This document shows positions 1 through 64,000 of a stretch of DNA of 64,000 nucleotides, in pieces. Within the stretch, counting starts at the first letter, position 1; each line of letters begins with the position of its first letter. The stretch lies in the NCBI RefSeq assembly GCF_001614315.2, contig NZ_LVEG02000011.1:62001-126000 (forward strand), written 5' to 3'. The notes beneath the pieces were generated by a model that made no database searches, was not told the origin of the DNA, and saw only the letters and a program-made list of their open reading frames with translations. The position numbers and the translations under genes were made by a program. Source of the DNA: Halofilum ochraceum (GTDB taxonomy: Bacteria; Pseudomonadota; Gammaproteobacteria; XJ16; Halofilaceae).

Positions 1-141
1 ACTGGAAGTCCGACCTACACTCGCTTCACGGCTGCGTGCCCTTCGTTTCCGCCCGTTTGCGGACACGGAATCCGATTACTCGCCATTTCCCGCCACTGTC
101 TTCCTTCGCGTACCTTGGCGCCCTTCGCGCCTTGGCGAGAA
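1..141. repeat. Right half of a composite palindromic repeat island (cut by window edge)
   Basis: The first 20 bases are the right arm of the GTCGGACTTCCAGTCCGAC palindrome family that is complete near 4.6 and 8.3 kb. They are followed by similar flanking bases (CTCGCTTCACGGCTGCGTGCC). Positions about 104-141 match the CTTGGCGAGAACC outer arm that closes the islands at 4776 and 29393. The order, palindrome arm then outer arm, is the same as in the right half of the 4.3-4.8 kb island. The left half would lie outside the window. No gene is seen here. Confidence 0.8.
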
Positions 142-225
142 CCCTTATCTGCACGGCGTCACCGATCCGAAGGTCGTTCGGTATTGCGACCGGGCCGCGG
201 ACCAGCGGTCGTGACACATATCCAC

Positions 226-255
226 AAAAAACCCGGCACAAGGCCGGGTTTTTTT
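226..255 (-). terminator. Intrinsic terminator for rpmB-rpmG, probably bidirectional
   Basis: An AACCCGGC/GCCGGGTT stem with a short loop is flanked by an A-run on the left and a T-run on the right. It can therefore act in both directions. On the minus strand it sits 35 bases after the rpmG stop codon. Confidence 0.85.
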
Positions 256-290
256 GATCGCTGTCCGCGCAGGCGGACGGGAGGCGAAGC

Positions 291-446
291 TTACTTGAGC
301 TTCGTCTCCTTGTAGGTAACGTGCTTGCGAACCACCGGGTCGAACTTCTTGATCGACATCTTGTCCGGCATGTTCCGCTTGTTCTTGGTCGTCGTGTAGA
401 AGTGGCCGGTCCCGGCGCTCGACACCAGTTTGATTTTTTCGCGCAT
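291..446 (-). CDS. rpmG: 50S ribosomal protein L33
   Basis: This 51-residue protein starts [19 protein letters not shown] and ends YKETKLK, which matches bacterial L33 over its full length. It is the basic, cysteine-free form, without the zinc-binding CxxC pairs. It follows rpmB by 10 bases on the same strand, the usual rpmB-rpmG operon, and a bidirectional terminator lies just downstream. L33 is a small component of the large ribosomal subunit near the E site. The GGAGG-like ribosome binding site lies just upstream of the ATG. Confidence 0.97.
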
Positions 447-456
447 GATGGCCTCC

Positions 457-693
457 TCAGACCTTCTCGCCGCGGCTGCGCAGATCGGCCAGAACGGTAT
501 CGATACCCTTCTTGTCGATGATGCGCATGCCCTTCGGGGACAGACGGAGCGTCACGTAACGCTGCTCGCTCTCGACCCAGAAGCGATGCTTGTGCAGGTT
601 CGGCAGGAACCGGCGCTTGGTCTTGATATTCGAATGGGACACATGGTGGCCGGTGATCGGCCGCTTGCCCGTAACCTGACAGACGCGGGACAT
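457..693 (-). CDS. rpmB: 50S ribosomal protein L28
   Basis: This 78-residue protein starts [20 protein letters not shown] and has the L28 signature of a CxxTGK-type N-terminus followed by a basic core ([18 protein letters not shown]). The length is normal for the family. It is the first gene of an rpmB-rpmG pair; a good sigma-70 promoter lies about 40-65 bases upstream. In many gammaproteobacteria radC precedes this pair. Here radC is about 4 kb away on the other strand. Confidence 0.98.
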
Positions 694-731
694 CGGAAAC
701 TCCGTTCGGTCCGTTTGACGCGAAGCCGCGC

Positions 732-760
732 AATATAGCCGATTGGCCGCCCTGCGACAA
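732..760 (-). promoter_or_regulatory. Sigma-70 promoter of rpmB-rpmG
   Basis: On the minus strand TTGTCG (-35, 760-755) is followed after 17 bases by TATATT (-10, 737-732). Both boxes are close to consensus and the spacing is ideal. The -10 box is about 38 bases upstream of the rpmB start codon. Confidence 0.75.
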
Positions 761-917
761 GGGGTAGCGCCATTTCGAATCCGGCTGAATCGGTGGCGGA
801 TGCGCGTTCGAACGGCATTCCGGATCGGCGGCCCGCGGGGTTGCCGGAATCGGCGCCCCAGGCTGGCCTGCAGCCCGTCCGGGGCAGTATAGTTACGCGC
901 GCTGCGAAGGGGGGCAC

Positions 918-1274
918 ATGGGTACGGTATTCCTGCGCGACCTGCGGGTCGAGACCATCATCGGCATATTCGAGTGGGAGCGAACGACCCGCCAGGTCGT
1001 GAACATCGATCTCGAGATGGCCGCCGACATCGCGCGCGCCGCCGCGAGCGATTCGATCGAGGACGCGCTCGACTACAAGAGCATCTCCAAGCGGCTGATC
1101 GACTTCGTCAGTGCGAGTTCCTACCAGCTGGTCGAGACCCTCGCCGAGGAGATCGCGGGCATCGTGCGTGGGGAGTTCGGCGTGTCCTGGGTCAAGGTGA
1201 CCGTCTCCAAACCGGGCGCGATCCGTGGCGCTCGGGATGTCGGCGTCGTCATCGAGCGTGGCGAGCGGGGCTGA
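918..1274 (+). CDS. folB: Dihydroneopterin aldolase
   Basis: This 118-residue protein catalyses the conversion of 7,8-dihydroneopterin to 6-hydroxymethyl-dihydropterin and glycolaldehyde in cytosolic folate synthesis. It has the FolB fold sequence: [18 protein letters not shown] at the N-terminus, [20 protein letters not shown] in the middle (with the LVETLAEEI helix after it), and [18 protein letters not shown] at the C-terminus. The start ATG has a GAAGGGGGG ribosome binding site a few bases upstream. folK follows after 4 bases, so the two consecutive pathway steps are probably translated from one mRNA. A TATAGT -10-like box is at 888-893. Confidence 0.95.
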
Positions 1275-1278
1275 CCTG

Positions 1279-1797
1279 GTGATCGAGCGCGTCTACATCT
1301 CCGTCGGCACCAACGTGGACCGCGAGCGCAATCTGCCCGGTGGCCTGCGCGCCCTGCGCGAACGCTTCGGCCCGCTGGCGGTATCCACGATCTACGAGTG
1401 CCCGGCGGTGGGCTTCGAGGGCGAAGATTTCTACAACTGTGTCGCCGCGTTCGACAGCGATGAACCCGTGCTCGACGTCTACGCGGCGCTGCACGGCATC
1501 GAGGACGCGTTCGGGCGCGATCGCAGCCAGCCGAAATTCTCGCCGCGAACGCTCGATCTCGATCTGCTCCTGTTCGGTTCAAGGATCCTGCGCGAAGGCA
1601 AGCTGGTGCTGCCCCGCCCGGAGATCGACCGCGTCGCGTTTGTCCTCGCCCCGCTGGCGGAACTCGCCGGCGATCTGGAACATCCCGTCCATGGCGACCC
1701 ACTGACGGCCCAATGGGCCCGTTTCGACGGCATCGGTGCCGATGACCTCCAGCCGGTCGCGCCTGACGGCCTGGTGCCGCCCGAGGTGGGCCGGTAG
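1279..1797 (+). CDS. folK: 2-amino-4-hydroxy-6-hydroxymethyldihydropteridine pyrophosphokinase (HPPK)
   Basis: FolK transfers pyrophosphate from ATP to 6-hydroxymethyl-dihydropterin, the step after FolB. The 172-residue protein starts VIERVYISVGTNVDRERN (the SxGxNxxxR signature) from a GTG codon 4 bases after the folB stop. The catalytic core contains FGRDRSQPKFSPRTLDLDLLLFG, in which the RTLDLDLL segment carries the metal-binding aspartates, followed by LPRPEIDRVAFVLAPLAEL. A longer in-frame start exists at 1225 inside folB, but translational coupling and the conserved N-terminus favour 1279. Confidence 0.93.
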   Translation: MIERVYISVGTNVDRERNLPGGLRALRERFGPLAVSTIYECPAVGFEGEDFYNCVAAFDSDEPVLDVYAALHGIEDAFGRDRSQPKFSPRTLDLDLLLFGSRILREGKLVLPRPEIDRVAFVLAPLAELAGDLEHPVHGDPLTAQWARFDGIGADDLQPVAPDGLVPPEVGR

Positions 1798-1812
1798 CGG
1801 CGGCCAGCCCCC

Positions 1813-2280
1813 TCAGAGGATGAGGCGCATCCGATAGCGCTCGATGACGACGCCGTCGCGCTCGACCCGTTCGACACCCGTCGATTCGAATCCACGCGCC
1901 TCGAAAAACGCCCTGGCCGCGCGGCTCGCCTCCGTGTACAGGCAAGTGGTACCGGCGCGCCGCGCACTCGCTTCGAGTTCATCGCAGATCGCGGACGCCC
2001 AGCCGTGCCGGCCGGAATCCGGGTCGGTGTAGAGCATCGCGATCCGGTCCTCGGGGTCCAGCTGACCGAAGGCGACCGGTGTCCGGTCGGCGCGTTCCGC
2101 CACCCGCGTGACGCCGCGGGCGAACCGAGCGCCGAATGCGGTTTCCTCGTCGGCGGCCGTGGCCCACGCGGCAAGGGCCTCGGGCCGGTAGATGCCCGCC
2201 GCCGTCGAGTGGATCGCGGCGCGGAACATCCGCGCGAGTGCCGGTGCGTCAACTGCCCGGTATGCGCGGATCCGGCTCAC
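1813..2280 (-). CDS. GNAT-family N-acetyltransferase
   Basis: A 155-residue cytosolic protein with the GNAT fold. The acetyl-CoA binding region is DPDSGRHGWASAICDELEASAR, a variant of the R/Q-x-x-G-x-G/A loop, followed by LYTEASRAARAFFEARGFES, the typical GNAT motif B. The substrate is unknown. The start is GTG at 2280-2278, which overlaps the TGA stop of the upstream SDR gene (GTGA overlap), so the two are translationally coupled. No specific pathway can be assigned; an activity on a small amine or on a protein N-terminus is equally possible. Confidence 0.85.
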   Translation of the reverse strand: MSRIRAYRAVDAPALARMFRAAIHSTAAGIYRPEALAAWATAADEETAFGARFARGVTRVAERADRTPVAFGQLDPEDRIAMLYTDPDSGRHGWASAICDELEASARRAGTTCLYTEASRAARAFFEARGFESTGVERVERDGVVIERYRMRLIL

Positions 2281-3035
2281 AGGCCGCGGCCGCCATCGAC
2301 CGCGAGGATCTGGCCGGTTACGAAGGGCGCGTCGCCGACGAGGTAACGCAGGGCGGCGGCGATATCATCGGGATCGCCCTGGCGGGCGAGCGGGGTCGCC
2401 GCGAGCACGGCTGCGCGGGTCCCGGGATCGTCGCCCCCGGGGCCTTCCGGCCACAGGATGGACCCCGGCGCGATCGCGTTGACCCGGACCTCGGGGGCAA
2501 GGTCCCGCGCCAGTGTCCGCGTCAGCATGATCAGCCCCGCCTTCGCCGCGCAGTAGACGGGGTGGTCGGCCAGGGGCCGCTGACCATGGATATCGGCCAT
2601 ATTGACGATGCAGCCGCCCGTCTCGCGCAGCGCCGGTGCGGCGGCCTGTGCGACGAAGGTGGGCGCGCGCAGGTTGCTGCCGATCAGATCATCGAACGCG
2701 GCGGCGGTGATCGTGCCCACCGGGGTCGGATAAAAAGTCGAGGCGTTGTTCACGACGATGTCCAGACGCCCATGCGTGGCCCGGGCCGCCTCGACCACCT
2801 GTTCGCAGGCATCGGGATCGAGCAGGTCACCGGTCACCACGGCCGCGGAGCCGGGACGTTCGGCGTCGAGCGCCGCCGCGAGTTCATCGGCCGCCTCGCG
2901 GGACCGGCGGCAGTGGATCACGACGTCGGCGCCGGCCGTATGGAGCGCCCGTACCAGGCGCGCGCCGATGCGGCGCGCGCCGCCCGTGATCAGTGCCGTT
3001 TGGCCCGCGAGCGCGGCCCCGTTATTCTGCGCCAT
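2277..3035 (-). CDS. Pteridine reductase (short-chain dehydrogenase, FolM-like)
   Basis: This 252-residue SDR has a TGGARRIG cofactor loop in place of the usual TGxxxGIG. The arginine pair is typical of NADPH-dependent pteridine reductases (PTR1/FolM). VVNNAS (NNAG-type motif), VYCAAKAGL (YxxxK) and the C-terminal FVTGQILAVDGGRG complete the classic SDR set. It probably reduces dihydrobiopterin or dihydrofolate-type substrates, which fits the neighbouring folB-folK pair. The start at 3035 has a GGAGGAG ribosome binding site; a longer upstream reading frame lacks homology. Its 3' end overlaps the GNAT gene by 4 bases. Confidence 0.88.
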   Translation of the reverse strand: MAQNNGAALAGQTALITGGARRIGARLVRALHTAGADVVIHCRRSREAADELAAALDAERPGSAAVVTGDLLDPDACEQVVEAARATHGRLDIVVNNASTFYPTPVGTITAAAFDDLIGSNLRAPTFVAQAAAPALRETGGCIVNMADIHGQRPLADHPVYCAAKAGLIMLTRTLARDLAPEVRVNAIAPGSILWPEGPGGDDPGTRAAVLAATPLARQGDPDDIAAALRYLVGDAPFVTGQILAVDGGRGL

Positions 3036-3126
3036 CCCGTACTCCTCCGTTCCTGGCTGCCCGCCACATGCCGGTTTCGAGGCACGACCATACTGCCTGC
3101 GGGTACAGTCACACCATGGGAAAACG

Positions 3127-4323
3127 ATGATGTCTTCGCGTGATGCCGACGAAGGGATGCCGACGCCTTCGGCCGCGGCACAGCAACACAGCGCACGCCT
3201 TGCGGAAGTCATCCGCACCGAGATCGAGGGCGCTGGCGGGAACATCCCGTTCCGGCGTTACATGGAACTCGCGCTCTATGCGCCCGGCCTCGGCTACTAC
3301 GCCGCCGCCGGGAGCGATCAGCTGACCGAGGCCGCCGATTTCATCACCGCGCCGACCGTGTCGCCGCTGTTCGCACGTTGCCTGGCGCGCCAATGCGCCG
3401 AAGTCCTCGCGGAGCTCGGCGGCGGCGATGTGTTCGAGCCGGGTGCGGGCAGCGGCGTGCTCGCCGCCGAGATCCTCGCCGAGCTGGACCGCCTCGCGGC
3501 GCTGCCCGGTCGCTACCGGATCCTGGAGCCGAGTCCCGCGCTGCAGCAGGCCCAGTACGAAACGATCCGGCAGCGGGTGCCGGCCCTTACGGACCGCGTC
3601 GAGTGGCTGCAGGCGTGGCCCGAGCCGTTCGAGGGCGTGGTGATCGCCAACGAACTGCTCGATGCGCTGCCGGTCGAGGGCTTCCGGATCGGTGAACGCG
3701 GACCGGAGCAGCGCTGCACGGTCGTGAACGATTCCGGCTTCGCCGACAGCTGGCGTCCCGCACCCGGCGAACTGGCGCAATCGATCGCGCGCGTCGAGGC
3801 CGATCTGGGCCGCCCGTTGCCGCACGGCTATGTCTCCGAGATCCAGACCGCCTATGGCGGCTGGTTCGACGGGCTGGCGGGCAGTGTCCAGCGGGGCGCC
3901 GTACTGCTCGTCGATTACGGCTACGTCCGCAGTGAGTACTATCTGCCCGAACGGCACATGGGCACGCTCGTGTGCACCCGCGCGCATCGGGCGCACGACG
4001 ATCCCTACGACTGGCCCGGGCTCGACGATATCACCGCCTTCGTCGATTTCACGGCCGTGACCGAGGCCGCCACGGCGGCCGGTTTCGAACTGGAGGGATT
4101 CACGCCCCAGGCCCAGTTCCTGTTCGCCACGGGCCTCGAATCCGTCGCCGAAAGCGCGCTCGCGTCCGAAGACGACCGCGAACGCATGCTGGCCTCGCAG
4201 GCCATCAAACGGCTCACCCTGCCCGGCGAGATGGGCGAGAAATTCAACGTCATCGGCTTCTCGAAGGGCCTCGACCACACCCTGACCGGCTTCTCGCAGC
4301 GCGACCTCTCGCGGCGGTTGTGA
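3127..4323 (+). CDS. SAM-dependent methyltransferase, MidA/NDUFAF7 family
   Basis: A 398-residue class I methyltransferase of the MidA (DUF185) family. The N-terminal segment IPFRRYMELALYAPGLGYYA and ITAPTVSPLFARCLA is family-specific. FEPGAGSGVLAAEILAEL is the SAM-binding motif I, and VIANELLDALPVEGF is the post-motif typical of the family. The mitochondrial homologue NDUFAF7 methylates an arginine of a complex I subunit. The bacterial role is not established. The start at tandem ATG codons (3127/3130) is the likeliest; 3157 is an alternative. It is divergent from the pteridine reductase gene, which has the same order in other gammaproteobacteria. Confidence 0.85.
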   Translation: MMSSRDADEGMPTPSAAAQQHSARLAEVIRTEIEGAGGNIPFRRYMELALYAPGLGYYAAAGSDQLTEAADFITAPTVSPLFARCLARQCAEVLAELGGGDVFEPGAGSGVLAAEILAELDRLAALPGRYRILEPSPALQQAQYETIRQRVPALTDRVEWLQAWPEPFEGVVIANELLDALPVEGFRIGERGPEQRCTVVNDSGFADSWRPAPGELAQSIARVEADLGRPLPHGYVSEIQTAYGGWFDGLAGSVQRGAVLLVDYGYVRSEYYLPERHMGTLVCTRAHRAHDDPYDWPGLDDITAFVDFTAVTEAATAAGFELEGFTPQAQFLFATGLESVAESALASEDDRERMLASQAIKRLTLPGEMGEKFNVIGFSKGLDHTLTGFSQRDLSRRL

Positions 4324-4334
4324 AGGTGGGTTGG

Positions 4335-4776
4335 GGTTCTCGCCAGGGCGCGAAGGGCACAAAGGGGCGCGAAGAAAAGGCGAGATCACGCAGAGCCGCG
4401 GAGCGCGCAAAGGGCCAAGGGCCAAGGGCCAAGGGCCAAGGGCCAAGGGCCAAGGGCCAAGGGCCAAGGGCCAAGGGCCAAGGGCCAAGGGCCAAGGGCC
4501 AAGGGCCAAGGGCCAAGGGCCAAGGGCCAAGGGCCAAGGGCCAAGGGCCAAGGAGCAGCTGGTGTAGGTCGGACTTCCAGTCCGACGCGTCGAAGGCTCC
4601 GCCCTGTCGGACTGGAAGTCCGACCCACACCCGCTTGAGGCCGCGTGCCTGCAGAAAACATCCCGCGTTATTCCCTGCCTTTCTCAGCGAACTCCGCGGC
4701 TCTGCGTGATATCGCCTTTGTCGTTTTTTGTCATTCCTTTGCGCTCCTTTGCGTCCTTTGCGCCTTGGCGAGAACC
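4335..4776. repeat. Composite palindromic repeat island with nested layers
   Basis: Outer arms GGTTCTCGCC (4335) and GGCGAGAACC (ending 4776) are inverted, each followed inward by CAAAGG-type words. The next layer is GATCACGCAGAGCCGCGGAG (from about 4384) against its inverted copy at about 4688-4710. Inside these lies a 7-bp tandem array (4412-4551) and a pair of inverted GTCGGACTTCCAGTCCGAC palindromes (4564-4586 and 4606-4630). No coding sequence is supported. The long Pro/Arg/Lys repeat reading frames through the array are artefacts of its 7-bp period. The island separates two same-strand genes, the methyltransferase and radC. Confidence 0.85.
4412..4551 (+). repeat. Perfect 7-bp tandem array, (GGGCCAA) x 20
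   Basis: Twenty uninterrupted copies of GGGCCAA fill exactly 140 bases. The same unit recurs at 25.0-25.4 and 52.1 kb, in both orientations. The perfect copies suggest recent expansion or frequent slippage. Confidence 0.97.
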
Positions 4777-4874
4777 GCTATTGCACGGCATCCAGAAGCG
4801 CCACCAATCACCGTGTGATGCACGGATCCAACCGGCTATACTGCGCCCGGGATCAACAACGACAGGATGTCACC

Positions 4875-5549
4875 ATGGCGATCACGGACTGGCCCGCGGC
4901 CGAGCGTCCGCGGGAGAAAATGCTGGCACGCGGTTCCGCCGCGCTCTCCGATGCCGAACTCCTTGCGATCTTCCTGCGCACCGGCAGAGCCGGGCGCACG
5001 GCGATCGATCTGGCGCGTGAACTGCTGGAGGCCTTCGGCGGTCTGCGACCGCTGCTGGCGGCGGACCGCCTGAGCTTCTGCGAGCGGCCTGGCCTGGGGG
5101 ACGCCAAGTACGCCCAGCTGCAGGCGACGCTCGAGATGGGCCGGCGTCATCTCGACGAGGAGCTGCTGCGCGGCGAGGCGCTCACCTCCACAGCGGCGAC
5201 CCGGCGCTACCTGGCCGCGCGACTGCGTGATCGGCCGTACGAGGTGTTCGCCTGCCTGTTCCTCGACAACCGTCATCGCGTCATCGCCTTCGAGGAACTC
5301 TTCCGCGGCACGATCGATGGCGCGAGCGTCTATCCGCGCGAGGTGGTCAAGGCCGCGCTGGGCCACAACGCCGCGGCCGTGATCCTGACGCACAATCATC
5401 CCTCCGGCGTGGCCGAGCCGAGCGGCGCCGACCGACGCCTTACCGAGCGGCTGCGCGATGCACTTGGCCTCGTGGACATACGGATTCTCGATCACCTGAT
5501 CATCGGTGACGGCGAGCCCGTTTCCTTTGCCGAACGTGGATTGATCTGA
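4875..5549 (+). CDS. radC: RadC/JAB-domain DNA repair family protein
   Basis: A 224-residue RadC with an N-terminal UPF0758 helix-hairpin-helix region ([32 protein letters not shown]) and a C-terminal JAB/MPN metalloprotease-like domain. The metal-binding signature [17 protein letters not shown] (HxHxxG...D) is intact. Despite the name, a role in DNA repair is doubtful; a function linked to recombination or replication forks is suggested for some members, and the activity is not known. The ATG start at 4875 has an AGGAT ribosome binding site, and TATACT at 4837-4842 could be the -10 box. Confidence 0.95.
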
Positions 5550-5773
5550 CCGCTGATCCGACCTTGTGTACCGCGTGCCCCGCCTTTAATCGATCTTATC
5601 GATAAGGAAAATTGATCGAAAAAGCAGAAAAACCAATCGATCAATGATTGTGGCCATGTACAGAGTCCGCTAGCCTGGAAATAATGCAAAGCACAACCCG
5701 ATGTGGTCGTCCGTCAACCGCGGTCGTGATTCGCGCGGCCGGTACCGGGGGACTGAAAGCAAGGGAGTGTCGA
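5550..5773 (+). promoter_or_regulatory. AT-rich leader with palindromes upstream of the binding-protein gene
   Basis: This gap is visibly richer in A+T than the rest of the window. It holds the perfect palindrome CTTATCGATAAG (5595-5606) and the inverted pair CAATC...GATTG (about 5634-5650). A weak TTGTGG-17-TAGCCT promoter-like pair is at 5648-5676. The region probably controls the gene at 5774; the regulator cannot be named. Confidence 0.45.
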
Positions 5774-6541
5774 ATGATTTCTGCGAAAAGTGGAACGTCC
5801 GTCTGGACGGCCCTGTTGGTCGCGCTGACTCTGGCCTTTGCGGCTACCGCCGCGGAGGCCCGACGCGTCGTCATGTGCACGGTCCCGTGGGCCCCGTTCT
5901 ACGATCCGGGGCTCGAGGACGACGGGTTCATCAGCGAGATTTCGAGGGCGGCCTTCAGGGCCGCCGGGCATGAGGCGAAACTCGAGTTCATGCCCTGGGC
6001 GCGAGCCATGCTCGAGGTCCGTCAGGGTGACCGGCATGTGCTGATGGGCGCGTATTACACCGACGAGCGCGCCGAAACCTACATTGCCAGTGATCGCATC
6101 TACACGACCAGCGTTGGCCTGGTCGCCCTGAAGGATCTGGACGTCAACTCGTACGGAGAACTGCGGGATCTGTCGGAGTACACCATCGGTTATGGACGAG
6201 GCTGGGCGACCACGGACGAGTTCGATAATGCCGACTACCTCGATAAGGAGGCCGCCGACAACAACGTACTGAACGTCCGCAAGCTGTACGCGGGGCGTAT
6301 CGACATGATCGCGATGAATTTCGACCGCTTCAGTCAGATCGCCGCGGACGAAGGCTTCGATCCGGACCAGGCGGTATTTCTCGATCCACCGCTGCAATCC
6401 AGTGGCCTGTATCTTATGGCCTCGCGCGCGATCGAGAATCCGGAGACCCTGATCGAGGAATTCAACGAAGGCCTTGAAGCCATCCGCGAGAACGGGCGCT
6501 ACGACGAGATTATCGAACGCTTCGGCGTCGAGGGATCCTGA
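5774..6541 (+). CDS. Periplasmic solute-binding protein, family 3 type, without a transporter partner
   Basis: A 255-residue exported protein. The N-terminus has a signal peptide (hydrophobic VWTALLVALTLAFAATAAEA, cleavage likely after AEA). The mature part resembles bacterial extracellular solute-binding proteins of family 3: VVMCTVPWAPFYDPG, GFISEISRAAFRAAGHE, MLEVRQGDRHVLMGAYYTDER, then a YGELRDLSEYTIGYGRGWATT hinge. No permease or ATPase gene is adjacent, so it may serve a distant ABC transporter or act as a sensor partner. The ligand is unknown. The start has an AAGGGAG ribosome binding site. Single-gene unit between radC and ppx. Confidence 0.82.
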   Translation: MISAKSGTSVWTALLVALTLAFAATAAEARRVVMCTVPWAPFYDPGLEDDGFISEISRAAFRAAGHEAKLEFMPWARAMLEVRQGDRHVLMGAYYTDERAETYIASDRIYTTSVGLVALKDLDVNSYGELRDLSEYTIGYGRGWATTDEFDNADYLDKEAADNNVLNVRKLYAGRIDMIAMNFDRFSQIAADEGFDPDQAVFLDPPLQSSGLYLMASRAIENPETLIEEFNEGLEAIRENGRYDEIIERFGVEGS

Positions 6542-6637
6542 CACCTGCCGCCTGACCGACGGCCCATCGCCGGGCTTCCACCGATGGTCGCTCCATAGCG
6601 GTATACTGGCGCAACCGACCCGCCGTCTGGAGGCGCT

Positions 6638-8143
6638 TTGGATTCCGTCGAGCACGCCGATACCTTCGCGGCCCTGGATCTCGGTTCGAACAGTTTCCAT
6701 CTCGTGATCGCGCGGCGGGAATCGAACGGCTCACTCGTCGTGGTCGACCGCCTGCGCGAGATGGTTCGGCTGGCGGCGGGGCTGGACGCGGACAATCACC
6801 TGTCCGCGGATGCGCGCGAACGGGCGCTCGACTGTCTGGCGAAGATCGGCGAGCGCCTGCGCGAGATACCCGCGCGCAACGTGCGGGTGGTAGGAACGAA
6901 TACGCTGCGCAAGGCGCGCGACAGCGGCGATTTCATCCGGGCGGCCGAGGCGGCGCTGAACCATCGCATCGAGATCGTCTCAGGCATGGAAGAGGCGCGC
7001 CTGATCTACCTGGGCGTCTCGCACAGCCTCGCTCAGGATGGCCGGCGTCTGGTGATCGATATCGGCGGCGGTTCCACCGAGTTCATTGTCGGCGAAGGCC
7101 TGGAACCGCTGCACAAAGCCAGTCTGCATATCGGCTGTGTTGGCCACAGCCATGCCTGGTTCGCCGACGGAAAATTGACGCGCAAGGCCTTCGATCGTTC
7201 GGAGATGGCCGCGCGGATCGAGATCGAGCCGATCGAGAGTCGCTTCCGCGACCTCGCCTGGGAGGCGGCACTCGGGGCCTCGGGGACCATCAAGGCGGTC
7301 GCGACGACCCTCAAAGAGTCGGGCTGGACGGATGGCACGATCACCCGTGACGGCCTGGAGGGGTTGCGCAAATCGATGCTCAAGGCCGGCTCGATCGACC
7401 GGCTCGAACTCCCCGGCGTCAAGCCGGAACGTCACCCGGTCTTCCCCGGTGGGGTGGCCATCCTCCGGGCCGCGATGGAGTCACTGGGCATCGAAGAGAT
7501 GCGCGTGGCCGACGGCGCGATGCGTGAAGGCATCCTCGTCGACCTGCCCGGGCGCCTCGACCATGTGGATCCGCGCGCGGCCAGCGTCGAACGCCTGGCC
7601 GCGCGTTTTCATGCCGATCCCGCCCAGGCCGAGCGCGTCCTCGCGGTGGCGGCCGAACTCTTCGATCAGGCCCGCGGCGCGTGGGCGCTCGACGATGAAG
7701 CCGGATGGTTGCTCCAGTGGGCCGCGCGCTTGCACGAGATCGGGCTCGATATCGCGCATTCCTCCTGCCACAAGCATGCCGCCTACATCGCCGCGAACAC
7801 GGATCTCGCCGGTTTTGCACGCGCCGAGCAGCTGCAGCTCGCCACGCTGATTCGTGCGTGGCGGCGCAAGTTTCCCGTCGGCCAGTTCGCCGCCTTCGGC
7901 GAGGAGGACGGCGAGCGTCTGGCGCGCCTGGCGGTCCTGTTGCGCATCGCCGCGGTGCTCCATCGCGGCCGCCGCGCGACACCGCTGCCGCCGATCGGTA
8001 TCGAGGTCGACGGCACGGACGTCCACCTGCGCTTCCCGCCGGGCTGGCTCGCCGAGCATCCACTGACGCGCGCCGATCTCGCTGAAGAGGCCGGACTGCT
8101 GAAGAATGGTGGCTTTACGCTCGATTGGGATAATGGGGATTGA
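6638..8143 (+). CDS. ppx: Exopolyphosphatase, Ppx/GppA family
   Basis: A 501-residue member of the ASKHA superfamily that removes terminal phosphate from polyphosphate (or from pppGpp in GppA). FAALDLGSNSFHLVIARR is phosphate-binding loop 1, VRLAAGLD and VVGTNTLRKARD follow, and VIDIGGGSTEFIVGEG is the second phosphate loop. The C-terminal half (about 310-501) is the HD-like domain found in long Ppx forms (HEIGLDIAHSSCHKHAAYI). The start is TTG at 6638 with a strong GGAGG site 5 bases upstream. A TATACT box is at 6602. It converges on ppk1, the gene for polymer synthesis, so synthesis and breakdown genes sit together. Confidence 0.92.
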   Translation: MDSVEHADTFAALDLGSNSFHLVIARRESNGSLVVVDRLREMVRLAAGLDADNHLSADARERALDCLAKIGERLREIPARNVRVVGTNTLRKARDSGDFIRAAEAALNHRIEIVSGMEEARLIYLGVSHSLAQDGRRLVIDIGGGSTEFIVGEGLEPLHKASLHIGCVGHSHAWFADGKLTRKAFDRSEMAARIEIEPIESRFRDLAWEAALGASGTIKAVATTLKESGWTDGTITRDGLEGLRKSMLKAGSIDRLELPGVKPERHPVFPGGVAILRAAMESLGIEEMRVADGAMREGILVDLPGRLDHVDPRAASVERLAARFHADPAQAERVLAVAAELFDQARGAWALDDEAGWLLQWAARLHEIGLDIAHSSCHKHAAYIAANTDLAGFARAEQLQLATLIRAWRRKFPVGQFAAFGEEDGERLARLAVLLRIAAVLHRGRRATPLPPIGIEVDGTDVHLRFPPGWLAEHPLTRADLAEEAGLLKNGGFTLDWDNGD

Positions 8144-8209
8144 TGCAGACTGATAAGCGGTATCCCGCCGAGATGCCGGGTGGTCAGTGAACATAAAGAA
8201 AATTCGGCC

Positions 8210-8400
8210 TCACGCAGAGCCGCGGAGCGCACAGAGAAAGAAGAAGGAAGAAGCTGCAGGGCGGATTTTCAGGTGTAGGTCGGACTTCCAGTCCGACAGA
8301 ACGGAGGCGTTGACGTGTCGGACTGGAAGTCCGACCTACACTCGCGTAAGGCTTGGTGCTATGCCCTGTCGTTCTCCGCGCGCTCCGCGGCTCTGCGTGA
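8210..8400. repeat. Two-layer palindromic repeat island between convergent ppx and ppk1
   Basis: Outer arms are a perfect 21-bp inverted repeat (8210-8230 and 8380-8400; words CACGCAGAGCCGCGGAG). Inner arms are two inverted copies of the GTCGGACTTCCAGTCCGAC palindrome at 8274-8297 and 8317-8341. No gene is seen in the 312-bp gap. Confidence 0.85.
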
Positions 8401-8455
8401 GACAGACTTTTTCGACGTCGCCCGGCCGCCCGGGACGCGTTCAAATGGAATTCGC

Positions 8456-10579
8456 CTACGGGTTCTGCAGGCTCTCGGCGGCTTCGGCCAGCAGGGCCTG
8501 CTGGACGCCGTAGGGTTCTTCGCCGGCGGCCGGGACGGCGCGTTCATAGCGGCCGTCCGAGGCCAGCAGCCATGCCTGGGTGTTGTCCGCGAGGTAGGAT
8601 TCCAGTTCCCGCACCAGGCGTTCACGGATGCGCCGGTTCTCGATCGGGAAGCAGGTCTCGACCCGGCGGAAGAAGTTGCGTTCCATCCAGTCGGCGCTGG
8701 AGAGCCAGACCTGCGGTTGGCCGCCATTATCGAAATAGTAGACGCGGGTGTGTTCCAGGAACCGGCCGACGATCGAACGCACCCGGATGTTCTCCGAGAT
8801 GCCTTCGACCCCGGGACGCAGGCAGCACATTCCGCGCACGATCAGATCGATCGACACGCCGGCGGCGGCCGCCTCATACAGCGCGGTGATGATCTTCGGC
8901 TCCACCAGCGCGTTCAGCTTGGCGATGATGCGCGCGGATTCGCCCGCGACCGCCCGGTCGCGCTCGGCGGCGATCCGATCCAGGAGGCCCGACTGCAGCG
9001 TGAACGGCGCGTGCAGCAGCCGGTTCATCTCCGGTACCCGGCCCAGGCTGGTGAGCTGCAGGAACATGTTGTGCACGTCCTGGCCGAGGGCCCGGTTCGA
9101 GGAGAGCAGGCCGTAATCGGTATACGCGCGGGCCGTTTTCGTGTGGTAGTTGCCGGTGCCGAGATGGATGTAGTTGCGCAGTCCGCGTTTCTCGCGGCGC
9201 ACGACGAGGATCATCTTGGCGTGGGTCTTGTAGCCGACGATGCCGTAGACGACATGCGCGCCGGCCTCCTGCAGGCGGTTGGCGAGCGTGATGTTCTCCT
9301 GCTCGTCGAAGCGCGCCCGCAGTTCGACCACGACCGTGACCTCCTTGCCGGCCTTCGCGGCCGCCACGAGCTGATCCACGACGGGCGAGTCCGGACCGGT
9401 ACGGTACAGGGTCTGTTTGACCGCCAGCACCTTCGAATCGGCCGCTGCCTGGCGCAGGAAGTCCAGTACCGGCGTGAATGAGTCGAACGGGTGGTGCAGC
9501 AGGACGTCCCGCCGGGCGATCGTGTCGAAGATGCTGGCGTTCGGGTGCATGCCGGTCGGCACCGACTGCTGGAACGGCGGGTACTTCAGGTCCGCACGGT
9601 CGACCAGGTCGTACACCGCGAGCAGGCGGTTGAGATTGACCGGCCCGTTGACCTGGTACAGCGAGTCCCGCCCCAGCTCGAACTTGCGCAGCAGGAAGTC
9701 CGCCATGTCGTCCGGGCAGTTGTCGGCGATCTCCAGGCGCACGCCGTCGCCGTAGCGCCGCGAGGCGAGCTCGCCTTCCAGCGCCAGCAGCAGATCGTCC
9801 ACCTCTTCCTCATCGACGAACAGGTCGGAGTTGCGCGTCACGCGGAACTGGTAGCACCCGCGCACGCGCATGCCGGGGAAGAGCTGCTCGACGAAGGTGT
9901 GGATGACGGAGGTCAGGAAGACGAAGTCGTGGCAGCCGTTGCCCTCCTCGCCGGGCGGCAGCTGGATGACGCGGGGCAGGGCGCGGGGCGCCTGCACGAT
10001 GGCGGTGCCGCCGCTGCGCCCGAAGGCGTCCTTCCCCCGCAGCGAAACGATGAAATTCAGCGACTTGTTCAGGATGCGCGGGAACGGGTGCGCCGGGTCG
10101 AGTCCCATTGGGCTGATCACCGGCAGCAGTTCGTTCTCGAAATAATTGCGCAGCCACCGCTCCTGATCTTCGGTCCACTCGCTGCGGCGGACGAAGCGAA
10201 TACCCTCGTCGGCGAGCTGCGGGATCAGGATGTCGTTGAGCACCCGATACTGCTCGTCGACCAGCTCATGGGCGCGCTCGCCGATCGCCGCGAGGACCTC
10301 CGTTGGCTGCATCTGGTCGGCGCCGACCTGGATCGCGCCGACTTCGGCCTTCTGCATCAGCCCGGCGACCCGGATCTCGAAGAATTCGTCGAGGTTGGTG
10401 CTGGAGATACACAGGAACCGAAGCCGCTCGAGCAGCGGGTTGGTCGTGTCCTTGGCCTGTTCCAGCACCCGGTGATTGAACTCGAGCAGACTCAGTTCAC
10501 GATTGATAAAGAGAGCGGGGTCCTGGGGATCCCACTCGGTCGCGGGTGGCTGTTCAATGCGGGCGGGGGCCTCTCCCAT
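8456..10579 (-). CDS. ppk1: Polyphosphate kinase 1
   Basis: A 707-residue PPK1, which polymerises the gamma-phosphate of ATP into polyphosphate at the inner membrane face. Domains in order: N domain (FINRELSLLEFNHRVLEQA, about 20-120), head domain (to about 320), and two PLD-like catalytic domains. The autophosphorylated histidine lies in HLGTGNYHTKTARAYTD, and the C2 domain carries IRVRSIVGRFLEHTRVYYF. The length matches the family. The start has an AGGAG site, and a TATACT -10-like box lies further upstream with a perfect 12-bp palindrome between them. It converges with ppx. Confidence 0.97.
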   Translation of the reverse strand: MGEAPARIEQPPATEWDPQDPALFINRELSLLEFNHRVLEQAKDTTNPLLERLRFLCISSTNLDEFFEIRVAGLMQKAEVGAIQVGADQMQPTEVLAAIGERAHELVDEQYRVLNDILIPQLADEGIRFVRRSEWTEDQERWLRNYFENELLPVISPMGLDPAHPFPRILNKSLNFIVSLRGKDAFGRSGGTAIVQAPRALPRVIQLPPGEEGNGCHDFVFLTSVIHTFVEQLFPGMRVRGCYQFRVTRNSDLFVDEEEVDDLLLALEGELASRRYGDGVRLEIADNCPDDMADFLLRKFELGRDSLYQVNGPVNLNRLLAVYDLVDRADLKYPPFQQSVPTGMHPNASIFDTIARRDVLLHHPFDSFTPVLDFLRQAAADSKVLAVKQTLYRTGPDSPVVDQLVAAAKAGKEVTVVVELRARFDEQENITLANRLQEAGAHVVYGIVGYKTHAKMILVVRREKRGLRNYIHLGTGNYHTKTARAYTDYGLLSSNRALGQDVHNMFLQLTSLGRVPEMNRLLHAPFTLQSGLLDRIAAERDRAVAGESARIIAKLNALVEPKIITALYEAAAAGVSIDLIVRGMCCLRPGVEGISENIRVRSIVGRFLEHTRVYYFDNGGQPQVWLSSADWMERNFFRRVETCFPIENRRIRERLVRELESYLADNTQAWLLASDGRYERAVPAAGEEPYGVQQALLAEAAESLQNP

Positions 10580-10590
10580 CGGGGAACTCC

Positions 10591-10602
10591 TGTGGCGTAC
10601 GC
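10591..10602. promoter_or_regulatory. Palindrome TGGCGTACGCCA in the ppk1 leader
   Basis: A perfect 12-bp palindrome lies between a TATACT-like -10 box (minus strand, 10610-10605) and the ppk1 ribosome binding site, which is where a repressor operator would sit. It does not match the Pho box. The regulator is unknown. Confidence 0.4.
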
Positions 10603-10674
10603 CACCAGTATAGCGCGCGCGAGATGGACGTTTTATGACAATGGCATTGCTGGTGGGCCGGGCGGGCAGTTCGC

Positions 10675-11853
10675 TCAGAGAGTAACCGAACTCCCCGCAT
10701 GGCCCGCCAGGTGGCGCTGCAGCGCCTCCAGCAGCCGGTCGACGTGCGCCTCCTCATGGGCTGCCGAAAGCGTGACGCGCAGGCGGGCGGTGTTCGGGGG
10801 CACCGTGGGCGGGCGGATCGCGGTGACCAGCAGCCCCTCGGCCAGCAGGGCCTCGGATACCGCCAGTGCGCGTTCGGCCGAGCCGACGATGAGGGGCTGA
10901 ATCGGCGTGCGCGAGTCGATCGGCTCGGCGTCGAGCTCGGCGATTCCGGCGCGGAAACGATCGATCAGACCGGTCAGCCGCGCCCGGCGGTCGTCCGCCG
11001 CCTCGACGATGCGGAGACTTTCGAGCGTCGCCGCGGCGACGGCCGGCGGGGTTGCCGTGGTGTAGATATACGTGCGCGCGGACTGGATCAGCGTCTCGAT
11101 CAGGTCGTTGTCGCCGGCCACGAAGGCGCCCGCCGTGCCGAAGGCCTTGCCGAGGGTGCCCACCAGCACCGGGACCTCGGCCGCCGACAGGCCGGCCGCG
11201 GCCACGCTGCCGCGCCCACCTTCACCGAGCACGCCGATCCCGTGGGCGTCGTCGACCGCCAGGCGGGCATCGTGACGCCCGCAGACGCCCGCGAGGTCGC
11301 GCAACGGGGCGATGTCGCCGTCCATGCTGAACACGCCGTCGGTGAGGACCAGTTTTTCCTCGGACTCCACGCGTGCGAGCCGCCGGTCGAGATCGGCGGC
11401 ATCGTTATGGCGGTAGCGCTGGAAGCCGACATGCGGCCGGTACCCGGCGTCGATCAGGGAGGCGTGGTTCAGGCGGTCCTCGAAGGCGCAGTCCCCGCGC
11501 GCCAGCAGCGCCGTGCCGACGCCCAGATTCGCCATGTAACCGGTCGAGAACAGCAGGGCGCGCTCGCGGCCGGTGAAGGCCGCCAGGGCGTCCTCGAGTT
11601 CGTGATGCGGCCGTGCATGGCCGTTGACCAGATGGGCCGCGCCGCTGCCCGCGCCCCACTGCCGGGCGGCTTCGGCCAGCGCATTGGCGATCCGCTCGTC
11701 GCCGGCGAGGCCGAGGTAGTTGTTGCTGCAGAAGGTGATGACGCGTTCGCCGTCCAGGACCATTTCCGGGCCCTGGGCGGACTCTGCAACCCGTCGGGCC
11801 CGGTACAGGCGGTCTTCCCGGCGCTTGTCGAGAGCGGGTTTGAGGTCACGCAT
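10675..11853 (-). CDS. bioF: 8-amino-7-oxononanoate synthase
   Basis: A 392-residue PLP-dependent enzyme that condenses pimeloyl-ACP (or pimeloyl-CoA) with L-alanine, the first committed step of biotin ring assembly. VITFCSNNYLGLAGD is the alpha-oxoamine synthase signature, LAVDDAHGIGVLG holds the PLP-contacting aspartate and histidine, and VGTLGKAFGTAGAFVAG contains the Schiff-base lysine. It is in the same orientation as bioB, but the two genes are 864 bp apart with repeat sequence between them, instead of being adjacent. No other bio gene is in the window. Confidence 0.96.
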   Translation of the reverse strand: MRDLKPALDKRREDRLYRARRVAESAQGPEMVLDGERVITFCSNNYLGLAGDERIANALAEAARQWGAGSGAAHLVNGHARPHHELEDALAAFTGRERALLFSTGYMANLGVGTALLARGDCAFEDRLNHASLIDAGYRPHVGFQRYRHNDAADLDRRLARVESEEKLVLTDGVFSMDGDIAPLRDLAGVCGRHDARLAVDDAHGIGVLGEGGRGSVAAAGLSAAEVPVLVGTLGKAFGTAGAFVAGDNDLIETLIQSARTYIYTTATPPAVAAATLESLRIVEAADDRRARLTGLIDRFRAGIAELDAEPIDSRTPIQPLIVGSAERALAVSEALLAEGLLVTAIRPPTVPPNTARLRVTLSAAHEEAHVDRLLEALQRHLAGHAGSSVTL

Positions 11854-11904
11854 GGTGGTTTTGGTCAGCGTGGCCGGGCGGCTGTCCAGGGCGCTGACAC
11901 GGGC

Positions 11905-12675
11905 ATTGATACGGGCGTAGGTCGGGCTTTAGCCCGACACACGGTGTCGGCGTGAACAGCCTTTCTACCGCCCCCACGGCGGTATCGTTTCCGGCTCGTG
12001 CCGGCTGGCGATGTGGTTCGGGTTTCGCCCGCTGGCCGCGGGCGACTTCCTTTCTTTTGCACGAAAAGAAAGGAAGCAAAGAAAGCGTGCCCTGGCTGGC
12101 GCGCCCCGCTGCGATCGGCCGGGAATCCTGATTGCTTCGGGAAGACCGTGATGCCTCACCGCTCGGCCATGCCGCACCAGTAACCGGGCCGATCACAGCG
12201 GGGTGCCCCTGTGCTTCTCGCGACAGCCGGGGCGCGCAGACGGCACGTCCGTGTGCCGACTGCGCGGACTCGCCGTCCTGGCGAGTCCCGCTTCGCGGCC
12301 TGGTCCGGCGCTCGCTGCGATGCTCGGCGCGCCAGACGGGGGAGGGGAAACCGGTGGCCGATTCCTGTGGGGACTGCGTGATCCGCGTGGGGCCTTGTTG
12401 ATGTGGTATCGGCCTCGGACGCCGGGGATGTTCATCGCGAGCAAGCTCGCTCCTGCATGAATCCTGCCACCGCGGTGCAAATTCTCCTGTAGGAGCGAGC
12501 TTGCTCGCGATGGCGCCGTTCCCACGGGTGCTCACGCCATGATGCCCACCGGGCCTGCGATGTGCCGGGATTCTGCGCCTCTCCTTGCTTGCATCCCGAC
12601 CTGTGCGGTCCTTCCTTTGCCGTCTTCGCGCCTTTGCGTCGCTCCGCGCGCTCTGCGTGAAAAACGTCGAGCCCG
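11905..12675. repeat. Repeat-filled interval between bioF and bioB
   Basis: This gap has no supported gene. It contains: GTCGGGCTTTAGCCCGACAC (about 11921-11940), a variant of the GTCGGAC palindrome family; a CTTTCTTTTGCACGAAAAG segment with its purine-rich continuation (about 12052-12090), similar to a dispersed repeat known from Pseudomonas and relatives; inverted TCGCGAGCAAGCTCGCTCCT and AGGAGCGAGCTTGCTCGCGA (about 12436-12456 and 12492-12511), a REP pair; and one arm of the CGCCTTTGCG/CTCTGCGTGA family (about 12610-12660). Long reading frames here do not resemble proteins. Confidence 0.75.
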
Positions 12676-12717
12676 GATCAACCACATCCACTGACAATGG
12701 CCCCTGGAGCGCCGTCC

Positions 12718-13740
12718 TCAGGACGCCGGCTCGGCTTCGGCCGTCGCGGCCGGGCACGATGGCCCATCGGCGCGTTCACGCTCGACCGTCTCGGCCTCGA
12801 TCCCCAGGCGCGCGAACAGGGCCTGGTCGTGTTCCGTTTCCGGGTTCTCGGTGGTCAGCAGCTGCTCGCCATAGAAGATCGAGTTGGCGCCGGCGAAGAA
12901 ACACATCGCCTGGGTCTCATCTGACATCTCGTTGCGCCCCGCGGACAGGCGCACGTACGACTGCGGCATCATGATCCGCGCGATGGCGATGGTGCGGACG
13001 AATTCGAGCGGATCGAGGCGCTCGACCCCGTAGAGCGGCGTGCCCGGGACCTGCACCAGCATGTTGATCGGCACCGAGCCGGGATGGACTTCCTGGTTGG
13101 CCAGTTCCACCAGCAGGCCCGCGCGGTCGTTCTGGTCCTCGCCCATGCCGACGATGCCGCCGCAGCACACGTTCACGCCGGCGTCGCGCACGTTCTTCAG
13201 CGTCTGCTGGCGGTCGGCGTAGCTGCGGGTGGAGATCACGCGTTCGTAGTACTCGGGCGAACTGTCGAGATTGTGGTTGTAGTAGTCGAGGCCGGCCTCG
13301 GCGAGGCGTTTGGCCTGTTCCTCGCGCAGCATGCCGAGCGTGACGCAGGTCTCCATGCCGAGATCGCGCACCGCCTGGATCATCTCGATCACGCGCTCGA
13401 GATTGCGGTCGGTCGGGTTGCGCCAGGCGGCGCCCATGCAGAAACGTGTCGCGCCCTGATCCTTCGCCGCCCGCGCCGCTTCGACGACCTCCTCGACCGG
13501 CAGCAGACGCTCGCGCTCCAGCCCGGTGTTGTGATGGACGCTCTGCGGGCAGTAGGCGCAATCCTCCGGGCATGCGCCCGTTTTTACCGACAGCAGCGTG
13601 GAGATCTGCACGCGGTTGGGATCGAAATGCTGGCGGTGGACGCTCTGCGCCTCGAACAGCAGATCGTTGAGCGGGCGCGCATAGAGCGCCTCGACTTCCT
13701 CGCGGGTCCAGTCGTGACGGAGGGCGGCCGGTTCGGACAT
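12718..13740 (-). CDS. bioB: Biotin synthase
   Basis: A 340-residue radical SAM enzyme that inserts sulfur into dethiobiotin. [14 protein letters not shown] carries the CxxxCxxC motif for the 4Fe-4S cluster. Further conserved blocks are [26 protein letters not shown] (NHNLDT/S motif), [10 protein letters not shown] and [19 protein letters not shown], which includes the residues of the second 2Fe-2S cluster. The start at 13740 has a GGAG site 6 bases away. Upstream lies a perfect TTGACA -35 box overlapped by a candidate BirA operator. The extra N-terminal reading frame to 14079 is not conserved. Confidence 0.97.
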
Positions 13741-13822
13741 GCGTGACTCCATGGATGCTTGATCGGGATGGTTGCGGAGGAGGCGCTTGCCCCGCCGGGG
13801 GCCGGCCGCAACAATACGTGTA

Positions 13823-13877
13823 ATGATTGAGGGCGGCCCCGTCACTGTCAACCTCGGGGCCAAGTCAGGGGTTGACC
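13823..13877 (-). promoter_or_regulatory. bioB promoter with a candidate BirA operator
   Basis: On the minus strand TTGACA (13851-13846) is followed after 17 bases by AATCAT (13828-13823). TGTCAACC (13846-13853) and GGTTGACC (13870-13877) form an inverted repeat with a 16-base spacer. This fits the known BirA operator pattern of gammaproteobacteria (TTGTAAACC and GGTTTACAA halves, about 16 apart) except for one base in the right half. The left half covers the -35 box, and the right half touches the comF start codon. Confidence 0.7.
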
Positions 13878-14570
13878 ATGTCATGGATGACACGCTGGTT
13901 CCCGCCGCGCTGCCTGCTGTGCGGTAATCGGGGATGGCGCGGCCGGGCGCTCTGCCCCGGATGCGATGCGGACCTGCCACGGATCGTGGCGGCATGCCGG
14001 CGCTGCGGCGAGGCGCTGCCGGCGACGGCGTCCGGACTACCCGATCTGACCGTCTGCGGCGCCTGTCTGTGGCGTCCACCGCCGTTCACGGCCATCGAGG
14101 TCCCGTTCGCTTATGCGGCCCCCATCGACTGGTGTGTACGCCGTCTGAAATTCCACCGGGATCTCGCCGCCGGGCGCCTGCTCGGGGAACTGCTCGCGGA
14201 TAACATCGCCCAGGCCCCGCCGCCCGTGAGTGCGGTGGTGCCGGTCCCCCTGCACGGCGGGCGGCTGCTGGAGCGCGGATTCAATCAGGCCGTGGAGATC
14301 GCGCGGCCGGTCGCGCGGGCGCTGGCGGTGCCGCTGGTCGCCGATGGTCTGTGCCGCGCCCGGGCCACCCCGGCCCAGATGGATCTGCCGGCCGATCGAC
14401 GTCGCGCGAATGTCCGTGGCGTGTTCGCGCCGGGGCATGAGCCGGTGACCGGCACCGTGCTGCTCGTCGATGACGTGGTGACGACCGCGAGCACCGTGCG
14501 CGAAGCCAGCCGGACACTGCTCCGCGCCGGCGCCGACGGCGTCCGGGTGCTGGCGGTGGCCCGGGCGTAA
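13878..14570 (+). CDS. comF: ComF-family phosphoribosyltransferase-like protein
   Basis: A 230-residue ComF protein. The N-terminus has a zinc-ribbon-like set of cysteine pairs ([26 protein letters not shown] and VCGAC). The C-terminal half is a type I phosphoribosyltransferase domain, with [18 protein letters not shown] and the PRPP-binding loop [19 protein letters not shown]. ComF homologues are needed for uptake or handling of single-stranded DNA in natural transformation; dprA at 33.6 kb would fit this. The gene is often next to bioB in gammaproteobacteria, as here. Start ATG at 13878 abuts the candidate BirA half-site. Confidence 0.92.
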
Positions 14571-14599
14571 CGGGCCACTGGGCGCTCAGGCGAAGGTGT

Positions 14600-14682
14600 A
14601 GACGTAGGCCGGCCTTGCGCGGTCCGCTGCGCTGGCTACCAGCCGGGGCGATTTACCGCGCAATGCCGGCATTCGCCTGACG
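14600..14682. repeat. Imperfect inverted repeat, GCCGGC..TTGCGCGGT family
   Basis: TAGGCCGGCCTTGCGCGGT and ACCGCGCAATGCCGGCATTC face each other around a short loop between the convergent comF and ubiA genes. The same pair occurs at about 25187-25260. It could act as a bidirectional transcript end, but has no T-run. Confidence 0.8.
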
Positions 14683-14699
14683 GCGACGGAGACACCCCT

Positions 14700-15617
14700 T
14701 CAGGCGGCGCTGACGGCGTAGTCCAGGACGATGCCCAGCAGAACCGCAAACCCGACCCACGCGTTGTTCAGGAACGCGCGGAAGCAGTGCGCCGGCACGC
14801 GGTCGTGCATGATGAACTGCTGATACCCGAACAGCGCGACCGCGACCACCACGCCTGCAGAATAGAAGCCGCCGAGCTCGAACCGCAGGCCGATCATGGC
14901 GAGGCCGACCGCGGTCAGGAGTTGCAGCACGCCGACCATATGGCGGTCGTAGTCGCCGAACAGGATGGCCGTCGATTTCACGCCGATTTTCAGATCCTCG
15001 GGCTTGTCCGCCATCGCATAGATCGTGTCGTACATCACCGTCCAGAGCAGATTGACGGTAAACACCAGCCAGGCAATCGGCGGCACGCTGCCGGTCTGGG
15101 CGGCGAAGGCCATGGGGACCGCCCACGAGAAGGCGGCGCCGAGGAATACCTGGGGCAGGTGGGTGAAGCGTTTGGAGAACGGATAGATCGCGGCCAGGAT
15201 CGCCGCCCCGAACGCGAGGTAGATTGTCAGGCGGTTCAGCGTCAGCACCAGTGCGAATGCGATCAGCAGCAGAACCGCGGCCAGCGCGGGCGCCTCCCAG
15301 CTGCGGATCGCGCCGGTCGCCAGCGGTCGGCCCGAGGTTCGCTGCACGTGCGCGTCGATGCCGCGGTCGGCGAAATCGTTGATCGCACAGCCGGCCGCCC
15401 GGGTCAGGAACGTACCGAGGACGAAGACGAACAGCACGTAGAGGTCGGGTACGCCCTCCGCCGCCAGCCAAAGCGCCCAGAGGGTCGGCCAGAGCAGCAG
15501 ATAGGTGCCGATCGGCCGATCGATACGGGTGAGCAATGCGTACTGGCGCAGGCGTTCGAGCATCGGCCCGAACGTCGGGTGTTGACCGAATTCCGCGAGT
15601 CGCGCGCGCAATGCCAT
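14700..15617 (-). CDS. ubiA: 4-hydroxybenzoate polyprenyltransferase
   Basis: A 305-residue integral membrane prenyltransferase that attaches the polyprenyl chain to 4-hydroxybenzoate in ubiquinone synthesis. The first aspartate-rich motif is GCAINDFADRGIDAHVQRTS (NDxxDxxxD) and the second is YDTIYAMADKPEDLKIGVKS (DxxxD). About eight to nine hydrophobic segments are visible. The ribosome binding site GGAGGTGA precedes the ATG. A chorismate lyase gene (ubiC), often next to ubiA, is not in the window. Confidence 0.96.
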   Translation of the reverse strand: MALRARLAEFGQHPTFGPMLERLRQYALLTRIDRPIGTYLLLWPTLWALWLAAEGVPDLYVLFVFVLGTFLTRAAGCAINDFADRGIDAHVQRTSGRPLATGAIRSWEAPALAAVLLLIAFALVLTLNRLTIYLAFGAAILAAIYPFSKRFTHLPQVFLGAAFSWAVPMAFAAQTGSVPPIAWLVFTVNLLWTVMYDTIYAMADKPEDLKIGVKSTAILFGDYDRHMVGVLQLLTAVGLAMIGLRFELGGFYSAGVVVAVALFGYQQFIMHDRVPAHCFRAFLNNAWVGFAVLLGIVLDYAVSAA

Positions 15618-15734
15618 GGTTCACCTTCACCTCCGGGAGCGGGGCGTCAGTCTAGCAGGGGCGGGCAGGGCGGCGGACCGGGGTGCCGGGGATTCTCTCG
15701 AGCGTCAGGGCGAACGATCGGTCGTGCGGATTGC

Positions 15735-15754
15735 ATCGCGAGCTTGCTCGCGAT
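15735..15754. repeat. REP core ATCGCGAGCTTGCTCGCGAT
   Basis: This 20-base palindrome is the same core as the REP pair at about 12.44-12.51 kb. It lies in the 289-bp gap between divergent ubiA and the glutathione reductase gene; the rest of the gap shows nothing clear. Confidence 0.75.
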
Positions 15755-15906
15755 CGTGACCGCATTGCGGGTCGGTGACGCACGGTAATCGGTATGCCCC
15801 CGCCGCACCACTGTCACCGAACGCCACTTGGAGGTACCCTCTCGGGCTCGCCCGGAGGGGTCGATCCCGGGCGCCTCGCACCTGCAATCCGGCCTCGGAG
15901 ACACGC

Positions 15907-17253
15907 ATGACCGAACACTACGATCTGCTCGTCATCGGCGGTGGCAGCGGCGGTCTGGCGACCGCGCGGCGGGCCGCCCAGCACGGCGCTCGCACGGCTG
16001 TGGTCGAGTTCGACTGCCTCGGCGGCACCTGCGTCAATCGCGGCTGCGTGCCGAAGAAGGTGATGTGGTATGCCGCCTCCCTCGCACACGGGTTGGGTGA
16101 TGCGGCCGAGTACGGTTTCGATATCGATGTCCGCAGTCACGACTGGTCCGCGCTGGTCGAGAAGCGGGCGACCTACATCGAACGCCTCAACGGCATTTAC
16201 GCGAGCAATCTCGACAAGGATGGCGTCACGCATATCCGTGGCCGCGCCCGCTTCGTCGATCGTCGGACCGTGGAGGTCAATGGTTCGCGTTACGACGCCG
16301 ATCGTATAGTCATCGCCGTCGGCGGTGAGCCGGTCGTCCCGGACATCCCGGGGGCCGATCTCGGTATCACCTCGGATGGTTTCTTCGAGCTTACCGAATG
16401 CCCGCGACGCGTCGCCGTGATCGGTGCCGGGTATATCGCCGTCGAACTCGCCGGCATGCTGCGCGCGCTTGGCGCCGAGACCCATCTGGTCCTGCGCCGG
16501 GATGCCGCGCTGCGCTCCTTCGATGCCGATCTCGGCAGCGCGCTGATGGAAACGCTCGCGGAGGACGGCATCGAGATCCACAAGCGGATGCCGCCGAAAT
16601 CGATCGAGCGCGAGGGCGATGGCCTGCGCCTGCAGGGCGACGATGCGAGCATCGCGGGACTGGACGAGGTCATTTGGGCCGTGGGCCGGCGCCCGCGGAC
16701 GGCGAATCTGGGTCTCGAGCATACAGGCGTGGAACTCGCCGATAACGGCACCATCCCGGTCGACGACTGGCAGGACACGAACATCGACGGCATCCATGCG
16801 CTCGGTGATGTCTGTGGGCGCTTCGAGTTGACCCCGGTCGCCATCGCCGCCGGCCGCAAACTCGCCGATCGCCTGTACGGTGGCCAGCCCGAGGCCCGGC
16901 TCGAATACGAAAACATCCCCACGGTGGTGTTCACGCACCCGCCGATCGGCACGGTCGGGATGACCGAGGCCGAGGCCGGCGAGGCGCACGGCGAAGAGAA
17001 CCTGCGCATCTACCGCACGCGGTTCACGCCGATGTACCACGCGCTCACCGCGCACAAGACGCCGGCCGTCATGAAACTCGTCTGTGTCGGCGCGGAGGAA
17101 CGCGTGGTCGGCTGCCACATCTTCGGGCACGGCGCCGACGAGATGATGCAGGGCTTCGCCGTCGCCGTGCGCATGGGCGCCACCAAGGCGGACTTCGATG
17201 CCACCGTGGCCATCCACCCGACCAGCAGCGAGGAGCTCGTCACGCTCAAATGA
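15907..17253 (+). CDS. gor: Glutathione-disulfide reductase
   Basis: A 448-residue FAD and NADPH-dependent enzyme that regenerates glutathione in the cytosol. [19 protein letters not shown] is the FAD-binding loop, [13 protein letters not shown] the redox-active disulfide (CVNxGC), [17 protein letters not shown] the NADPH site, and [22 protein letters not shown] the second FAD contact. The C-terminus ends [12 protein letters not shown], which supplies the catalytic HPT...E dyad of glutathione reductases. The start at 15907 begins right at the FAD motif region; upstream in-frame sequence is unrelated. It overlaps the next gene by 4 bases (ATGA). Confidence 0.95.
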
Positions 17254-17816
17254 GCGGTCGTGATCACCCCATGACGCTACGCACCTTCGAAGACATCGAC
17301 CCGTTCATCGCCGACGACGCGTATGTCGACCCCGACGCGACCGTCATCGGCGATGTCACGATCGGCGCGCAGAGTTCGGTCTGGCCGCAGTGTGTGCTGC
17401 GCGGCGACGTCAACATCATCCGCATCGGTGAACGCACGAACATCCAGGACGGCACAATCGTCCACGTTGCGCACGACGGCGAATTCAGCCCGGGTGGCCA
17501 TGCCACCACCATCGGCGACGATGTCACCGTCGGCCACCGCGCCATCGTCCACGCCTGCACGATCGAGGACCGCGTCCTGGTCGGCATGGGCGCGATCATC
17601 ATGGACGGCGCTGTCGTGCGCAATGACGTCATCATCGGCGCCGGCGCCCTGGTGCCGCCGGGGAAAGAACTCGAATCCGGCTGGCTCTACGTCGGCACCC
17701 CGGCCAAGGCCCACCGCGAACTCACCGAGGATGAATACCGCCTCCTGAAATACTCCGCCAACCACTACACCGAAGTGGCCGCGCGCCACGCTGGCGAAGG
17801 GAAGAACCACGAATGA
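17250..17816 (+). CDS. Gamma-carbonic anhydrase family protein (YrdA-like)
   Basis: A 188-residue left-handed beta-helix protein with repeated hexapeptides ([22 protein letters not shown]). The zinc-ligand histidines are visible in [11 protein letters not shown] and [13 protein letters not shown]. Some members hydrate CO2; most YrdA/YdbZ-type enzymes have no shown activity. ATG at 17250 overlaps the gor stop codon, so it is coupled to gor; a second start (MTLRTF) exists at 17271. The C-terminus GKNHE and the stop codon are encoded by a copy of the intergenic repeat word AACCACGAATGA, which means the repeat has replaced or extended the original end. Confidence 0.9.
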
Positions 17817-18143
17817 AAGACCGGAACCACGAATGAACACGAATGCACACGAATGCTGCCGCAGGGCCCGGTGAGGTATCAGGAGCTTCGCTGAAAGCGC
17901 GAGGGCACTGACGTGGGGTTCGAGCACCACAGATAAACACAGATAAGATCAAAAGCAGGGCGGTCGATTGAGTTCACGCAACAGCGATTTCCAGCCGATC
18001 GCTTCTGACTTTCATCTGTGTTCATCTGTGGTTCTTTATCCGGGGATCCCGTTCCCACCGCTGTCAGCGAAGCTCCATAGCGCGTAATGCCCCTCAAGCC
18101 CCATTCGTGTGCATTCGTGTTCATTCGTGGTTCCCGTCTTTCA
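17814..18143. repeat. Three-layer palindromic repeat island between convergent genes
   Basis: Outer arms are 42 bp (17814-17855 and 18102-18143) and match at 41 positions; they consist of tandem ACGAATG(A/C)AC words. The middle layer is GGAGCTTCGCTGA (17882-17894) against TCAGCGAAGCTCC (18064-18076). The inner layer is CACCACAGATAAACACAGAT (from about 17929) against ATCTGTGTTCATCTGTGG (about 18013-18030). The arms run into the last codons of both flanking genes. No gene lies between. Confidence 0.9.
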
Positions 18144-18675
18144 CGCGCCGGCGTAACCGCTCCACACCCCGGTACCACTCGGTCAGGACGTCGAGGCTGA
18201 AGGCGGCGTTGGCCGGGCTGGGATTGGGGGTGACGAAGACATGGATGCCGTCGAGCGTTTCGGGCTGTTCGCCGAGTTCGATGGCGTCGGGTTTCACGCC
18301 GTGGCCGTAGCGCAGGTAGCTCTGGTAGACGCCCTTGCCGTTGAACCAGGCGATGCGTGGCCGGTACCGGTTCAGGTGTCCGTCGAGCACGGGGGCCCAC
18401 TCGCGGAAGTCCCTCGCCTTGAGATCTCCGGCACCGGGCGTCGGTTTCTTCACCACGTCGGTGAAACCGATCCGTTCGTGATCCAGCAGCCAGCGGAAGC
18501 CGTCCGCGTCCGGCGTGAAGTCTTCCGGCACGAGGCCGGCGCCGCGCATCGCCGGCCAGAAGCGGTTGCGCGGGTTGCCGTAATAGCACTGGCGCGCGAT
18601 CGAGGCCGGTGAGGGATTCTGGCCGATGACGACGAGGTCCAGAGCGTGGTCGAGGTAATCGGGGAGTGTCTCCAT
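18121..18675 (-). CDS. mug: Mismatch-specific uracil/thymine DNA glycosylase (Mug/TDG family)
   Basis: A 184-residue member of the uracil-DNA glycosylase superfamily, which excises uracil or thymine opposite guanine. DLVVIGQNPSPASIARQCYY carries the GxNPS motif with the catalytic asparagine, and FVTPNPSPANAAFS matches the NPSG-type second motif with the wedge region. Middle blocks (NRFWPAMRGAGLVPEDF, LGFTD-like IGFTDVVKKPT) are also family-typical. The last residues, GNHE, and the stop codon come from the intergenic repeat arm, in the same frame as in the convergent carbonic anhydrase gene. Confidence 0.9.
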   Translation of the reverse strand: METLPDYLDHALDLVVIGQNPSPASIARQCYYGNPRNRFWPAMRGAGLVPEDFTPDADGFRWLLDHERIGFTDVVKKPTPGAGDLKARDFREWAPVLDGHLNRYRPRIAWFNGKGVYQSYLRYGHGVKPDAIELGEQPETLDGIHVFVTPNPSPANAAFSLDVLTEWYRGVERLRRRVKDGNHE

Positions 18676-18722
18676 CAGCCTGCCTTGTCACGTCGGGAGG
18701 ATCATCGCAGCATCGTACGGCA

Positions 18723-19136
18723 ATGAACGATCACGATGCAGGCTCATCCGGGCTCGACCGCGAGGCGTGGGACGAGTTGCGCACGCGGCTGGCGCGTTCG
18801 CGTTTTCGCAGCCGGTTCCGGCTGAACGAACGCGACGCGGCGTATGCGGCCGACCGGGGGATCCCGACGCTGCGCACCCACGCGTACGAGTTCGTCGGTG
18901 CCCGTCTCGCCCCGGCGGCGCCGAAGAACGACGGCCGTCAGACCCCCATGCGTGGGCACCCGGTCTTCGTCGCCCAGCACGCGACCGCGACCTGTTGCCG
19001 GGGCTGCCTGCGCAAATGGCATGGCATCCCGGCGGGGCGGGCGCTCACGGAAGACGAGATCCGTTATACGGTGGACGTCATAGCGGCGTGGCTGGGTGCG
19101 CCCCCGGCTGGCGACGGAACGGGCGCCACGGACTGA
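18723..19136 (+). CDS. DUF4186 domain protein
   Basis: A 137-residue protein of the DUF4186 family. The conserved blocks are RSRFRSRFRLNERDAAYAAD, PKNDGRQTPMRGHPVFVAQH and ATCCRGCLRKWHGIPAG. The last contains two adjacent cysteines plus a CxxH-like arrangement and could bind a metal, which is inference. The function of the family is unknown. It is divergent from mug. The ATG at 18723 gives the conserved N-terminal length; upstream codons to 18666 belong to the shared promoter region. Confidence 0.85.
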   Translation: MNDHDAGSSGLDREAWDELRTRLARSRFRSRFRLNERDAAYAADRGIPTLRTHAYEFVGARLAPAAPKNDGRQTPMRGHPVFVAQHATATCCRGCLRKWHGIPAGRALTEDEIRYTVDVIAAWLGAPPAGDGTGATD

Positions 19137-19143
19137 ACTGCCG

Positions 19144-19917
19144 TCACTCCCCGCCCAGGCGGGCGCCTTCCGTGAAATCCGCGGGCACTTCGAAACGCTC
19201 GGCCGGGATGTCGGCCGTTTCGATCTCGCGAACCGTCCAGTTCGAGCCGTCAACGCTGCGCTCGATACGCACCGGGAAGGCGTTGGTCTGTCCGAGCGTC
19301 GCCTGCAGCACGCGGGCGTCGAACGGTGCCGTGCCGCTGCCGAGCAGGTTGCGCATGCGCGCGAGGAAATCGAACAGGGCCCGCAGCGTAGCGGTGGTCG
19401 TTTCGGTCAGCCCGAGCTCGCTTACGCGGCTGATGCACAGGCGATGCGTGTCTTCCCCGGCCTCCGTTGCGCTGGCCTGTTCACAGTCGAAACCGTTGAT
19501 CCGCGTGCGCTCGCCGCCCCTCTCGATCCGGATCGCGGCGGGGCCATCGACCCGCGGCAGGCGTTCGAGCCGCCGTTGCAGGCGTTGCCGGTCCTCGCCT
19601 TCGGTTTCCTCGATCCTGCGCCGCATGCGCTCCCGCTGCTCAGTGACCCGCTTCTCGAGCGCGTCCAGGCGTTCGACGGTGATCACGTTGTACTGGCTCG
19701 CCGGGCGGTTCAGCAGCACGAGCCGCCCGCGCCCCGCATCGAACAGCATGGCGGGTGCGCCCGCCCGGGCCGGCTCGATCCGCACCCGTTCGTCGGCGAC
19801 CGTCAACGTCTGTGGTCCGTTCACGGAGCTCGTGCTCTCGACCACCAGGCCGGCGTGCGCGGCACCGGCGGGCAGCAGGGCGAGGAGCATCAGGGCGGCG
19901 AGGTTATGGCGTCGCAT
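19144..19917 (-). CDS. Secreted or periplasmic protein, DUF4412-like
   Basis: A 257-residue protein with a clear signal peptide (MRRHNLAALMLLALLPAGAA, cleavage near AHA). The mature N-terminus (GLVVESTSSVNGPQTLTVAD, then MLFDAGRGRLVLLNRPASQY) resembles DUF4412-type beta-rich domains. A charged helix-forming stretch (about residues 85-125, many Glu/Arg, predicted coiled coil) follows. Two cysteines (GFDCEQ and HRLCIS) could form a disulfide. The function is unknown. It ends 7 bases after the convergent DUF4186 gene and lies downstream of the MtfA-like gene, with which it may be co-transcribed. Confidence 0.75.
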   Translation of the reverse strand: MRRHNLAALMLLALLPAGAAHAGLVVESTSSVNGPQTLTVADERVRIEPARAGAPAMLFDAGRGRLVLLNRPASQYNVITVERLDALEKRVTEQRERMRRRIEETEGEDRQRLQRRLERLPRVDGPAAIRIERGGERTRINGFDCEQASATEAGEDTHRLCISRVSELGLTETTTATLRALFDFLARMRNLLGSGTAPFDARVLQATLGQTNAFPVRIERSVDGSNWTVREIETADIPAERFEVPADFTEGARLGGE

Positions 19918-19990
19918 CGCGGTTCCCGTGGTCCATGCGTGTTTCGTGCCGGCACACTGTTTCGGCCATACGGAGGCGCCCACGCCCCGT

Positions 19991-20734
19991 TTACAGGGTC
20001 CGAGGGTGCTGACGGTAGAAGGCGCACAACTGCGTGTAGACGCGTGGATACGCATCGCGCACACGGTCCGGCGTCAACAGGAACACCTCGCTCACGACGG
20101 CGAAGAACTCGGCCGGGTCGGTGGCCGCGTACTCGTCGAACGGCAGTGGCTCATCGTGCTCGAACCGCGCGCGGAAATCGTCGTACGCCCGGGTGAAAAC
20201 GGTCGTCCATTCGCCGCGTTCCATGTCGGCGTGCAGCGGTGGCATGCCATTGGCGCTGCCATTCACCATATCCAGTTTATGCGCGAACTCATGGATCACG
20301 ACATTCGCGTCCTCGTCGGTGTCCGTCCAGGACAGGATCACCGGTCCGTCCGGCCAGGCCTCACCCGAGCGCGCCTCCTCCACCTCGTGGACGACGCCGC
20401 TGTCATCGGTGTAGCGATCGTGGACGAAGAAGTCGCCCGGGTAGACGATGACCGAGCGCCAGCCGCGGTACCACTCGAGACCGAGGCCGAGGATCGGGAT
20501 GCAGGCCTGCAACGCGATCAGGCGGCGCGTGTCGTCGCCGATTTCCAGCCCGCCGGCCGCCTCGATCGATTTCTCGTGGAGGAACAGGACCACCAGTTCG
20601 CGCAGCCGGCCGCGCGTGTGCGGGTCGTATCGCGCGACGGCCGGGACCCGCTGGATCAACATCTCCCAGTCGCGGTCGCTGAGGCCATCGCGGCGCAGGA
20701 TACGGTTCCGCCGCCAGTTCCGGTACCATCCCAT
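19991..20734 (-). CDS. mtfA: MtfA-type zinc-dependent peptidase (M90 family)
   Basis: A 247-residue cytosolic metallopeptidase-like protein. NVVIHEFAHKLDMVNGSANG carries the HExxH zinc motif, and the downstream glutamate lies in TDPAEFFAVVSEVFL, as in M90 peptidases. In Escherichia coli MtfA binds the repressor Mlc and so affects glucose PTS genes; no Mlc or PTS gene is seen here. ATG at 20734 is preferred; TTG one codon earlier (20737) lies closer to the GGGGGA ribosome binding site and is possible. The length fits the family. Confidence 0.9.
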   Translation of the reverse strand: MGWYRNWRRNRILRRDGLSDRDWEMLIQRVPAVARYDPHTRGRLRELVVLFLHEKSIEAAGGLEIGDDTRRLIALQACIPILGLGLEWYRGWRSVIVYPGDFFVHDRYTDDSGVVHEVEEARSGEAWPDGPVILSWTDTDEDANVVIHEFAHKLDMVNGSANGMPPLHADMERGEWTTVFTRAYDDFRARFEHDEPLPFDEYAATDPAEFFAVVSEVFLLTPDRVRDAYPRVYTQLCAFYRQHPRTL

Positions 20735-20831
20735 CAAATCGAATCCCCCGTTCGCGGAGCGTCACTATACCGTCCGCACACCGCAGGGCGAATCCATCAG
20801 GCGGCCGCATGGCGGCCGGAGGCCATGACGC

Positions 20832-21326
20832 ATGGTCGTACGCACGCTGTATTCCATCGTATTGTTACTGGCACTGGCCGGCTGCGCGAGTGCGCCCCTG
20901 GCGACCGAGGGCGTCGATGCCGAGTTGCGCCCGGCGGCCGTGAGAGAGGATCCCGAAGCGACCACGGGCCGCACCGTGCTCTGGGGTGGCGTGATCGCGG
21001 ATGCCCGCAATCTGCCCGAACGCACGCGCCTGGAGATCGTGGCGTATCCGGTATCGGAACGCACGCAGAGGCCCGACACCGACGCGGCGTCGCTGGGGCG
21101 TTTCCGGGCCTATGTCGACGGGTACCTCGAGACCGCCGTCTACGGTGCCGGTCGGCGCTTCACCGTGCGTGGCCGTGTCCAGGGCACGGAAACGGGCCGG
21201 ATCGACGAGGCCGAGTATACGTTTCCGGTGGTCGAGGCCGAGGCATTCGAACTCTGGCCCGAGCAGACCCGCCGCGAACGCGGCTCCGGGGTGAACTTCG
21301 GCTTCGGGATCATCCTGAGCAACTGA
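20832..21326 (+). CDS. Slp-family outer membrane lipoprotein
   Basis: A 164-residue lipoprotein. The signal peptide ends in a lipobox, LALAGC, with the lipidated cysteine at residue 18. No aspartate follows the cysteine (CASAP), which suggests outer-membrane sorting. The body has Slp/YeaY family features: VLWGGVIADARNLPERTRLEIVAYPV and GRFRAYVDGYLETAVYGAGR. In enterobacteria Slp is induced in stationary phase or by carbon starvation; the role here is unknown. GGAGG lies 9 bases before the ATG. It is divergent from mtfA. Confidence 0.88.
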   Translation: MVVRTLYSIVLLLALAGCASAPLATEGVDAELRPAAVREDPEATTGRTVLWGGVIADARNLPERTRLEIVAYPVSERTQRPDTDAASLGRFRAYVDGYLETAVYGAGRRFTVRGRVQGTETGRIDEAEYTFPVVEAEAFELWPEQTRRERGSGVNFGFGIILSN

Positions 21327-21406
21327 GCGGCCGGTGGACCCGGACGGTCGCAGGCCGGCGTGGCGCGGCATTGCGTCCGGGCCCGCCGGGCCCCACATCA
21401 TCCTTG

Positions 21407-21668
21407 CTAAGCTTCCATGAAGTATTGTGAGGTCTCAGCGCGTGCCCGGGCCGCCGTGACAAGGCACGAGGAGGGAGTGTGGCGCTACCACATGACCGAC
21501 GAGTAACGCCGGCACGGCGGCCCGGGCACGCGCCCGCAGGGAGCCATTGCGCTGCCGGCTGGCGGCGTTGCGCTCGCTCAACGTGCCGGCAGCACGCTTT
21601 CGCTCGCGCGCCTTGCCAGCCAACAGCGCAATGGCTCTGAGGCCTGACAATACTTCATGGAAGCTTAG
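21407..21668. mobile_element. Candidate MITE with 32-bp terminal inverted repeats
   Basis: CTAAGCTTCCATGAAGTATT... (21407-21438) is repeated in inverse at 21637-21668; 30 of 32 bases pair, the outer 22 perfectly. The 198-bp interior holds two further stems: GCCCGGGCCGCCGTG (21444-21458 region) against CACGGCGGCCCGGGC, and GAGCCATTGCGCTG (about 21541) against CAGCGCAATGGCTC. No transposase fits inside. No clear target duplication is visible. The right end is 27 bases upstream of the next start codon, so it may carry that gene's promoter. Confidence 0.7.
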
Positions 21669-21695
21669 TAACACACCCATTCCGGAGTGCAACCC

Positions 21696-22274
21696 ATGGC
21701 GAAAACCCCATCGACGATGGTCGAACTCGGCACCCCCGCGCCCGACTTCACGCTGCTGGAACCGGCCACGTTCCGCATGGTTTCGCGCAGCGATTATGAG
21801 GGTCAGCCGCTGCTCGTCGCGTTCATCTGCAATCACTGCCCGTTCGTACTGCATATCAAGGACGTGTTCGCCACGTTCGCGCACGAATATCAGGAGCGTG
21901 GCCTGGCCGTCGTCGCGATCAACTCGAACGACGTGACCAAATACAGTGAGGATCATCCCGAGAAAATGACGGAACTCGTGAAGAAGACGGGGTTCACTTT
22001 CCCCTATCTCTATGACGAAACGCAGGAGGTCGCCCGGGCCTACGGAGCGGCCTGCACCCCGGATTTCTTCCTCTACAACGCCGACCACGAACTCGTGTAT
22101 CGGGGGCGCTTCGATGGCGCGACGCCGGGGAACGATGAGCCGGTCACCGGGGCCGATCTGCGGGGGGCGGTCGATGCGATTCTCGAGGATACGCCGATGC
22201 CGCAGGAACAGTTGCCCAGCATGGGCTGCAACATCAAGTGGAAGCCGGGGAACGAGCCGGATTACGCGGGCTGA
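21696..22274 (+). CDS. Thioredoxin-fold, peroxiredoxin-like protein with a CxxC motif
   Basis: A 192-residue protein of the AhpC/TSA-Redoxin superfamily. APDFTLLEP is the entry strand; FICNHCPFVLHIKD has the CNHC active site seen in a widespread thioredoxin-family subgroup; GAACTPDFFLY contains the cis-proline region (TPDFF). No signal peptide is present, so it acts in the cytosol, perhaps as a thiol-disulfide reductase or peroxidase; the substrate is unknown. ATG 21696 with GGAG 8 bases upstream is preferred over the GTG at 21687. A candidate MITE ends 27 bases upstream. Confidence 0.88.
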   Translation: MAKTPSTMVELGTPAPDFTLLEPATFRMVSRSDYEGQPLLVAFICNHCPFVLHIKDVFATFAHEYQERGLAVVAINSNDVTKYSEDHPEKMTELVKKTGFTFPYLYDETQEVARAYGAACTPDFFLYNADHELVYRGRFDGATPGNDEPVTGADLRGAVDAILEDTPMPQEQLPSMGCNIKWKPGNEPDYAG

Positions 22275-22388
22275 GGGTGTTCCCGGCCCGTTATTGCAAC
22301 GGCCCACGCTCACCCGTGTGCATCGGCAGGTAACCGCTTCAGGGGACTCGAGCGGCGGGCCGCTCGACCCTCGGGACCGGCGCGGATG

Positions 22389-22424
22389 ACACGGTGGCGG
22401 ACCCGAACGGTTCCGCCACCGTGT
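22389..22424. terminator. Hairpin between convergent genes
   Basis: A perfect 13-bp stem, ACACGGTGGCGGA against TCCGCCACCGTGT, with a 10-base loop lies 14 bases before the dksA stop codon. There is no T-run, so it may stabilise the 3' ends instead of acting as a classical terminator. Confidence 0.6.
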
Positions 22425-22437
22425 GACTACGAGGCCG

Positions 22438-22887
22438 TCAGCCCTGCTGGCGGTGGGTCTTCTCGAGCTGTTCGCGGCGTGTCTTCGCCTCCGCGGACAG
22501 AGTCGCGGTCGGTCGCGCCAGCAGGCGGGGGATGCCGATCGGCTCCCCGGTGTCCTCACAATAGCCGTACTCGCCTTCGTCGATCCGCTGCAGGGTCTCG
22601 TCGATCTTTTTCAGCAGCTTACCCTCACGCTCGCTGATACGCAGGCTCAGCCACCGCTCTTCCTCGGCCGACGCACGGTCGAGTTCGTCCGGTTCGTTTT
22701 CACCGGTCGACAATTCGCCTCGGGCGCGTTCGATATCGGCCTCGATTTCCGCGCGCTGGGCCAGCAGCACCCGTCGGAAGTATTCCAGTTGGCGCTCGTC
22801 CATGTATTCCTCTTCCGACGAGTTGAGGAGTTCTTCCTCGGTCGGGAGATCGGTGGTATCGCCTTTGGATTCAGCAGTGTTGCTCAT
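22438..22887 (-). CDS. dksA: RNA polymerase-binding transcription factor DksA, reduced-cysteine form
   Basis: A 149-residue DksA, which enters the RNA polymerase secondary channel and works with ppGpp. The coiled coil spans about residues 30-105, with the functional tip EPDELDRASAEEE (D67, D70, A72 match the DxxDxA signature). The zinc-finger region YGYCEDTGEPIGIPRLLARP...TLSAEAK keeps only Cys110; the other three cysteines are Thr113, Ser131 and Ala134. Such forms, known from alphaproteobacteria and as DksA2-like proteins, can work without zinc. A good promoter lies upstream at 22954-22982. Confidence 0.93.
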   Translation of the reverse strand: MSNTAESKGDTTDLPTEEELLNSSEEEYMDERQLEYFRRVLLAQRAEIEADIERARGELSTGENEPDELDRASAEEERWLSLRISEREGKLLKKIDETLQRIDEGEYGYCEDTGEPIGIPRLLARPTATLSAEAKTRREQLEKTHRQQG

Positions 22888-22953
22888 GATGCATTCCGTA
22901 TGGATGGCGTCGCGGGCGGGGCTTGCAACCCGCCCCGGCTATCGAATCGCGGG

Positions 22954-22982
22954 AGTATAGGGACGGTCCCGGGGGTTTGCAA
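22954..22982 (-). promoter_or_regulatory. Sigma-70 promoter of dksA
   Basis: On the minus strand TTGCAA (22982-22977) is followed after exactly 17 bases by TATACT (22959-22954). The start codon is about 67 bases downstream. Confidence 0.65.
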
Positions 22983-23067
22983 TGACGAATACGGCAAAAA
23001 TACGCGCAATGTATTGCACCTTGCGGTCACGAATGATCGGCCGCCCAGCGTCGAGTCTGCCGCGGGA

Positions 23068-25048
<1,981 letters not shown>

Positions 25049-25360
25049 GGGCCAAGGGCCAAGGGCCAAGGGCCAAGGGCGAAGGGCCAAGGGCCAAGGG
25101 CCAAGGGCCAAGGGCCAAGGGCCAAGGGCGAAGGGCCAAGGGCGAAGGGCCGAGGACCGAGGACCGAGGACCGAGGACCGAGGACGTAGGCCGGCTTTGC
25201 GCGGTCCGCGACGTTGGATCCCGGCCCGGACAATGTCACCGCGCAATGCCGGCATTCCCCGGCGGCGGAGGCCGGTGCACATCTGAAATATGACGGGCGC
25301 CGGACAAAGCAGGTCTACACAATCCTTGGCCCTTGGCCCTTGGCCCTTGGCCCTTGGCCC
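25049..25360. repeat. Mirror arrangement of 7-bp arrays around an inverted repeat
   Basis: Nineteen 7-bp units run from 25049 to 25181: GGGCCAA, with some GGGCGAA, one GGGCCGA and a block of GGACCGA. Then comes the GCCGGCTTTGCGCGGT / ACCGCGCAATGCCGGC inverted pair (about 25187-25260). The array then returns in the opposite orientation as five TTGGCCC units (25326-25360). The first unit directly follows the TAA stop codon of hemB. No gene is present; 25361-25470 holds only the cbpA leader. Confidence 0.9.
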
Positions 25361-25470
25361 TCAGCCCTTTCTTCCCTCCCGCTTGAACCAAACCCCACCC
25401 GCACCTATCTACAGGGAAGACTATCGAATCGATCCGCACGGAATACCAGCGAGGGAGGTCCGGGGTACTC

Positions 25471-26445
25471 GTGGAATACAAGGACTACTACAGCATCCTT
25501 GGCGTCGAGCGCGATGCATCGGCCGATGACATCAAACGCGCCTATCGCAAGCTGGCGCGCAAATATCATCCCGACGTCAGCAGCGAGACGGACGCCGAGT
25601 CGAAATTCCAGGAACTGCAGGAAGCCTACGAGGTCCTGAAGGATCCGGAGAAACGGGCCGCCTATGACCAGCTCGGCCAGGGCCACCACCAGGGGCAGGA
25701 CTTCCGGCCGCCGCCTGACTGGGAGCAGCATTTCGATTTCGGTGGCGGCGGTTTCACCGGCGGTGATGCCGGGGCGTTCTCGGATTTCTTTGAGAGCCTG
25801 TTCGGCCGTGCCGCCGCCGGTGGTGGCGCGCGCGGCTTCCGTGGCGGTGGCCCCGCCGGCGGTTTTCATGGGCGCGGACAGGACCACACCGCGCGGGTGG
25901 AAATCCCGCTGGAGACGGCCTACACCGGTGGTAAACACACGATCACCCTGCAATCGTCGGAGACGACGGCCCGTGGCAACGTGCAGGCACGTCCGCGCAG
26001 CCTGAATGTCCGCATCCCGGCCGGGGTCACCGATGGCCAGCAGATCCGCCTGTCCGGTCAGGGCGGTAGCGGTGTCGGCAGCGGCGCGGCCGGCGATCTC
26101 TACCTCGAGATCCATCTGCGTCCACATGCGCTGTTCCGGCCGGATGGGCGGGATATCCATCTCGATCTGCCCATCGCACCATGGGAGGCGGCGCTCGGGG
26201 CGACCGTCAAGGTGCCGACCCTGGGCGGGGAGGTGGATATGCGTATCCCGGCCGGCGCCCGCAGCGGGCAGCGACTGCGCCTCAAGGGCCGCGGACTGCC
26301 CGGTTCGCCGCCCGGTGACCAGTATCTGCATCTGCGGATCGTGGCGCCGAAACCGGAGTCCGACGAAGATCGCGAGCTGTACGAACGCATGCGCGACCAG
26401 ATGGCATTCGATCCCCGCGCCGGACTGTTCGGGAGGGCCGCATGA
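25471..26445 (+). CDS. cbpA: DnaJ-type co-chaperone CbpA
   Basis: A 324-residue type II J-domain protein. The J domain (1-70) is complete: [34 protein letters not shown], with the HPD motif that triggers DnaK ATP hydrolysis. A Gly/Phe-rich linker follows (about 85-135), then two C-terminal peptide-binding domains ([38 protein letters not shown]). There is no zinc-finger domain. CbpA works with DnaK in stress and, in Escherichia coli, binds curved DNA. The start is GTG at 25471. Its stop overlaps the cbpM start (ATGA), so both are made together. Confidence 0.95.
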
Positions 26446-26768
26446 CACGGGATGAACCGCCAATCGAAGCGGAACTGCTCGAGGCGCTCGAGTCGGTGGG
26501 TCTGCGGGAACTCTGCCAGGCCTGCGATATCGAAGCGGACTACGTGATTGAACTCGTCGAGGTAGGCGTGATCGAACCGCATGCGGGGCGTCGACCGAAC
26601 GAGTGGCGGTTTCCGCCGCACTCGCTTATACGGTTGCAACGCGCCGTGCGCCTGCATCGGGACCTCAGCGTAGAGCCGGCCGGTGCCGCGCTGGCACTCG
26701 ATCTGATCGAGGAACTCGCGGAACTGCGGCGGCGGCTGCATCGTCTCGAAGGCGATCGCAGCGTCTGA
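26442..26768 (+). CDS. cbpM: Chaperone modulator CbpM
   Basis: A 108-residue MerR-like helix-turn-helix protein of the CbpM family. [27 protein letters not shown] and [21 protein letters not shown] match the family. In Escherichia coli CbpM binds the J domain of CbpA and inhibits both its co-chaperone and DNA-binding activity. The 4-base overlap with cbpA fits a regulator made in step with its target. A C-terminal coiled-coil ([18 protein letters not shown]) is visible. It has no zinc motif. Confidence 0.92.
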
Positions 26769-26855
26769 TCGCCGCGGCGGGTACGCAGGTGATACAGCAG
26801 GCCCCTGGGGGCCGTGCATCGGCCGCCGGGTGACCGTGCCCGAGGGTTGGGTCAG

Positions 26856-27692
26856 ATGACCGTTTCGATCGCGATAGCCGGTGACCGGGTTCGAGGGATT
26901 CCATCCCTGCGGCGGCGGCACCTGTTCGAATGGGGTGATGCGCGCTGGCTGCCGGCCGTGTTGCGCCGCTTCATGACGGATCATCTCGCGTTCCATGCCC
27001 GCTGGGCATTCCCGCCGGTGGCCCCGGTGCTGGGTGAATCGCTGCGGCGCACGGGCTACGAGCACATCGTCGATCTGTGTTCCGGCGGCGGTGGGCCGTT
27101 CCCGGCATTGTTGCCGATACTCGACGAGACGGCCGGGCATCCCCATCACGTCACGCTGACGGATCTGCACCCCGATCCGGCAGCGCTGCGGCGAGCGCGG
27201 GCCTGCTCGGGCGAGGCGATCGATTATCTCGAGGAGCCGGTCGACGCCCTGGCATGCCCCGATTCGCCCTCGGGATACAGGACGCTGTTCACCGCATTGC
27301 ACCACTTCAATCCGGATGAGGTGCGTGGGATCCTCGGAGATGCCGCGGCGCGCAACGTCCCGATCGCCGCGTTCGAAGTCCAGGAGCGAACGCCCCTGAG
27401 CCTGGTGACCCTGCCGCTGGCGATGCTCCTGTCGAGTTTCGTGCTGACGCCGTTTCTTCCCCGCTGTTCGGCGCGGCGGCTGTTTTTCACGTATGTCCTG
27501 CCGCTGGCGCCGCTGTGTTTCGCCTGGGATACCTTCGTTTCGTGCTGGCGGACCTACACCCCCGCGGAACTGGCGACCCTCGCGGCCTCGCTCGACCGGG
27601 AGGGGTACCGCTGGCGGACCGGCTCGACCTCCGCGCGGGGCTATATCGGACGCTATCGGATCAGCTGGATCATCGGTGAACCGGTGCCGTAA
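26856..27692 (+). CDS. Class I SAM-dependent methyltransferase-like protein with hydrophobic C-terminal part
   Basis: A 278-residue protein. HIVDLCSGGGGPFPALLPIL is a glycine-rich SAM-binding motif I, followed by VTLTDLHPDPAALRRAR (acidic motif at the end of strand 2) and a TLFTALHHFNPDEVRGIL motif that resembles the LHH region of small-molecule methyltransferases. Residues about 185-235 hold two hydrophobic segments (LVTLPLAMLLSSFVLTPFL and FFTYVLPLAPLCFAWDTFV), so it may be membrane-attached. The substrate is unknown. It lies 87 bases after cbpM on the same strand. The start at 26856 has only a weak ribosome binding site. Confidence 0.75.
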   Translation: MTVSIAIAGDRVRGIPSLRRRHLFEWGDARWLPAVLRRFMTDHLAFHARWAFPPVAPVLGESLRRTGYEHIVDLCSGGGGPFPALLPILDETAGHPHHVTLTDLHPDPAALRRARACSGEAIDYLEEPVDALACPDSPSGYRTLFTALHHFNPDEVRGILGDAAARNVPIAAFEVQERTPLSLVTLPLAMLLSSFVLTPFLPRCSARRLFFTYVLPLAPLCFAWDTFVSCWRTYTPAELATLAASLDREGYRWRTGSTSARGYIGRYRISWIIGEPVP

Positions 27693-27735
27693 CGCCCCCG
27701 GCCCCTGAATGTCTCCGAACGCCCATGGATGCGGG

Positions 27736-27755
27736 CCGGGGCTGCAACACCCCGG
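27736..27755. terminator. GC hairpin between convergent genes
   Basis: CCGGGG (27736-27741) and CCCCGG (27750-27755) form a short stem between the methyltransferase gene and the reductase gene. There is no T-run. It is a weak candidate for a transcript end. Confidence 0.4.
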
Positions 27756-27766
27756 TCGCGCGGTAA

Positions 27767-28927
27767 TCAGTACCGGTTATCGAACCAGCCCGGGACCTGT
27801 TTTACCAGCTCCGCCTTCTGGGCGACGGCTGGACCGGTGAGCACGAACCCGCGCGCCTGCCCCTCGTGATCGTGGAACAGGCCGCGGATTCCCCCGCCAT
27901 CGGCCTCTTCCTCATGCCACTCGCCCGCGACGCCGGTCGGTGGCGCGTAGAACTGGATCGGGCAACACGGCGTCTTCACGATGACCGGCATAACCGGGTA
28001 ATGCACCTCGGTGTCCGTGCCCGCCAGTGTGGGGCCGAGCGCACGCGCGGCGTTGCTGATCGGCATCACGAACGGCAGGACGAGGCCGTCGACCTCGGCG
28101 CAGTCCCCGAGGGCGTAGATCCCGCTCGCCGAGGTTTCCAGTTGGCGGTCCGTGCGGATCCCGTTGCCGACCTCGATACCGGCGTCCTCGGCAAGGCGGG
28201 TGCGCGGGCGCAGGCCGAGGGCGCGCACGGCGACGTCCGCCGGGTGGCGTTCGCCGGCGTCATCGACGACCACCAGGGTATCGCCGTCGCGCTCGACCGC
28301 CGTGACCTTGCGGCCGGTCACCACGTTCACGCCGGCCCCGGTCAGCGCCGAGCGCAGGGCGGTACCCGCCTGCGGCGGGAGCGCCCGGCCCATCGGGTAG
28401 TCGAGTGCCTCGATGATGGTGACCTCATAGCCCGCGTTTACCCAGTCGTTGGCGAACTCGCAGCCGATCAGGCCACCCCCGATCAGCACCACCCGGTGCC
28501 CCTGTTCGAGCGCTTCTCGCGCCTGCGCATAGCTGTCCAGATCGTTGACCGCCAGGACATCGTCGGCGCCCTCGCCTGGCAGGTGGGGATCGATCTGGTT
28601 CGCACCGATACCCAGAACGATCTTCGCCGCTTCCAGTTCACTGCCGTCGCTGAGATGCAGGCGGCGGTTCGGGGCGTCGATCGAGGCGACGCGCGCGTGC
28701 GTGATCATGCGGGCGTCGAGCTGTTGCCCCATTTCTTCGGCGCTGGCCTGGGCGAGTTCCGCCGGCGTCTTCCCGCGCGCCATCGCATTCGAGAGCATCG
28801 GTTTCGTATAGCTCGTACCGTCGTCCGCCGTGACCATCACCAGCGGCGTGGTGGTGTCGTGTTTGCGGAATTCACGGGCTGCGGCGTAGCCGGCGTGGCC
28901 GGTACCGACGATGACGACGGGCTGCAT
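27767..28927 (-). CDS. Rubredoxin-NAD(+) reductase-like FAD-dependent oxidoreductase
   Basis: A 386-residue flavoprotein of the pyridine nucleotide-disulfide oxidoreductase class I fold. VVIVGTGHAGYAAAREFRKH binds FAD, HRVVLIGGGLIGCEFANDWV binds NAD(P)H, and GIYALGDCAEVDGLVLPFV is the second FAD contact. The C-terminal part (YPVMPVIVKTPCCPIQFY) is characteristic of rubredoxin reductases (RubB/AlkT/Pseudomonas PA5349). It passes electrons from NADH to rubredoxin. The rubredoxin gene is not adjacent, so the partner is elsewhere. Start ATG has a GGAG site. The 28928-29160 gap upstream shows nothing recognisable. Confidence 0.9.
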   Translation of the reverse strand: MQPVVIVGTGHAGYAAAREFRKHDTTTPLVMVTADDGTSYTKPMLSNAMARGKTPAELAQASAEEMGQQLDARMITHARVASIDAPNRRLHLSDGSELEAAKIVLGIGANQIDPHLPGEGADDVLAVNDLDSYAQAREALEQGHRVVLIGGGLIGCEFANDWVNAGYEVTIIEALDYPMGRALPPQAGTALRSALTGAGVNVVTGRKVTAVERDGDTLVVVDDAGERHPADVAVRALGLRPRTRLAEDAGIEVGNGIRTDRQLETSASGIYALGDCAEVDGLVLPFVMPISNAARALGPTLAGTDTEVHYPVMPVIVKTPCCPIQFYAPPTGVAGEWHEEEADGGGIRGLFHDHEGQARGFVLTGPAVAQKAELVKQVPGWFDNRY

Positions 28928-29164
28928 GCGGGGCTCCTCATGTTGGCTGCGATCGGGCTACGGCGGCGGGCGGCCGCGAGCCGGCGCGCCATGGTGAGCC
29001 GTGGCGTGCCGGGGCGCAATACGGTTCCCGCAAGCGCCATGCACGGGGACAATTGGTGCCCTGAACCGAGGGCATGCCTTACCCCTGTACGTTGCCGTGG
29101 GATCGGGTATCCGGGACAGCCTTCCGCGTCCCCGCGTTATGGATTCCTGCGGATGCACGTCCGG

Positions 29165-29393
29165 GGTTCTCGCCAAGGCGCCAAGGGCGCAAAGGAACGC
29201 CAAGGCACATTGAAAAGGAAAAACGATCTCACGCAGAGCCGCAGGGATCGCGGAGATCGCGGAGAAGTACAAAGGCGTGACGGCCTCGGCTTGCTCTTTC
29301 ACCGATTTGCTCTGCGACCTCCGCGACTCTGCGTGATCCCGCCTTTTCCTTGCCTTTGCGTTCCTTTGCGCCCTTGGCGCCTTGGCGAGAACC
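29165..29393. repeat. Long inverted repeat island (GGTTCTCGCC family)
   Basis: Arms of about 75 bp face each other: GGTTCTCGCCAAGGCGCCAA from 29165 and its inverse ending at 29393, each followed inward by GGGCGCAAAGGAACGC and then by (A)TCACGCAGAG words. The centre is a short spacer with ATCGCGGAGATCGCGGAG duplications. It occupies the gap between hemF and the reductase gene, both on the minus strand. No gene is seen. Confidence 0.88.
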
Positions 29394-29407
29394 GACGGAC
29401 GAGCGTT

Positions 29408-30331
29408 TCAGCTTTCCTCTAACCCGAGCCAATCCCGTGGCGGCAGGAAACGGTCGTACAGCTCGGCTTCGGGCGTGCCGGGCTGGGGATGCCAGTCGTA
29501 GCGCCAGCGCACCTCTGGCGGCAGCGACATCAGGATCGATTCGGTGCGGCCGTTGGATTGCAGGCCGAACAGCGTGCCGCGGTCGTATACGAGGTTGAAT
29601 TCCACGTAGCGCCCCCGGCGGTAGAGCTGGAAGTCGCGCTCGCGTTCGCCCCACGTGTACATGCGGCGGGCGTCGACGATCGGCAGATAGGCATCGAGGT
29701 AGCCCTCGCCGACGTCCTGCCAGAAGCGATGGCAGGTGGCGAAGTCGGGGCTGTTCAGGTCATCGAAGAACAGGCCGCCGATCCCGCGTGCCTCGCCGCG
29801 GTGGCGGATATGGAAGTACTCGTCACACCAGCGCTTGTATTCACGGTACGCGTCGTCGCCCAGGGCACGGCATGCACGGCGGGCGGTGGCGTGCCAGTGC
29901 ATGCAGTCGGCCTCGAAGGGGTAATACGGCGTCAGGTCGAAACCGCCGCCGAACCACCAGGCATCGGGCGCATCCGGATCGCCGACGATGAATACGCGCA
30001 CGTTCATGTGCGAGGTCGGCACGTACGGGCTGCGCGGATGCACGACCAGCGATACGCCCATGACCTCGAACGGGCGATCGGCCAGCTCGGGGCGCTGCGC
30101 GCTGGCCGACGGCGGCAGGGCGTCACCCATTACATGGGAGAAATTCACCCCGGCCCGTTCGAACAGGGGCCCGTCACTCAGGACACGGCTGCGTCCGCCG
30201 CCACCGGCTTCGCGCTGCCATTCATCCTGATCGAACGGGGTGCCATCGCGCCCACCGAGGGCGTCGCAGATACGATCCTGCAGGTCCAGCAGCCACGCGT
30301 GGATCGCGGCCCGCGGAATGGTTTCGCTCAT
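29408..30331 (-). CDS. hemF: Oxygen-dependent coproporphyrinogen III oxidase
   Basis: A 307-residue enzyme that performs the O2-dependent oxidative decarboxylation to protoporphyrinogen IX in haem synthesis. Family blocks are [71 protein letters not shown] and [16 protein letters not shown]. The length matches Escherichia coli HemF. Aerobic growth is implied. tsaC ends 4 bases upstream, so hemF is the last gene of the LysM-dprA-topA-tsaC-hemF block. Confidence 0.97.
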
Positions 30332-30335
30332 GGGT

Positions 30336-30893
30336 TTACTCGCGCAGGGTTCGCCCGGTGCGGGCGTCGCGGATCGGGGTTGGGCGGTCAAGGTCACCGA
30401 CCGCGCCTTCAACCACGGCATCGACACCGGCGCCGAACAGTTCCCGGGCGGACGTGGCGTCGCGTACCGGCTCGCCCCCGCTCCGGTTGGCGCTGGTCGA
30501 TACCAGGGCGCCGCCCCACGCCCGACAGAGTGCAGCGGCGATCGGATGCGCGGTCACCCGCACGGCCAGGGTTTCGTGTTCACCGCGCAGGAATTCCGGG
30601 CAATCCGCGGCGGTCGGGAGCAGCCAGGTCGTCGGTCCCGGCCAGGTGGGGCCGATACGCGCCTCGGTCGTCACGTCGATTGGCGCCAGCCAGGGCTGCA
30701 GCGCCGCTTCATCGGCGGCGATCAGGATCAGACCCTTGCTCTGCGGACGCTGTTTGAGATCCAGCAGACGGGCGACCGCCGCGGCATTGGCCGGGTCGCA
30801 GCCAAGGCCGTACACCGCTTCGGTGGGGTAGGCGACGATGCCGCCGCGGCGGAGTGCCGCTACTGCACGATCGTACGCCGGTGCGTCCGTCAA
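30336..30893 (-). CDS. tsaC: L-threonylcarbamoyladenylate synthase (Sua5/YciO/YrdC family)
   Basis: A 185-residue protein that makes threonylcarbamoyl-AMP from threonine, bicarbonate and ATP for t6A37 modification of ANN-decoding tRNAs. [35 protein letters not shown] (KxRP/SxK motif), GPTTWLLP and [14 protein letters not shown] are all typical. The length is that of the short TsaC form. The start appears to be TTG at 30893, 9 bases after the topA stop; no stronger alternative keeps the conserved N-terminus. It is coupled to topA upstream and hemF downstream. Confidence 0.94.
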
Positions 30894-30902
30894 AGCCCGT
30901 GC

Positions 30903-33464
30903 TCAGCCGCCGGAGGCCTGTTTGCGAGCGGCCGCCACGCTGGTGCCGCCGGCATTCGCCGCCGTTTTCTTCTTGGCGGCAGCCTTTTTCTTAGAGGCAC
31001 TCTTCTTTTTGGCGGCCGACTTCTTCTTCGCACTCGACTTCTTTTTCGAGGCCGCTTTTTTCTTTGATGCGCTCTTTTTCTTCGAGGCCGTCTTCTTCGC
31101 CGCGGCCTTTTTGGCCGCCGCTTTCTTTTTGCCGCGTTTGCGATCGGGTGCGGCGGCGATCAATTCCTGGCAGCGTTCCAGGGTGAGCTCCGCCGGCACT
31201 TCTTCTTTCGGCACGCTGGCGTTCTTCTGACCATTCGTGACGTAGGGGCCGAACCGCCCGTTGAGGACCTGGACGGTGGTGCCATCGTCGGTCTCGAACG
31301 TGTTGATGATGCGATTGGCGTCCGCGATTTTCTTCTCGCGCACGAGTTCACGGGCCCGTTCCGGCGTGACCGTATAGGGGTCGTCGTCGCCCTTGAGCGA
31401 AACGAAGCGGCTGCCGAAACGCACGTACGGGCCGAAGCGGCCGATGCTCGCCTGCATCTCTTCACCGTCCTCGGTCTCGCCGAGGTCGCGGGGGAGATCA
31501 AACAGCGGCAGCGCCTCCTCCAGGGTGATGGTGTCCATTTTCTGGCCGGGGCGCAGGCCGGCGAACTTCGGTTTCTCCTCGTCGTCGCGCGTGCCGAGCT
31601 GCACGATCGGGCCATAGCGGCCCATGCGCGCGCTCACCGGCCGTCCGGTCTTCGGGTCGGTGCCGAGTTCGCGTGCCTGGATGGCCTCCTCGCGACTGAC
31701 CGTTTCCTGTTTCTCCGCGATCCGTTCCTGCAGCGGTTCCCAGAAGCTTTCCAGCAGCGGCACCCAGTCCTGCTCGCCCCGGGCTACCGCGTCGAGCTCA
31801 TCTTCCAGGCGAGCGGTGAACTCGTAATCGACATAATCGTGGAAATGGTTCGTCAGGAACCGCGCGACCACGCGGCCGACATCGGTCGGGAAAAACCGCC
31901 GGCTCTCGATCTCGACGTACTCGCGGTCCTGCAGCGTCGAGATAATGCTGGCATAGGTCGACGGCCGACCGATGCCGTATTCCTCGAGTGCCTTGACCAG
32001 GCTCGCCTCGGTGTAGCGCGGCGGTGGTTCCGTGAAGTGCTGCTCGAGCACGACGTCGTTCAGCGGCAGCCGATCGCCCTCGGCGATTTCCGGCAGTCGC
32101 CGTTCGGCGTCGGGATCGGATTTACTGTCGTCGCGGTCCTCGCGATAGACCGTCATGAAGCCCGCGTGACGGACGACCGAGCCGGTGGCGCGGAAGGCGT
32201 GATCGCGGTCGGGCGCTATGCTCGCTCCCACGGCATTGCCGGCGGGGATCAGTTCGACCGCGACCGTGTCCATGGTGGCGTGGATCATCTGGCAGGCGAC
32301 CGTGCGCTTCCAGATCAGGTCATAGAGGCGCGCCTGATCGGAGGTCAGCCGGTTGCGGATACTCTCCGGGAGACGTTTCGCGGAGGTCGGGCGGATCGCC
32401 TCGTGCGCCTCCTGGGCGTTCTTGGATTTGGTCTTGTACCGGCGCGCCTTCTCGGGGAGGTTGTCCGCGCCATAGCGGCCGGCGATCAGTTCGCGCAATT
32501 CATTGAGCGCATCTTCGGCCAATGTGACCGAGTCGGTCCGCATGTAGGTGATCAGGCCGACCTGGCCCTCGCCGGTATCGACGCCCTCATACAGCGACTG
32601 GGCGACGCGCATCGTGCGCGAGGCCGAGAAGCCCAGCTTGCGGGAGGCCTCCTGCTGCAGGGTGGAGGTCGTGAACGGCGGTGCGGGATTGCGCTTGCGC
32701 TGCTTCTTGTCGACCGACTGCGCGATCAGCGCGCCATCCGCGGCGTCGAGGATACGGCCCTTCGCCGCCGTGGCGCCATCCTCGTCCGTCAGCGTGAACT
32801 GCTCGAATTTGCGTCCGTCCAGGCGTACCAGTTTGGCGCTGACGGGCTCCTCGCCTTTCGCGAGCGCGGCCTCGACCGACCAGTACTCCTGCGGCACGAA
32901 CGCCTCGATCTCGGTCTCGCGCTCGGTGATCATGCGCAGCGCGGGGCTCTGCACGCGGCCGGCGGAGAGGCCGCGGCGGATCTTCTTCCACAGCAGCGGC
33001 GAGAGCTTGAAGCCGACCAGATAATCGAGCGCGCGCCGCGCCTGCTGCGCGTTGACCAGCTCCATGGAGAGGCCGCGCGGATGCTCGACGGCCTGCTGGA
33101 TGGCGCCCTTGGTGATCTCGTGGAAGACGACCCGGTCGACGGCCTTGTCGCCGAGGCTGTTGCGCTCGCGCAGCAGTTCGGTCAGATGCCAGGAAATGGC
33201 CTCGCCTTCGCGGTCCGGGTCAGTCGCCAGTACCAGCCGGTCCGCCTTTTTCAGCGCCCGCTCGATCGCCTGCACGTGGCGTTCGTTGCGCTCGATGACC
33301 TGGTAGTGCATCTCGAAGCCGTGCTCGGGATCGACCGCGCCCTCTTTCGGCACGAGGTCGCGCACATGCCCATAGGACGCCATGACCTCGAAATCCTTGC
33401 CGAGGTACTTCTTGATGGTCTTGCCCTTGGCGGGCGATTCGACGATGACGAGATTGCTGGCCAT
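30903..33464 (-). CDS. topA: DNA topoisomerase I with a Lys/Ala-rich tail
   Basis: An 853-residue type IA topoisomerase that relaxes negative supercoils. The Toprim domain starts LVIVESPAKGKTIKKYLG and includes LATDPDREGEAISWH (DxDxE). The catalytic tyrosine is in VGLITYMRTDSV. After about residue 590 there are three glycine/arginine repeats (RMGRYGPIVQLG, SIGRFGPYVRFG, LNGRFGPYVTNG) instead of the four-cysteine zinc fingers of Escherichia coli TopA; hardly any cysteine is present. The last 75 or so residues are a KKKAAAKK/ASKKKS-type tail like that of histone H1-like proteins, likely to bind DNA non-specifically. Confidence 0.97.
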   Translation of the reverse strand: MASNLVIVESPAKGKTIKKYLGKDFEVMASYGHVRDLVPKEGAVDPEHGFEMHYQVIERNERHVQAIERALKKADRLVLATDPDREGEAISWHLTELLRERNSLGDKAVDRVVFHEITKGAIQQAVEHPRGLSMELVNAQQARRALDYLVGFKLSPLLWKKIRRGLSAGRVQSPALRMITERETEIEAFVPQEYWSVEAALAKGEEPVSAKLVRLDGRKFEQFTLTDEDGATAAKGRILDAADGALIAQSVDKKQRKRNPAPPFTTSTLQQEASRKLGFSASRTMRVAQSLYEGVDTGEGQVGLITYMRTDSVTLAEDALNELRELIAGRYGADNLPEKARRYKTKSKNAQEAHEAIRPTSAKRLPESIRNRLTSDQARLYDLIWKRTVACQMIHATMDTVAVELIPAGNAVGASIAPDRDHAFRATGSVVRHAGFMTVYREDRDDSKSDPDAERRLPEIAEGDRLPLNDVVLEQHFTEPPPRYTEASLVKALEEYGIGRPSTYASIISTLQDREYVEIESRRFFPTDVGRVVARFLTNHFHDYVDYEFTARLEDELDAVARGEQDWVPLLESFWEPLQERIAEKQETVSREEAIQARELGTDPKTGRPVSARMGRYGPIVQLGTRDDEEKPKFAGLRPGQKMDTITLEEALPLFDLPRDLGETEDGEEMQASIGRFGPYVRFGSRFVSLKGDDDPYTVTPERARELVREKKIADANRIINTFETDDGTTVQVLNGRFGPYVTNGQKNASVPKEEVPAELTLERCQELIAAAPDRKRGKKKAAAKKAAAKKTASKKKSASKKKAASKKKSSAKKKSAAKKKSASKKKAAAKKKTAANAGGTSVAAARKQASGG

Positions 33465-33591
33465 GGATACCGTTCAATAGTCGGCGCGCGGGCGCGGATC
33501 CGGACACGCATGGGATGAGGCGGGGCCGGAAGTGGGGGTCAGTCTAGAGGCGTGGATGCGGATTTCCAATCCCGACCGCATGACGGGGCAT

Positions 33592-34725
33592 TCACGCCCG
33601 CTGATACAGCCCGCCCGGCGCGACCCGTATGGCCCCCTCCAGTTCCAGCCGCAGCAGCATGGACGCGACCGCCGAAGTATCCAGTCCGCTGGCCGCCGCG
33701 AGCTCATCCACGCCGCGCGGTTCCCAGTCGACGCAGGCGAGCAGGCGGCCGTATTCCGGGTCTTGTGCATGGGAGGGCGCGCTCCCGCCGGCTCCTTTCT
33801 CCTGAACATCCTCGTCAGCGGCCGCGGGCGACGCAAGGCGCCAATGGTCGCCCAGCAGGTTGGCGATTTCTTCCAGCACGTCATCCCCGGTCTCGACCAG
33901 TTTTGCCCCCTGGCGGATCAGCCGGTGACAGCCCCGCGCTACCGGATTGTGGATCGAGCCCGGGATGGCGAATACCTCGCGACCCTGCTCCAGCGCGAGT
34001 CGCGCCGTGATCAGCGAGCCGCTGCGCACGGCCGCCTCGACCACGAGCGTACCGATGCTGTTCCCGGCCAGAATCCGGTTGCGGCGCGGGAAGGCCTCGC
34101 GCGAGGGGCGGGTGCCGATCGGCAGCTCCGAGACGAGAGCCCCCTCGACGGCGATGCGACGCGCGAGATCGGCGTGGCGGGCGGGATAGATCCGGTCGAG
34201 GCCGGTGCCGGCCACGGCGCAGGTGATCCCGCCGCCGGCCAGCGCCCCCTCGTGGGCGGCGCCGTCGATGCCGAGTGCGAGGCCGCTGGCGATGACGAGG
34301 CCGGCGCCGGCCAGGTGGCGCGCAAAGTCGTATGCGGTCTCGCGACCGGACGGGGTGGGGTGGCGTGAACCCACGACCGCGAGGCCCGGCATATTGAGGA
34401 CCTCGGGGTCCCCGAGCACGTACAGCACCGGGGGCGGATCGCCGATACCGGCGAGCGCGCCCGGGTAGCGCGGGTCGTCGAGCGGGATCAGGTAGCGGGC
34501 GTGATCGGCCGCGGCCCACTCCAGGTCGCGCTCGATGCCGGCGGGCGTGGTGCGCCGCTGCAGCACCTCGATCGCCGGGGCGGGTATGCGAGCGGCCGCG
34601 AGCTGATCGCCCGAGGCCGTGGCGATCCCGGCGGGCGAGCCGAATCGTTCCAGCAGTTCGCGCGCGCGTACGGGCTCCACGCCCGGCGCATGGACGATCC
34701 GCAGCCAGCCGTCGACACCTTCCAT
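33592..34725 (-). CDS. dprA: DNA-processing protein DprA
   Basis: A 377-residue DprA/Smf, which loads RecA on incoming single-stranded DNA in natural transformation. The Rossmann-like core has LAVVGSRHPTPSGRETAYDF, IASGLALGIDGAAHEGAL, AVAGTGLDRIYPARH and FPRRNRILAGNSIGTLVVEA. An N-terminal SAM/HhH-like part (1-90) and a C-terminal winged-helix domain (about 315-377, VDELAAASGLDTSAVASMLL) are present. It lies 13 bases after the LysM gene. smg (DUF494), which usually sits between dprA and topA, is missing; the 127-bp gap holds nothing recognisable. Confidence 0.96.
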   Translation of the reverse strand: MEGVDGWLRIVHAPGVEPVRARELLERFGSPAGIATASGDQLAAARIPAPAIEVLQRRTTPAGIERDLEWAAADHARYLIPLDDPRYPGALAGIGDPPPVLYVLGDPEVLNMPGLAVVGSRHPTPSGRETAYDFARHLAGAGLVIASGLALGIDGAAHEGALAGGGITCAVAGTGLDRIYPARHADLARRIAVEGALVSELPIGTRPSREAFPRRNRILAGNSIGTLVVEAAVRSGSLITARLALEQGREVFAIPGSIHNPVARGCHRLIRQGAKLVETGDDVLEEIANLLGDHWRLASPAAADEDVQEKGAGGSAPSHAQDPEYGRLLACVDWEPRGVDELAAASGLDTSAVASMLLRLELEGAIRVAPGGLYQRA

Positions 34726-34738
34726 GGAGTCTCCGGGA

Positions 34739-35899
34739 TCAGGGATTGGTGGCGGTGTCGTTGAGCCGGATCGACTGGGTGGCGTCGAGGATGAGTCCGT
34801 AACTCACGCGCTCGAAGGTCCGGAAGATCATGAGCGTCCCGACCCGCTGCGGCGGCAGTTCGACGGTCTCCGTGCCCTCAGCGCTGGCGTACGGGTCCTG
34901 CACGGTGCCGCCGCTCTGCATGACCGCGAGGACGTCGGCGACCTCGGCCCCGTCCGTCTCGCCATGGTTGAGGACGACGACCTGGTTGGTCGCCACCTGG
35001 GAGATGGCGTCGAAGAGCTGGATGATCTGCGCGTCGACGCGCTCGTCGGGCAGCCGCGGGATGTATTCGCCGCGTGCGAACTGGCGGTCCGCCGGCATCA
35101 GGCGGTCACCGCGCAGGATCTCGCGGGTGGACTCGGTCAGGTGCAGGCGCGCGGGGTCGCCGCCCTGGCGCACCGCCGCCTTGCCGACATAGAGCGCTTC
35201 GTAGCCGAGGATTTCACCGGTATCCGGTTCGCGCAGCGGGTCGCCCGGGCGATAGACGTTGTACCGGTCGGCATCCGGCTCACTGCCCTCGAATCCACGC
35301 GCGAACACGTCGTTGCCCTCACCGCTGATCAGGCGCCCTTCGTAGTTGCCGACGATATAGGGCGCGCGCTCGAGCTCTTCGGCGGTGACCACCCGCGGGC
35401 GGTTCAGGAACTGGCGGATGGCGTCAGCGGGGATGCTCGGGATCGCTTCGTCGAGCGAGCGCTCCCGGACCTGCGGTTCCAGTTTCTCGTACCCGTCGCC
35501 GCCCTCGGGCATGCCCGGGCGTTCGACGATCAGGCGTGGCTCGCCGTCGCGGAAGGCCAGCGTGATGATGTCGCCGGGGTAAATCAGATGCGGGTTCTCG
35601 ATCTGCGGGTTGACACTCCAGATCTCCGGCCATACCCATGGATCGCGGAGGAACATGGCCGCGATATCCCAGAGCGTGTCGCCGCGTTTCACGGTATAAC
35701 GCACGGGGTGCGAGGGTTTTACGTCCTCGCGGGTGACCTTGGGCTCGGTTTTGAGAGCAGGCTCCGGTTCCGATTGGGCGGGTTCGGCCGCCGGTTCGTC
35801 GGTCGGCTCCGGTTTCTGCGATGCGCAGCCGGCAATCAGTGCCAGTGCCAGCGCAATCAGGGCGGTACGCAACGCATCGATGGACGGTCGATCGGTCAC
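34739..35899 (-). CDS. LysM-domain lipoprotein
   Basis: A 386-residue envelope protein. It starts with GTG and has a lipoprotein signal ending LIAGC (Cys25). A Pro/Glu-rich linker (about 28-60) leads to one LysM domain (about 67-115, VRYTVKRGDTLWDIAAMFL...NPHLIYPGDII), which binds peptidoglycan. The C-terminal 230 residues contain family-specific blocks such as APYIVGNYEGRLISGEGNDVF and PADRQFARGEYIPRLPDE. This protein type is conserved just upstream of dprA in many gammaproteobacteria; the role is not known. An AGGGAGAG site precedes the GTG. It is divergent from def. Confidence 0.92.
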   Translation of the reverse strand: MTDRPSIDALRTALIALALALIAGCASQKPEPTDEPAAEPAQSEPEPALKTEPKVTREDVKPSHPVRYTVKRGDTLWDIAAMFLRDPWVWPEIWSVNPQIENPHLIYPGDIITLAFRDGEPRLIVERPGMPEGGDGYEKLEPQVRERSLDEAIPSIPADAIRQFLNRPRVVTAEELERAPYIVGNYEGRLISGEGNDVFARGFEGSEPDADRYNVYRPGDPLREPDTGEILGYEALYVGKAAVRQGGDPARLHLTESTREILRGDRLMPADRQFARGEYIPRLPDERVDAQIIQLFDAISQVATNQVVVLNHGETDGAEVADVLAVMQSGGTVQDPYASAEGTETVELPPQRVGTLMIFRTFERVSYGLILDATQSIRLNDTATNP

Positions 35900-36061
35900 C
35901 GGTCTCTCCCTCGCGCCGTGAATTCGAGCGCATTATTGTCCAGAATACCCGCTGCGGGTGTAGGCGCGCGACCGGGCATGGTGTGCCCATAGTAAGCCGC
36001 TGCGGTATCCTGCAGTTAAGTCTTTGACCTGTAAATCTACCTGAAATTCGGCTCGGAACCC

Positions 36062-36586
36062 ATGGCCACACTGGATATTTTGCAGTACCCGGATCCGTAC
36101 CTGCGTCACAAGGCGGCTCCCGTGGATGCCGTTGATGACGAGGTGCGGGCGCTCGTCGACGACATGCTGGAGACGATGTACGCGGCGCCGGGAATCGGTT
36201 TGGCTGCGACCCAGGTCGGTAGCGACCGTCGGATCGCCGTCATCGACGTATCCGAGTCGAAGGATGATCCGCTGGTGCTGATCAATCCGGAGATTCTCGC
36301 CCCGGAGGGCAGCGAAACCTCCGAGGAGGGGTGCCTGTCGATCCCGGGCGTGTTCGAGAAAGTGACCCGTCCCGAGTGCGTGACCCTGCGCGCGCTGGAT
36401 CGGGACGGCAACGCATACGAACTGCAGGCGGACGGTCTGCTGGCGGTCTGTATCCAGCACGAAGTGGATCATCTGGATGGCCGCCTGTTCATCGATCGCC
36501 TGTCCATGCTCAAGCGTCAGCGCATTGAGAAGCGCCTGCTGAAACAGCGGCGGCGCGACGGCGACAGCCGCCGCGCCGCGGGCTGA
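36062..36586 (+). CDS. def: Peptide deformylase
   Basis: A 174-residue metallo-hydrolase that removes the formyl group from nascent proteins. All three motifs are present: GIGLAATQV (motif 1), EGCLSIPG (motif 2, Cys metal ligand) and QHEVDHLDG (motif 3, HExxH). The length and the [13 protein letters not shown]-terminus match gammaproteobacterial Def. It opens the def-fmt-rsmB operon, which processes initiator tRNA and nascent chains. A TTGACC box is at 36024. Confidence 0.97.
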
Positions 36587-36605
36587 CGGGTTTGGCCCGC
36601 CAGGT

Positions 36606-37553
36606 ATGAATCGACCCCTGCGGATCGCATTCGCCGGCACCCCCGAGTTCGCCATGCCCGCTTTCCGGGCGGTACTCGACTCGGGGCATGAACTCGTGGC
36701 CGTTTTCACCCAGCCCGACCGTCCGGCCGGCCGGGGCCGCCGGCTGACCCCGCCGCCGGTCAAAGAGGCCGCGGTCGAAGCGGGCGTCCCGGTGCGCCAG
36801 CCCGATAACCTGACGGTGCCCGATCTGGAAGCGGTCGCCGGCCCGGCCGGGCTCGATCTGCTGATCGTCGTCGCCTTCGGGCAGATCCTCCCGCGCGAAG
36901 TACTGGACTACCCGCGTCAGGGCGCGATCAATGTCCACGGCTCGCTGTTGCCGCGTTGGCGCGGCGCGGCACCCATCGCCCGTGCGCTGCTCGCCGGAGA
37001 CGACGAAAGCGGCGTGTCCGTGATCCGGATGGTGCCGGCCATGGACGCGGGGCCGGTGGTGCTCGAGCAGCGCTGTGCGATCGCGGATGAAGAGACCGCG
37101 GCGACCCTGCACGATCGTCTCGCGTTGCTCGGCGCGGAGGCGCTGGCGAAAGTCCTGCAGGACCCGCCGGTATACCTGGCCGCCGCGCGCGAACAGGATC
37201 CGGCGCGGGTAACGTATGCGGCCAAGTTGAGCCGAGCCGAAGGGCGGATCGACTGGTCATTGTCGGCCGCGGCGATCGCGCGTGCGGTGCGCGCCCTGCA
37301 GCCGTGGCCATGGGCCTGGGCCCCGCTGGAAGAGGGGCCGCTGCGCATCCATGCGGCCGAGGTTCTGGCAGACCAGAAAACCGATCAGGCGCCCGGCACG
37401 GTGGTGGCCGCTGGCCGCGATGGCATCGACGTCGCCACGGGCGACGGTGTGCTGCGCCTGCTGCGTGTCCAGCCCGCCGGTCGGCGGGCCATGCCGGCGG
37501 CTGATTTCGCCAACGCGCGGAGGCTGCAGGGATGCCGGCTCGACAGCGACTGA
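36606..37553 (+). CDS. fmt: Methionyl-tRNA formyltransferase
   Basis: A 315-residue enzyme that formylates initiator Met-tRNA with 10-formyl-tetrahydrofolate. [18 protein letters not shown] is the N-terminal strand-loop, [14 protein letters not shown] and [17 protein letters not shown] (SLLPxxRG, folate site) are diagnostic, and the C-terminal OB-fold domain (about 205-315) binds tRNA. It begins 19 bases after def and overlaps rsmB by 22 bases. Confidence 0.97.
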
Positions 37554-38872
37554 TCCCCGCGCGCGCCGGCGCCGCGCAGGTGCTGGCGGGCATCGCGGAC
37601 GGCCGCTCACTGGACGCTGCGCTGGAACGGATCCGGCCGCGGGTCGAGGAGGGTGAGCGCGCGCTGCTGCAGGAACTGGCCTACGGGGCCGTCCGTTTCC
37701 GACTGCGTTTCGAACCCCTGTTGCGGGCGCGCCTGCGTCGGCCGTTCAAGCCGCGCGATCGTGACCTCGAGGCCCTGCTGCTGGCAGCCCTGTACGAAAT
37801 CGCCATGATGCGCACCCCTTCGCATGCCGCGGTCAATGGCGCGGTGGAGGCCGCTGGCGCCCTCGGCAAGGGGTGGGCGCGTGGCCTGATCAATGGCGTG
37901 CTGCGGGGTGTGCTCCGCGATCCCGATGCGTTGTCGGTGCCCGATGACCCGCGCGAAGCGCACGGCTGGCCCGAATGGCTGGCGGAGGAACTGGCGCATG
38001 ACTGGCCACGGGAGTGGCCCGACATCGCCGTCAGCGGCACCGCTCGCCCGCCCATGACCCTGCGCGTGAATCTCGCCCGGGTAACGCGTGATGCGTACAT
38101 CGAGCGTCTGCACACCGCCGGGATCGAGGCGCGACCGGGACGGGCCCCGGCCGCCTTGACGCTCGAATCGCCGGTCGCCGTCGAGCGCCTGCCCGGGTTT
38201 GCCGATGGGCTGGTCTCGGTCCAGGACGAAGCGGCCCAGTGGGCGACCCTGTTGCTCGCGGTGCCGCCGGGCGGGCGCGTGCTCGATGCCTGCGCCGCGC
38301 CCGGTGGCAAAACGGGCCATCTCGCCGAAATCCGGCCCGCGCCCGACCACATTGTCGCCGTCGAGTCTGATCCCGCGCGCACCGAGCGTCTGCAGGAGGG
38401 GCTCGCGCGGTTGTCCGCCGCCGCCGAGGTGATCGTTGCGGACGCCACCGAGACCGCCGCGTGGTGGGATGGTCGCCCCTTCGACCGGATCCTGCTCGAT
38501 GCGCCCTGCTCGGGGACCGGCGTAATCCGCCGCCACCCCGATATCAAACTCCTGCGCCGCTCGCGGGACATTGATGCCCTCGTACAGACCCAGGCGCGCC
38601 TGCTGGACGCGCTGTGGCCGCTGTTGGCCCCCGGCGGTATGCTGTTGTACGCGACTTGTTCCATCCTGCGGCGCGAAAACGCGCACCAGGTCGAGGCGTT
38701 TCTTCGGCGTCACGATGACGCCGTCCCGGTCGCCATCGATCCCGGCGCGGGGCGAGCGGATGGCCCGGGTCGACAGATCCTGCCGGGGGAGTCCGGGATG
38801 GATGGGTTCTTCTATGCGTGTCTGCAGGCGAGCGGGGCCGGTGGCGTAGCGAGCGGCGGCGCCGAACCATGA
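37532..38872 (+). CDS. rsmB: 16S rRNA (cytosine(967)-C(5))-methyltransferase
   Basis: A 446-residue RsmB/Sun protein. The N-terminal third is a NusB-like RNA-binding domain ([20 protein letters not shown]). The methyltransferase domain carries [18 protein letters not shown] (SAM motif), [19 protein letters not shown] (first catalytic cysteine, PCS) and [17 protein letters not shown] (second cysteine, TCS). It starts inside fmt and ends with a 4-base overlap (ATGA) with the DUF4390 gene. All genes from def to ntrX are tightly packed. Confidence 0.96.
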
Positions 38873-39444
38873 GTGCATCCCGACGTCTGCTGTCGTATGT
38901 CGCCCTGCTGGCCGCCGTGGCCGGAACGCAGCTGACGTCTGCCCGGGCGGCGGAGGGCGACATCAGTCGCCCCAGCGCGAGCGTTCGTGTCGTCGATGGT
39001 GTCTATCTGCTCGATTCCGTGGCCCGGATCCAGCTCACGGAGCCCGTCGTGACCGCACTCCACAGCGGGGTGGCGCTGACCTTTGCCTGGGAGGTCGAGA
39101 TCGGGCGTGAGCGCGCGTGGTGGTGGCCGGAGGCCGAGGTCGCCTACGTCACGCAGCGCTACCGGCTCGAATATCACGCCCTGAGTCTGCAGTACCTGGT
39201 CACCAATCTGAATACCGGCGAGCGGCGCAGCTTTACGCGCCTGCCCACCGCGCTCGACTTCATCGGCCAGTTGATCGGCTTCCCGATCGTGGACCGTGTC
39301 CTGCTCGACGATCCGGGCCGGTACACCGGGTATGTGCGCCTGCGACTCGAGCACAATACCCTCCCGTTGCCGCTGCGGCCGGCCGCCCTGTTCTCGGCCG
39401 CCTGGTATCTGGAGACGGACTGGCGCGAATGGTCATTCGAGTAA
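38869..39444 (+). CDS. DUF4390 exported protein
   Basis: A 191-residue protein of the DUF4390 family. A signal peptide is visible (RRLLSYVALLAAVAGTQLTS, cleavage near ARA). The mature part has FAWEVEIGRERAWWWPEAEVA and YRLEYHALSLQYLVTNLNTG, then ALFSAAWYLETDWREWSFE. Members are found almost only next to ntrY-ntrX, as here, which suggests a role in envelope sensing by NtrY. That link is inference. It overlaps rsmB by 4 bases and ntrY by 16 bases. Confidence 0.88.
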   Translation: MSASRRLLSYVALLAAVAGTQLTSARAAEGDISRPSASVRVVDGVYLLDSVARIQLTEPVVTALHSGVALTFAWEVEIGRERAWWWPEAEVAYVTQRYRLEYHALSLQYLVTNLNTGERRSFTRLPTALDFIGQLIGFPIVDRVLLDDPGRYTGYVRLRLEHNTLPLPLRPAALFSAAWYLETDWREWSFE

Positions 39445-41633
39445 TCCAGCGGCTGGCGACCGGGTTCTGGCCGATGGTCGGCCTCTTCGTCCTGCTGCTG
39501 CTGTCACTGTATGTCCTCGGCAACTTCGCCCAGAGCTATGAGCGCTTCGGCCGCTTTTATGTCCTGATCCTGTTCATCAACATTGTCGGGCTCGCGTTCA
39601 TCGGTCTGCTGGTCGGCGTCAATATCTGGAACCTGACCCGCCAGTTCCGTGAGCGTGCCGCCGGGGCGCGCCTGACCGGCAAGCTGGTGACCATGTTCAT
39701 CGTGCTGACGCTGGTGCCCGTCACGATCGTTTTCTCGTTCTCCCTGAAGTTCATCAATTCCGGGATCGACTCCTGGTTCGATGTCGAGGTCGAGCGCGCT
39801 CTGGACGACGCGTTGACGCTCTCCAAGGAATCGCTCGGTCTGCAGATGCGCACGCTGCAGCGCGTCACCGAGCAGATGGCGGGGCGGCTGGATGACGTAA
39901 CGAATGAACAGACCGTGCCGCTGCTGTCGAATATCCAGGCCGGGTCCACCGCGAATCAATTGACCCTGCTCTCCGACGGCAACCGCGTGATCGCGACCAG
40001 CAGCGATGACATGGCCCAGGTCGTGCCGGTGCGTCCGACGCCGGATATCCTTGCCCAGCTGCGCCAGAACCAGCCGTATATCGGTCTCGATCCGGTGCGC
40101 GGCGCGGGGCTGCATGTGCGGGTGGTGGTGCCGGTGGCGGCCGGCAGCCCCGGTGGCGACCCGCGCGTGCTGCAGGCGCTGTATCCGGTCCCCGACGAGA
40201 TCGATGCACTGGCGGAAAACGTCCAGGCCGCCGTCGGCAAATACCGCCAGCTGACCTATCTCCGCGAGCCGCTGAAGACGAGCTACATCGGGACCCTGAC
40301 CCTGGCGCTGGGGCTCTCCGTGCTCACGGCGATCTGGGCCGCCTTCTATTCCGCGCGCCGGCTCATGCTGCCGATCCATAATCTGGGCGAAGGCACCCGC
40401 GCAGTGGCCCAGGGCAACTACGCCACGCGCCTGCCGCCATCGGGCCGTGACGAACTCGGCTTTCTCGTCGAATCGTTCAATGAAATGACGCGGCGGCTCT
40501 CGGACGCCCGCGACCAGACCCGTCTCAGCCGCCTCGAGGTGGAAAGCCAGCGTGCGTACCTCGAGGCCGTGCTCGAACGGATCTCCACCGGCGTGCTGAC
40601 CCTTGATGCCGAGGGCGCGCTACGGACCGCAAACGCGGCCTCGACACGGATCCTGGGTGTCGATCTCGCGCCCCTGTCGGGGCAACCGCTGAGCGGGCTG
40701 GCGGCCGAGCACGCCGCGCTCGGGCAATTCCTGAACGTCGTCATGCCGCACGTTGAGCGGGGCGGCGGCGAGTGGCGCGAGGAGTTCGAGCTGCCGGGCC
40801 AGCGGGGGCGCAAGATCATCGTCTGCCGCGGCACCCGGCTGCCGGACCAGCAGGACCTGGCGGGCGGCTGGGTGGTGGTGTTCGATGACATCACCGCGCT
40901 GGTCCAGGCCCAGCGCGAGGCCGCCTGGAGCGAGGTCGCGCGGCGCCTGGCGCATGAGATCAAGAACCCCCTCACGCCGATCCAGCTGTCGGCCGAACGC
41001 CTGCGCCATCGATTCCTCTCTACCCTGCCGCAGGAAGATGCCGAGCTCCTCGACCGTTCCACATGGACCATCGTGCAGCAGGTCGAGGCGCTCAAGGCCA
41101 TGGTCCGCGCCTTCGCGGATTATGCGTCCACACCGGCGGCGGACTTCACGGTCGTCGACCTGAATGAGCTGGTGCGCGAGGTGGTGGACCTCTATGACAC
41201 CGGGGATGGGGCCCGTGTCATGCTGTCCGTGGACGACCCGTTGCCGCCGATCGATGCGGATCGATCGCGCCTGCGTCAGGTGCTCCATAATCTCATCAAG
41301 AACGCACTCGAGGCGCAGAGTGCTGCCGAATCGACGGGCCCGGTCACCGTGGCGACGCGGCTTCTGCCGGCGGACGGACACGACGGTCCGGCCATCGAAC
41401 TGCGGGTCAGCGATACCGGGCAGGGCATCCCCGCCCAGATGATCACTCGTCTGTTCGAGCCGTACATGACCGGCAAATCACGCGGCAGCGGTCTGGGGCT
41501 GTCGATCGTGCGCCGCATCGTCGAGGAACACGGTGGGTCGATCGAGGCCGAGAACCGACCGGAGGGCGGGGCATCGATCCGTATCCGGTTGCCCGCCCGA
41601 GTCGCGCACACCGCCGATGGAGCGATCGTATGA
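39429..41633 (+). CDS. ntrY: NtrY-family membrane sensor histidine kinase
   Basis: A 734-residue kinase. Three or four membrane segments lie in the N-terminal part (WPMVGLFVLLLLSLYVLG, VLILFINIVGLAFIGLLVG, KLVTMFIVLTLVPVTIVFS and, after a periplasmic region, TLTLALGLSVLTAIWAAF). A HAMP domain (RRLMLPIHNLGEGTRAVAQG) and a PAS domain follow. The H box is RRLAHEIKNPLTPIQLSAER. The ATPase domain has NLIKNALEA, DTGQGIP and GSGLGLSIV. It phosphorylates NtrX, encoded directly downstream with a 4-base overlap. The stimulus is unknown; DUF4390 upstream may contribute. Confidence 0.94.
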   Translation: MVIRVIQRLATGFWPMVGLFVLLLLSLYVLGNFAQSYERFGRFYVLILFINIVGLAFIGLLVGVNIWNLTRQFRERAAGARLTGKLVTMFIVLTLVPVTIVFSFSLKFINSGIDSWFDVEVERALDDALTLSKESLGLQMRTLQRVTEQMAGRLDDVTNEQTVPLLSNIQAGSTANQLTLLSDGNRVIATSSDDMAQVVPVRPTPDILAQLRQNQPYIGLDPVRGAGLHVRVVVPVAAGSPGGDPRVLQALYPVPDEIDALAENVQAAVGKYRQLTYLREPLKTSYIGTLTLALGLSVLTAIWAAFYSARRLMLPIHNLGEGTRAVAQGNYATRLPPSGRDELGFLVESFNEMTRRLSDARDQTRLSRLEVESQRAYLEAVLERISTGVLTLDAEGALRTANAASTRILGVDLAPLSGQPLSGLAAEHAALGQFLNVVMPHVERGGGEWREEFELPGQRGRKIIVCRGTRLPDQQDLAGGWVVVFDDITALVQAQREAAWSEVARRLAHEIKNPLTPIQLSAERLRHRFLSTLPQEDAELLDRSTWTIVQQVEALKAMVRAFADYASTPAADFTVVDLNELVREVVDLYDTGDGARVMLSVDDPLPPIDADRSRLRQVLHNLIKNALEAQSAAESTGPVTVATRLLPADGHDGPAIELRVSDTGQGIPAQMITRLFEPYMTGKSRGSGLGLSIVRRIVEEHGGSIEAENRPEGGASIRIRLPARVAHTADGAIV

Positions 41634-42955
41634 GCCCTGCACGCGTCCTCGTTGTCGATGACGAACCGGACATCCGCGATCTGCTGCGCGAGATCCTCGA
41701 GGATGAAGGCTACACGGTCACCGTGGCCGGGGACGCGGAGCACGCGCGGATCGCACGCCGGGAGGATCATCCTGATATCGCCCTGCTCGACATCTGGATG
41801 CCCGATGTCGACGGCATCACGTTGCTGAACGAGTGGCACGGCGGGGAGGCGCCCGGATTCCCGGTCATCATGATGTCCGGTCACGGGACCATAGAGACGG
41901 CCGTCGAGGCGACTCGCCTCGGGGCATTCGACTTCGTCGAGAAGCCGCTCTCACTGGCCAAGCTGCTGGTCACGGTTCGCAACGCCCTCGGGAGCGTGAG
42001 TGCGCGCGGGGGCGATGGTGGACGCGCTCCGCTCGCGCCGCGCCGCGACCTGATCGGCACGAGCCGGAGCGTCGTCGACCTGCGCGATCGGATCGCGCGG
42101 CTGGCACACGGTTCCACGCCGGTGCTCGTGCGCGGCGAGCCCGGCACCGGGAAACGCACGGCCGCCGCACTCCTGCATGAGCAGGGGGAGCGGGCGCGGC
42201 AGCCCCGGATCGAACTCGACCTGGGGGCCGTCGGCAGTGCGGCGGCGGTCGACGCGCTGTTCGGCGACAACGGTGCATGGCAGCGCGCCGCGGGCGGCAC
42301 GCTGGTGATCAATGATCTGGCCGAGCTCCCGCTGGCGGGTCAGGCGGCCCTGTTCGAGCGGCTTGAACCGGGTGGCGGGGCGGGAGCGCCGCGCCTCGTG
42401 GCCCTGACGGCCGAGGATCTGCCGACGCTGGTCGATGCGGGGCGTTTCCGGGCGGATCTCTACCACAGCTTGAATGCGACCGTGGTCCACGTGCCGGCGC
42501 TGCGTGATCACGCCGAGGATCTGCCGGAACTGCTCAGTCATTTCGTCGACCGGATGGTCGCCCGCGACGGTCTCGTCTACCGCCGCTTCACCGTCGCCGC
42601 CCAGAACCGGCTGCGTCACTACGACTGGCCGGGCAACGTCGCTGAACTCGCCAGCCTGGTCCGGCACCTGCTCACCCGCGGCGAGAGCACCGATATCGAT
42701 ACCAAGGCCGTCGACGAAGCCCTTGCTGAACTGCGCCCGCGCGTGGGCGTCGCCGCGACGACCATGCCGCTGCCCCTGGATCTGCCCCTGCGCGAGGCGC
42801 GTGAACAGTTCGAGCGCGCCTACCTCCAGCATCAGCTCCGCGCCGTCGGCGGACGCATCGGGGAACTCGCCCAGCGCGTCGGCATGGAACGCACCCATCT
42901 CTACCGCAAGCTCAAGAGCCTGGGTATCGAGTACGGGGCCAGGGACAAGAGCTAG
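41630..42955 (+). CDS. ntrX: NtrX-family response regulator with degenerate AAA+ domain
   Basis: A 441-residue regulator. The receiver domain (1-120) is intact with phospho-acceptor Asp54 (LLDIWMPD) and Lys105. The AAA+ domain (about 140-360) keeps Walker A (GEPGTGKR, 169-176), but the GAFTGA loop is missing, Walker B reads TLVIND instead of TLFLDE, and the arginine-finger region reads FRADLYHSLN with Ser where PspF Arg168 lies. The C-terminal Fis-type helix-turn-helix (GRIGELAQRVGMERTHLYRKLKSLGI) is intact. It probably binds DNA without driving sigma-54 RNA polymerase. Confidence 0.93.
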   Translation: MSPARVLVVDDEPDIRDLLREILEDEGYTVTVAGDAEHARIARREDHPDIALLDIWMPDVDGITLLNEWHGGEAPGFPVIMMSGHGTIETAVEATRLGAFDFVEKPLSLAKLLVTVRNALGSVSARGGDGGRAPLAPRRDLIGTSRSVVDLRDRIARLAHGSTPVLVRGEPGTGKRTAAALLHEQGERARQPRIELDLGAVGSAAAVDALFGDNGAWQRAAGGTLVINDLAELPLAGQAALFERLEPGGGAGAPRLVALTAEDLPTLVDAGRFRADLYHSLNATVVHVPALRDHAEDLPELLSHFVDRMVARDGLVYRRFTVAAQNRLRHYDWPGNVAELASLVRHLLTRGESTDIDTKAVDEALAELRPRVGVAATTMPLPLDLPLREAREQFERAYLQHQLRAVGGRIGELAQRVGMERTHLYRKLKSLGIEYGARDKS

Positions 42956-43038
42956 ACTCCGGGTGGTTTCGGGCGCTGTCCGTTTTTCTCGCAGAGGCGC
43001 GGAGTTCGCGAAGAGCGCGGAGAAAGTCAAAAGCGGTA

Positions 43039-43297
43039 TCTCGCCAAGACGCGGAGCGCGCCAAGAAAAGCGAGATAAAAAAACACGGGCGTCGACGGTT
43101 ACGCCTCGCGTACGTCTCGTGCCGCGGACGAGTATTCAGCGTCCGATAATCATCGGTTGTTGCCGCGCCTCTGCGGTAGAAACCAACGGCGCCGAGAGCG
43201 CTACGGGTATTGAAACCGGCTGGCTCCCTTCGGCCGCAAACTGGCCGACGTCACTCTCAATCTCGCCTTTCTTGGCGTGCTCCGCGTCTTGGCGAGA
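43039..43297. repeat. Inverted repeat island between ntrX and trkA
   Basis: Arms of 37 bp (43039-43075 and 43261-43297) differ at only two positions; words TCTCGCCAAGACGCGGAGC and its inverse. Another partial copy of the same family (TTCTCGCAGAGGCGCGGAG) precedes the left arm at about 42986. The 185-bp centre has no gene. A TACAAT -10-like box for trkA lies outside the island at 43376. Confidence 0.85.
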
Positions 43298-43426
43298 AAC
43301 CGGTTTTGACTCCCGCCGCACCCCGGCGCGACTTTCATTCCGACCACTGGTAACGTCGCAGCGGCCACAAACAGGTACAATCCCGCGCCATCCGCGGCGG
43401 CGGCGATCGGAATCCAGGCGGTAGCC

Positions 43427-44800
43427 ATGAAGATCATCATCCTCGGTGCAGGTCAGGTAGGGGCCTCGGTCGCCCACAACCTCGCCAGTGAGGACAACGA
43501 CATCACGCTGGTGGATATCAATCCCCAGATCCTGCAGGGGCTGCAGGACAAGCTCGATCTGCGCACGGTGACCGGGGTCGCCTCGCACCCGGGGGTGCTG
43601 CGCCAGGCGGGTGCGGACGATGCCGACCTGATCCTCGCCGTGACCAACAGCGACGAGGTCAACATGATCGCCTGTCAGGTCGCGTATACGCTGTTCCATA
43701 CGCCGACCAAGATCGCCCGTCTGCGCAGTGCCGAGTACCAGGTGGAGCCCAAACTGTTCGCCCAGGAGGCGATCCCGATCGACGTGCGCATCACGCCGGA
43801 ACTGCTGGTCACCAACTATGTCCGGCGCCTGATCGAATACCCCGGGGCCCTGCAGGTTCTTGATTTCGCCGAAGGGGCCGTGCGGCTTGTCGGCGTGAAG
43901 GCGTTCTACGGCGGGCCGCTGGTCGGCCACGAACTGCGCACGCTGAAAGAGCACATGCCCAACGTGGACAATCGCGTCGCGGCGATCTATCGGCAGGGCC
44001 GGGCCATCATCCCGACCGGCGATACCGTGATCGAAGCCGACGACGAGGTGTTCTTCGTCGCGGCGCGCAAGAATATCCGCGCGGTCATGTCGGAACTGCG
44101 CCGCCTCGACAAACCGGTCAAACGGGTCATGCTGGCCGGCGGCGGCAATATCGGCCGCAATCTGGCCGAGCGCCTGGAAAAGGAGTTCCGGGTCAAGCTG
44201 ATCGAGTCGAACCCCGATCGGGCCCGCCACCTGGCGGAAAACCTGGAGCGCACGATCGTCCTGCACGGCGATGCGGCCGACCGTGAACTGCTGCTGGAGG
44301 AAAACGTCGATGACATGGACGTGTACTGCGCGCTGACCAACGACGACGAGGCCAATATCCTCTCGGCGATGCTGGCGAAGCGCATGGGCGCGACCAAGGT
44401 CATGGCCCTGATCAACCGCCCGGCCTACGTCGATCTGGTCGAGTCCGGCATCATCGATATCGCGATCTCGCCACAGCAGGTGACGATCGGTTCGCTGCTG
44501 GCCCATGTCCGCCGCGGCGATGTCGTGGCCGTGCACTCGCTGCGGCGGGGTGCCGCCGAGGCCATCGAGGCGATCGCGCATGGCGACCGCCATACCTCGA
44601 AGGTCGTCGGCCGGCGCATCTGCGAGGTGCCGTTGCCGAAGGGTGCCACCATCGGTGCGCTGGTGCGGGGTAACGAAGTCATCATCGCGCACGACGACGT
44701 CATCATCCACACCGAGGATCACGTGATTCTGTTCCTGATCGACAAGACCCGCATCCCGGATGTGGAACGTCTGTTCCAGGTCAGCGTGACGTTCGTCTGA
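43427..44800 (+). CDS. trkA: Trk potassium uptake regulatory protein TrkA
   Basis: A 457-residue peripheral membrane protein with two RCK units. Each has a Rossmann NAD(H)-binding start ([18 protein letters not shown] at residue 1; [19 protein letters not shown] near 228) and a TrkA-C domain ([13 protein letters not shown]...; [17 protein letters not shown]...). It gates the TrkH channel and links potassium uptake to the NADH/ATP state. trkH follows after 15 bases. The start has a GGCGGTAG-type site. Confidence 0.97.
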
Positions 44801-44815
44801 CTCCGGTCCGCACCG

Positions 44816-46267
44816 ATGCATTTTGCCGTCGTCCAGAAAATCCTTGGTGGTCTGCTGATCCTGTTCAGTATCACCATGCTGCCGCCGGTGCTGGTGGCAC
44901 TCATCGACGGCGACGGTTCGTGGCTGCCGTTCCTGCAGTCGTTCGGGATCATTCTCCTGCTCGGTCTCGCCGTCTGGTTGCCGGCGTCGCGGGCGCGGCA
45001 GGGGCTGCGTCTGCGCGAAGGGTTCATCGTGGTGGCGCTGTTCTGGACCGCGCTCGGTCTGGCGGGGTCATTCCCGCTGATCCTGTCGACGGCGACCGAC
45101 CTTTCGGTCACGGACGCCGCGTTCGAGGCGATATCCGGACTCACGACCACCGGGTCGACCGTGATCGTCGGTCTCGACAACCTGCCGCGCTCGATCCTGT
45201 TCTATCGCCAGCAACTGCAGTGGCTCGGGGGCATGGGCATCATCGTGCTCGCGGTCGCCATCCTGCCGATGCTCGGCATCGGCGGTATGCAGCTGTACCG
45301 GGCCGAGATGCCGGGGCCCGTGAAGGACAACAAGCTGACGCCGCGGATCGCCGAGACCGCCAAGGCCCTCTGGGTCATCTATGTCGGTCTGACCGGGCTC
45401 TGCGCGATCGCCTACTGGCTCGCGGGCATGACGCCGTTCGATGCGCTCGGGCACAGTTTTTCGACCGTCGCGATCGGGGGATTCTCGACGTACGACGCGA
45501 GTATGGGGCACTTCGACAGCGCCCTGATCGAGATGATCGCGGTCGTGTTCATGGTGCTGGGCGGGACCAACTTCGCGCTCCACTTCGCTGCGATGCGCCG
45601 CCGCAGTCTGAAGCCCTATGCGCTGGACCCGGAGTTCCGCACGTACCTCAGGCTGCTGATCGTCGTGGCGGTGATCACGGTCGGTTACCTGACGATCGAG
45701 AATACCTTCGACACCTTCCCCGAGACCCTGCACCACGGGATCTTCCAGGTCGTGTCGATCGCGACGACGACCGGTTTCACCTCCGCTTCGTTCGCCGACT
45801 GGCCGGATTTCCTGCCCGTACTCCTGATCTTCGCCAGCTTTATCGGTGCCTGCGCCAGTTCGACCGGCGGCGGCCTCAAGGTCATCCGGGTGCTGCTGCT
45901 GTTCAAACAGGGCCGGCGCGAATTGACCCGCCTGGTGCATCCGCGCGCGCGGGTGGCCGTGAAGATCGGCAACAAGGCACTCGACGACCAGCTCGTCCAG
46001 GGCGTGTGGGGATTCTTCGCCACCTATATCCTTTGTTTCGCGGTCGGCATGCTGTTGCTGATGGCGGCGGGCCACGGTCAGGTGACCGCGTTCTCGGCGA
46101 TGGCCGCGACGCTCAACAACCTGGGGCCGGGCCTTGGAGAGGTCGCCTCCAACTTCCGTTCCCTGGACGCGTTTTCCAAGTGGGTGCTGTGCGCGGCGAT
46201 GCTGCTCGGGCGGCTGGAGATCTTCACCTTCCTGGTGCTGTTGACCCCGGACTTCTGGCGCCGGTGA
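44816..46267 (+). CDS. trkH: Trk potassium uptake channel protein TrkH
   Basis: A 483-residue polytopic membrane protein with four pore-loop repeats. Filter-like segments include [54 protein letters not shown] and [17 protein letters not shown]. The helices around them are strongly hydrophobic. It imports K+ with TrkA as regulatory subunit. trkA-trkH after ntrY-ntrX is a conserved gammaproteobacterial order. Confidence 0.96.
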
Positions 46268-46307
46268 GCAGCGTGGGCCGGGAATCCAGTGGTGGCGGGG
46301 CGCGGCC

Positions 46308-47228
46308 GTGAGTGGCGCGCGACCGATCGAGGGGATGCCGTCGGCGCTCCCGGGAGTGGCCTATGCGCTCGGGTCGTTCGGCCTCTGGGGCCTGTTCCCG
46401 CTGTATTTCAAGGCGGTCTCTTCGGTGCCGGCGCCGGAGGTGCTCGCGCACCGGGTCGTCTGGTCGGTGGTCTTCGTCGGGGTGCTGCTGTTGCTGGTAC
46501 GGCAATGGGGCACGGTCGGTGCGATCCTCGCCGACCGCCGCCGACGCTACCGCCTCATCGCCTCTTCGCTGCTGATCTCGGCGAACTGGCTGATCTTTAT
46601 CTGGGCCGTCGCTCACGATCGCGTGCTGGAGGCGAGCCTCGGGTACTTCATCACGCCCCTGGTCAGCGTATTGCTCGGCCGGGTGGTACTGGGCGAGCGC
46701 CTCTTTCGCGTGCAGTGGCTGGCGGTTGGCCTTGCCGCCGTCGGCGTAACCTGGATGCTGGTGGGCGTCGGGGTGGTCCCCTGGGTCGCGCTGGGGCTGG
46801 CGGCGACGTTCGGCAGCTATGGTCTGGTCCGCAAGCTCGCGGACGTGCCGGCGATCCCGGGCCTGTTCGTCGAGACGCTGATCGTCGGGCCGCCGGCGCT
46901 TGCCTACCTGCTGTGGCTGGGTCTGGAGGGCGCCGGCGAGTTCGGTGCCCGAGGTGTCGGCTTCGATGGGCTCCTGATCGCCGCCGGGCTTGTGACGGCG
47001 ACCCCGCTGATCCTGTTCGCGCAGGCGACGCGCCGGCTGCGCCTCGCATCGGTCGGGTTGTTCCAGTACATCGTCCCGACCATGCAGATGCTGCTGGCCG
47101 TGTTCGCCTTCGGCGAGGTCTTTACGCCGCAGCACGCGATTACGTTCGGTTGCATCTGGATCGGTCTCGCGTTGTATTCGGCGAGTGCGTTCGGTGGCCG
47201 CGAGCGCGCACGAGGAGTCGTACGATGA
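46308..47228 (+). CDS. rarD: EamA-family transporter RarD
   Basis: A 306-residue inner membrane protein with about ten helices. GVAYALGSFGLWGLFPLYFKAV is the RarD N-terminal signature, EVLAHRVVWSVVF follows, and SLGYFITPLVSVLLGRVVLGERL and SVGLFQYIVPTMQMLLAVF are typical. RarD was named for chloramphenicol sensitivity in Pseudomonas; the natural substrate is unknown. The start could be GTG at 46308 or ATG at 46335. It overlaps the TPR gene by 4 bases. Confidence 0.92.
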   Translation: MSGARPIEGMPSALPGVAYALGSFGLWGLFPLYFKAVSSVPAPEVLAHRVVWSVVFVGVLLLLVRQWGTVGAILADRRRRYRLIASSLLISANWLIFIWAVAHDRVLEASLGYFITPLVSVLLGRVVLGERLFRVQWLAVGLAAVGVTWMLVGVGVVPWVALGLAATFGSYGLVRKLADVPAIPGLFVETLIVGPPALAYLLWLGLEGAGEFGARGVGFDGLLIAAGLVTATPLILFAQATRRLRLASVGLFQYIVPTMQMLLAVFAFGEVFTPQHAITFGCIWIGLALYSASAFGGRERARGVVR

Positions 47229-47545
47229 GTCGAATCGAACAGTTCGAGAAAATGCTGGCGGGTGGCCAGGACGGCGCCTTGTTACGGTTTTCGCTGGGGA
47301 ACGAATACCTGGCGGCGGACGATCCGGCGCGGGCGGCGGAGCATCTGCGCGCGGCGGTCAACCATGATCCGGACTACTCGGCCGCCTGGAAAGCGCTCGG
47401 CACGGCACTGGATCGTGCCGGTGACAGCGCGGCGGCGATGGCGGCCTGGCGGGACGGCGTCGAGGCCGCCGAGCGGCGCGGCGACAAACAGGCGGCCAAA
47501 GAGATGCGTGTTTTCCACCGGCGGCTGGAAAAACGCGGGCAATGA
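47225..47545 (+). CDS. Small tetratricopeptide-repeat protein
   Basis: A 106-residue cytosolic protein with about two TPR units: LLRFSLGNEYLAADDPARAAEHLRAAVNHDP and YSAAWKALGTALDRAGDSAAAMAAWRDGVEAAE. The family is common in gammaproteobacteria and has no assigned function; TPRs usually bind proteins. It is coupled by 4-base overlaps to rarD before it and the acyltransferase gene after it. The C-terminus (KQAAKEMRVFHRRLEKR) is basic. Confidence 0.85.
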   Translation: MSRIEQFEKMLAGGQDGALLRFSLGNEYLAADDPARAAEHLRAAVNHDPDYSAAWKALGTALDRAGDSAAAMAAWRDGVEAAERRGDKQAAKEMRVFHRRLEKRGQ

Positions 47546-48474
47546 GCGGGCCACCGCGCGAGCTGCTGCGGCCGCGTTACTGGCCCAGCTGGCTGGGCCT
47601 TGCGCTGCTGAGCCTCGGGCTGTTGTTGCCGCGACGGTGGCGCGACGGTATCGCGGCCCGCTTCGGCGATCTGCAGTACCGGCGCCATGTCAAAGCGCGC
47701 GAGACCGTCGAGCTCAATCTCGCGTGGTGCTTCCCCGACTGGAGCGCGGACGAGCGCCGGCGGGTCGCGCGCGAGCACTTCCGGGCCTACGCGCGGGTCA
47801 TCGCGGATCAACCGCTGTCATGGTGGGATCGTTCCGGGCGGCGTGTCCCGCGCCACTGCAGCGTGACGGGGCTGGAACATCTGCAGGCGGCGCGTGCGGA
47901 CGGCGCCCCGGTGATTCTGCTGAGTCCGCATACCACGGCGGTGGACTTCGGCGGCCTCGGGCTGACCCCGTACGCCGAGCTGTCGACCATGGCGAACCGT
48001 CTGGATGATCCGATCCTGCAGTGGGCCGTCCATCGTGCCCGCGCCCGCCACGGCAACGTGTTCCTGCGCGAGGACGGTCTGCGGCCGGTGGTCCGCGCTT
48101 TGCGGGCGGGGACGGTGTTCTATTACATGCCGGACGAGGATCTGGGGCCGCGCGACAGCGTCTTTGTCACTTTTTTCGGCGTGGAGAAGGCGACGCTGAC
48201 CTCGCTCGGCCGCCTCGCGCGCCTCGCCCGGGCGAAGGTCGTACCCATCATGGTGTGCTACAGCCTCGAGCGGCGGCGCTATGAGGTGGAACTGCGGGCG
48301 CCGCTCGCCGATTTCCCGAGCGGCGACGATCAGACGGATGCGCGCGCGATGAACGCGGCACTGGAAGAGAGTATCCGGCGGTGCCCGGCGCAGTATCTGT
48401 GGAACCAGCGCCTGTTTCTCAGCCGGCCTGATGGCAGCCGCATGGCGTACCCGAAGCGGCCCCGCCGGCGTTGA
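47542..48474 (+). CDS. Lipid A biosynthesis late acyltransferase (LpxL/HtrB family)
   Basis: A 310-residue membrane-anchored acyltransferase. One N-terminal helix (WPSWLGLALLSLGLLLP) is followed by the PFAM LPS acyltransferase domain. The catalytic HxxxxD/E motif is SPHTTAVDFGG, the second block is FYYMPDEDLGPRDSVFVTFF, and the end CPAQYLWNQRLFLSRPDG is typical of LpxL. It adds a secondary acyl chain to Kdo2-lipid IVA at the inner leaflet. A second family member lies convergent 27 bases downstream. Confidence 0.93.
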   Translation: MSGPPRELLRPRYWPSWLGLALLSLGLLLPRRWRDGIAARFGDLQYRRHVKARETVELNLAWCFPDWSADERRRVAREHFRAYARVIADQPLSWWDRSGRRVPRHCSVTGLEHLQAARADGAPVILLSPHTTAVDFGGLGLTPYAELSTMANRLDDPILQWAVHRARARHGNVFLREDGLRPVVRALRAGTVFYYMPDEDLGPRDSVFVTFFGVEKATLTSLGRLARLARAKVVPIMVCYSLERRRYEVELRAPLADFPSGDDQTDARAMNAALEESIRRCPAQYLWNQRLFLSRPDGSRMAYPKRPRRR

Positions 48475-48501
48475 CCCGGCCAACGGCCCCGCCGATCCCG
48501 T

Positions 48502-49392
48502 TCAGTCCGTGGCGACGGCCGGTTCGGCCGGCCTGGCCGTGCCCCGCTGGCGGAACCGCTGGTAATTCCACATGTATTGGGCGGGCGCCAGCGCGATGGC
48601 CCGCTCGGTTTCACGATTGATCCGGGCCGCGGCCACTTCCGGGTCGTCGTCCGCGATATCCGCACCCGCCGGCCAGATATGCATGCTGAAACCGCCCTCC
48701 GGGCGTCGCAGCATCGCCACGAACAGCACGTCTGCGCTACTGCGTGCGGCGAGCCGCGAGAGCAGGGTCATGGTCAGTGCCGGCTGCCCCATGAACGGGG
48801 CATAGACACCCTGGCCGCCATGCGGCTGCTGGTCCGGCAGCACGCCGATCGCCTCGCCTTTGCGCAGGGCGCGGTGGAGCGCACGGACACCGCTGCCATC
48901 GGTCGGCACGGGGATCGAGCCGAGGCGTTCCCGGCCGCGGCGGATCGCCCGGTCCAGCGCCTCGATCCGCGGTGGCCGATACAGCACCGTGAGCGGGGCG
49001 CAACTGGCGACATACGAGCCCGCGAGTTCCCACGCGCCGATATGCGGGGTGGCGAAGATGATGCCCCGGCCCCCGCGCCGGGCCCGATCGACATGCTCGA
49101 GGCCGTGCACCTCGCGCACCAGCCGCAGCACCCGCTGCTGGGAGCGCTGCCAGAACCAGGCCGCCTCGGCAAAGGTACGGCCGGTCTCGATCAGGCTGGC
49201 GCGGAGCAGTCGTCGCCGCCACTCGGGGCTCCGATCCGCGTAGCAGCGTTCGATATTCGCCTCGGAGTGGGTGCGGCTGCGATTGGGCAGATGCCAGAGC
49301 AGCAGGCCGATGCCGGTCCCCACGGCCCGGTTCAGCCGGAAAGGCAGCGCACCCATACACCACAGCAACGCGCGGGCGAGTTGCGCTTTCAT
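48502..49392 (-). CDS. Lipid A biosynthesis late acyltransferase, second copy (LpxL/LpxM family)
   Basis: A 296-residue acyltransferase related to the plus-strand neighbour. The active-site motif is ATPHIGAWELAGSYV (HxxxxE), followed by PVPTDGSGVRALHRALRKGE, VLPDQQPHGGQGVYAPFMG and IALAPAQYMWNYQRFRQR. It probably adds the other secondary acyl chain; which enzyme acts first cannot be read from sequence. The start at 49392 fits the conserved N-terminal helix (LARALLWCMGALPFRLNRAV). The longer upstream frame to 49761 is not conserved. It converges on the first copy. Confidence 0.92.
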   Translation of the reverse strand: MKAQLARALLWCMGALPFRLNRAVGTGIGLLLWHLPNRSRTHSEANIERCYADRSPEWRRRLLRASLIETGRTFAEAAWFWQRSQQRVLRLVREVHGLEHVDRARRGGRGIIFATPHIGAWELAGSYVASCAPLTVLYRPPRIEALDRAIRRGRERLGSIPVPTDGSGVRALHRALRKGEAIGVLPDQQPHGGQGVYAPFMGQPALTMTLLSRLAARSSADVLFVAMLRRPEGGFSMHIWPAGADIADDDPEVAAARINRETERAIALAPAQYMWNYQRFRQRGTARPAEPAVATD

Positions 49393-49498
49393 CGATGGCC
49401 GCGCCAATGGGGGAGCAGGGGGGACATGGGGCGTTACCGTAGACGCCGGGGCCCCGGACGGCAATATCCGTTCGCGTCCGAATGCGGTGAAGCCGGAC

Positions 49499-49526
49499 AA
49501 AAAAAGCCCGGCGATGAGCCGGGCCA
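49499..49526 (-). terminator. Intrinsic terminator on the minus strand
   Basis: Read on the minus strand, GCCCGGC-TCAT-GCCGGGC-type stem is followed by a run of seven T. It lies upstream of the acyltransferase gene, so it ends a minus-strand transcript that starts further right, where no protein gene is evident. Confidence 0.75.
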
Positions 49527-49822
49527 GCGCCATCCGATGGCGCGAGGTGAAGCGGTGACGTTGTCCACATGCCGTACTGCCCGTACGTTCCCTCCATGGG
49601 GGACATCCCTGTCCCGCGCGATCATCCGCTGATCGGTTCCCTCGGTCGGCCGTCCTGGCCGCGGATTCCTCAACCCTGCGGGTCTGCGTCCCTTCGGGGG
49701 CATCCGGCCCCATTTTCTTCGTTTCCTTCGAGTCGTCCGCTGACGGTGTACACGATCCCATGCCCGGCGCTGGGCGTCATGTCCTGATGGACCATAATCC
49801 GCCGTCCGCATTGCGGACATCT
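49527..49822 (-). other. Unassigned region, candidate non-coding transcript
   Basis: About 300 bases without a convincing reading frame lie upstream of the minus-strand terminator. Small inverted elements are visible, for example GGGACAGGGATGTCCC and GTACGGGCAGTAC (minus strand, around 49580-49620). It could be a non-coding RNA or a decayed repeat region. No known RNA family was recognised. Confidence 0.35.
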
Positions 49823-49844
49823 GTTGTAGGACATGTCCTACAAC
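49804..49844. promoter_or_regulatory. Two perfect palindromes upstream of dtd
   Basis: GTCCGCATTGCGGAC (49804-49818) and TTGTAGGACATGTCCTACAA (49824-49843, one more pair outside) lie side by side about 90-130 bases before dtd. They could be operators for dtd or for a minus-strand transcript, or a REP-like element. No known regulator motif was matched. Confidence 0.5.
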
Positions 49845-49932
49845 GCGCAATAGTTGCAAGCGGCCGCTCGTCTGCGGACGATGCCCCGCAGATGCGCTGG
49901 TATGCGGGCCAGCGCCGTTCCGGAGGGAGTTC

Positions 49933-50385
49933 ATGATCGGTTTGCTGCAACGGGTTACCGAGGCCTCGGTAACCGTCGGTGAGGCCACGGTCGCGCGTAT
50001 CGGCACCGGCCTGCTCGTGCTCGTCGGGGTCGAGCGCGGCGATACGGGCGCCCAGGTACAGCGGCTCGCCGAGCGCTTGCTCGGTTATCGGGTATTCCCG
50101 GACGACGAAGGCCGCATGAACCTCGGCGTGCGCGACATCGGCGGCGCACTGCTGCTGGTGCCGCAGTTCACCCTGGCCGCCGATACCGCCAAGGGCATGC
50201 GGCCGGGATTCGGCGCGGCGGCCGACCCGGACACCGGGGCGGCCCGCTTCGACGAACTGGTCGGCTGCGCGCGTGCCGGCGGCGTGCCTGTGGAGACGGG
50301 GGTGTTCGGTGCGCACATGCAGGTGCAACTGATCAACGATGGTCCGGTGACCTTTCATCTGCGGGTGCCGCCCGCCGCGAGTTGA
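49933..50385 (+). CDS. dtd: D-aminoacyl-tRNA deacylase
   Basis: A 150-residue enzyme that hydrolyses D-aminoacyl-tRNAs and mischarged Gly-tRNA(Ala). The two active-site motifs are present as [11 protein letters not shown] (SQFTL motif with Pro-Gln instead of Ser-Gln) and [11 protein letters not shown] (NxGPxT). The N-terminus [15 protein letters not shown] is typical. GGAGGG lies 7 bases before the ATG. The 3' end overlaps the convergent AraC-type gene by 53 bases. Confidence 0.95.
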
Positions 50386-51268
50386 GGCGATCGCTCCGGC
50401 GGGCGGCCCCGGGACCGTAGCCGAAGTGGCGCGCGAACGCCTTGGCAAAACCCGATTCCGTTGCGTACCCACTGGTCGTGGCGACGCTCGCGACGGCCTC
50501 GCCGCCGCGCAGTCGGCGCAGGGCGATCTGCATGCGCCAGCGGAAGAGCCAGGTCATGGGCGCCACGCCGAGTGTGCGGGTGAAACGCTCGGCGAGTACG
50601 GAGCGGGACACCGCGGCGGTCCGGGCCAGCGTATCGAGTGTCCAGTGCTCGGCCGGCCGTGAATGCAGTGCCGCCAGCGCGCGGTGCAGTGCCGGATCGG
50701 CCAGTGCAGCCAGCAGCCCGACGGGCTGCTCGGCGGTGGCCAGGTAGTGCCGGACGACGCCGATGAACAACGCGTCGGCGAGGTGGTTGACCATGGCTTC
50801 GCCCCCCATGGCTTCCCGTGCCGACTCGTCGATCAACAGATCGACCAGCCTTTGCAGACTGCGGTCATCGCGCATTTCGCCGGCACTGATCACGAGATAG
50901 TCCGGCAGGGCGTCGAGAATGGGGTTGTGCATGCCCTCATCGAACGCGAAGTAACCACAAACCAGCCCGGGACCATCGCCCTCGGCGTCCAGAGGCCGGC
51001 GCTCCGGTTCACGGTCCGGGCCGATGTCCTGTCCGGGGCCTAGCCGGTGCGGGGCGTCGCGCGGCATCACGAGCAGGTCGCCCGGCCCGAGCTCCAGCGG
51101 GGCTTCGCCGTCCATGCGATCGAGCCAGCAGCGCCCGCTGCTCACCAGGTGGAAGCTGGCGTGCTGGCCGCCGGCGTGGGTCAGCGCCCAGTGACCGCAG
51201 AAGCGGGACCTTTCGAATACGCTGGCATGCAGATGAAAGGCGTCGAGTACGGGCGTGACGGCATCCAT
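50333..51268 (-). CDS. AraC-family transcriptional regulator with cupin sensor domain
   Basis: A 311-residue regulator. The N-terminal cupin domain (about 10-190: [38 protein letters not shown]) belongs to the AraC-binding cupin_6 type. The C-terminal domain has two helix-turn-helix units ([20 protein letters not shown] and [20 protein letters not shown], ending FGYGPGA). It is divergent from an AhpD-like gene and probably controls it; this pairing is common. Start at 51268 ([11 protein letters not shown]) fits the family better than 51313. The end overlaps dtd. Confidence 0.9.
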
Positions 51269-51391
51269 TGGCGATTCCGGACGGTTGGACAGAAAACCGG
51301 GTCGAGTGGCCATGGGCCCGGTGCGGCGCTTCCTTCAGTGTGTACGTACCCGCAAACGATGCATACATCCACCTGAAAGGAGGTCTGTCCC

Positions 51392-51946
51392 ATGGCCGAA
51401 TTTACCCTGCACGATACGACAACCGCACCCGCCGAGGCCCGCGAGCGGCTCGAAAAGGCGCAGCAGGCGATGGGTTTTGTCCCCAACCTGTTTGCCAACA
51501 TGGCCGAGGCGCCGGCGAGCCTGGAGGCCTATCAGACGCTGGACGGTATCTTCGCCAAAACGTCCCTGTCACCGGTGGAGCGCGAGGTTGTGCTGCTGGC
51601 GACCAGCGTCGAGAACCGCTGCCATTTCTGCGTCGCCGCCCATTCCGGGCGCGCCAAACAGGCTGGCATGGACGACGCCGTTCTCAATTCCCTGCGCGCC
51701 GGCGACACCCTGCCGGACGCACGCCTCGATGCGCTGGCCACGTTCACGCGAACCGTGGTGCGCGAGCGCGGCTGGGCCGGTGATGCCGCGGTGCAGGCCT
51801 TTATCGATGCCGGGTTCACGCAGGGGCAGGTGCTCGAGGTGGTCCTCGGCGTGTCGCTGAAGACCCTGTCGAACTACACCAACCACATCGCCGGCACGCC
51901 CCTCAACGCGGAACTCTCGTCGCTGGCGTGGGACGACGCCGCCTGA
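51392..51946 (+). CDS. Carboxymuconolactone decarboxylase/AhpD-like protein
   Basis: A 184-residue alpha-helical protein of the CMD/AhpD superfamily. The redox motif is [19 protein letters not shown] (CxxC plus His three residues on), as in peroxidase-linked AhpD-like proteins. [20 protein letters not shown] and [20 protein letters not shown] are typical of the subgroup often paired with AraC regulators. It probably acts in oxidative or electrophile defence; this is inference. A near-perfect Shine-Dalgarno (AAAGGAGGT) lies 8 bases before ATG, so it may be strongly translated. Confidence 0.88.
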
Positions 51947-51974
51947 CGCTTCGTCCCCGGTTCGGTACGACTCT

Positions 51975-52010
51975 GCCTGCGCCCCGGAGTGCCTGTTCCG
52001 GGGCGCAGGC
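51975..52010. terminator. Strong GC hairpin after the AhpD-like gene
   Basis: A perfect 14-bp stem, GCCTGCGCCCCGGA against TCCGGGGCGCAGGC, has an 8-base loop. It starts 28 bases after the stop codon. There is no T-run, but the stem is stable enough to end or protect the transcript. Confidence 0.6.
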
Positions 52011-52023
52011 GGTGGACAAGTGC

Positions 52024-52126
52024 ATGCCGGCTGTTGCCTTCGGCAAAAGCCGGCCTACGATCCTTGGCCCTTGGCCCTTGGCCCTTGGCCCTTGGCCCTT
52101 GGCCCTTGGCCCTTGGCCCTTGGCCC
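52024..52126. repeat. REP-like hairpin plus inverted 7-bp array, (TTGGCCC) x 9
   Basis: GCCGGCTGTTGCCTTCGGC and AAAGCCGGC form an imperfect hairpin (about 52026-52054). Nine perfect TTGGCCC units follow at 52064-52126, the opposite strand of the GGGCCAA unit, then one degenerate unit. The array ends about 70 bases before hisB. Confidence 0.92.
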
Positions 52127-52197
52127 TTGCGCCTGACCGGTGGCCTTTCGTAGCCGTGGGGCAGTATCATTGCGCCCCCTGCTGCCGGAACCGGGTC

Positions 52198-52791
52198 ATG
52201 TCCGAACGAATCGCCGAAGTCAGCCGCGACACCCTGGAGACGCGGATCCGCGTGCGTGTCGACCTCGATGGCACGGGGGAGCAGGATCTGCGGATCGGTG
52301 TCCCTTTCCTTGAGCACATGCTCGCCCAGATCGCGCGTCATGGGCTGGTCGATTTGACCGTCGAGGCCGAGGGCGATCTGGAGATCGATGCGCACCACAC
52401 GGTCGAGGACGTCGGCATCGTCATCGGCCAGGCAGTGGCGCAGGCGCTCGGCGAGCGCCGGGGTATCGCTCGTTACGGTCATGCCTACGTGCCACTCGAC
52501 GAATCGCTCTCCCGGGTGGTACTCGATTTCTCCGGGCGGCCCGGTCTGTTCTTCAACGCGACGTTCCATCGCCCGCGCGTGGGCGATTTCGACGTCGATC
52601 TCGTGCGCGAGTTCTTCCAGGGATTCGTCAATCATGCGCGCGCGACGGTGCATGTCGACAATCTGCGCGGCGACAACGTGCACCACATGATCGAGACGAT
52701 CTTCAAGGCCTTTGGCCGGGCACTGCGCAATGCCGTCGAGCCGGACCCGCGCCTGGGTGACGCGATGCCCTCCACCAAAGGCAGCCTCTGA
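52198..52791 (+). CDS. hisB: Imidazoleglycerol-phosphate dehydratase
   Basis: A 197-residue monofunctional HisB (no histidinol-phosphatase domain). [39 protein letters not shown] (metal-binding HHxxED) and the second copy [20 protein letters not shown] with [18 protein letters not shown] are diagnostic. It dehydrates imidazoleglycerol phosphate. It opens the his cluster; hisG, hisD and hisC are not here. Start at 52198 follows a GGAACCGGG leader; the longer frame runs into the repeat array and is not real. Confidence 0.96.
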
Positions 52792-52850
52792 CGCGGTGAT
52801 GAGTTCCATGCTGGCTGAATCGGTGATGCCACTGCGGGCGGTGCGCTGAT

Positions 52851-53492
52851 ATGGGCACGATCGCGGTCGTCGACTATGGCATGGGCAACCTGCGCTCCGT
52901 GGCCAAGGCGCTCGAGCATGTCGCCCCGAAAGGCGCGAGCGTGCGCATCACCGATCGCGCGGACGACATCACGGGCGCCGAGCGGGTGGTCTTCCCGGGG
53001 CAGGGCGCGGCGCGCGACTGTATGCGCGCGATCGACGCGCACGGTCTGCGCGAACCGCTGCTGGAGGCCGCCCGGAGCCGGCCGTTTTTCGGCATGTGCA
53101 TGGGCCTTCAGGTGCTGCTCGCGCACAGCGAGGAGAACGGGGGCACGGATTGCCTCGGGCTGTTTCCGGGCAACGTGCGGGCGTTCCCGCGGGACCTGCA
53201 CGATGGCCACGGGCACCGGCTCAAGATCCCGCACATGGGCTGGAATACCGTGCACCGCACGCGCGCGCATCCACTCTGGAACGGGATCGCGGAGACGGCG
53301 TGTTTCTACTTCGTGCACGGCTACCACGCCGCGCCGGAGGAGCCCGATGTCGTCGCGGGTACGACCGACTATGGGCGGCGCTTCTGTTCCGTACTCGCAG
53401 ACGCCAATCTGTTCGCATGCCAGTTCCACCCCGAGAAGAGTTCGCGGGACGGCCTGCGACTGCTGAAGAATTTCGTTGAATGGTCGCCGTGA
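52851..53492 (+). CDS. hisH: Imidazole glycerol phosphate synthase, glutaminase subunit
   Basis: A 213-residue class I glutamine amidotransferase. VVDYGMGNLRSVAKALEHV, FPGQGAARDCM and PFFGMCMGLQVLL (nucleophile Cys) are present, with the His-Glu pair in ACQFHPEKSSRDGLRLLKNF. It delivers ammonia to HisF. The glycine-rich oxyanion region reads FPGQGA, as in many HisH proteins. It follows hisB by 59 bases; hisA starts 31 bases after its stop. Confidence 0.96.
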   Translation: MGTIAVVDYGMGNLRSVAKALEHVAPKGASVRITDRADDITGAERVVFPGQGAARDCMRAIDAHGLREPLLEAARSRPFFGMCMGLQVLLAHSEENGGTDCLGLFPGNVRAFPRDLHDGHGHRLKIPHMGWNTVHRTRAHPLWNGIAETACFYFVHGYHAAPEEPDVVAGTTDYGRRFCSVLADANLFACQFHPEKSSRDGLRLLKNFVEWSP

Positions 53493-53523
53493 AGACACCG
53501 TGGCTGTCCGGAGGCAGTGAACG

Positions 53524-54270
53524 ATGCTGATGATCCCCGCGATCGATCTCAAGGAAGGCCGCTGCGTGCGCCTGCGCCAGGGGCGCATGAACGAGGACAC
53601 CGTGTTCTCCAACGACCCCGTCGCGGTCGCGCGCCGCTGGTATGAGGCGGGGGCGCGCCGCCTGCATCTCGTCGATCTCGACGGCGCATTCGCCGGTTCT
53701 CCATGCCACGCGGAAGTGATCTCGGAGATCGCTGCGGCCCTGCCCGAACTGCCGCTGGAGGTGGGGGGCGGTATCCGCGACATGGCGACGATCGAGACCT
53801 ATCTGGATGCCGGCGTCAGCTGGGCGATCATCGGTACCCAGGCGGTACGCGATCCTGATTTCGTCCGCCAGGCCTGCCAGCGTTTCCCGGGCCATATCAT
53901 CGTCGGTCTCGATGCGCGCGATGGCCGTGTGGCGGTCGAGGGCTGGGCCGAGGCGTCGAAGCTCGACGCGGTCGACTTCGCCCGGCGTTTCGCCAATGCC
54001 GGTGTCAGCGCGATCATCTATACGGACATCGGCCGCGACGGCATGCTCCAGGGTGTGAACGTCGATGCCACCGTCCGCATCGCCCGCGCGGCCGGCGTGC
54101 CCGTCATCGCCTCGGGCGGCATGAAAAGCCTCGACGACGTCCGCGCCCTCGCCGAGACCCGCGAACCGGGCATCGCCGGCGCCATACTGGGCCGCTCCAT
54201 CTACGAAGGCACCATCGACCTCGCGGAGGCCCAACAACTCGCCGATGCCCTGGCGTTGCAGGCCGTTTGA
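53524..54270 (+). CDS. hisA: Phosphoribosylformimino-5-aminoimidazole carboxamide ribotide isomerase
   Basis: A 248-residue TIM barrel. Catalytic Asp8 is in [19 protein letters not shown] and the second aspartate in [16 protein letters not shown]. The phosphate-binding loops [20 protein letters not shown] and [16 protein letters not shown] are complete. It supplies the substrate of HisH-HisF. Downstream, a 375-bp repeat island separates it from hisF, an unusual gap for this operon. Confidence 0.96.
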
Positions 54271-54280
54271 TGAAAAGTCG

Positions 54281-54655
54281 GGAACCACGAATGAACACGA
54301 AAGATTTGCCCGGAGCAAATCTTCGCGCCAGCCCCGAAGGGGCGAGGCGCAAGGATGCGCCGAGCAATGGACACGAATGGTTCCCGTGGGTCAGACGGCT
54401 TCGGGGAGCTTCGCTGACACCGAGTCCCCGCATCGAGGCCGAATATGAACCACAAAATGGACACAAGATGAACACAAAATGGGCCTTGGCAGCCCCGGTG
54501 TTTCGACGGGGCAAGAATTATTTTGTGTCCATTTCGTGTTCATTTTGTGGTTCTAATGAACGGGCTCGGCCCCACAGGCCTATCAGCGAAGCTCCCCGAA
54601 CAGCTAGGTCCCCACGAGATCCATTCGTGTCCATTCGTGTTCATTCGTGGTTCTT
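54281..54655. repeat. Three-layer palindromic repeat island inside the his cluster
   Basis: Outer arms GGAACCACGAATGAACACGAA (from 54281) face CATTCGTGTTCATTCGTGG (ending about 54653). The middle layer is GGAGCTTCGCTGA (54405-54417) against TCAGCGAAGCTCC (54583-54595), identical to the island at 17.8-18.1 kb. The inner layer is GAACCACAAAATGGACACAA (from about 54447) against TTCGTGTTCATTTTGTGG (about 54533-54551). A separate small hairpin, AAGATTTGC-CCGGA-GCAAATCTT, is at 54301-54323. No gene is supported. Confidence 0.9.
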
Positions 54656-54682
54656 TCCGTGCTCCCCCGGAGGCCCGGAGTA

Positions 54683-55480
54683 ATGGCACTGGCGAAGCGG
54701 ATTATTCCCTGTATGGATATCGACGCCGGCCGGGTCGTGAAGGGGGTGAAGTTCGAGTCGATCCGGGATGCGGGGGATCCGGTCGAGATCGCGCGGCGCT
54801 ACGATGCCGCCGGCGCCGATGAGCTGTGTTTCCTCGACATCACCGCCTCGAGCGATGAGCGCGCGACACTGGTGCATGTCGTCGAGCAGGTCGCCGCCGA
54901 GGTGTTTATCCCGCTGACCGTCGGTGGCGGCATCCGCAGCGTCGACGACGTTCGTACGATGCTGAACGCCGGGGCCGACAAGGTCTCGATCAATACCGCT
55001 GCCGTTCATGAGCCGGAGCTCGTGCGGCGCGCGGCCGAGTGGGTCGGTTCCCAATGCATCGTGGTGGCCATCGACGCCAAGCAGGTTGGCGAGAACCCGG
55101 CCCGCTGGGAGGTGTTCACCCATGGCGGTCGGCGCACCACCGGGCTGGATGCGGTCGAGTGGGCGCAGAAGATGGTGGCGCTGGGCGCCGGTGAACTCCT
55201 GCTCACCAGCATGGATCGCGACGGGACCAAAGCGGGGTTCGACAATGCACTGACGCGCGCGGTGAGCGATGCCGTGAGTGTCCCCGTGATCGCGTCCGGC
55301 GGCGTCGGTACGCTGCAGCACCTCTGCGATGGCGTGACCGAGGGGCACGCGGATGCCGTGCTGGCCGCGAGCATTTTCCATTTCGCCGAATACACCATCG
55401 CCGAGGCGAAGGTGGAGATGGCGCGCCAGGGAATCCCCGTCCGACCCGTGCCCGACGCTGTGATAGAGTCGACCCCATGA
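54683..55480 (+). CDS. hisF: Imidazole glycerol phosphate synthase, cyclase subunit
   Basis: A 265-residue TIM barrel that forms imidazole glycerol phosphate and AICAR from PRFAR with ammonia from His[21 protein letters not shown] (catalytic Asp), [28 protein letters not shown] (second Asp), [15 protein letters not shown] and [15 protein letters not shown] are present. Start at 54683 has GGAGG 9 bases upstream, just inside the end of the repeat island. It overlaps hisE by 4 bases (ATGA). Confidence 0.96.
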
Positions 55481-55797
55481 CTGAGGACACGCTGCAGAGG
55501 CTCGGGGCGACGCTGGCCGAGCGCAGGAATGCCGATCCCGGCGATTCGTATACGGCGGCACTGGTGCAGGGCGGCACGGAGCGCATCCTGAAGAAGGTTG
55601 GCGAAGAGGCCACCGAAGTCGTGATCGCCGGCGGTGGCGATGACGACGCGGCGCTGGTCCACGAAGTGGCCGACCTGTGGTACCACACCCTGGTCCTGCT
55701 CGCCGCGCGCGGGCTTGGGCCCGAGGATGTACTGGCAGAACTGGAACGCCGCGCCGGCGTATCCGGTCACACCGAAAAAGCGGCCCGCAAGGGTTGA
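55477..55797 (+). CDS. hisE: Phosphoribosyl-ATP pyrophosphatase
   Basis: A 106-residue all-alpha MazG-like NTP pyrophosphatase that hydrolyses PR-ATP, the second step of histidine synthesis. [29 protein letters not shown] and [20 protein letters not shown] carry the ExxE and ExxD metal motifs. It directly overlaps hisF; hisI (PR-AMP cyclohydrolase), which normally lies between, is missing and is not fused here. tatA follows after 18 bases. Confidence 0.95.
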
Positions 55798-55815
55798 AGC
55801 GCTGGAGCGAAAGTT

Positions 55816-56088
55816 ATGTCTCCGAGTATCTGGCAACTGTTGATCGTGCTGGCCATCGTGCTGGTGCTGTTTGGTGCGAAACGCCTGCGCAGCCTCGGGA
55901 CCGACCTGGGGGGGGCGGTCAAGGGTTTCAAGCAGTCGATGCGCGACGGTGAGGAAGACGAGCCGAAGGACGAGCACAAGGACGACGGGGAGACCGAGTC
56001 GGGACGGCTCGGCAGCAAGGACGACACCTCGGGCGACCATCGCTTCGAGGGCGAGCGTGAAAGCGAAGACGCCGGCTCGCGCAAGTAA
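55816..56088 (+). CDS. tatA: Sec-independent translocase protein TatA
   Basis: A 90-residue protein with one N-terminal helix ([20 protein letters not shown]), the FG-x-x-x-L hinge and an amphipathic helix ([19 protein letters not shown]), then a charged, unstructured tail. It forms the pore component for export of folded twin-arginine proteins. hisE-tatABC is a known arrangement in Pseudomonas and relatives. Here tatB starts 181 bases later, not directly after tatA. Confidence 0.95.
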
Positions 56089-56269
56089 TCCGCACGGCCG
56101 TGACCGGCGTGTCGACGGCCCGGTCGTGGTCCGCCGCCGTTTCACCGATCGTGTCCGCTGCGGGAACATCGGAACGCCGATGATGACTTTGCGATCGTGC
56201 CGGTTTACCGCATTCGACCCATACGCCGATCTCCGCGGCCACTGATCCGGGCCTGGTCCGCATACACTC

Positions 56270-56782
56270 ATGTTCGATATCGGTTTCTGGGAAATCCTGC
56301 TCATCGGCGTCGTGACGCTGCTGGTGGTCGGCCCGCAGCGCCTGCCGGGCGTGGCCGTATTCGCCGGTCACTGGATCGGTCGAATCCGGCGTTTCGTGCG
56401 CAACATGCGCGATGAGATCAACGAAGAACTCGAGACCGAGCACCTCAAGAGCCTGTTGGCCGAACAGAATCGCGAGATCAGCGAACTCCGGAAGGATGTC
56501 GACGCGGTGCGCGGAGACACGGAGCGTTCGGTTCGCGAGGCCGGTGAGTCGGTTCGTCAGGCCGAGGATCAGGTGCGCGAGGCGGATCCTTCCAGTGCGG
56601 AGGTCGACGGTGGTGCCGCAACCACCGGGGCCGGCGAAGGCTCGGCGGGCAGCGGGTCCGGAGCGCCGGCCGACCGTGATTCCGGAGAGGAAGCCGACAC
56701 GGATTCATCGACGCGCGCATCCACTCGGGCCGGCAACCAGGACAGGGATGTGACCGACGAGCGCGAAGAGGGGCCGCGATGA
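56270..56782 (+). CDS. tatB: Sec-independent translocase protein TatB
   Basis: A 170-residue protein starting [20 protein letters not shown], with the FDIGFxE start and the GPxRLP hinge ([19 protein letters not shown]) typical of TatB. A long amphipathic helix and coiled-coil region (about 45-105) is followed by an acidic Gly/Ser-rich tail. It forms the twin-arginine receptor with TatC. Its stop overlaps the tatC start by 4 bases. Confidence 0.95.
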
Positions 56783-57567
56783 GCACGCCGGAGACCGATC
56801 GCGGCGAAGAGGCGGACCAGGAGGGCGGCGGATTCCTGTCGCACCTGTTCGAACTGCGCACGCGCCTGCTGCGCGTCGTTCTGTGCGTGGCGGTGATCTT
56901 CGGGGTGTTGTTCCCGTTCTCGGACACGCTTTACAACTGGCTCGCCGGCCCGCTGCTCGTGCATATGCCGGAGGGCACGAGCATGATCGCGATCGATGTC
57001 GCATCGCCGTTCCTGATCCCGTTCAAACTGACGTTGATGCTGGCGATCTTCCTGTCGGTCCCCTATATCCTGTACGAAATCTGGTGTTTCGTGGCGCCCG
57101 GCCTGTACATGAACGAGCGCAAGCTCGCACGGCCGCTGCTGCTCTCCGCCACGCTGCTTTTTTACGCCGGCGTGGCGTTCGCCTACTTCGCCGTGTTCCC
57201 CATCGTGTTCGGCTTCTTCACGAGTGTCGCGCCGGCCGGCGTGAACGTGATGACGGATATCGCGCGCTATCTCGATTTCGTGATCACCCTGTTCTTCGCC
57301 TTCGGGATCGCGTTCGAGGTCCCGGTGGCGACCATCCTGCTCGTGATGGCGGGCGTTACCACGCCCGAGAGCCTCGCGCAGAAGCGTCCGTATTTCATCG
57401 TCATCGCCTTCGTGGTCGGCATGTTCCTGACGCCGCCGGACGTGATCTCGCAGACCCTGCTGGCGCTGCCGATGTGGCTGCTGTTCGAGGTCGGCCTCGC
57501 CATGTCGCGGTTGATGCGCCGGCGGCAGGCAGAGATGGCCGCGGGCGACGACGACCCCGAACCCTGA
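56779..57567 (+). CDS. tatC: Sec-independent translocase protein TatC
   Basis: A 262-residue membrane protein with six helices. [20 protein letters not shown] is the N-terminal signature (HLxELRxR), [25 protein letters not shown] and [12 protein letters not shown] (the conserved FxxPGL and ER pair) follow, with a C-terminal [12 protein letters not shown] block. It binds twin-arginine signal peptides. Asp/Pro-rich C-terminus is short. The three tat genes end the his-tat block; gpmA follows after 22 bases. Confidence 0.97.
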
Positions 57568-57589
57568 GCCTGTAGCGGAGATCTGCACC

Positions 57590-58339
57590 ATGTATACCGT
57601 CGTGCTTTTGCGACACGGAGAGAGTGAATGGAACCGGGAGAACCGGTTCACCGGCTGGGCCGACGTCGATCTGACCGATACGGGGCGGGATGAGGCCCGG
57701 CAGGGCGCCGAGGCGCTGCGCGAGGAGGGCTTCGATTTCGATCGCTGTTACACCTCGCTGCTCAAGCGCGCCATCCGCACGCTGTGGATCACCCTCGACG
57801 AACTCGATCGCATGTGGCTGCCGGTCCAGCGCCACTGGCGGCTGAACGAGCGCCATTACGGCGCACTGCAGGGCCTCAACAAGGCCGAGACGGCAGCGAA
57901 ATACGGCGACGACCAGGTCCACACCTGGCGCCGCAGCTACGCCACGCGACCGCCCGAACTCGAGCCCGACGACGAACGCAATCCGGCCCATGACCGTCGC
58001 TATCGGGATCTGGCGTCCGACGAGATCCCGTTGACGGAGTGTTTGGCGGATACCGTCGAGCGCTTCATGCCGTACTGGGAACAGGAGATCGCGCCGGTGA
58101 TCCGGAGCGGTAAGCGCGTGCTGGTCGTGGCCCATGGCAACTCGCTGCGGGCCCTGGTCAAGCACCTCGAGGGCATGGGCGATGAGGAAATAACGGGGGT
58201 CAATATCCCGACCGGCATGCCGCTGGTGTATACGCTCGATGCGGACCTGCGCCCGATCGACCGCCGTTACCTCGGCGACCCGGAGGCCGTCGCGAAGGCG
58301 ATGGAGGCCGTGAGCCGCCAGGGAAAATCGAAGGGTTGA
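57590..58339 (+). CDS. gpmA: 2,3-bisphosphoglycerate-dependent phosphoglycerate mutase
   Basis: A 249-residue glycolytic enzyme. [20 protein letters not shown] contains the phospho-histidine motif [16 protein letters not shown] and [20 protein letters not shown] hold the substrate contacts, and [19 protein letters not shown] carries the second histidine. The length is that of cofactor-dependent GpmA. It lies 22 bases after tatC and converges on the GGDEF-EAL gene with a 16-base gap. Confidence 0.96.
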
Positions 58340-58355
58340 CGGTGCGCACGCGCGA

Positions 58356-60833
58356 TCACGCGCCCCGGTCGGCGTAGGCCTCCAGCCCCTCCGCGCTCAC
58401 GGGCGCGCTGAAATAAAACCCCTGGGCGCCGTCGCAGCGGGCCTCGATAGCCGCCTGATGCTGGCCGTACTGTTCGATGCCCTCGGCGATCACTTCCATG
58501 CCCAGGCTGTGGCCAAGATCGGCGAGGGATCCGAGCATGGCCCGGGCGCTGTCGACAGGGCCGGTGCGCGTCAGCTCGTGAGTGAATGTCCGGTCGATTT
58601 TCAGCGTGTCGATCGGCAGCGCGCGCAGCTGGGTGAACGAGGAGTAACCACGTCCGAAGTTGTCCAGTGCGATCCGCATTCCCGGGGCGCCCGAGCGCAG
58701 GCGCTCCAGTTGTCTGCGTGTGTGGGCGCTGTTGCGCATGACGGCGTGTTCCGTGATCTCGATCTCCAGTGCGGCCGGCGAGACGTCGGCGCGTTCAATC
58801 GTGCGGAGCAGCATATCCACGAAGCCGGGGTCGTGCAGTTCCACCGCCGATATGTTCAGCGCGATCCGCCAGTCCCGCCCGAGTGCCCGCCATGCCGCCG
58901 CCTGGAGGCCGACCTGATGCAGCACCCACGCGTCGAGGCGCCGGTGCAGGCGCGCCTGTTCGCAGATCCCCATGAAATCGCGCGGGTGCAGCAGCCCGTG
59001 GATCGGATGCTCCCAGCGCACGAGTGCCTCGGCGCCGCGCACACGCCCGTCGGCGAGTGACACCCAGGGCTGGTAGCGGATCGCCAGATGGCCCTCATCG
59101 AGCGCCGCCCGCAGGTCGTTTTCCAGCCGGAGGCGCTCGGTGACGGCCGTGTTCATGGTCTCGGCGAAGAATCGATAACCGTTCCGGCCGGCGGTCTTGG
59201 CCGCGTACATCGCGGTGTCGGCCGCCTGCAGCAGCGCCTCGGGGGCGCTGCCGTCATCGGGAAACAGGGAAATGCCAATACTGGCGCCAGTGGCCAGATC
59301 CTGATTGGCGATCCGGGTCGGTGTATCCAGCACCTCCAGGACCTTCTGCGCCACGCGCGCGGCCTGATCCATGCCGGCGCGCGGGAGCACGAGCACGAAT
59401 TCGTCACCCCCCAGTCGGGCGACCGTGTCGTCCGCCCGCAGGCAGTCCTGCAGGTGGAGCCCGACCGCCTCGAGCAGCTGGTCGCCGGTGGCGTGCCCCA
59501 GGCTGTCGTTGATCCGCTTGAATTCGTCGAGATCGAGCATCACCAGCGCGACCTCATCGCCGTGACGTACCGCTCGGGCCAGCGCCTGTTCGATCCGGTC
59601 CATCAGCAGGGTGCGGTTCGGCAGGCCGGTCAGGGCATCGTGGTGCGCTTGGTGGCTCAGTCGATTCGCGAGTTGGTCCTGTTCAATCGCGATCGCCGCG
59701 AGTTTGATGGCCTCGGCGAGACTGGCACGGGTCCGCTCGTCGTGGGCGGGTGCCCGTTCATGATCGGCAGGACCGTAGATGATGGCACCGAGCAGGCTGC
59801 CGTTGGCATCGGTGATCGAGGCGCCGTGCAGCGGGGCTGGACGCGGCGGGTCGTGCCACACGGCGGCGATGCTGTCGGGCAACAGGACATCGGTAGCCCC
59901 GGTGATCGCGGAGGCGTCGGCGTTCTCGAACAGCGCGGTGTCGATCGCGGTGTCGTGATCGTCGGGGCCGATCAGGAACCGGCCCGAGCGGACGAGCACG
60001 GCCACGCGCAGGCCCTCGCACTGGCGCTCGACCATGGACGCGATTTCGTGGGCGAGTTCGTTGAGCGGCGCTGCGCGGGCGATCCGCTCCAGGACGCGGT
60101 ACCGGTCCGTGGTTTCGCGTTCGCGCTGATGCCGTTCCGTCAGGTCACGGAACTGCGTCTGTGTCAGCAGGCGCCCGGCGTCATCACGCACCCGAGTGCC
60201 GTGCACTTCAACCGGTATGGGGTCCCCACGCGCGCTTGCGAGGGTCGTGATCCGGGGCGTATCGGCTTCAGGGCTGGAATCTCCCGCCATCGGGAAAAAC
60301 CGGTCCAGGGGCTGGCCCAGCAGCTGGGCGCGCTGATACCCGAGCAGGGATTCCGTACGGCTGTTCACGTCCACGACGGTACCGGAGTGCGCATCGCTGA
60401 TCACGATCGCCTCGGGGGCGCCCTCGAACAGCGCGCGGTAACGCTCCTCGGCCCGTTTGCGTCCGCTGATGTCGCGGGCCACGGTGAGGATCGCGCGACG
60501 CCCCTCGTAGTGGATCGCGCGCGCCTGCGCCTCGATCCAGCAGGTCTCGCCGTCCAGACGCCGCAGTGCATATTCGAGCGGGGAGACCGCTCGTCCCTGC
60601 ATGACCGCCTCGAGCCGTTCCTGGACGACCGGGTACATTTGCGGATCGACGAAGTCGAGCAGGGAACGGCCGACGAGTTCATCAACGCCGCTGGCGCCGA
60701 CCAGGCGTATCCCGGCCGTGTTGACGAAGCGGATCCGGGTGTACTCGCTGACAACGACGCCATCCGGCGACAGTTCAACCAGTTCCCCCGTGCCGCTCAC
60801 GTCCCCCGACGTGATGCGCGATTCCCCCTGCAT
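58356..60833 (-). CDS. PAS-PAS-GAF-GGDEF-EAL cyclic-di-GMP signalling protein
   Basis: An 825-residue, apparently cytosolic protein. Two PAS domains (about 10-130 and 135-250) and a GAF-like domain (about 260-390) precede the GGDEF and EAL domains. The diguanylate cyclase site is RLGGDEFVLVL, with an inhibitory RxxD (RADD) five residues before it. The EAL domain begins GAEALVRWEHP; Asn (NISAVEL), Glu (EITEHA) and Lys (LKIDRTF) are conserved, but the DDFG metal motif is DNFG (Asn725). Cyclase activity is likely; phosphodiesterase activity may be weak. A start at 60902 is an alternative. Confidence 0.88.
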   Translation of the reverse strand: MQGESRITSGDVSGTGELVELSPDGVVVSEYTRIRFVNTAGIRLVGASGVDELVGRSLLDFVDPQMYPVVQERLEAVMQGRAVSPLEYALRRLDGETCWIEAQARAIHYEGRRAILTVARDISGRKRAEERYRALFEGAPEAIVISDAHSGTVVDVNSRTESLLGYQRAQLLGQPLDRFFPMAGDSSPEADTPRITTLASARGDPIPVEVHGTRVRDDAGRLLTQTQFRDLTERHQRERETTDRYRVLERIARAAPLNELAHEIASMVERQCEGLRVAVLVRSGRFLIGPDDHDTAIDTALFENADASAITGATDVLLPDSIAAVWHDPPRPAPLHGASITDANGSLLGAIIYGPADHERAPAHDERTRASLAEAIKLAAIAIEQDQLANRLSHQAHHDALTGLPNRTLLMDRIEQALARAVRHGDEVALVMLDLDEFKRINDSLGHATGDQLLEAVGLHLQDCLRADDTVARLGGDEFVLVLPRAGMDQAARVAQKVLEVLDTPTRIANQDLATGASIGISLFPDDGSAPEALLQAADTAMYAAKTAGRNGYRFFAETMNTAVTERLRLENDLRAALDEGHLAIRYQPWVSLADGRVRGAEALVRWEHPIHGLLHPRDFMGICEQARLHRRLDAWVLHQVGLQAAAWRALGRDWRIALNISAVELHDPGFVDMLLRTIERADVSPAALEIEITEHAVMRNSAHTRRQLERLRSGAPGMRIALDNFGRGYSSFTQLRALPIDTLKIDRTFTHELTRTGPVDSARAMLGSLADLGHSLGMEVIAEGIEQYGQHQAAIEARCDGAQGFYFSAPVSAEGLEAYADRGA

Positions 60834-60960
60834 TCCCTGCCCCCGGTACCGTTCGTGGCCCAGCCCGCCCGCGAACCATAACACGCATGCCGCCGCATTC
60901 ATGCGCCCGGCATCCGGGGCCGGGGTCGGTCGCCGGGATCGACCGGGAATCGCCCGCCGA

Positions 60961-62037
60961 TCAGCCTTCGGCGCCGCTGCCGTCGGTCCCGTACAACTCG
61001 CTTCCCTTGTACAGGTCATGCACATGCCGGAGCAGGACCATGATGACCGCGGCGACCGGCAGCGCCAGCAGGACGCCGACGAAACCGAACAGCTGGCCGC
61101 CGGCGAGGACGGCGAAAATCACGGCGACGGGGTGCATCCCGATGCGGTCACCGACCAGCAGTGGCGTGAGGACCATACCCTCGAGCATCTGGCCGACCCC
61201 GAAGACGATGGCCACGCCGACCAGGTGCCAGACATCGCCGAACTGGAATACCGCCGCCACCAGCGCGGCGCCGATACCCACGATGGTGCCCAGATACGGC
61301 ACGATGCTGGCGACACCGGCCACCATGCCGATCAGCAGCGCCAGATCCAGCCCCAGCGCCCATAGACCGATAGCGTAGATCACGCCAAGGCTCAGCATGA
61401 CCAGCAGCTGGCCGCGCAGAAACGCGCCGAGCACTTCATCGCACTCGCGCGTGAGCCCGCTGGCGACCGGCTCGATGCGCCGCGGTAGCAGATCGCGCAC
61501 GCGGGCGACCAGCGTGTCCCAGTCCCGCAGGAGGTAGAACGTTACAACCGGGATGAGCGCTGCGGTCGCCACCCAGCCGATCAGGGCCAGCCCGGAACTG
61601 GACACGCGCTGCAGGATCAGGGTGGCGATATCACCGGTCTGGCGCCAGTGCGCGGCCAGCTCGGTCCCGATCCGGTCGAGGCGCAGGTGCGCGCTCAGGT
61701 CGACCTCGAACTCGCGCTCGACCCATGGGAGCGCGGTGTCCTGCGCCCAGGCGAACATCGCGGGCAGGACTTCGCGCAGGTATTCGATCTGTGTCCCGAC
61801 CATGGGAACGAGTAACAGCACAATCCCGAGGATGACCAGCAGGAGCACGGTGAACACCACCAGCACGGCCCCCGTGCGCGGGAGGCGGAAGGTCTCCAGT
61901 CGGTCGACGAGGGGGTCGCCAAGGTAGGCGAGCAGGGCGGCGGCCAGAAACGGCGTCAGGACCGGCTGCAGCAGCCAGACCAGGAACCCGGCGAACACGA
62001 TACCGGCGAAAACCATCCAGCGTTCCGAGCTGCTCAT
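60961..62037 (-). CDS. AI-2E family transporter (PerM-like permease)
   Basis: A 358-residue membrane protein with about eight helices: WMVFAGIVFAGFLVWLL and VLVVFTVLLLVILGIVLLL at the N-terminus, a soluble loop (about 90-165), and the C-terminal block ASIVPYLGTIVGIGAALVAAV and GQMLEGMVLTPLLVGDRIGMHP that marks the AI-2E/PerM family. Members include autoinducer-2 exporters and Na+/H+ antiporters; the substrate is not predictable. It precedes the GGDEF-EAL gene on the same strand by about 130 bases. GGAG site present. Confidence 0.92.
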   Translation of the reverse strand: MSSSERWMVFAGIVFAGFLVWLLQPVLTPFLAAALLAYLGDPLVDRLETFRLPRTGAVLVVFTVLLLVILGIVLLLVPMVGTQIEYLREVLPAMFAWAQDTALPWVEREFEVDLSAHLRLDRIGTELAAHWRQTGDIATLILQRVSSSGLALIGWVATAALIPVVTFYLLRDWDTLVARVRDLLPRRIEPVASGLTRECDEVLGAFLRGQLLVMLSLGVIYAIGLWALGLDLALLIGMVAGVASIVPYLGTIVGIGAALVAAVFQFGDVWHLVGVAIVFGVGQMLEGMVLTPLLVGDRIGMHPVAVIFAVLAGGQLFGFVGVLLALPVAAVIMVLLRHVHDLYKGSELYGTDGSGAEG

Positions 62038-62297
62038 GCGGGGCTCCTTCGGTTACGGTGCGGTCCGTGTCGCGCCTGATGCGGCTATAGCAGCGACCGG
62101 CGCCCGTGGATCATCGCGGGGCGGTAGCCTAAAATGATACGCGATCCATGCCGGCCACAGGGGATCCACGGAACCGGGTCGCCCCGCGCGCCCGACAGCC
62201 TTGCCCGGCTGGTCTCCCGGCCGTCCCCGCGTCCGGGCATTGCAGCGTCGATGCCGGTACGGGTTGGCGGCACCCATTCAACCGCCGGAAGAACATC

Positions 62298-62501
62298 ATG
62301 AAGCGATTCGGTATCCGCAAGACGCTCGCGCCGGACCATCCGCGGCGGCAGTCGCATCTACTGGGCGACGACTGGGAGGCCTTCGAGTGGTACGAGGACG
62401 AACGCGACCGCGATGCCGCGCTGAAGGAAATGCAGCGCGAGCACCTGTATTCGCGCCGTGGCGACGTGCCGCGCCTCGTACTGGAGCGGGTCGACCGCTG
62501 A
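62298..62501 (+). CDS. Small conserved-looking acidic/basic protein
   Basis: A 67-residue protein, MKRFGIRKTLAPDHP at the N-terminus, a central acidic WEAFEWYEDERDRDAALKEM helix and a basic end. It has no cysteine, signal or membrane segment. A GGAAG site lies 8 bases before ATG. Codon use is like that of its neighbours, and it is followed 16 bases later by a DUF423 gene, so it is likely real. I do not recognise a family; the role is unknown. The preceding upstream frame is not conserved. Confidence 0.65.
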   Translation: MKRFGIRKTLAPDHPRRQSHLLGDDWEAFEWYEDERDRDAALKEMQREHLYSRRGDVPRLVLERVDR

Positions 62502-62517
62502 GGCGGTCGCTGCGGCT

Positions 62518-62898
62518 TTGATCCGCTGGGCCTTCATCGCCGCCGGCATATCGGGCCTGCTCGCGGTCGCAATCGGGGCCTTTGGCGCCCATGCCCTGCG
62601 CGACGCGCTGGGCGCCGATATGCGGGCGGTGTTCGAAACGGCCGGGCACTATCATTTCGTTCACACCCTGGCGTTGCTTCTGGTGGCCATTGCGCCGGCC
62701 GCCGGTCTCCCGCGCGCGCCGCTGGTCCTGGCCGGCCTCGCATGGTCGTTCGGCATCGTCGTCTTCAGCGGCTCCCTGTATCTCCTCGCGATCACCGGTA
62801 TCGGCTGGCTGGGAGCGGTCACGCCGATCGGAGGCGTCGCCTTCCTCCTCGGCTGGGGTGCGGTCATTGTCGGCGGCTGCTATAGGGAGAGCCGATGA
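62518..62898 (+). CDS. DUF423 membrane protein (YgdD-like)
   Basis: A 126-residue protein with four hydrophobic segments: [52 protein letters not shown] and [27 protein letters not shown] and [15 protein letters not shown] are the DUF423 signatures. Family function is unknown. The likely start is TTG at 62518; the ATG at 62458 would lie inside the small gene upstream. It overlaps the SDR gene by 4 bases. Confidence 0.85.
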
Positions 62899-63683
62899 AC
62901 ACGAACAATCATGCCGTGCGCGAGAGGCGCGGCACTGCGGCCGGGCTCGCCGGGCGACTGGTGCTTGTGACCGGCGCCGCCCATGGCATCGGGGCGGCGA
63001 TCGCGACCACCCTGGTCCGTCACGGCATGCACGTGCTCGCCACGGACATCGACCACGTTGGTCTGGAGCGCCTGCATCACGAGGTCTCGAGCGAGGCGCT
63101 CGAGGTGCGCGTCATGGACGTCACCGACGCGGCTCAGGTGACACGGACCATCCACGAAGCGGTCGAGCATTTCGGTACGCTGCACGGGCTGGTCAACAAC
63201 GCAGCGATCGCCAACCCCGAAAATGGCCCCATCGAGGACCTCGACCCCGCCGAATGGGAGCGCCGCCTGCGGACCAATCTCACCGGCGCGTTCCATTGTG
63301 TCCGTGCCGCGGTCCCGTATCTGCGGCTGGCCGGCGGCGCCATCATCAACATCGCGTCGACCCGCGCTCATCAGTCCGAAGCCCATACCGAGGCCTATGC
63401 GGCCAGCAAGGGTGGACTGGTCGCACTGACGCACGCCCTCGCCGTCAGCCTCGGCCCCGCCATCCGCGTGAATGCCGTCAGTCCCGGCTGGATCGCCCAG
63501 CCCCAGGATCGGCTCGATCTGAGCGCAGAAGACCACGACCAGCATCCCGTCGGTCGGGTCGGGCGGCCGGAGGACGTCGCCGAACTCGTCGCCTGGCTCT
63601 TGTCGGATGCGGCCGGATTCGTCACCGGGCAGGAATGGACGGTCGACGGGGGCATGACCCGGCGCATGATCTACGCCGAATGA
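62895..63683 (+). CDS. Short-chain dehydrogenase/reductase
   Basis: A 262-residue classical [23 protein letters not shown] binds the dinucleotide (TGxxxGIG); ATDIDH after strand 2 suggests NAD over NADP. VNNAAIA (NNAG), IINIAST (catalytic Ser region), YAASKGG (YxxxK) and [21 protein letters not shown] follow. The substrate is unknown. The 4-base overlaps with the DUF423 gene upstream and the antitoxin-like gene downstream make this a coupled set. Confidence 0.9.
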
Positions 63684-64000
63684 ACCGTAACGCCCCGCCA
63701 GCGGCGGCCCCTTCGGATGCGGGCGGGCAGGGGCGGGCGGGTCGCGCGGAGACCGCGCTCCTGCGCGCCGTGCTGCACATCCTGTTTGGCGTGTGGGGGC
63801 TGAGTGTGCGCGAGGTCGCCCCCATTCTCGGCGGGGTGCCCCTGCGCACGCTGTTTCACTGGCGCGAGCACCCCGAAATCGCCGCCATCGACACCGTGCT
63901 GCGCCACCGACTGTCCAGTCTGCTGGCGCTGCACAAGGCGCTGCGCCGGATCCATCCGGATGCGGCCGGACAGCGCGAGTGGCTGCGTGCGCCCGATACC
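63680..64000 (+). CDS. MbcA/ParS/Xre-like antitoxin-type protein (3' end cut by the window)
   Basis: The first 107 codons of a gene that continues past the window. After a Pro/Ala/Gly-rich start come a helix-turn-helix-like region ([33 protein letters not shown]) and [20 protein letters not shown] followed by REWLRAPDT, the pattern of DUF2384 (MbcA/ParS/Xre) antitoxin domains. Whether a RES-domain toxin gene follows cannot be seen. It overlaps the SDR stop codon (ATGA). Many such solitary proteins exist in gammaproteobacteria with no proven toxin. Confidence 0.7.

Follow-up and report, generated by a model that had tools for sequence, protein, structure and literature searches.

A nested palindromic element between hisA and hisF and its association with GxxExxY genes

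The hisA-hisF element

The window (the whole 64-kb stretch of DNA analysed here, part of a 3.64-Mb genome designated G000) carries intact hisA (53524-54270) and hisF (54683-55480, with its ATG at 54683) genes, both on the forward strand. Between them lies a 370-bp element, AACCACGAATG...CATTCGTGGTT (54283-54652, assigned to neither strand), which lies shortly after the hisA stop codon and has a bordering G on its left side and a C on its right. A sequence-only reading of the same DNA had described a three-layer island at 54281-54655 that splits hisA from hisF. Every layer was found again, with the ends now placed precisely, and the element does separate the two genes, but neither gene is broken.

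The outer left arm, built of the word CACGAATG on the forward strand, comes in two parts (54283-54301 and 54368-54380) that pair with the outer right arm, three CACGAATG words on the reverse strand (54621-54652); the first part belongs to inverted repeat I3, which is 100% complementary. The two parts are held apart by a 66-nt REP-like hairpin (54302-54367, unstranded) that was absent from the earlier description. The middle layer is marked by the 13-mer GGAGCTTCGCTGA on the forward strand (54405-54417) and its right copy TCAGCGAAGCTCC on the reverse strand (54583-54595), which lie in 18-nt pairing stretches (54400-54417 and 54583-54600) that are 100% complementary. The inner arms form inverted repeat I1, with a forward left arm of dialect CACAAAATGGACACAAGATG and class C core (54447-54480) and a reverse right arm (54520-54553), each of 34 nt and together 88% complementary, around an unstranded terminal loop in the innermost layer (54481-54519). 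The REP-like hairpin motif has six genomic copies, five of them at positions of CACGAATG elements, and its presence in the left arm is the reason that the hisA-hisF copy is an outlier with an asymmetry of +65 nt; without the hairpin the layers are symmetric.

In silico, the DNA of the island (375 nt) folds into a single long hairpin at -130.3 kcal/mol (z -17.6), and the z-score of the RNA fold is -16.3. The element bears terminal inverted repeats and codes for no protein, and no Rfam family matches anywhere in the 64-kb window. The window holds a second element of the same kind (17825-18132, unstranded) with outer CACGAATG arms, CTGCCGCAGGG on the left, GGAGCTTCGCTGA and a core of the CACAGAT type.

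A genome-wide family of nested palindromes

Elements of this kind are dispersed through the genome. The exact GGAGCTTCGCTGA 13-mer occurs 48 times and the outer ends 141 times, against 0 for the reversed pattern in both cases, and a total of about 65-70 elements is estimated from the motif and end counts. The significance of the family rests on these whole-genome counts, as the 13-mer with two mismatches is not significant in the window alone (27/100 shuffles). The resemblance between the two islands of the window is therefore neither chance nor a local duplication, and their earlier description as a modular element is borne out by the genome-wide family, whose cores are of discrete kinds: CACAGAT, AACCAAAAAATG or CACAAAATGG, a GxxExxY gene, or no core at all. 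After removal of redundant entries, the analysis covered at least 51 complete elements, which are about 156-490 bp long. Elements at closely examined loci are intergenic; at one locus (L048) a stretch of about 250 bp with a CACGAATG element is tandemly duplicated. Beyond the palindromic G/C border, the flanks of 53 elements show no clear or consistent target-site duplication, and a clean empty site resolved to the base was not recovered.

Every layer is palindromic, ends in AACC...GGTT and has arms of three words of about 8-10 nt (AACCAC-NNNN repeated). From the outside inwards, a layer has an arm of about 31 nt, a spacer of about 26 nt, GGAGCTTCGCTGA and a second spacer of about 29 nt, after which the next layer begins. 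Left and right halves agree: CTGCCGC is mostly present on both sides or on neither (Fisher p 8.5e-7), and core dialects are concordant in 31 of 34 cored elements. With O denoting the CACGAATG word, A CACAGAT, B AACCAAAAAATG and C CACAAAATGG, the concordant cases are 19 A/A and 12 B/B. The discordant ones are '-'/A (twice) and C/B (once), the last being consistent with a loose B pattern that may have caught a class C arm. Covariation, which the sequence-only reading had proposed to check, is not strong: complementarity in the stretch from arm to middle motif is only modest, which counts against the interpretation given below.

Layers are nested with marked central symmetry. In 40 nested pairs the inner layer lies within 10 nt of perfect symmetry in 72.5%, against a null mean of 7% and a null maximum of 25%; in the smaller sample of 15 pairs from the sister species G001 the value is 67%. 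The parent-child orders among the 40 pairs are O>A 20, O>B 11, A>O 4, O>C 3, O>O 1 and A>B 1, and these nesting figures come from an analysis separate from the one-mismatch patterns, which confuse CACGAATG and CACAGAT words. Because the order of the dialects in parent and child varies among pairs, the nesting records a history rather than a fixed plan. The earlier proposal of a conserved frame in which the core alone varies had to be abandoned: the order of layers permutes, with a CACAGAT layer outside a CACGAATG layer in several elements, the outer word differs at the same site between sister species, and every single layer forms a full palindrome of its own. The central geometry would fit the insertion of copies at the tip of an existing hairpin, if the order of events read from these sequences is correct.

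Comparison with G001, whose hisF is 97% identical, showed that sites are shared and that their contents often differ. All 24 comparable sites are occupied in both genomes, in a comparison that covered sites occupied in G000 and to which gains unique to G001 are invisible. At 12 of the 24, element identity is 0.57 or less (unrelated pairs, 0.49 +/- 0.08) despite flanks that are 82-94% identical. The two species differ in outer word at eight sites, one having CACGAATG and the other CACAGAT, and in core dialect at about five; the hisA-hisF site of G001 holds a single CACAGAT layer. A model in which shells are kept while cores are swapped was also rejected, since among the few G001 shells examined the orthologous shell rarely ranked first, so that turnover of content is not limited to cores. 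In the congener G002 there are no such arms, and hisA and hisF nearly abut, which makes this an empty site there. The full co-occupancy of G000 and G001 could reflect retention for a function and not ongoing mobility.

Inverted word arms around GxxExxY genes

One member of the family in G000 (L076, C14:7480-7966) has CACGAATG arms around an intact 133-codon GxxExxY open reading frame, whose product matches TIGR04256 at 127.9 bits and Pfam PF13366 (PDDEXK_3). The hisA-hisF element has inverted arms of three ACCAC-type words, and its word is the same as that of this coding copy. It contains no GxxExxY gene, and would therefore be a non-autonomous member of a provisional GxxExxY word-arm type. 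The genome's other GxxExxY gene is flanked by arms of a different word, CGCCAAG. At one site with GxxExxY genes in both G000 and G001, the arm words differ and the proteins are 60% identical; in the other G000/G001 pair the proteins are 84% identical and the word is the same.

Across phyla, 80 loci were sampled, of which 73 carried testable GxxExxY genes. Inverted arms with a score of at least 14 surround 54 of the 73, as opposed to 7 of 254 shifted windows at the same loci; these arms mostly contain three CACRRAG-type or CGCRRAG-type words. About a quarter of the GxxExxY loci showed no arms, which counts against the interpretation given below. Within the class to which the genome belongs, the minimum arm score at GxxExxY genes is 12, as compared with hisF loci, which score mostly 0 and at most 16. 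Triple CACRRAG arms were found in 20 of 40 genomes with a GxxExxY gene (more than 700 arms) versus 3 of 40 without one (10 arms), the latter hand-picked from genomes that gave no match, with neither size nor phylogeny balanced between the two sets; the reversed control gave 0, and GxxExxY-positive genomes that use other words score zero on this pattern. In two genomes (G086 and G209) many arms form head-to-head pairs with a spacing of about 240 bp, the arrangement that non-coding copies should show. Similarity between proteins correlates with similarity between arm words (Mantel r 0.48, p 0.0002, with phylogeny and base composition still contained in the correlation), and nearest-neighbour GxxExxY proteins share the same word in 47% of cases versus 18% expected. 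The correlation shows at least that arms and gene travel together.

The trpE-trpG junction (L083, L174, L335, L338) is occupied by a GxxExxY element with the word CGCCAAG in G000, G001 and G002, and the same junction in G016, from another family, holds one with the word CGCAAAG instead. A GxxExxY element in a Bryobacteraceae metagenome-assembled genome (L254) has two arm layers and a AAAGTCAAAACC module that resembles the AAAGTCAAAG found beside CACAGAT arms in G000.

GxxExxY is a stand-alone protein of 115-135 residues with conserved positions E, ExK and QxxxY. The predicted structure of a protein from a cultured relative (Mariprofundus) has a pLDDT of 96, and its best structural matches are the Cas4 protein SSO0001 (Z 9.7, rmsd 3.2, 96 residues) and lambda exonuclease. 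Archaeal Holliday junction resolvases give lower matches (Z about 6-7.5), in a range that, according to the tool's own warning, is commonly reached. No relatives of solved structure were found by sequence, no match was obtained among PADLOC defence or PHROGs phage families, and the gene occurs in no phage records and in eight plasmid records. We know of no activity for GxxExxY, and by family it is not a transposase, a point against a role in mobilisation.

Arms of this general kind are not unique to GxxExxY, because genes for the four-helix-bundle protein TIGR02436, the open reading frame family of 23S rRNA intervening sequences, are armed as well. They have inverted arms of their own with 7-nt words, and 13 of 22 such loci score 17 or more (the maximum at hisF is 16). 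That different proteins go with different arm types suggests that arm type is set by the protein and not by the host. The window also contains inverted heptamer arrays, (GGGCCAA)n at 25049-25160 and (TTGGCCC)n at 25326-25362, about 170-200 bp apart, and the GGGCCAA word also flanks the four-helix-bundle gene of the genome (L161). This pair resembles a non-coding element of the second class of arms. Further (GGGCCAA)n arrays lie at 4412-4547 and at 52062-52128 of the window, the latter directly upstream of the hisB region.

Relation to known elements and interpretation

Bacterial MITEs such as ERIC, Correia and Nezha have terminal inverted repeats, no coding capacity and tens of copies, and the family of the hisA-hisF element shares these three traits. 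It differs in its symmetric central nesting and in that no target-site duplication was found. The partner with the same ends, L076, encodes a GxxExxY protein with a nuclease fold, and we know of no transposase gene with such ends. REPINs and their RAYTs offer another likeness, being non-autonomous, hairpin-forming mobile DNA that relies on a separate protein (PMC3116915). REPs, however, are 20-40-bp palindromes tagged GTAG or CGTC (PMC3733652), whereas the units described here end in G|AACC...GGTT|C, have three direct words per arm, form nested layers of about 200 bp and have a PD-(D/E)XK nuclease as their associated protein.

Intervening sequences of 23S rRNA are short palindromic elements that replace a hairpin tip (tetraloop) and may carry one small open reading frame, the product of which, S23p, is a four-helix bundle (PMC4990558). 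The chromosomal TIGR02436 relatives of that reading frame also have inverted arms of 7-nt words. Intervening sequences sit in rRNA genes, whereas the hisA-hisF element lies between protein genes and has no four-helix-bundle reading frame, and its coding relative has GxxExxY instead. Their position at a hairpin tip would be paralleled by the inner layers, which in 72.5% of pairs lie no more than 10 nt off centre, if the presumed order of events is right; the outer layer of the hisA-hisF copy has no host hairpin around it. For the GxxExxY family (TIGR04256, PF13366), annotated by motif only, the likeness is that the coding copy of this genome has the same arms; the modelled resemblance to Cas4 and lambda exonuclease is qualified by the difference that GxxExxY is a stand-alone protein between inverted arms. 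In the open-access papers searched, GxxExxY appears only as a passing annotation, the six arm words looked for are absent, and there is no description of arms, non-coding copies or mobility; most subscription papers and all preprints fall outside this scope, so an earlier description is possible. Palindromic mobile DNA that codes for nothing itself and is paired with a separate protein is a known kind of element, and a nuclease partner and tip nesting would, if proven, distinguish this family.

The explanation that accounts best for these observations, and that we consider reasonably probable, is that the family consists of non-autonomous, GxxExxY-associated palindromic mobile elements that insert at hairpin tips and are mobilised or processed by GxxExxY. 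The island would then be MITE-like, two nested copies (a CACGAATG shell and a CACAAAATGG core) plus a small hairpin in one arm, of a type whose ends are inverted three-word arms and whose coding version carries a gene for a GxxExxY PD-(D/E)XK nuclease between them. The palindrome, which folds in silico, may form a hairpin or cruciform in vivo by extrusion; this structure might be cut or processed by a GxxExxY nuclease specific for its own arm word; and new copies would land at the tip of an existing hairpin, a mechanism suggested by the central geometry. Landing at tips would produce both the onion-like nesting and the turnover of content at fixed sites, with no detectable target-site duplication. 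We infer that the elements are active at present.

That the elements are short, palindromic, dispersed, non-coding and, where closely examined, intergenic would also be expected of miniature elements of a conventional transposase or a RAYT (REPIN-like), with GxxExxY as a passenger, and their ends would be conceivable binding sites for a transposase. We regard this as unlikely: the 53 elements yielded no target-site duplication, the ends are GAACC/GGTTC and not the REP tags GTAG or CGTC (PMC3733652), and the same kind of arm surrounds GxxExxY in most tested loci of many phyla. The matching of left and right modules, in CTGCCGC (Fisher p 8.5e-7) as in the concordant dialects, could instead arise if symmetry came from hairpin-templated copying or repair within one element, one arm being rewritten from the other, and not from insertion at the tip. 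Such copying alone brings in no new dialects, yet dialects recur across loci in varied orders and each layer has its own complete AACC...GGTT ends, which leaves templated copying rather improbable as the source of the symmetry.

It is more doubtful still that the element is a host structure, such as a hairpin for mRNA stabilisation, processing or termination, that is selected at operon junctions while its contents drift or recombine. The very stable RNA fold (z -16.3), the position shortly after the hisA stop codon and the occupancy of the same sites in the sister species all speak for such a role; but half of the sites hold content unrelated to that of the sister, whole word dialects are swapped, the window has no Rfam match and one copy is protein-coding.

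Returning to GxxExxY-associated insertion at hairpin tips, the island would most likely be a hitchhiker without coding function, belonging to a type of selfish DNA that has been little described. A broader and more tentative proposal, which we hold as possible rather than probable, is that of an undescribed class of selfish DNA that would be spread across many bacterial phyla and also reach some archaea. Its Cas4-like GxxExxY nuclease would recognise its own triple-word arms and propagate them, together with non-coding copies, by insertion at hairpin tips, whether of DNA or RNA and also of one another. For a GxxExxY family that is widespread and known by its motif only, the link to inverted word arms and non-coding hairpins provides a likely role, and it accounts for a class of unexplained intergenic repeats. 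The element family also offers a test of hairpin-tip insertion, the same geometry for which 23S rRNA intervening sequences still lack an explanation.
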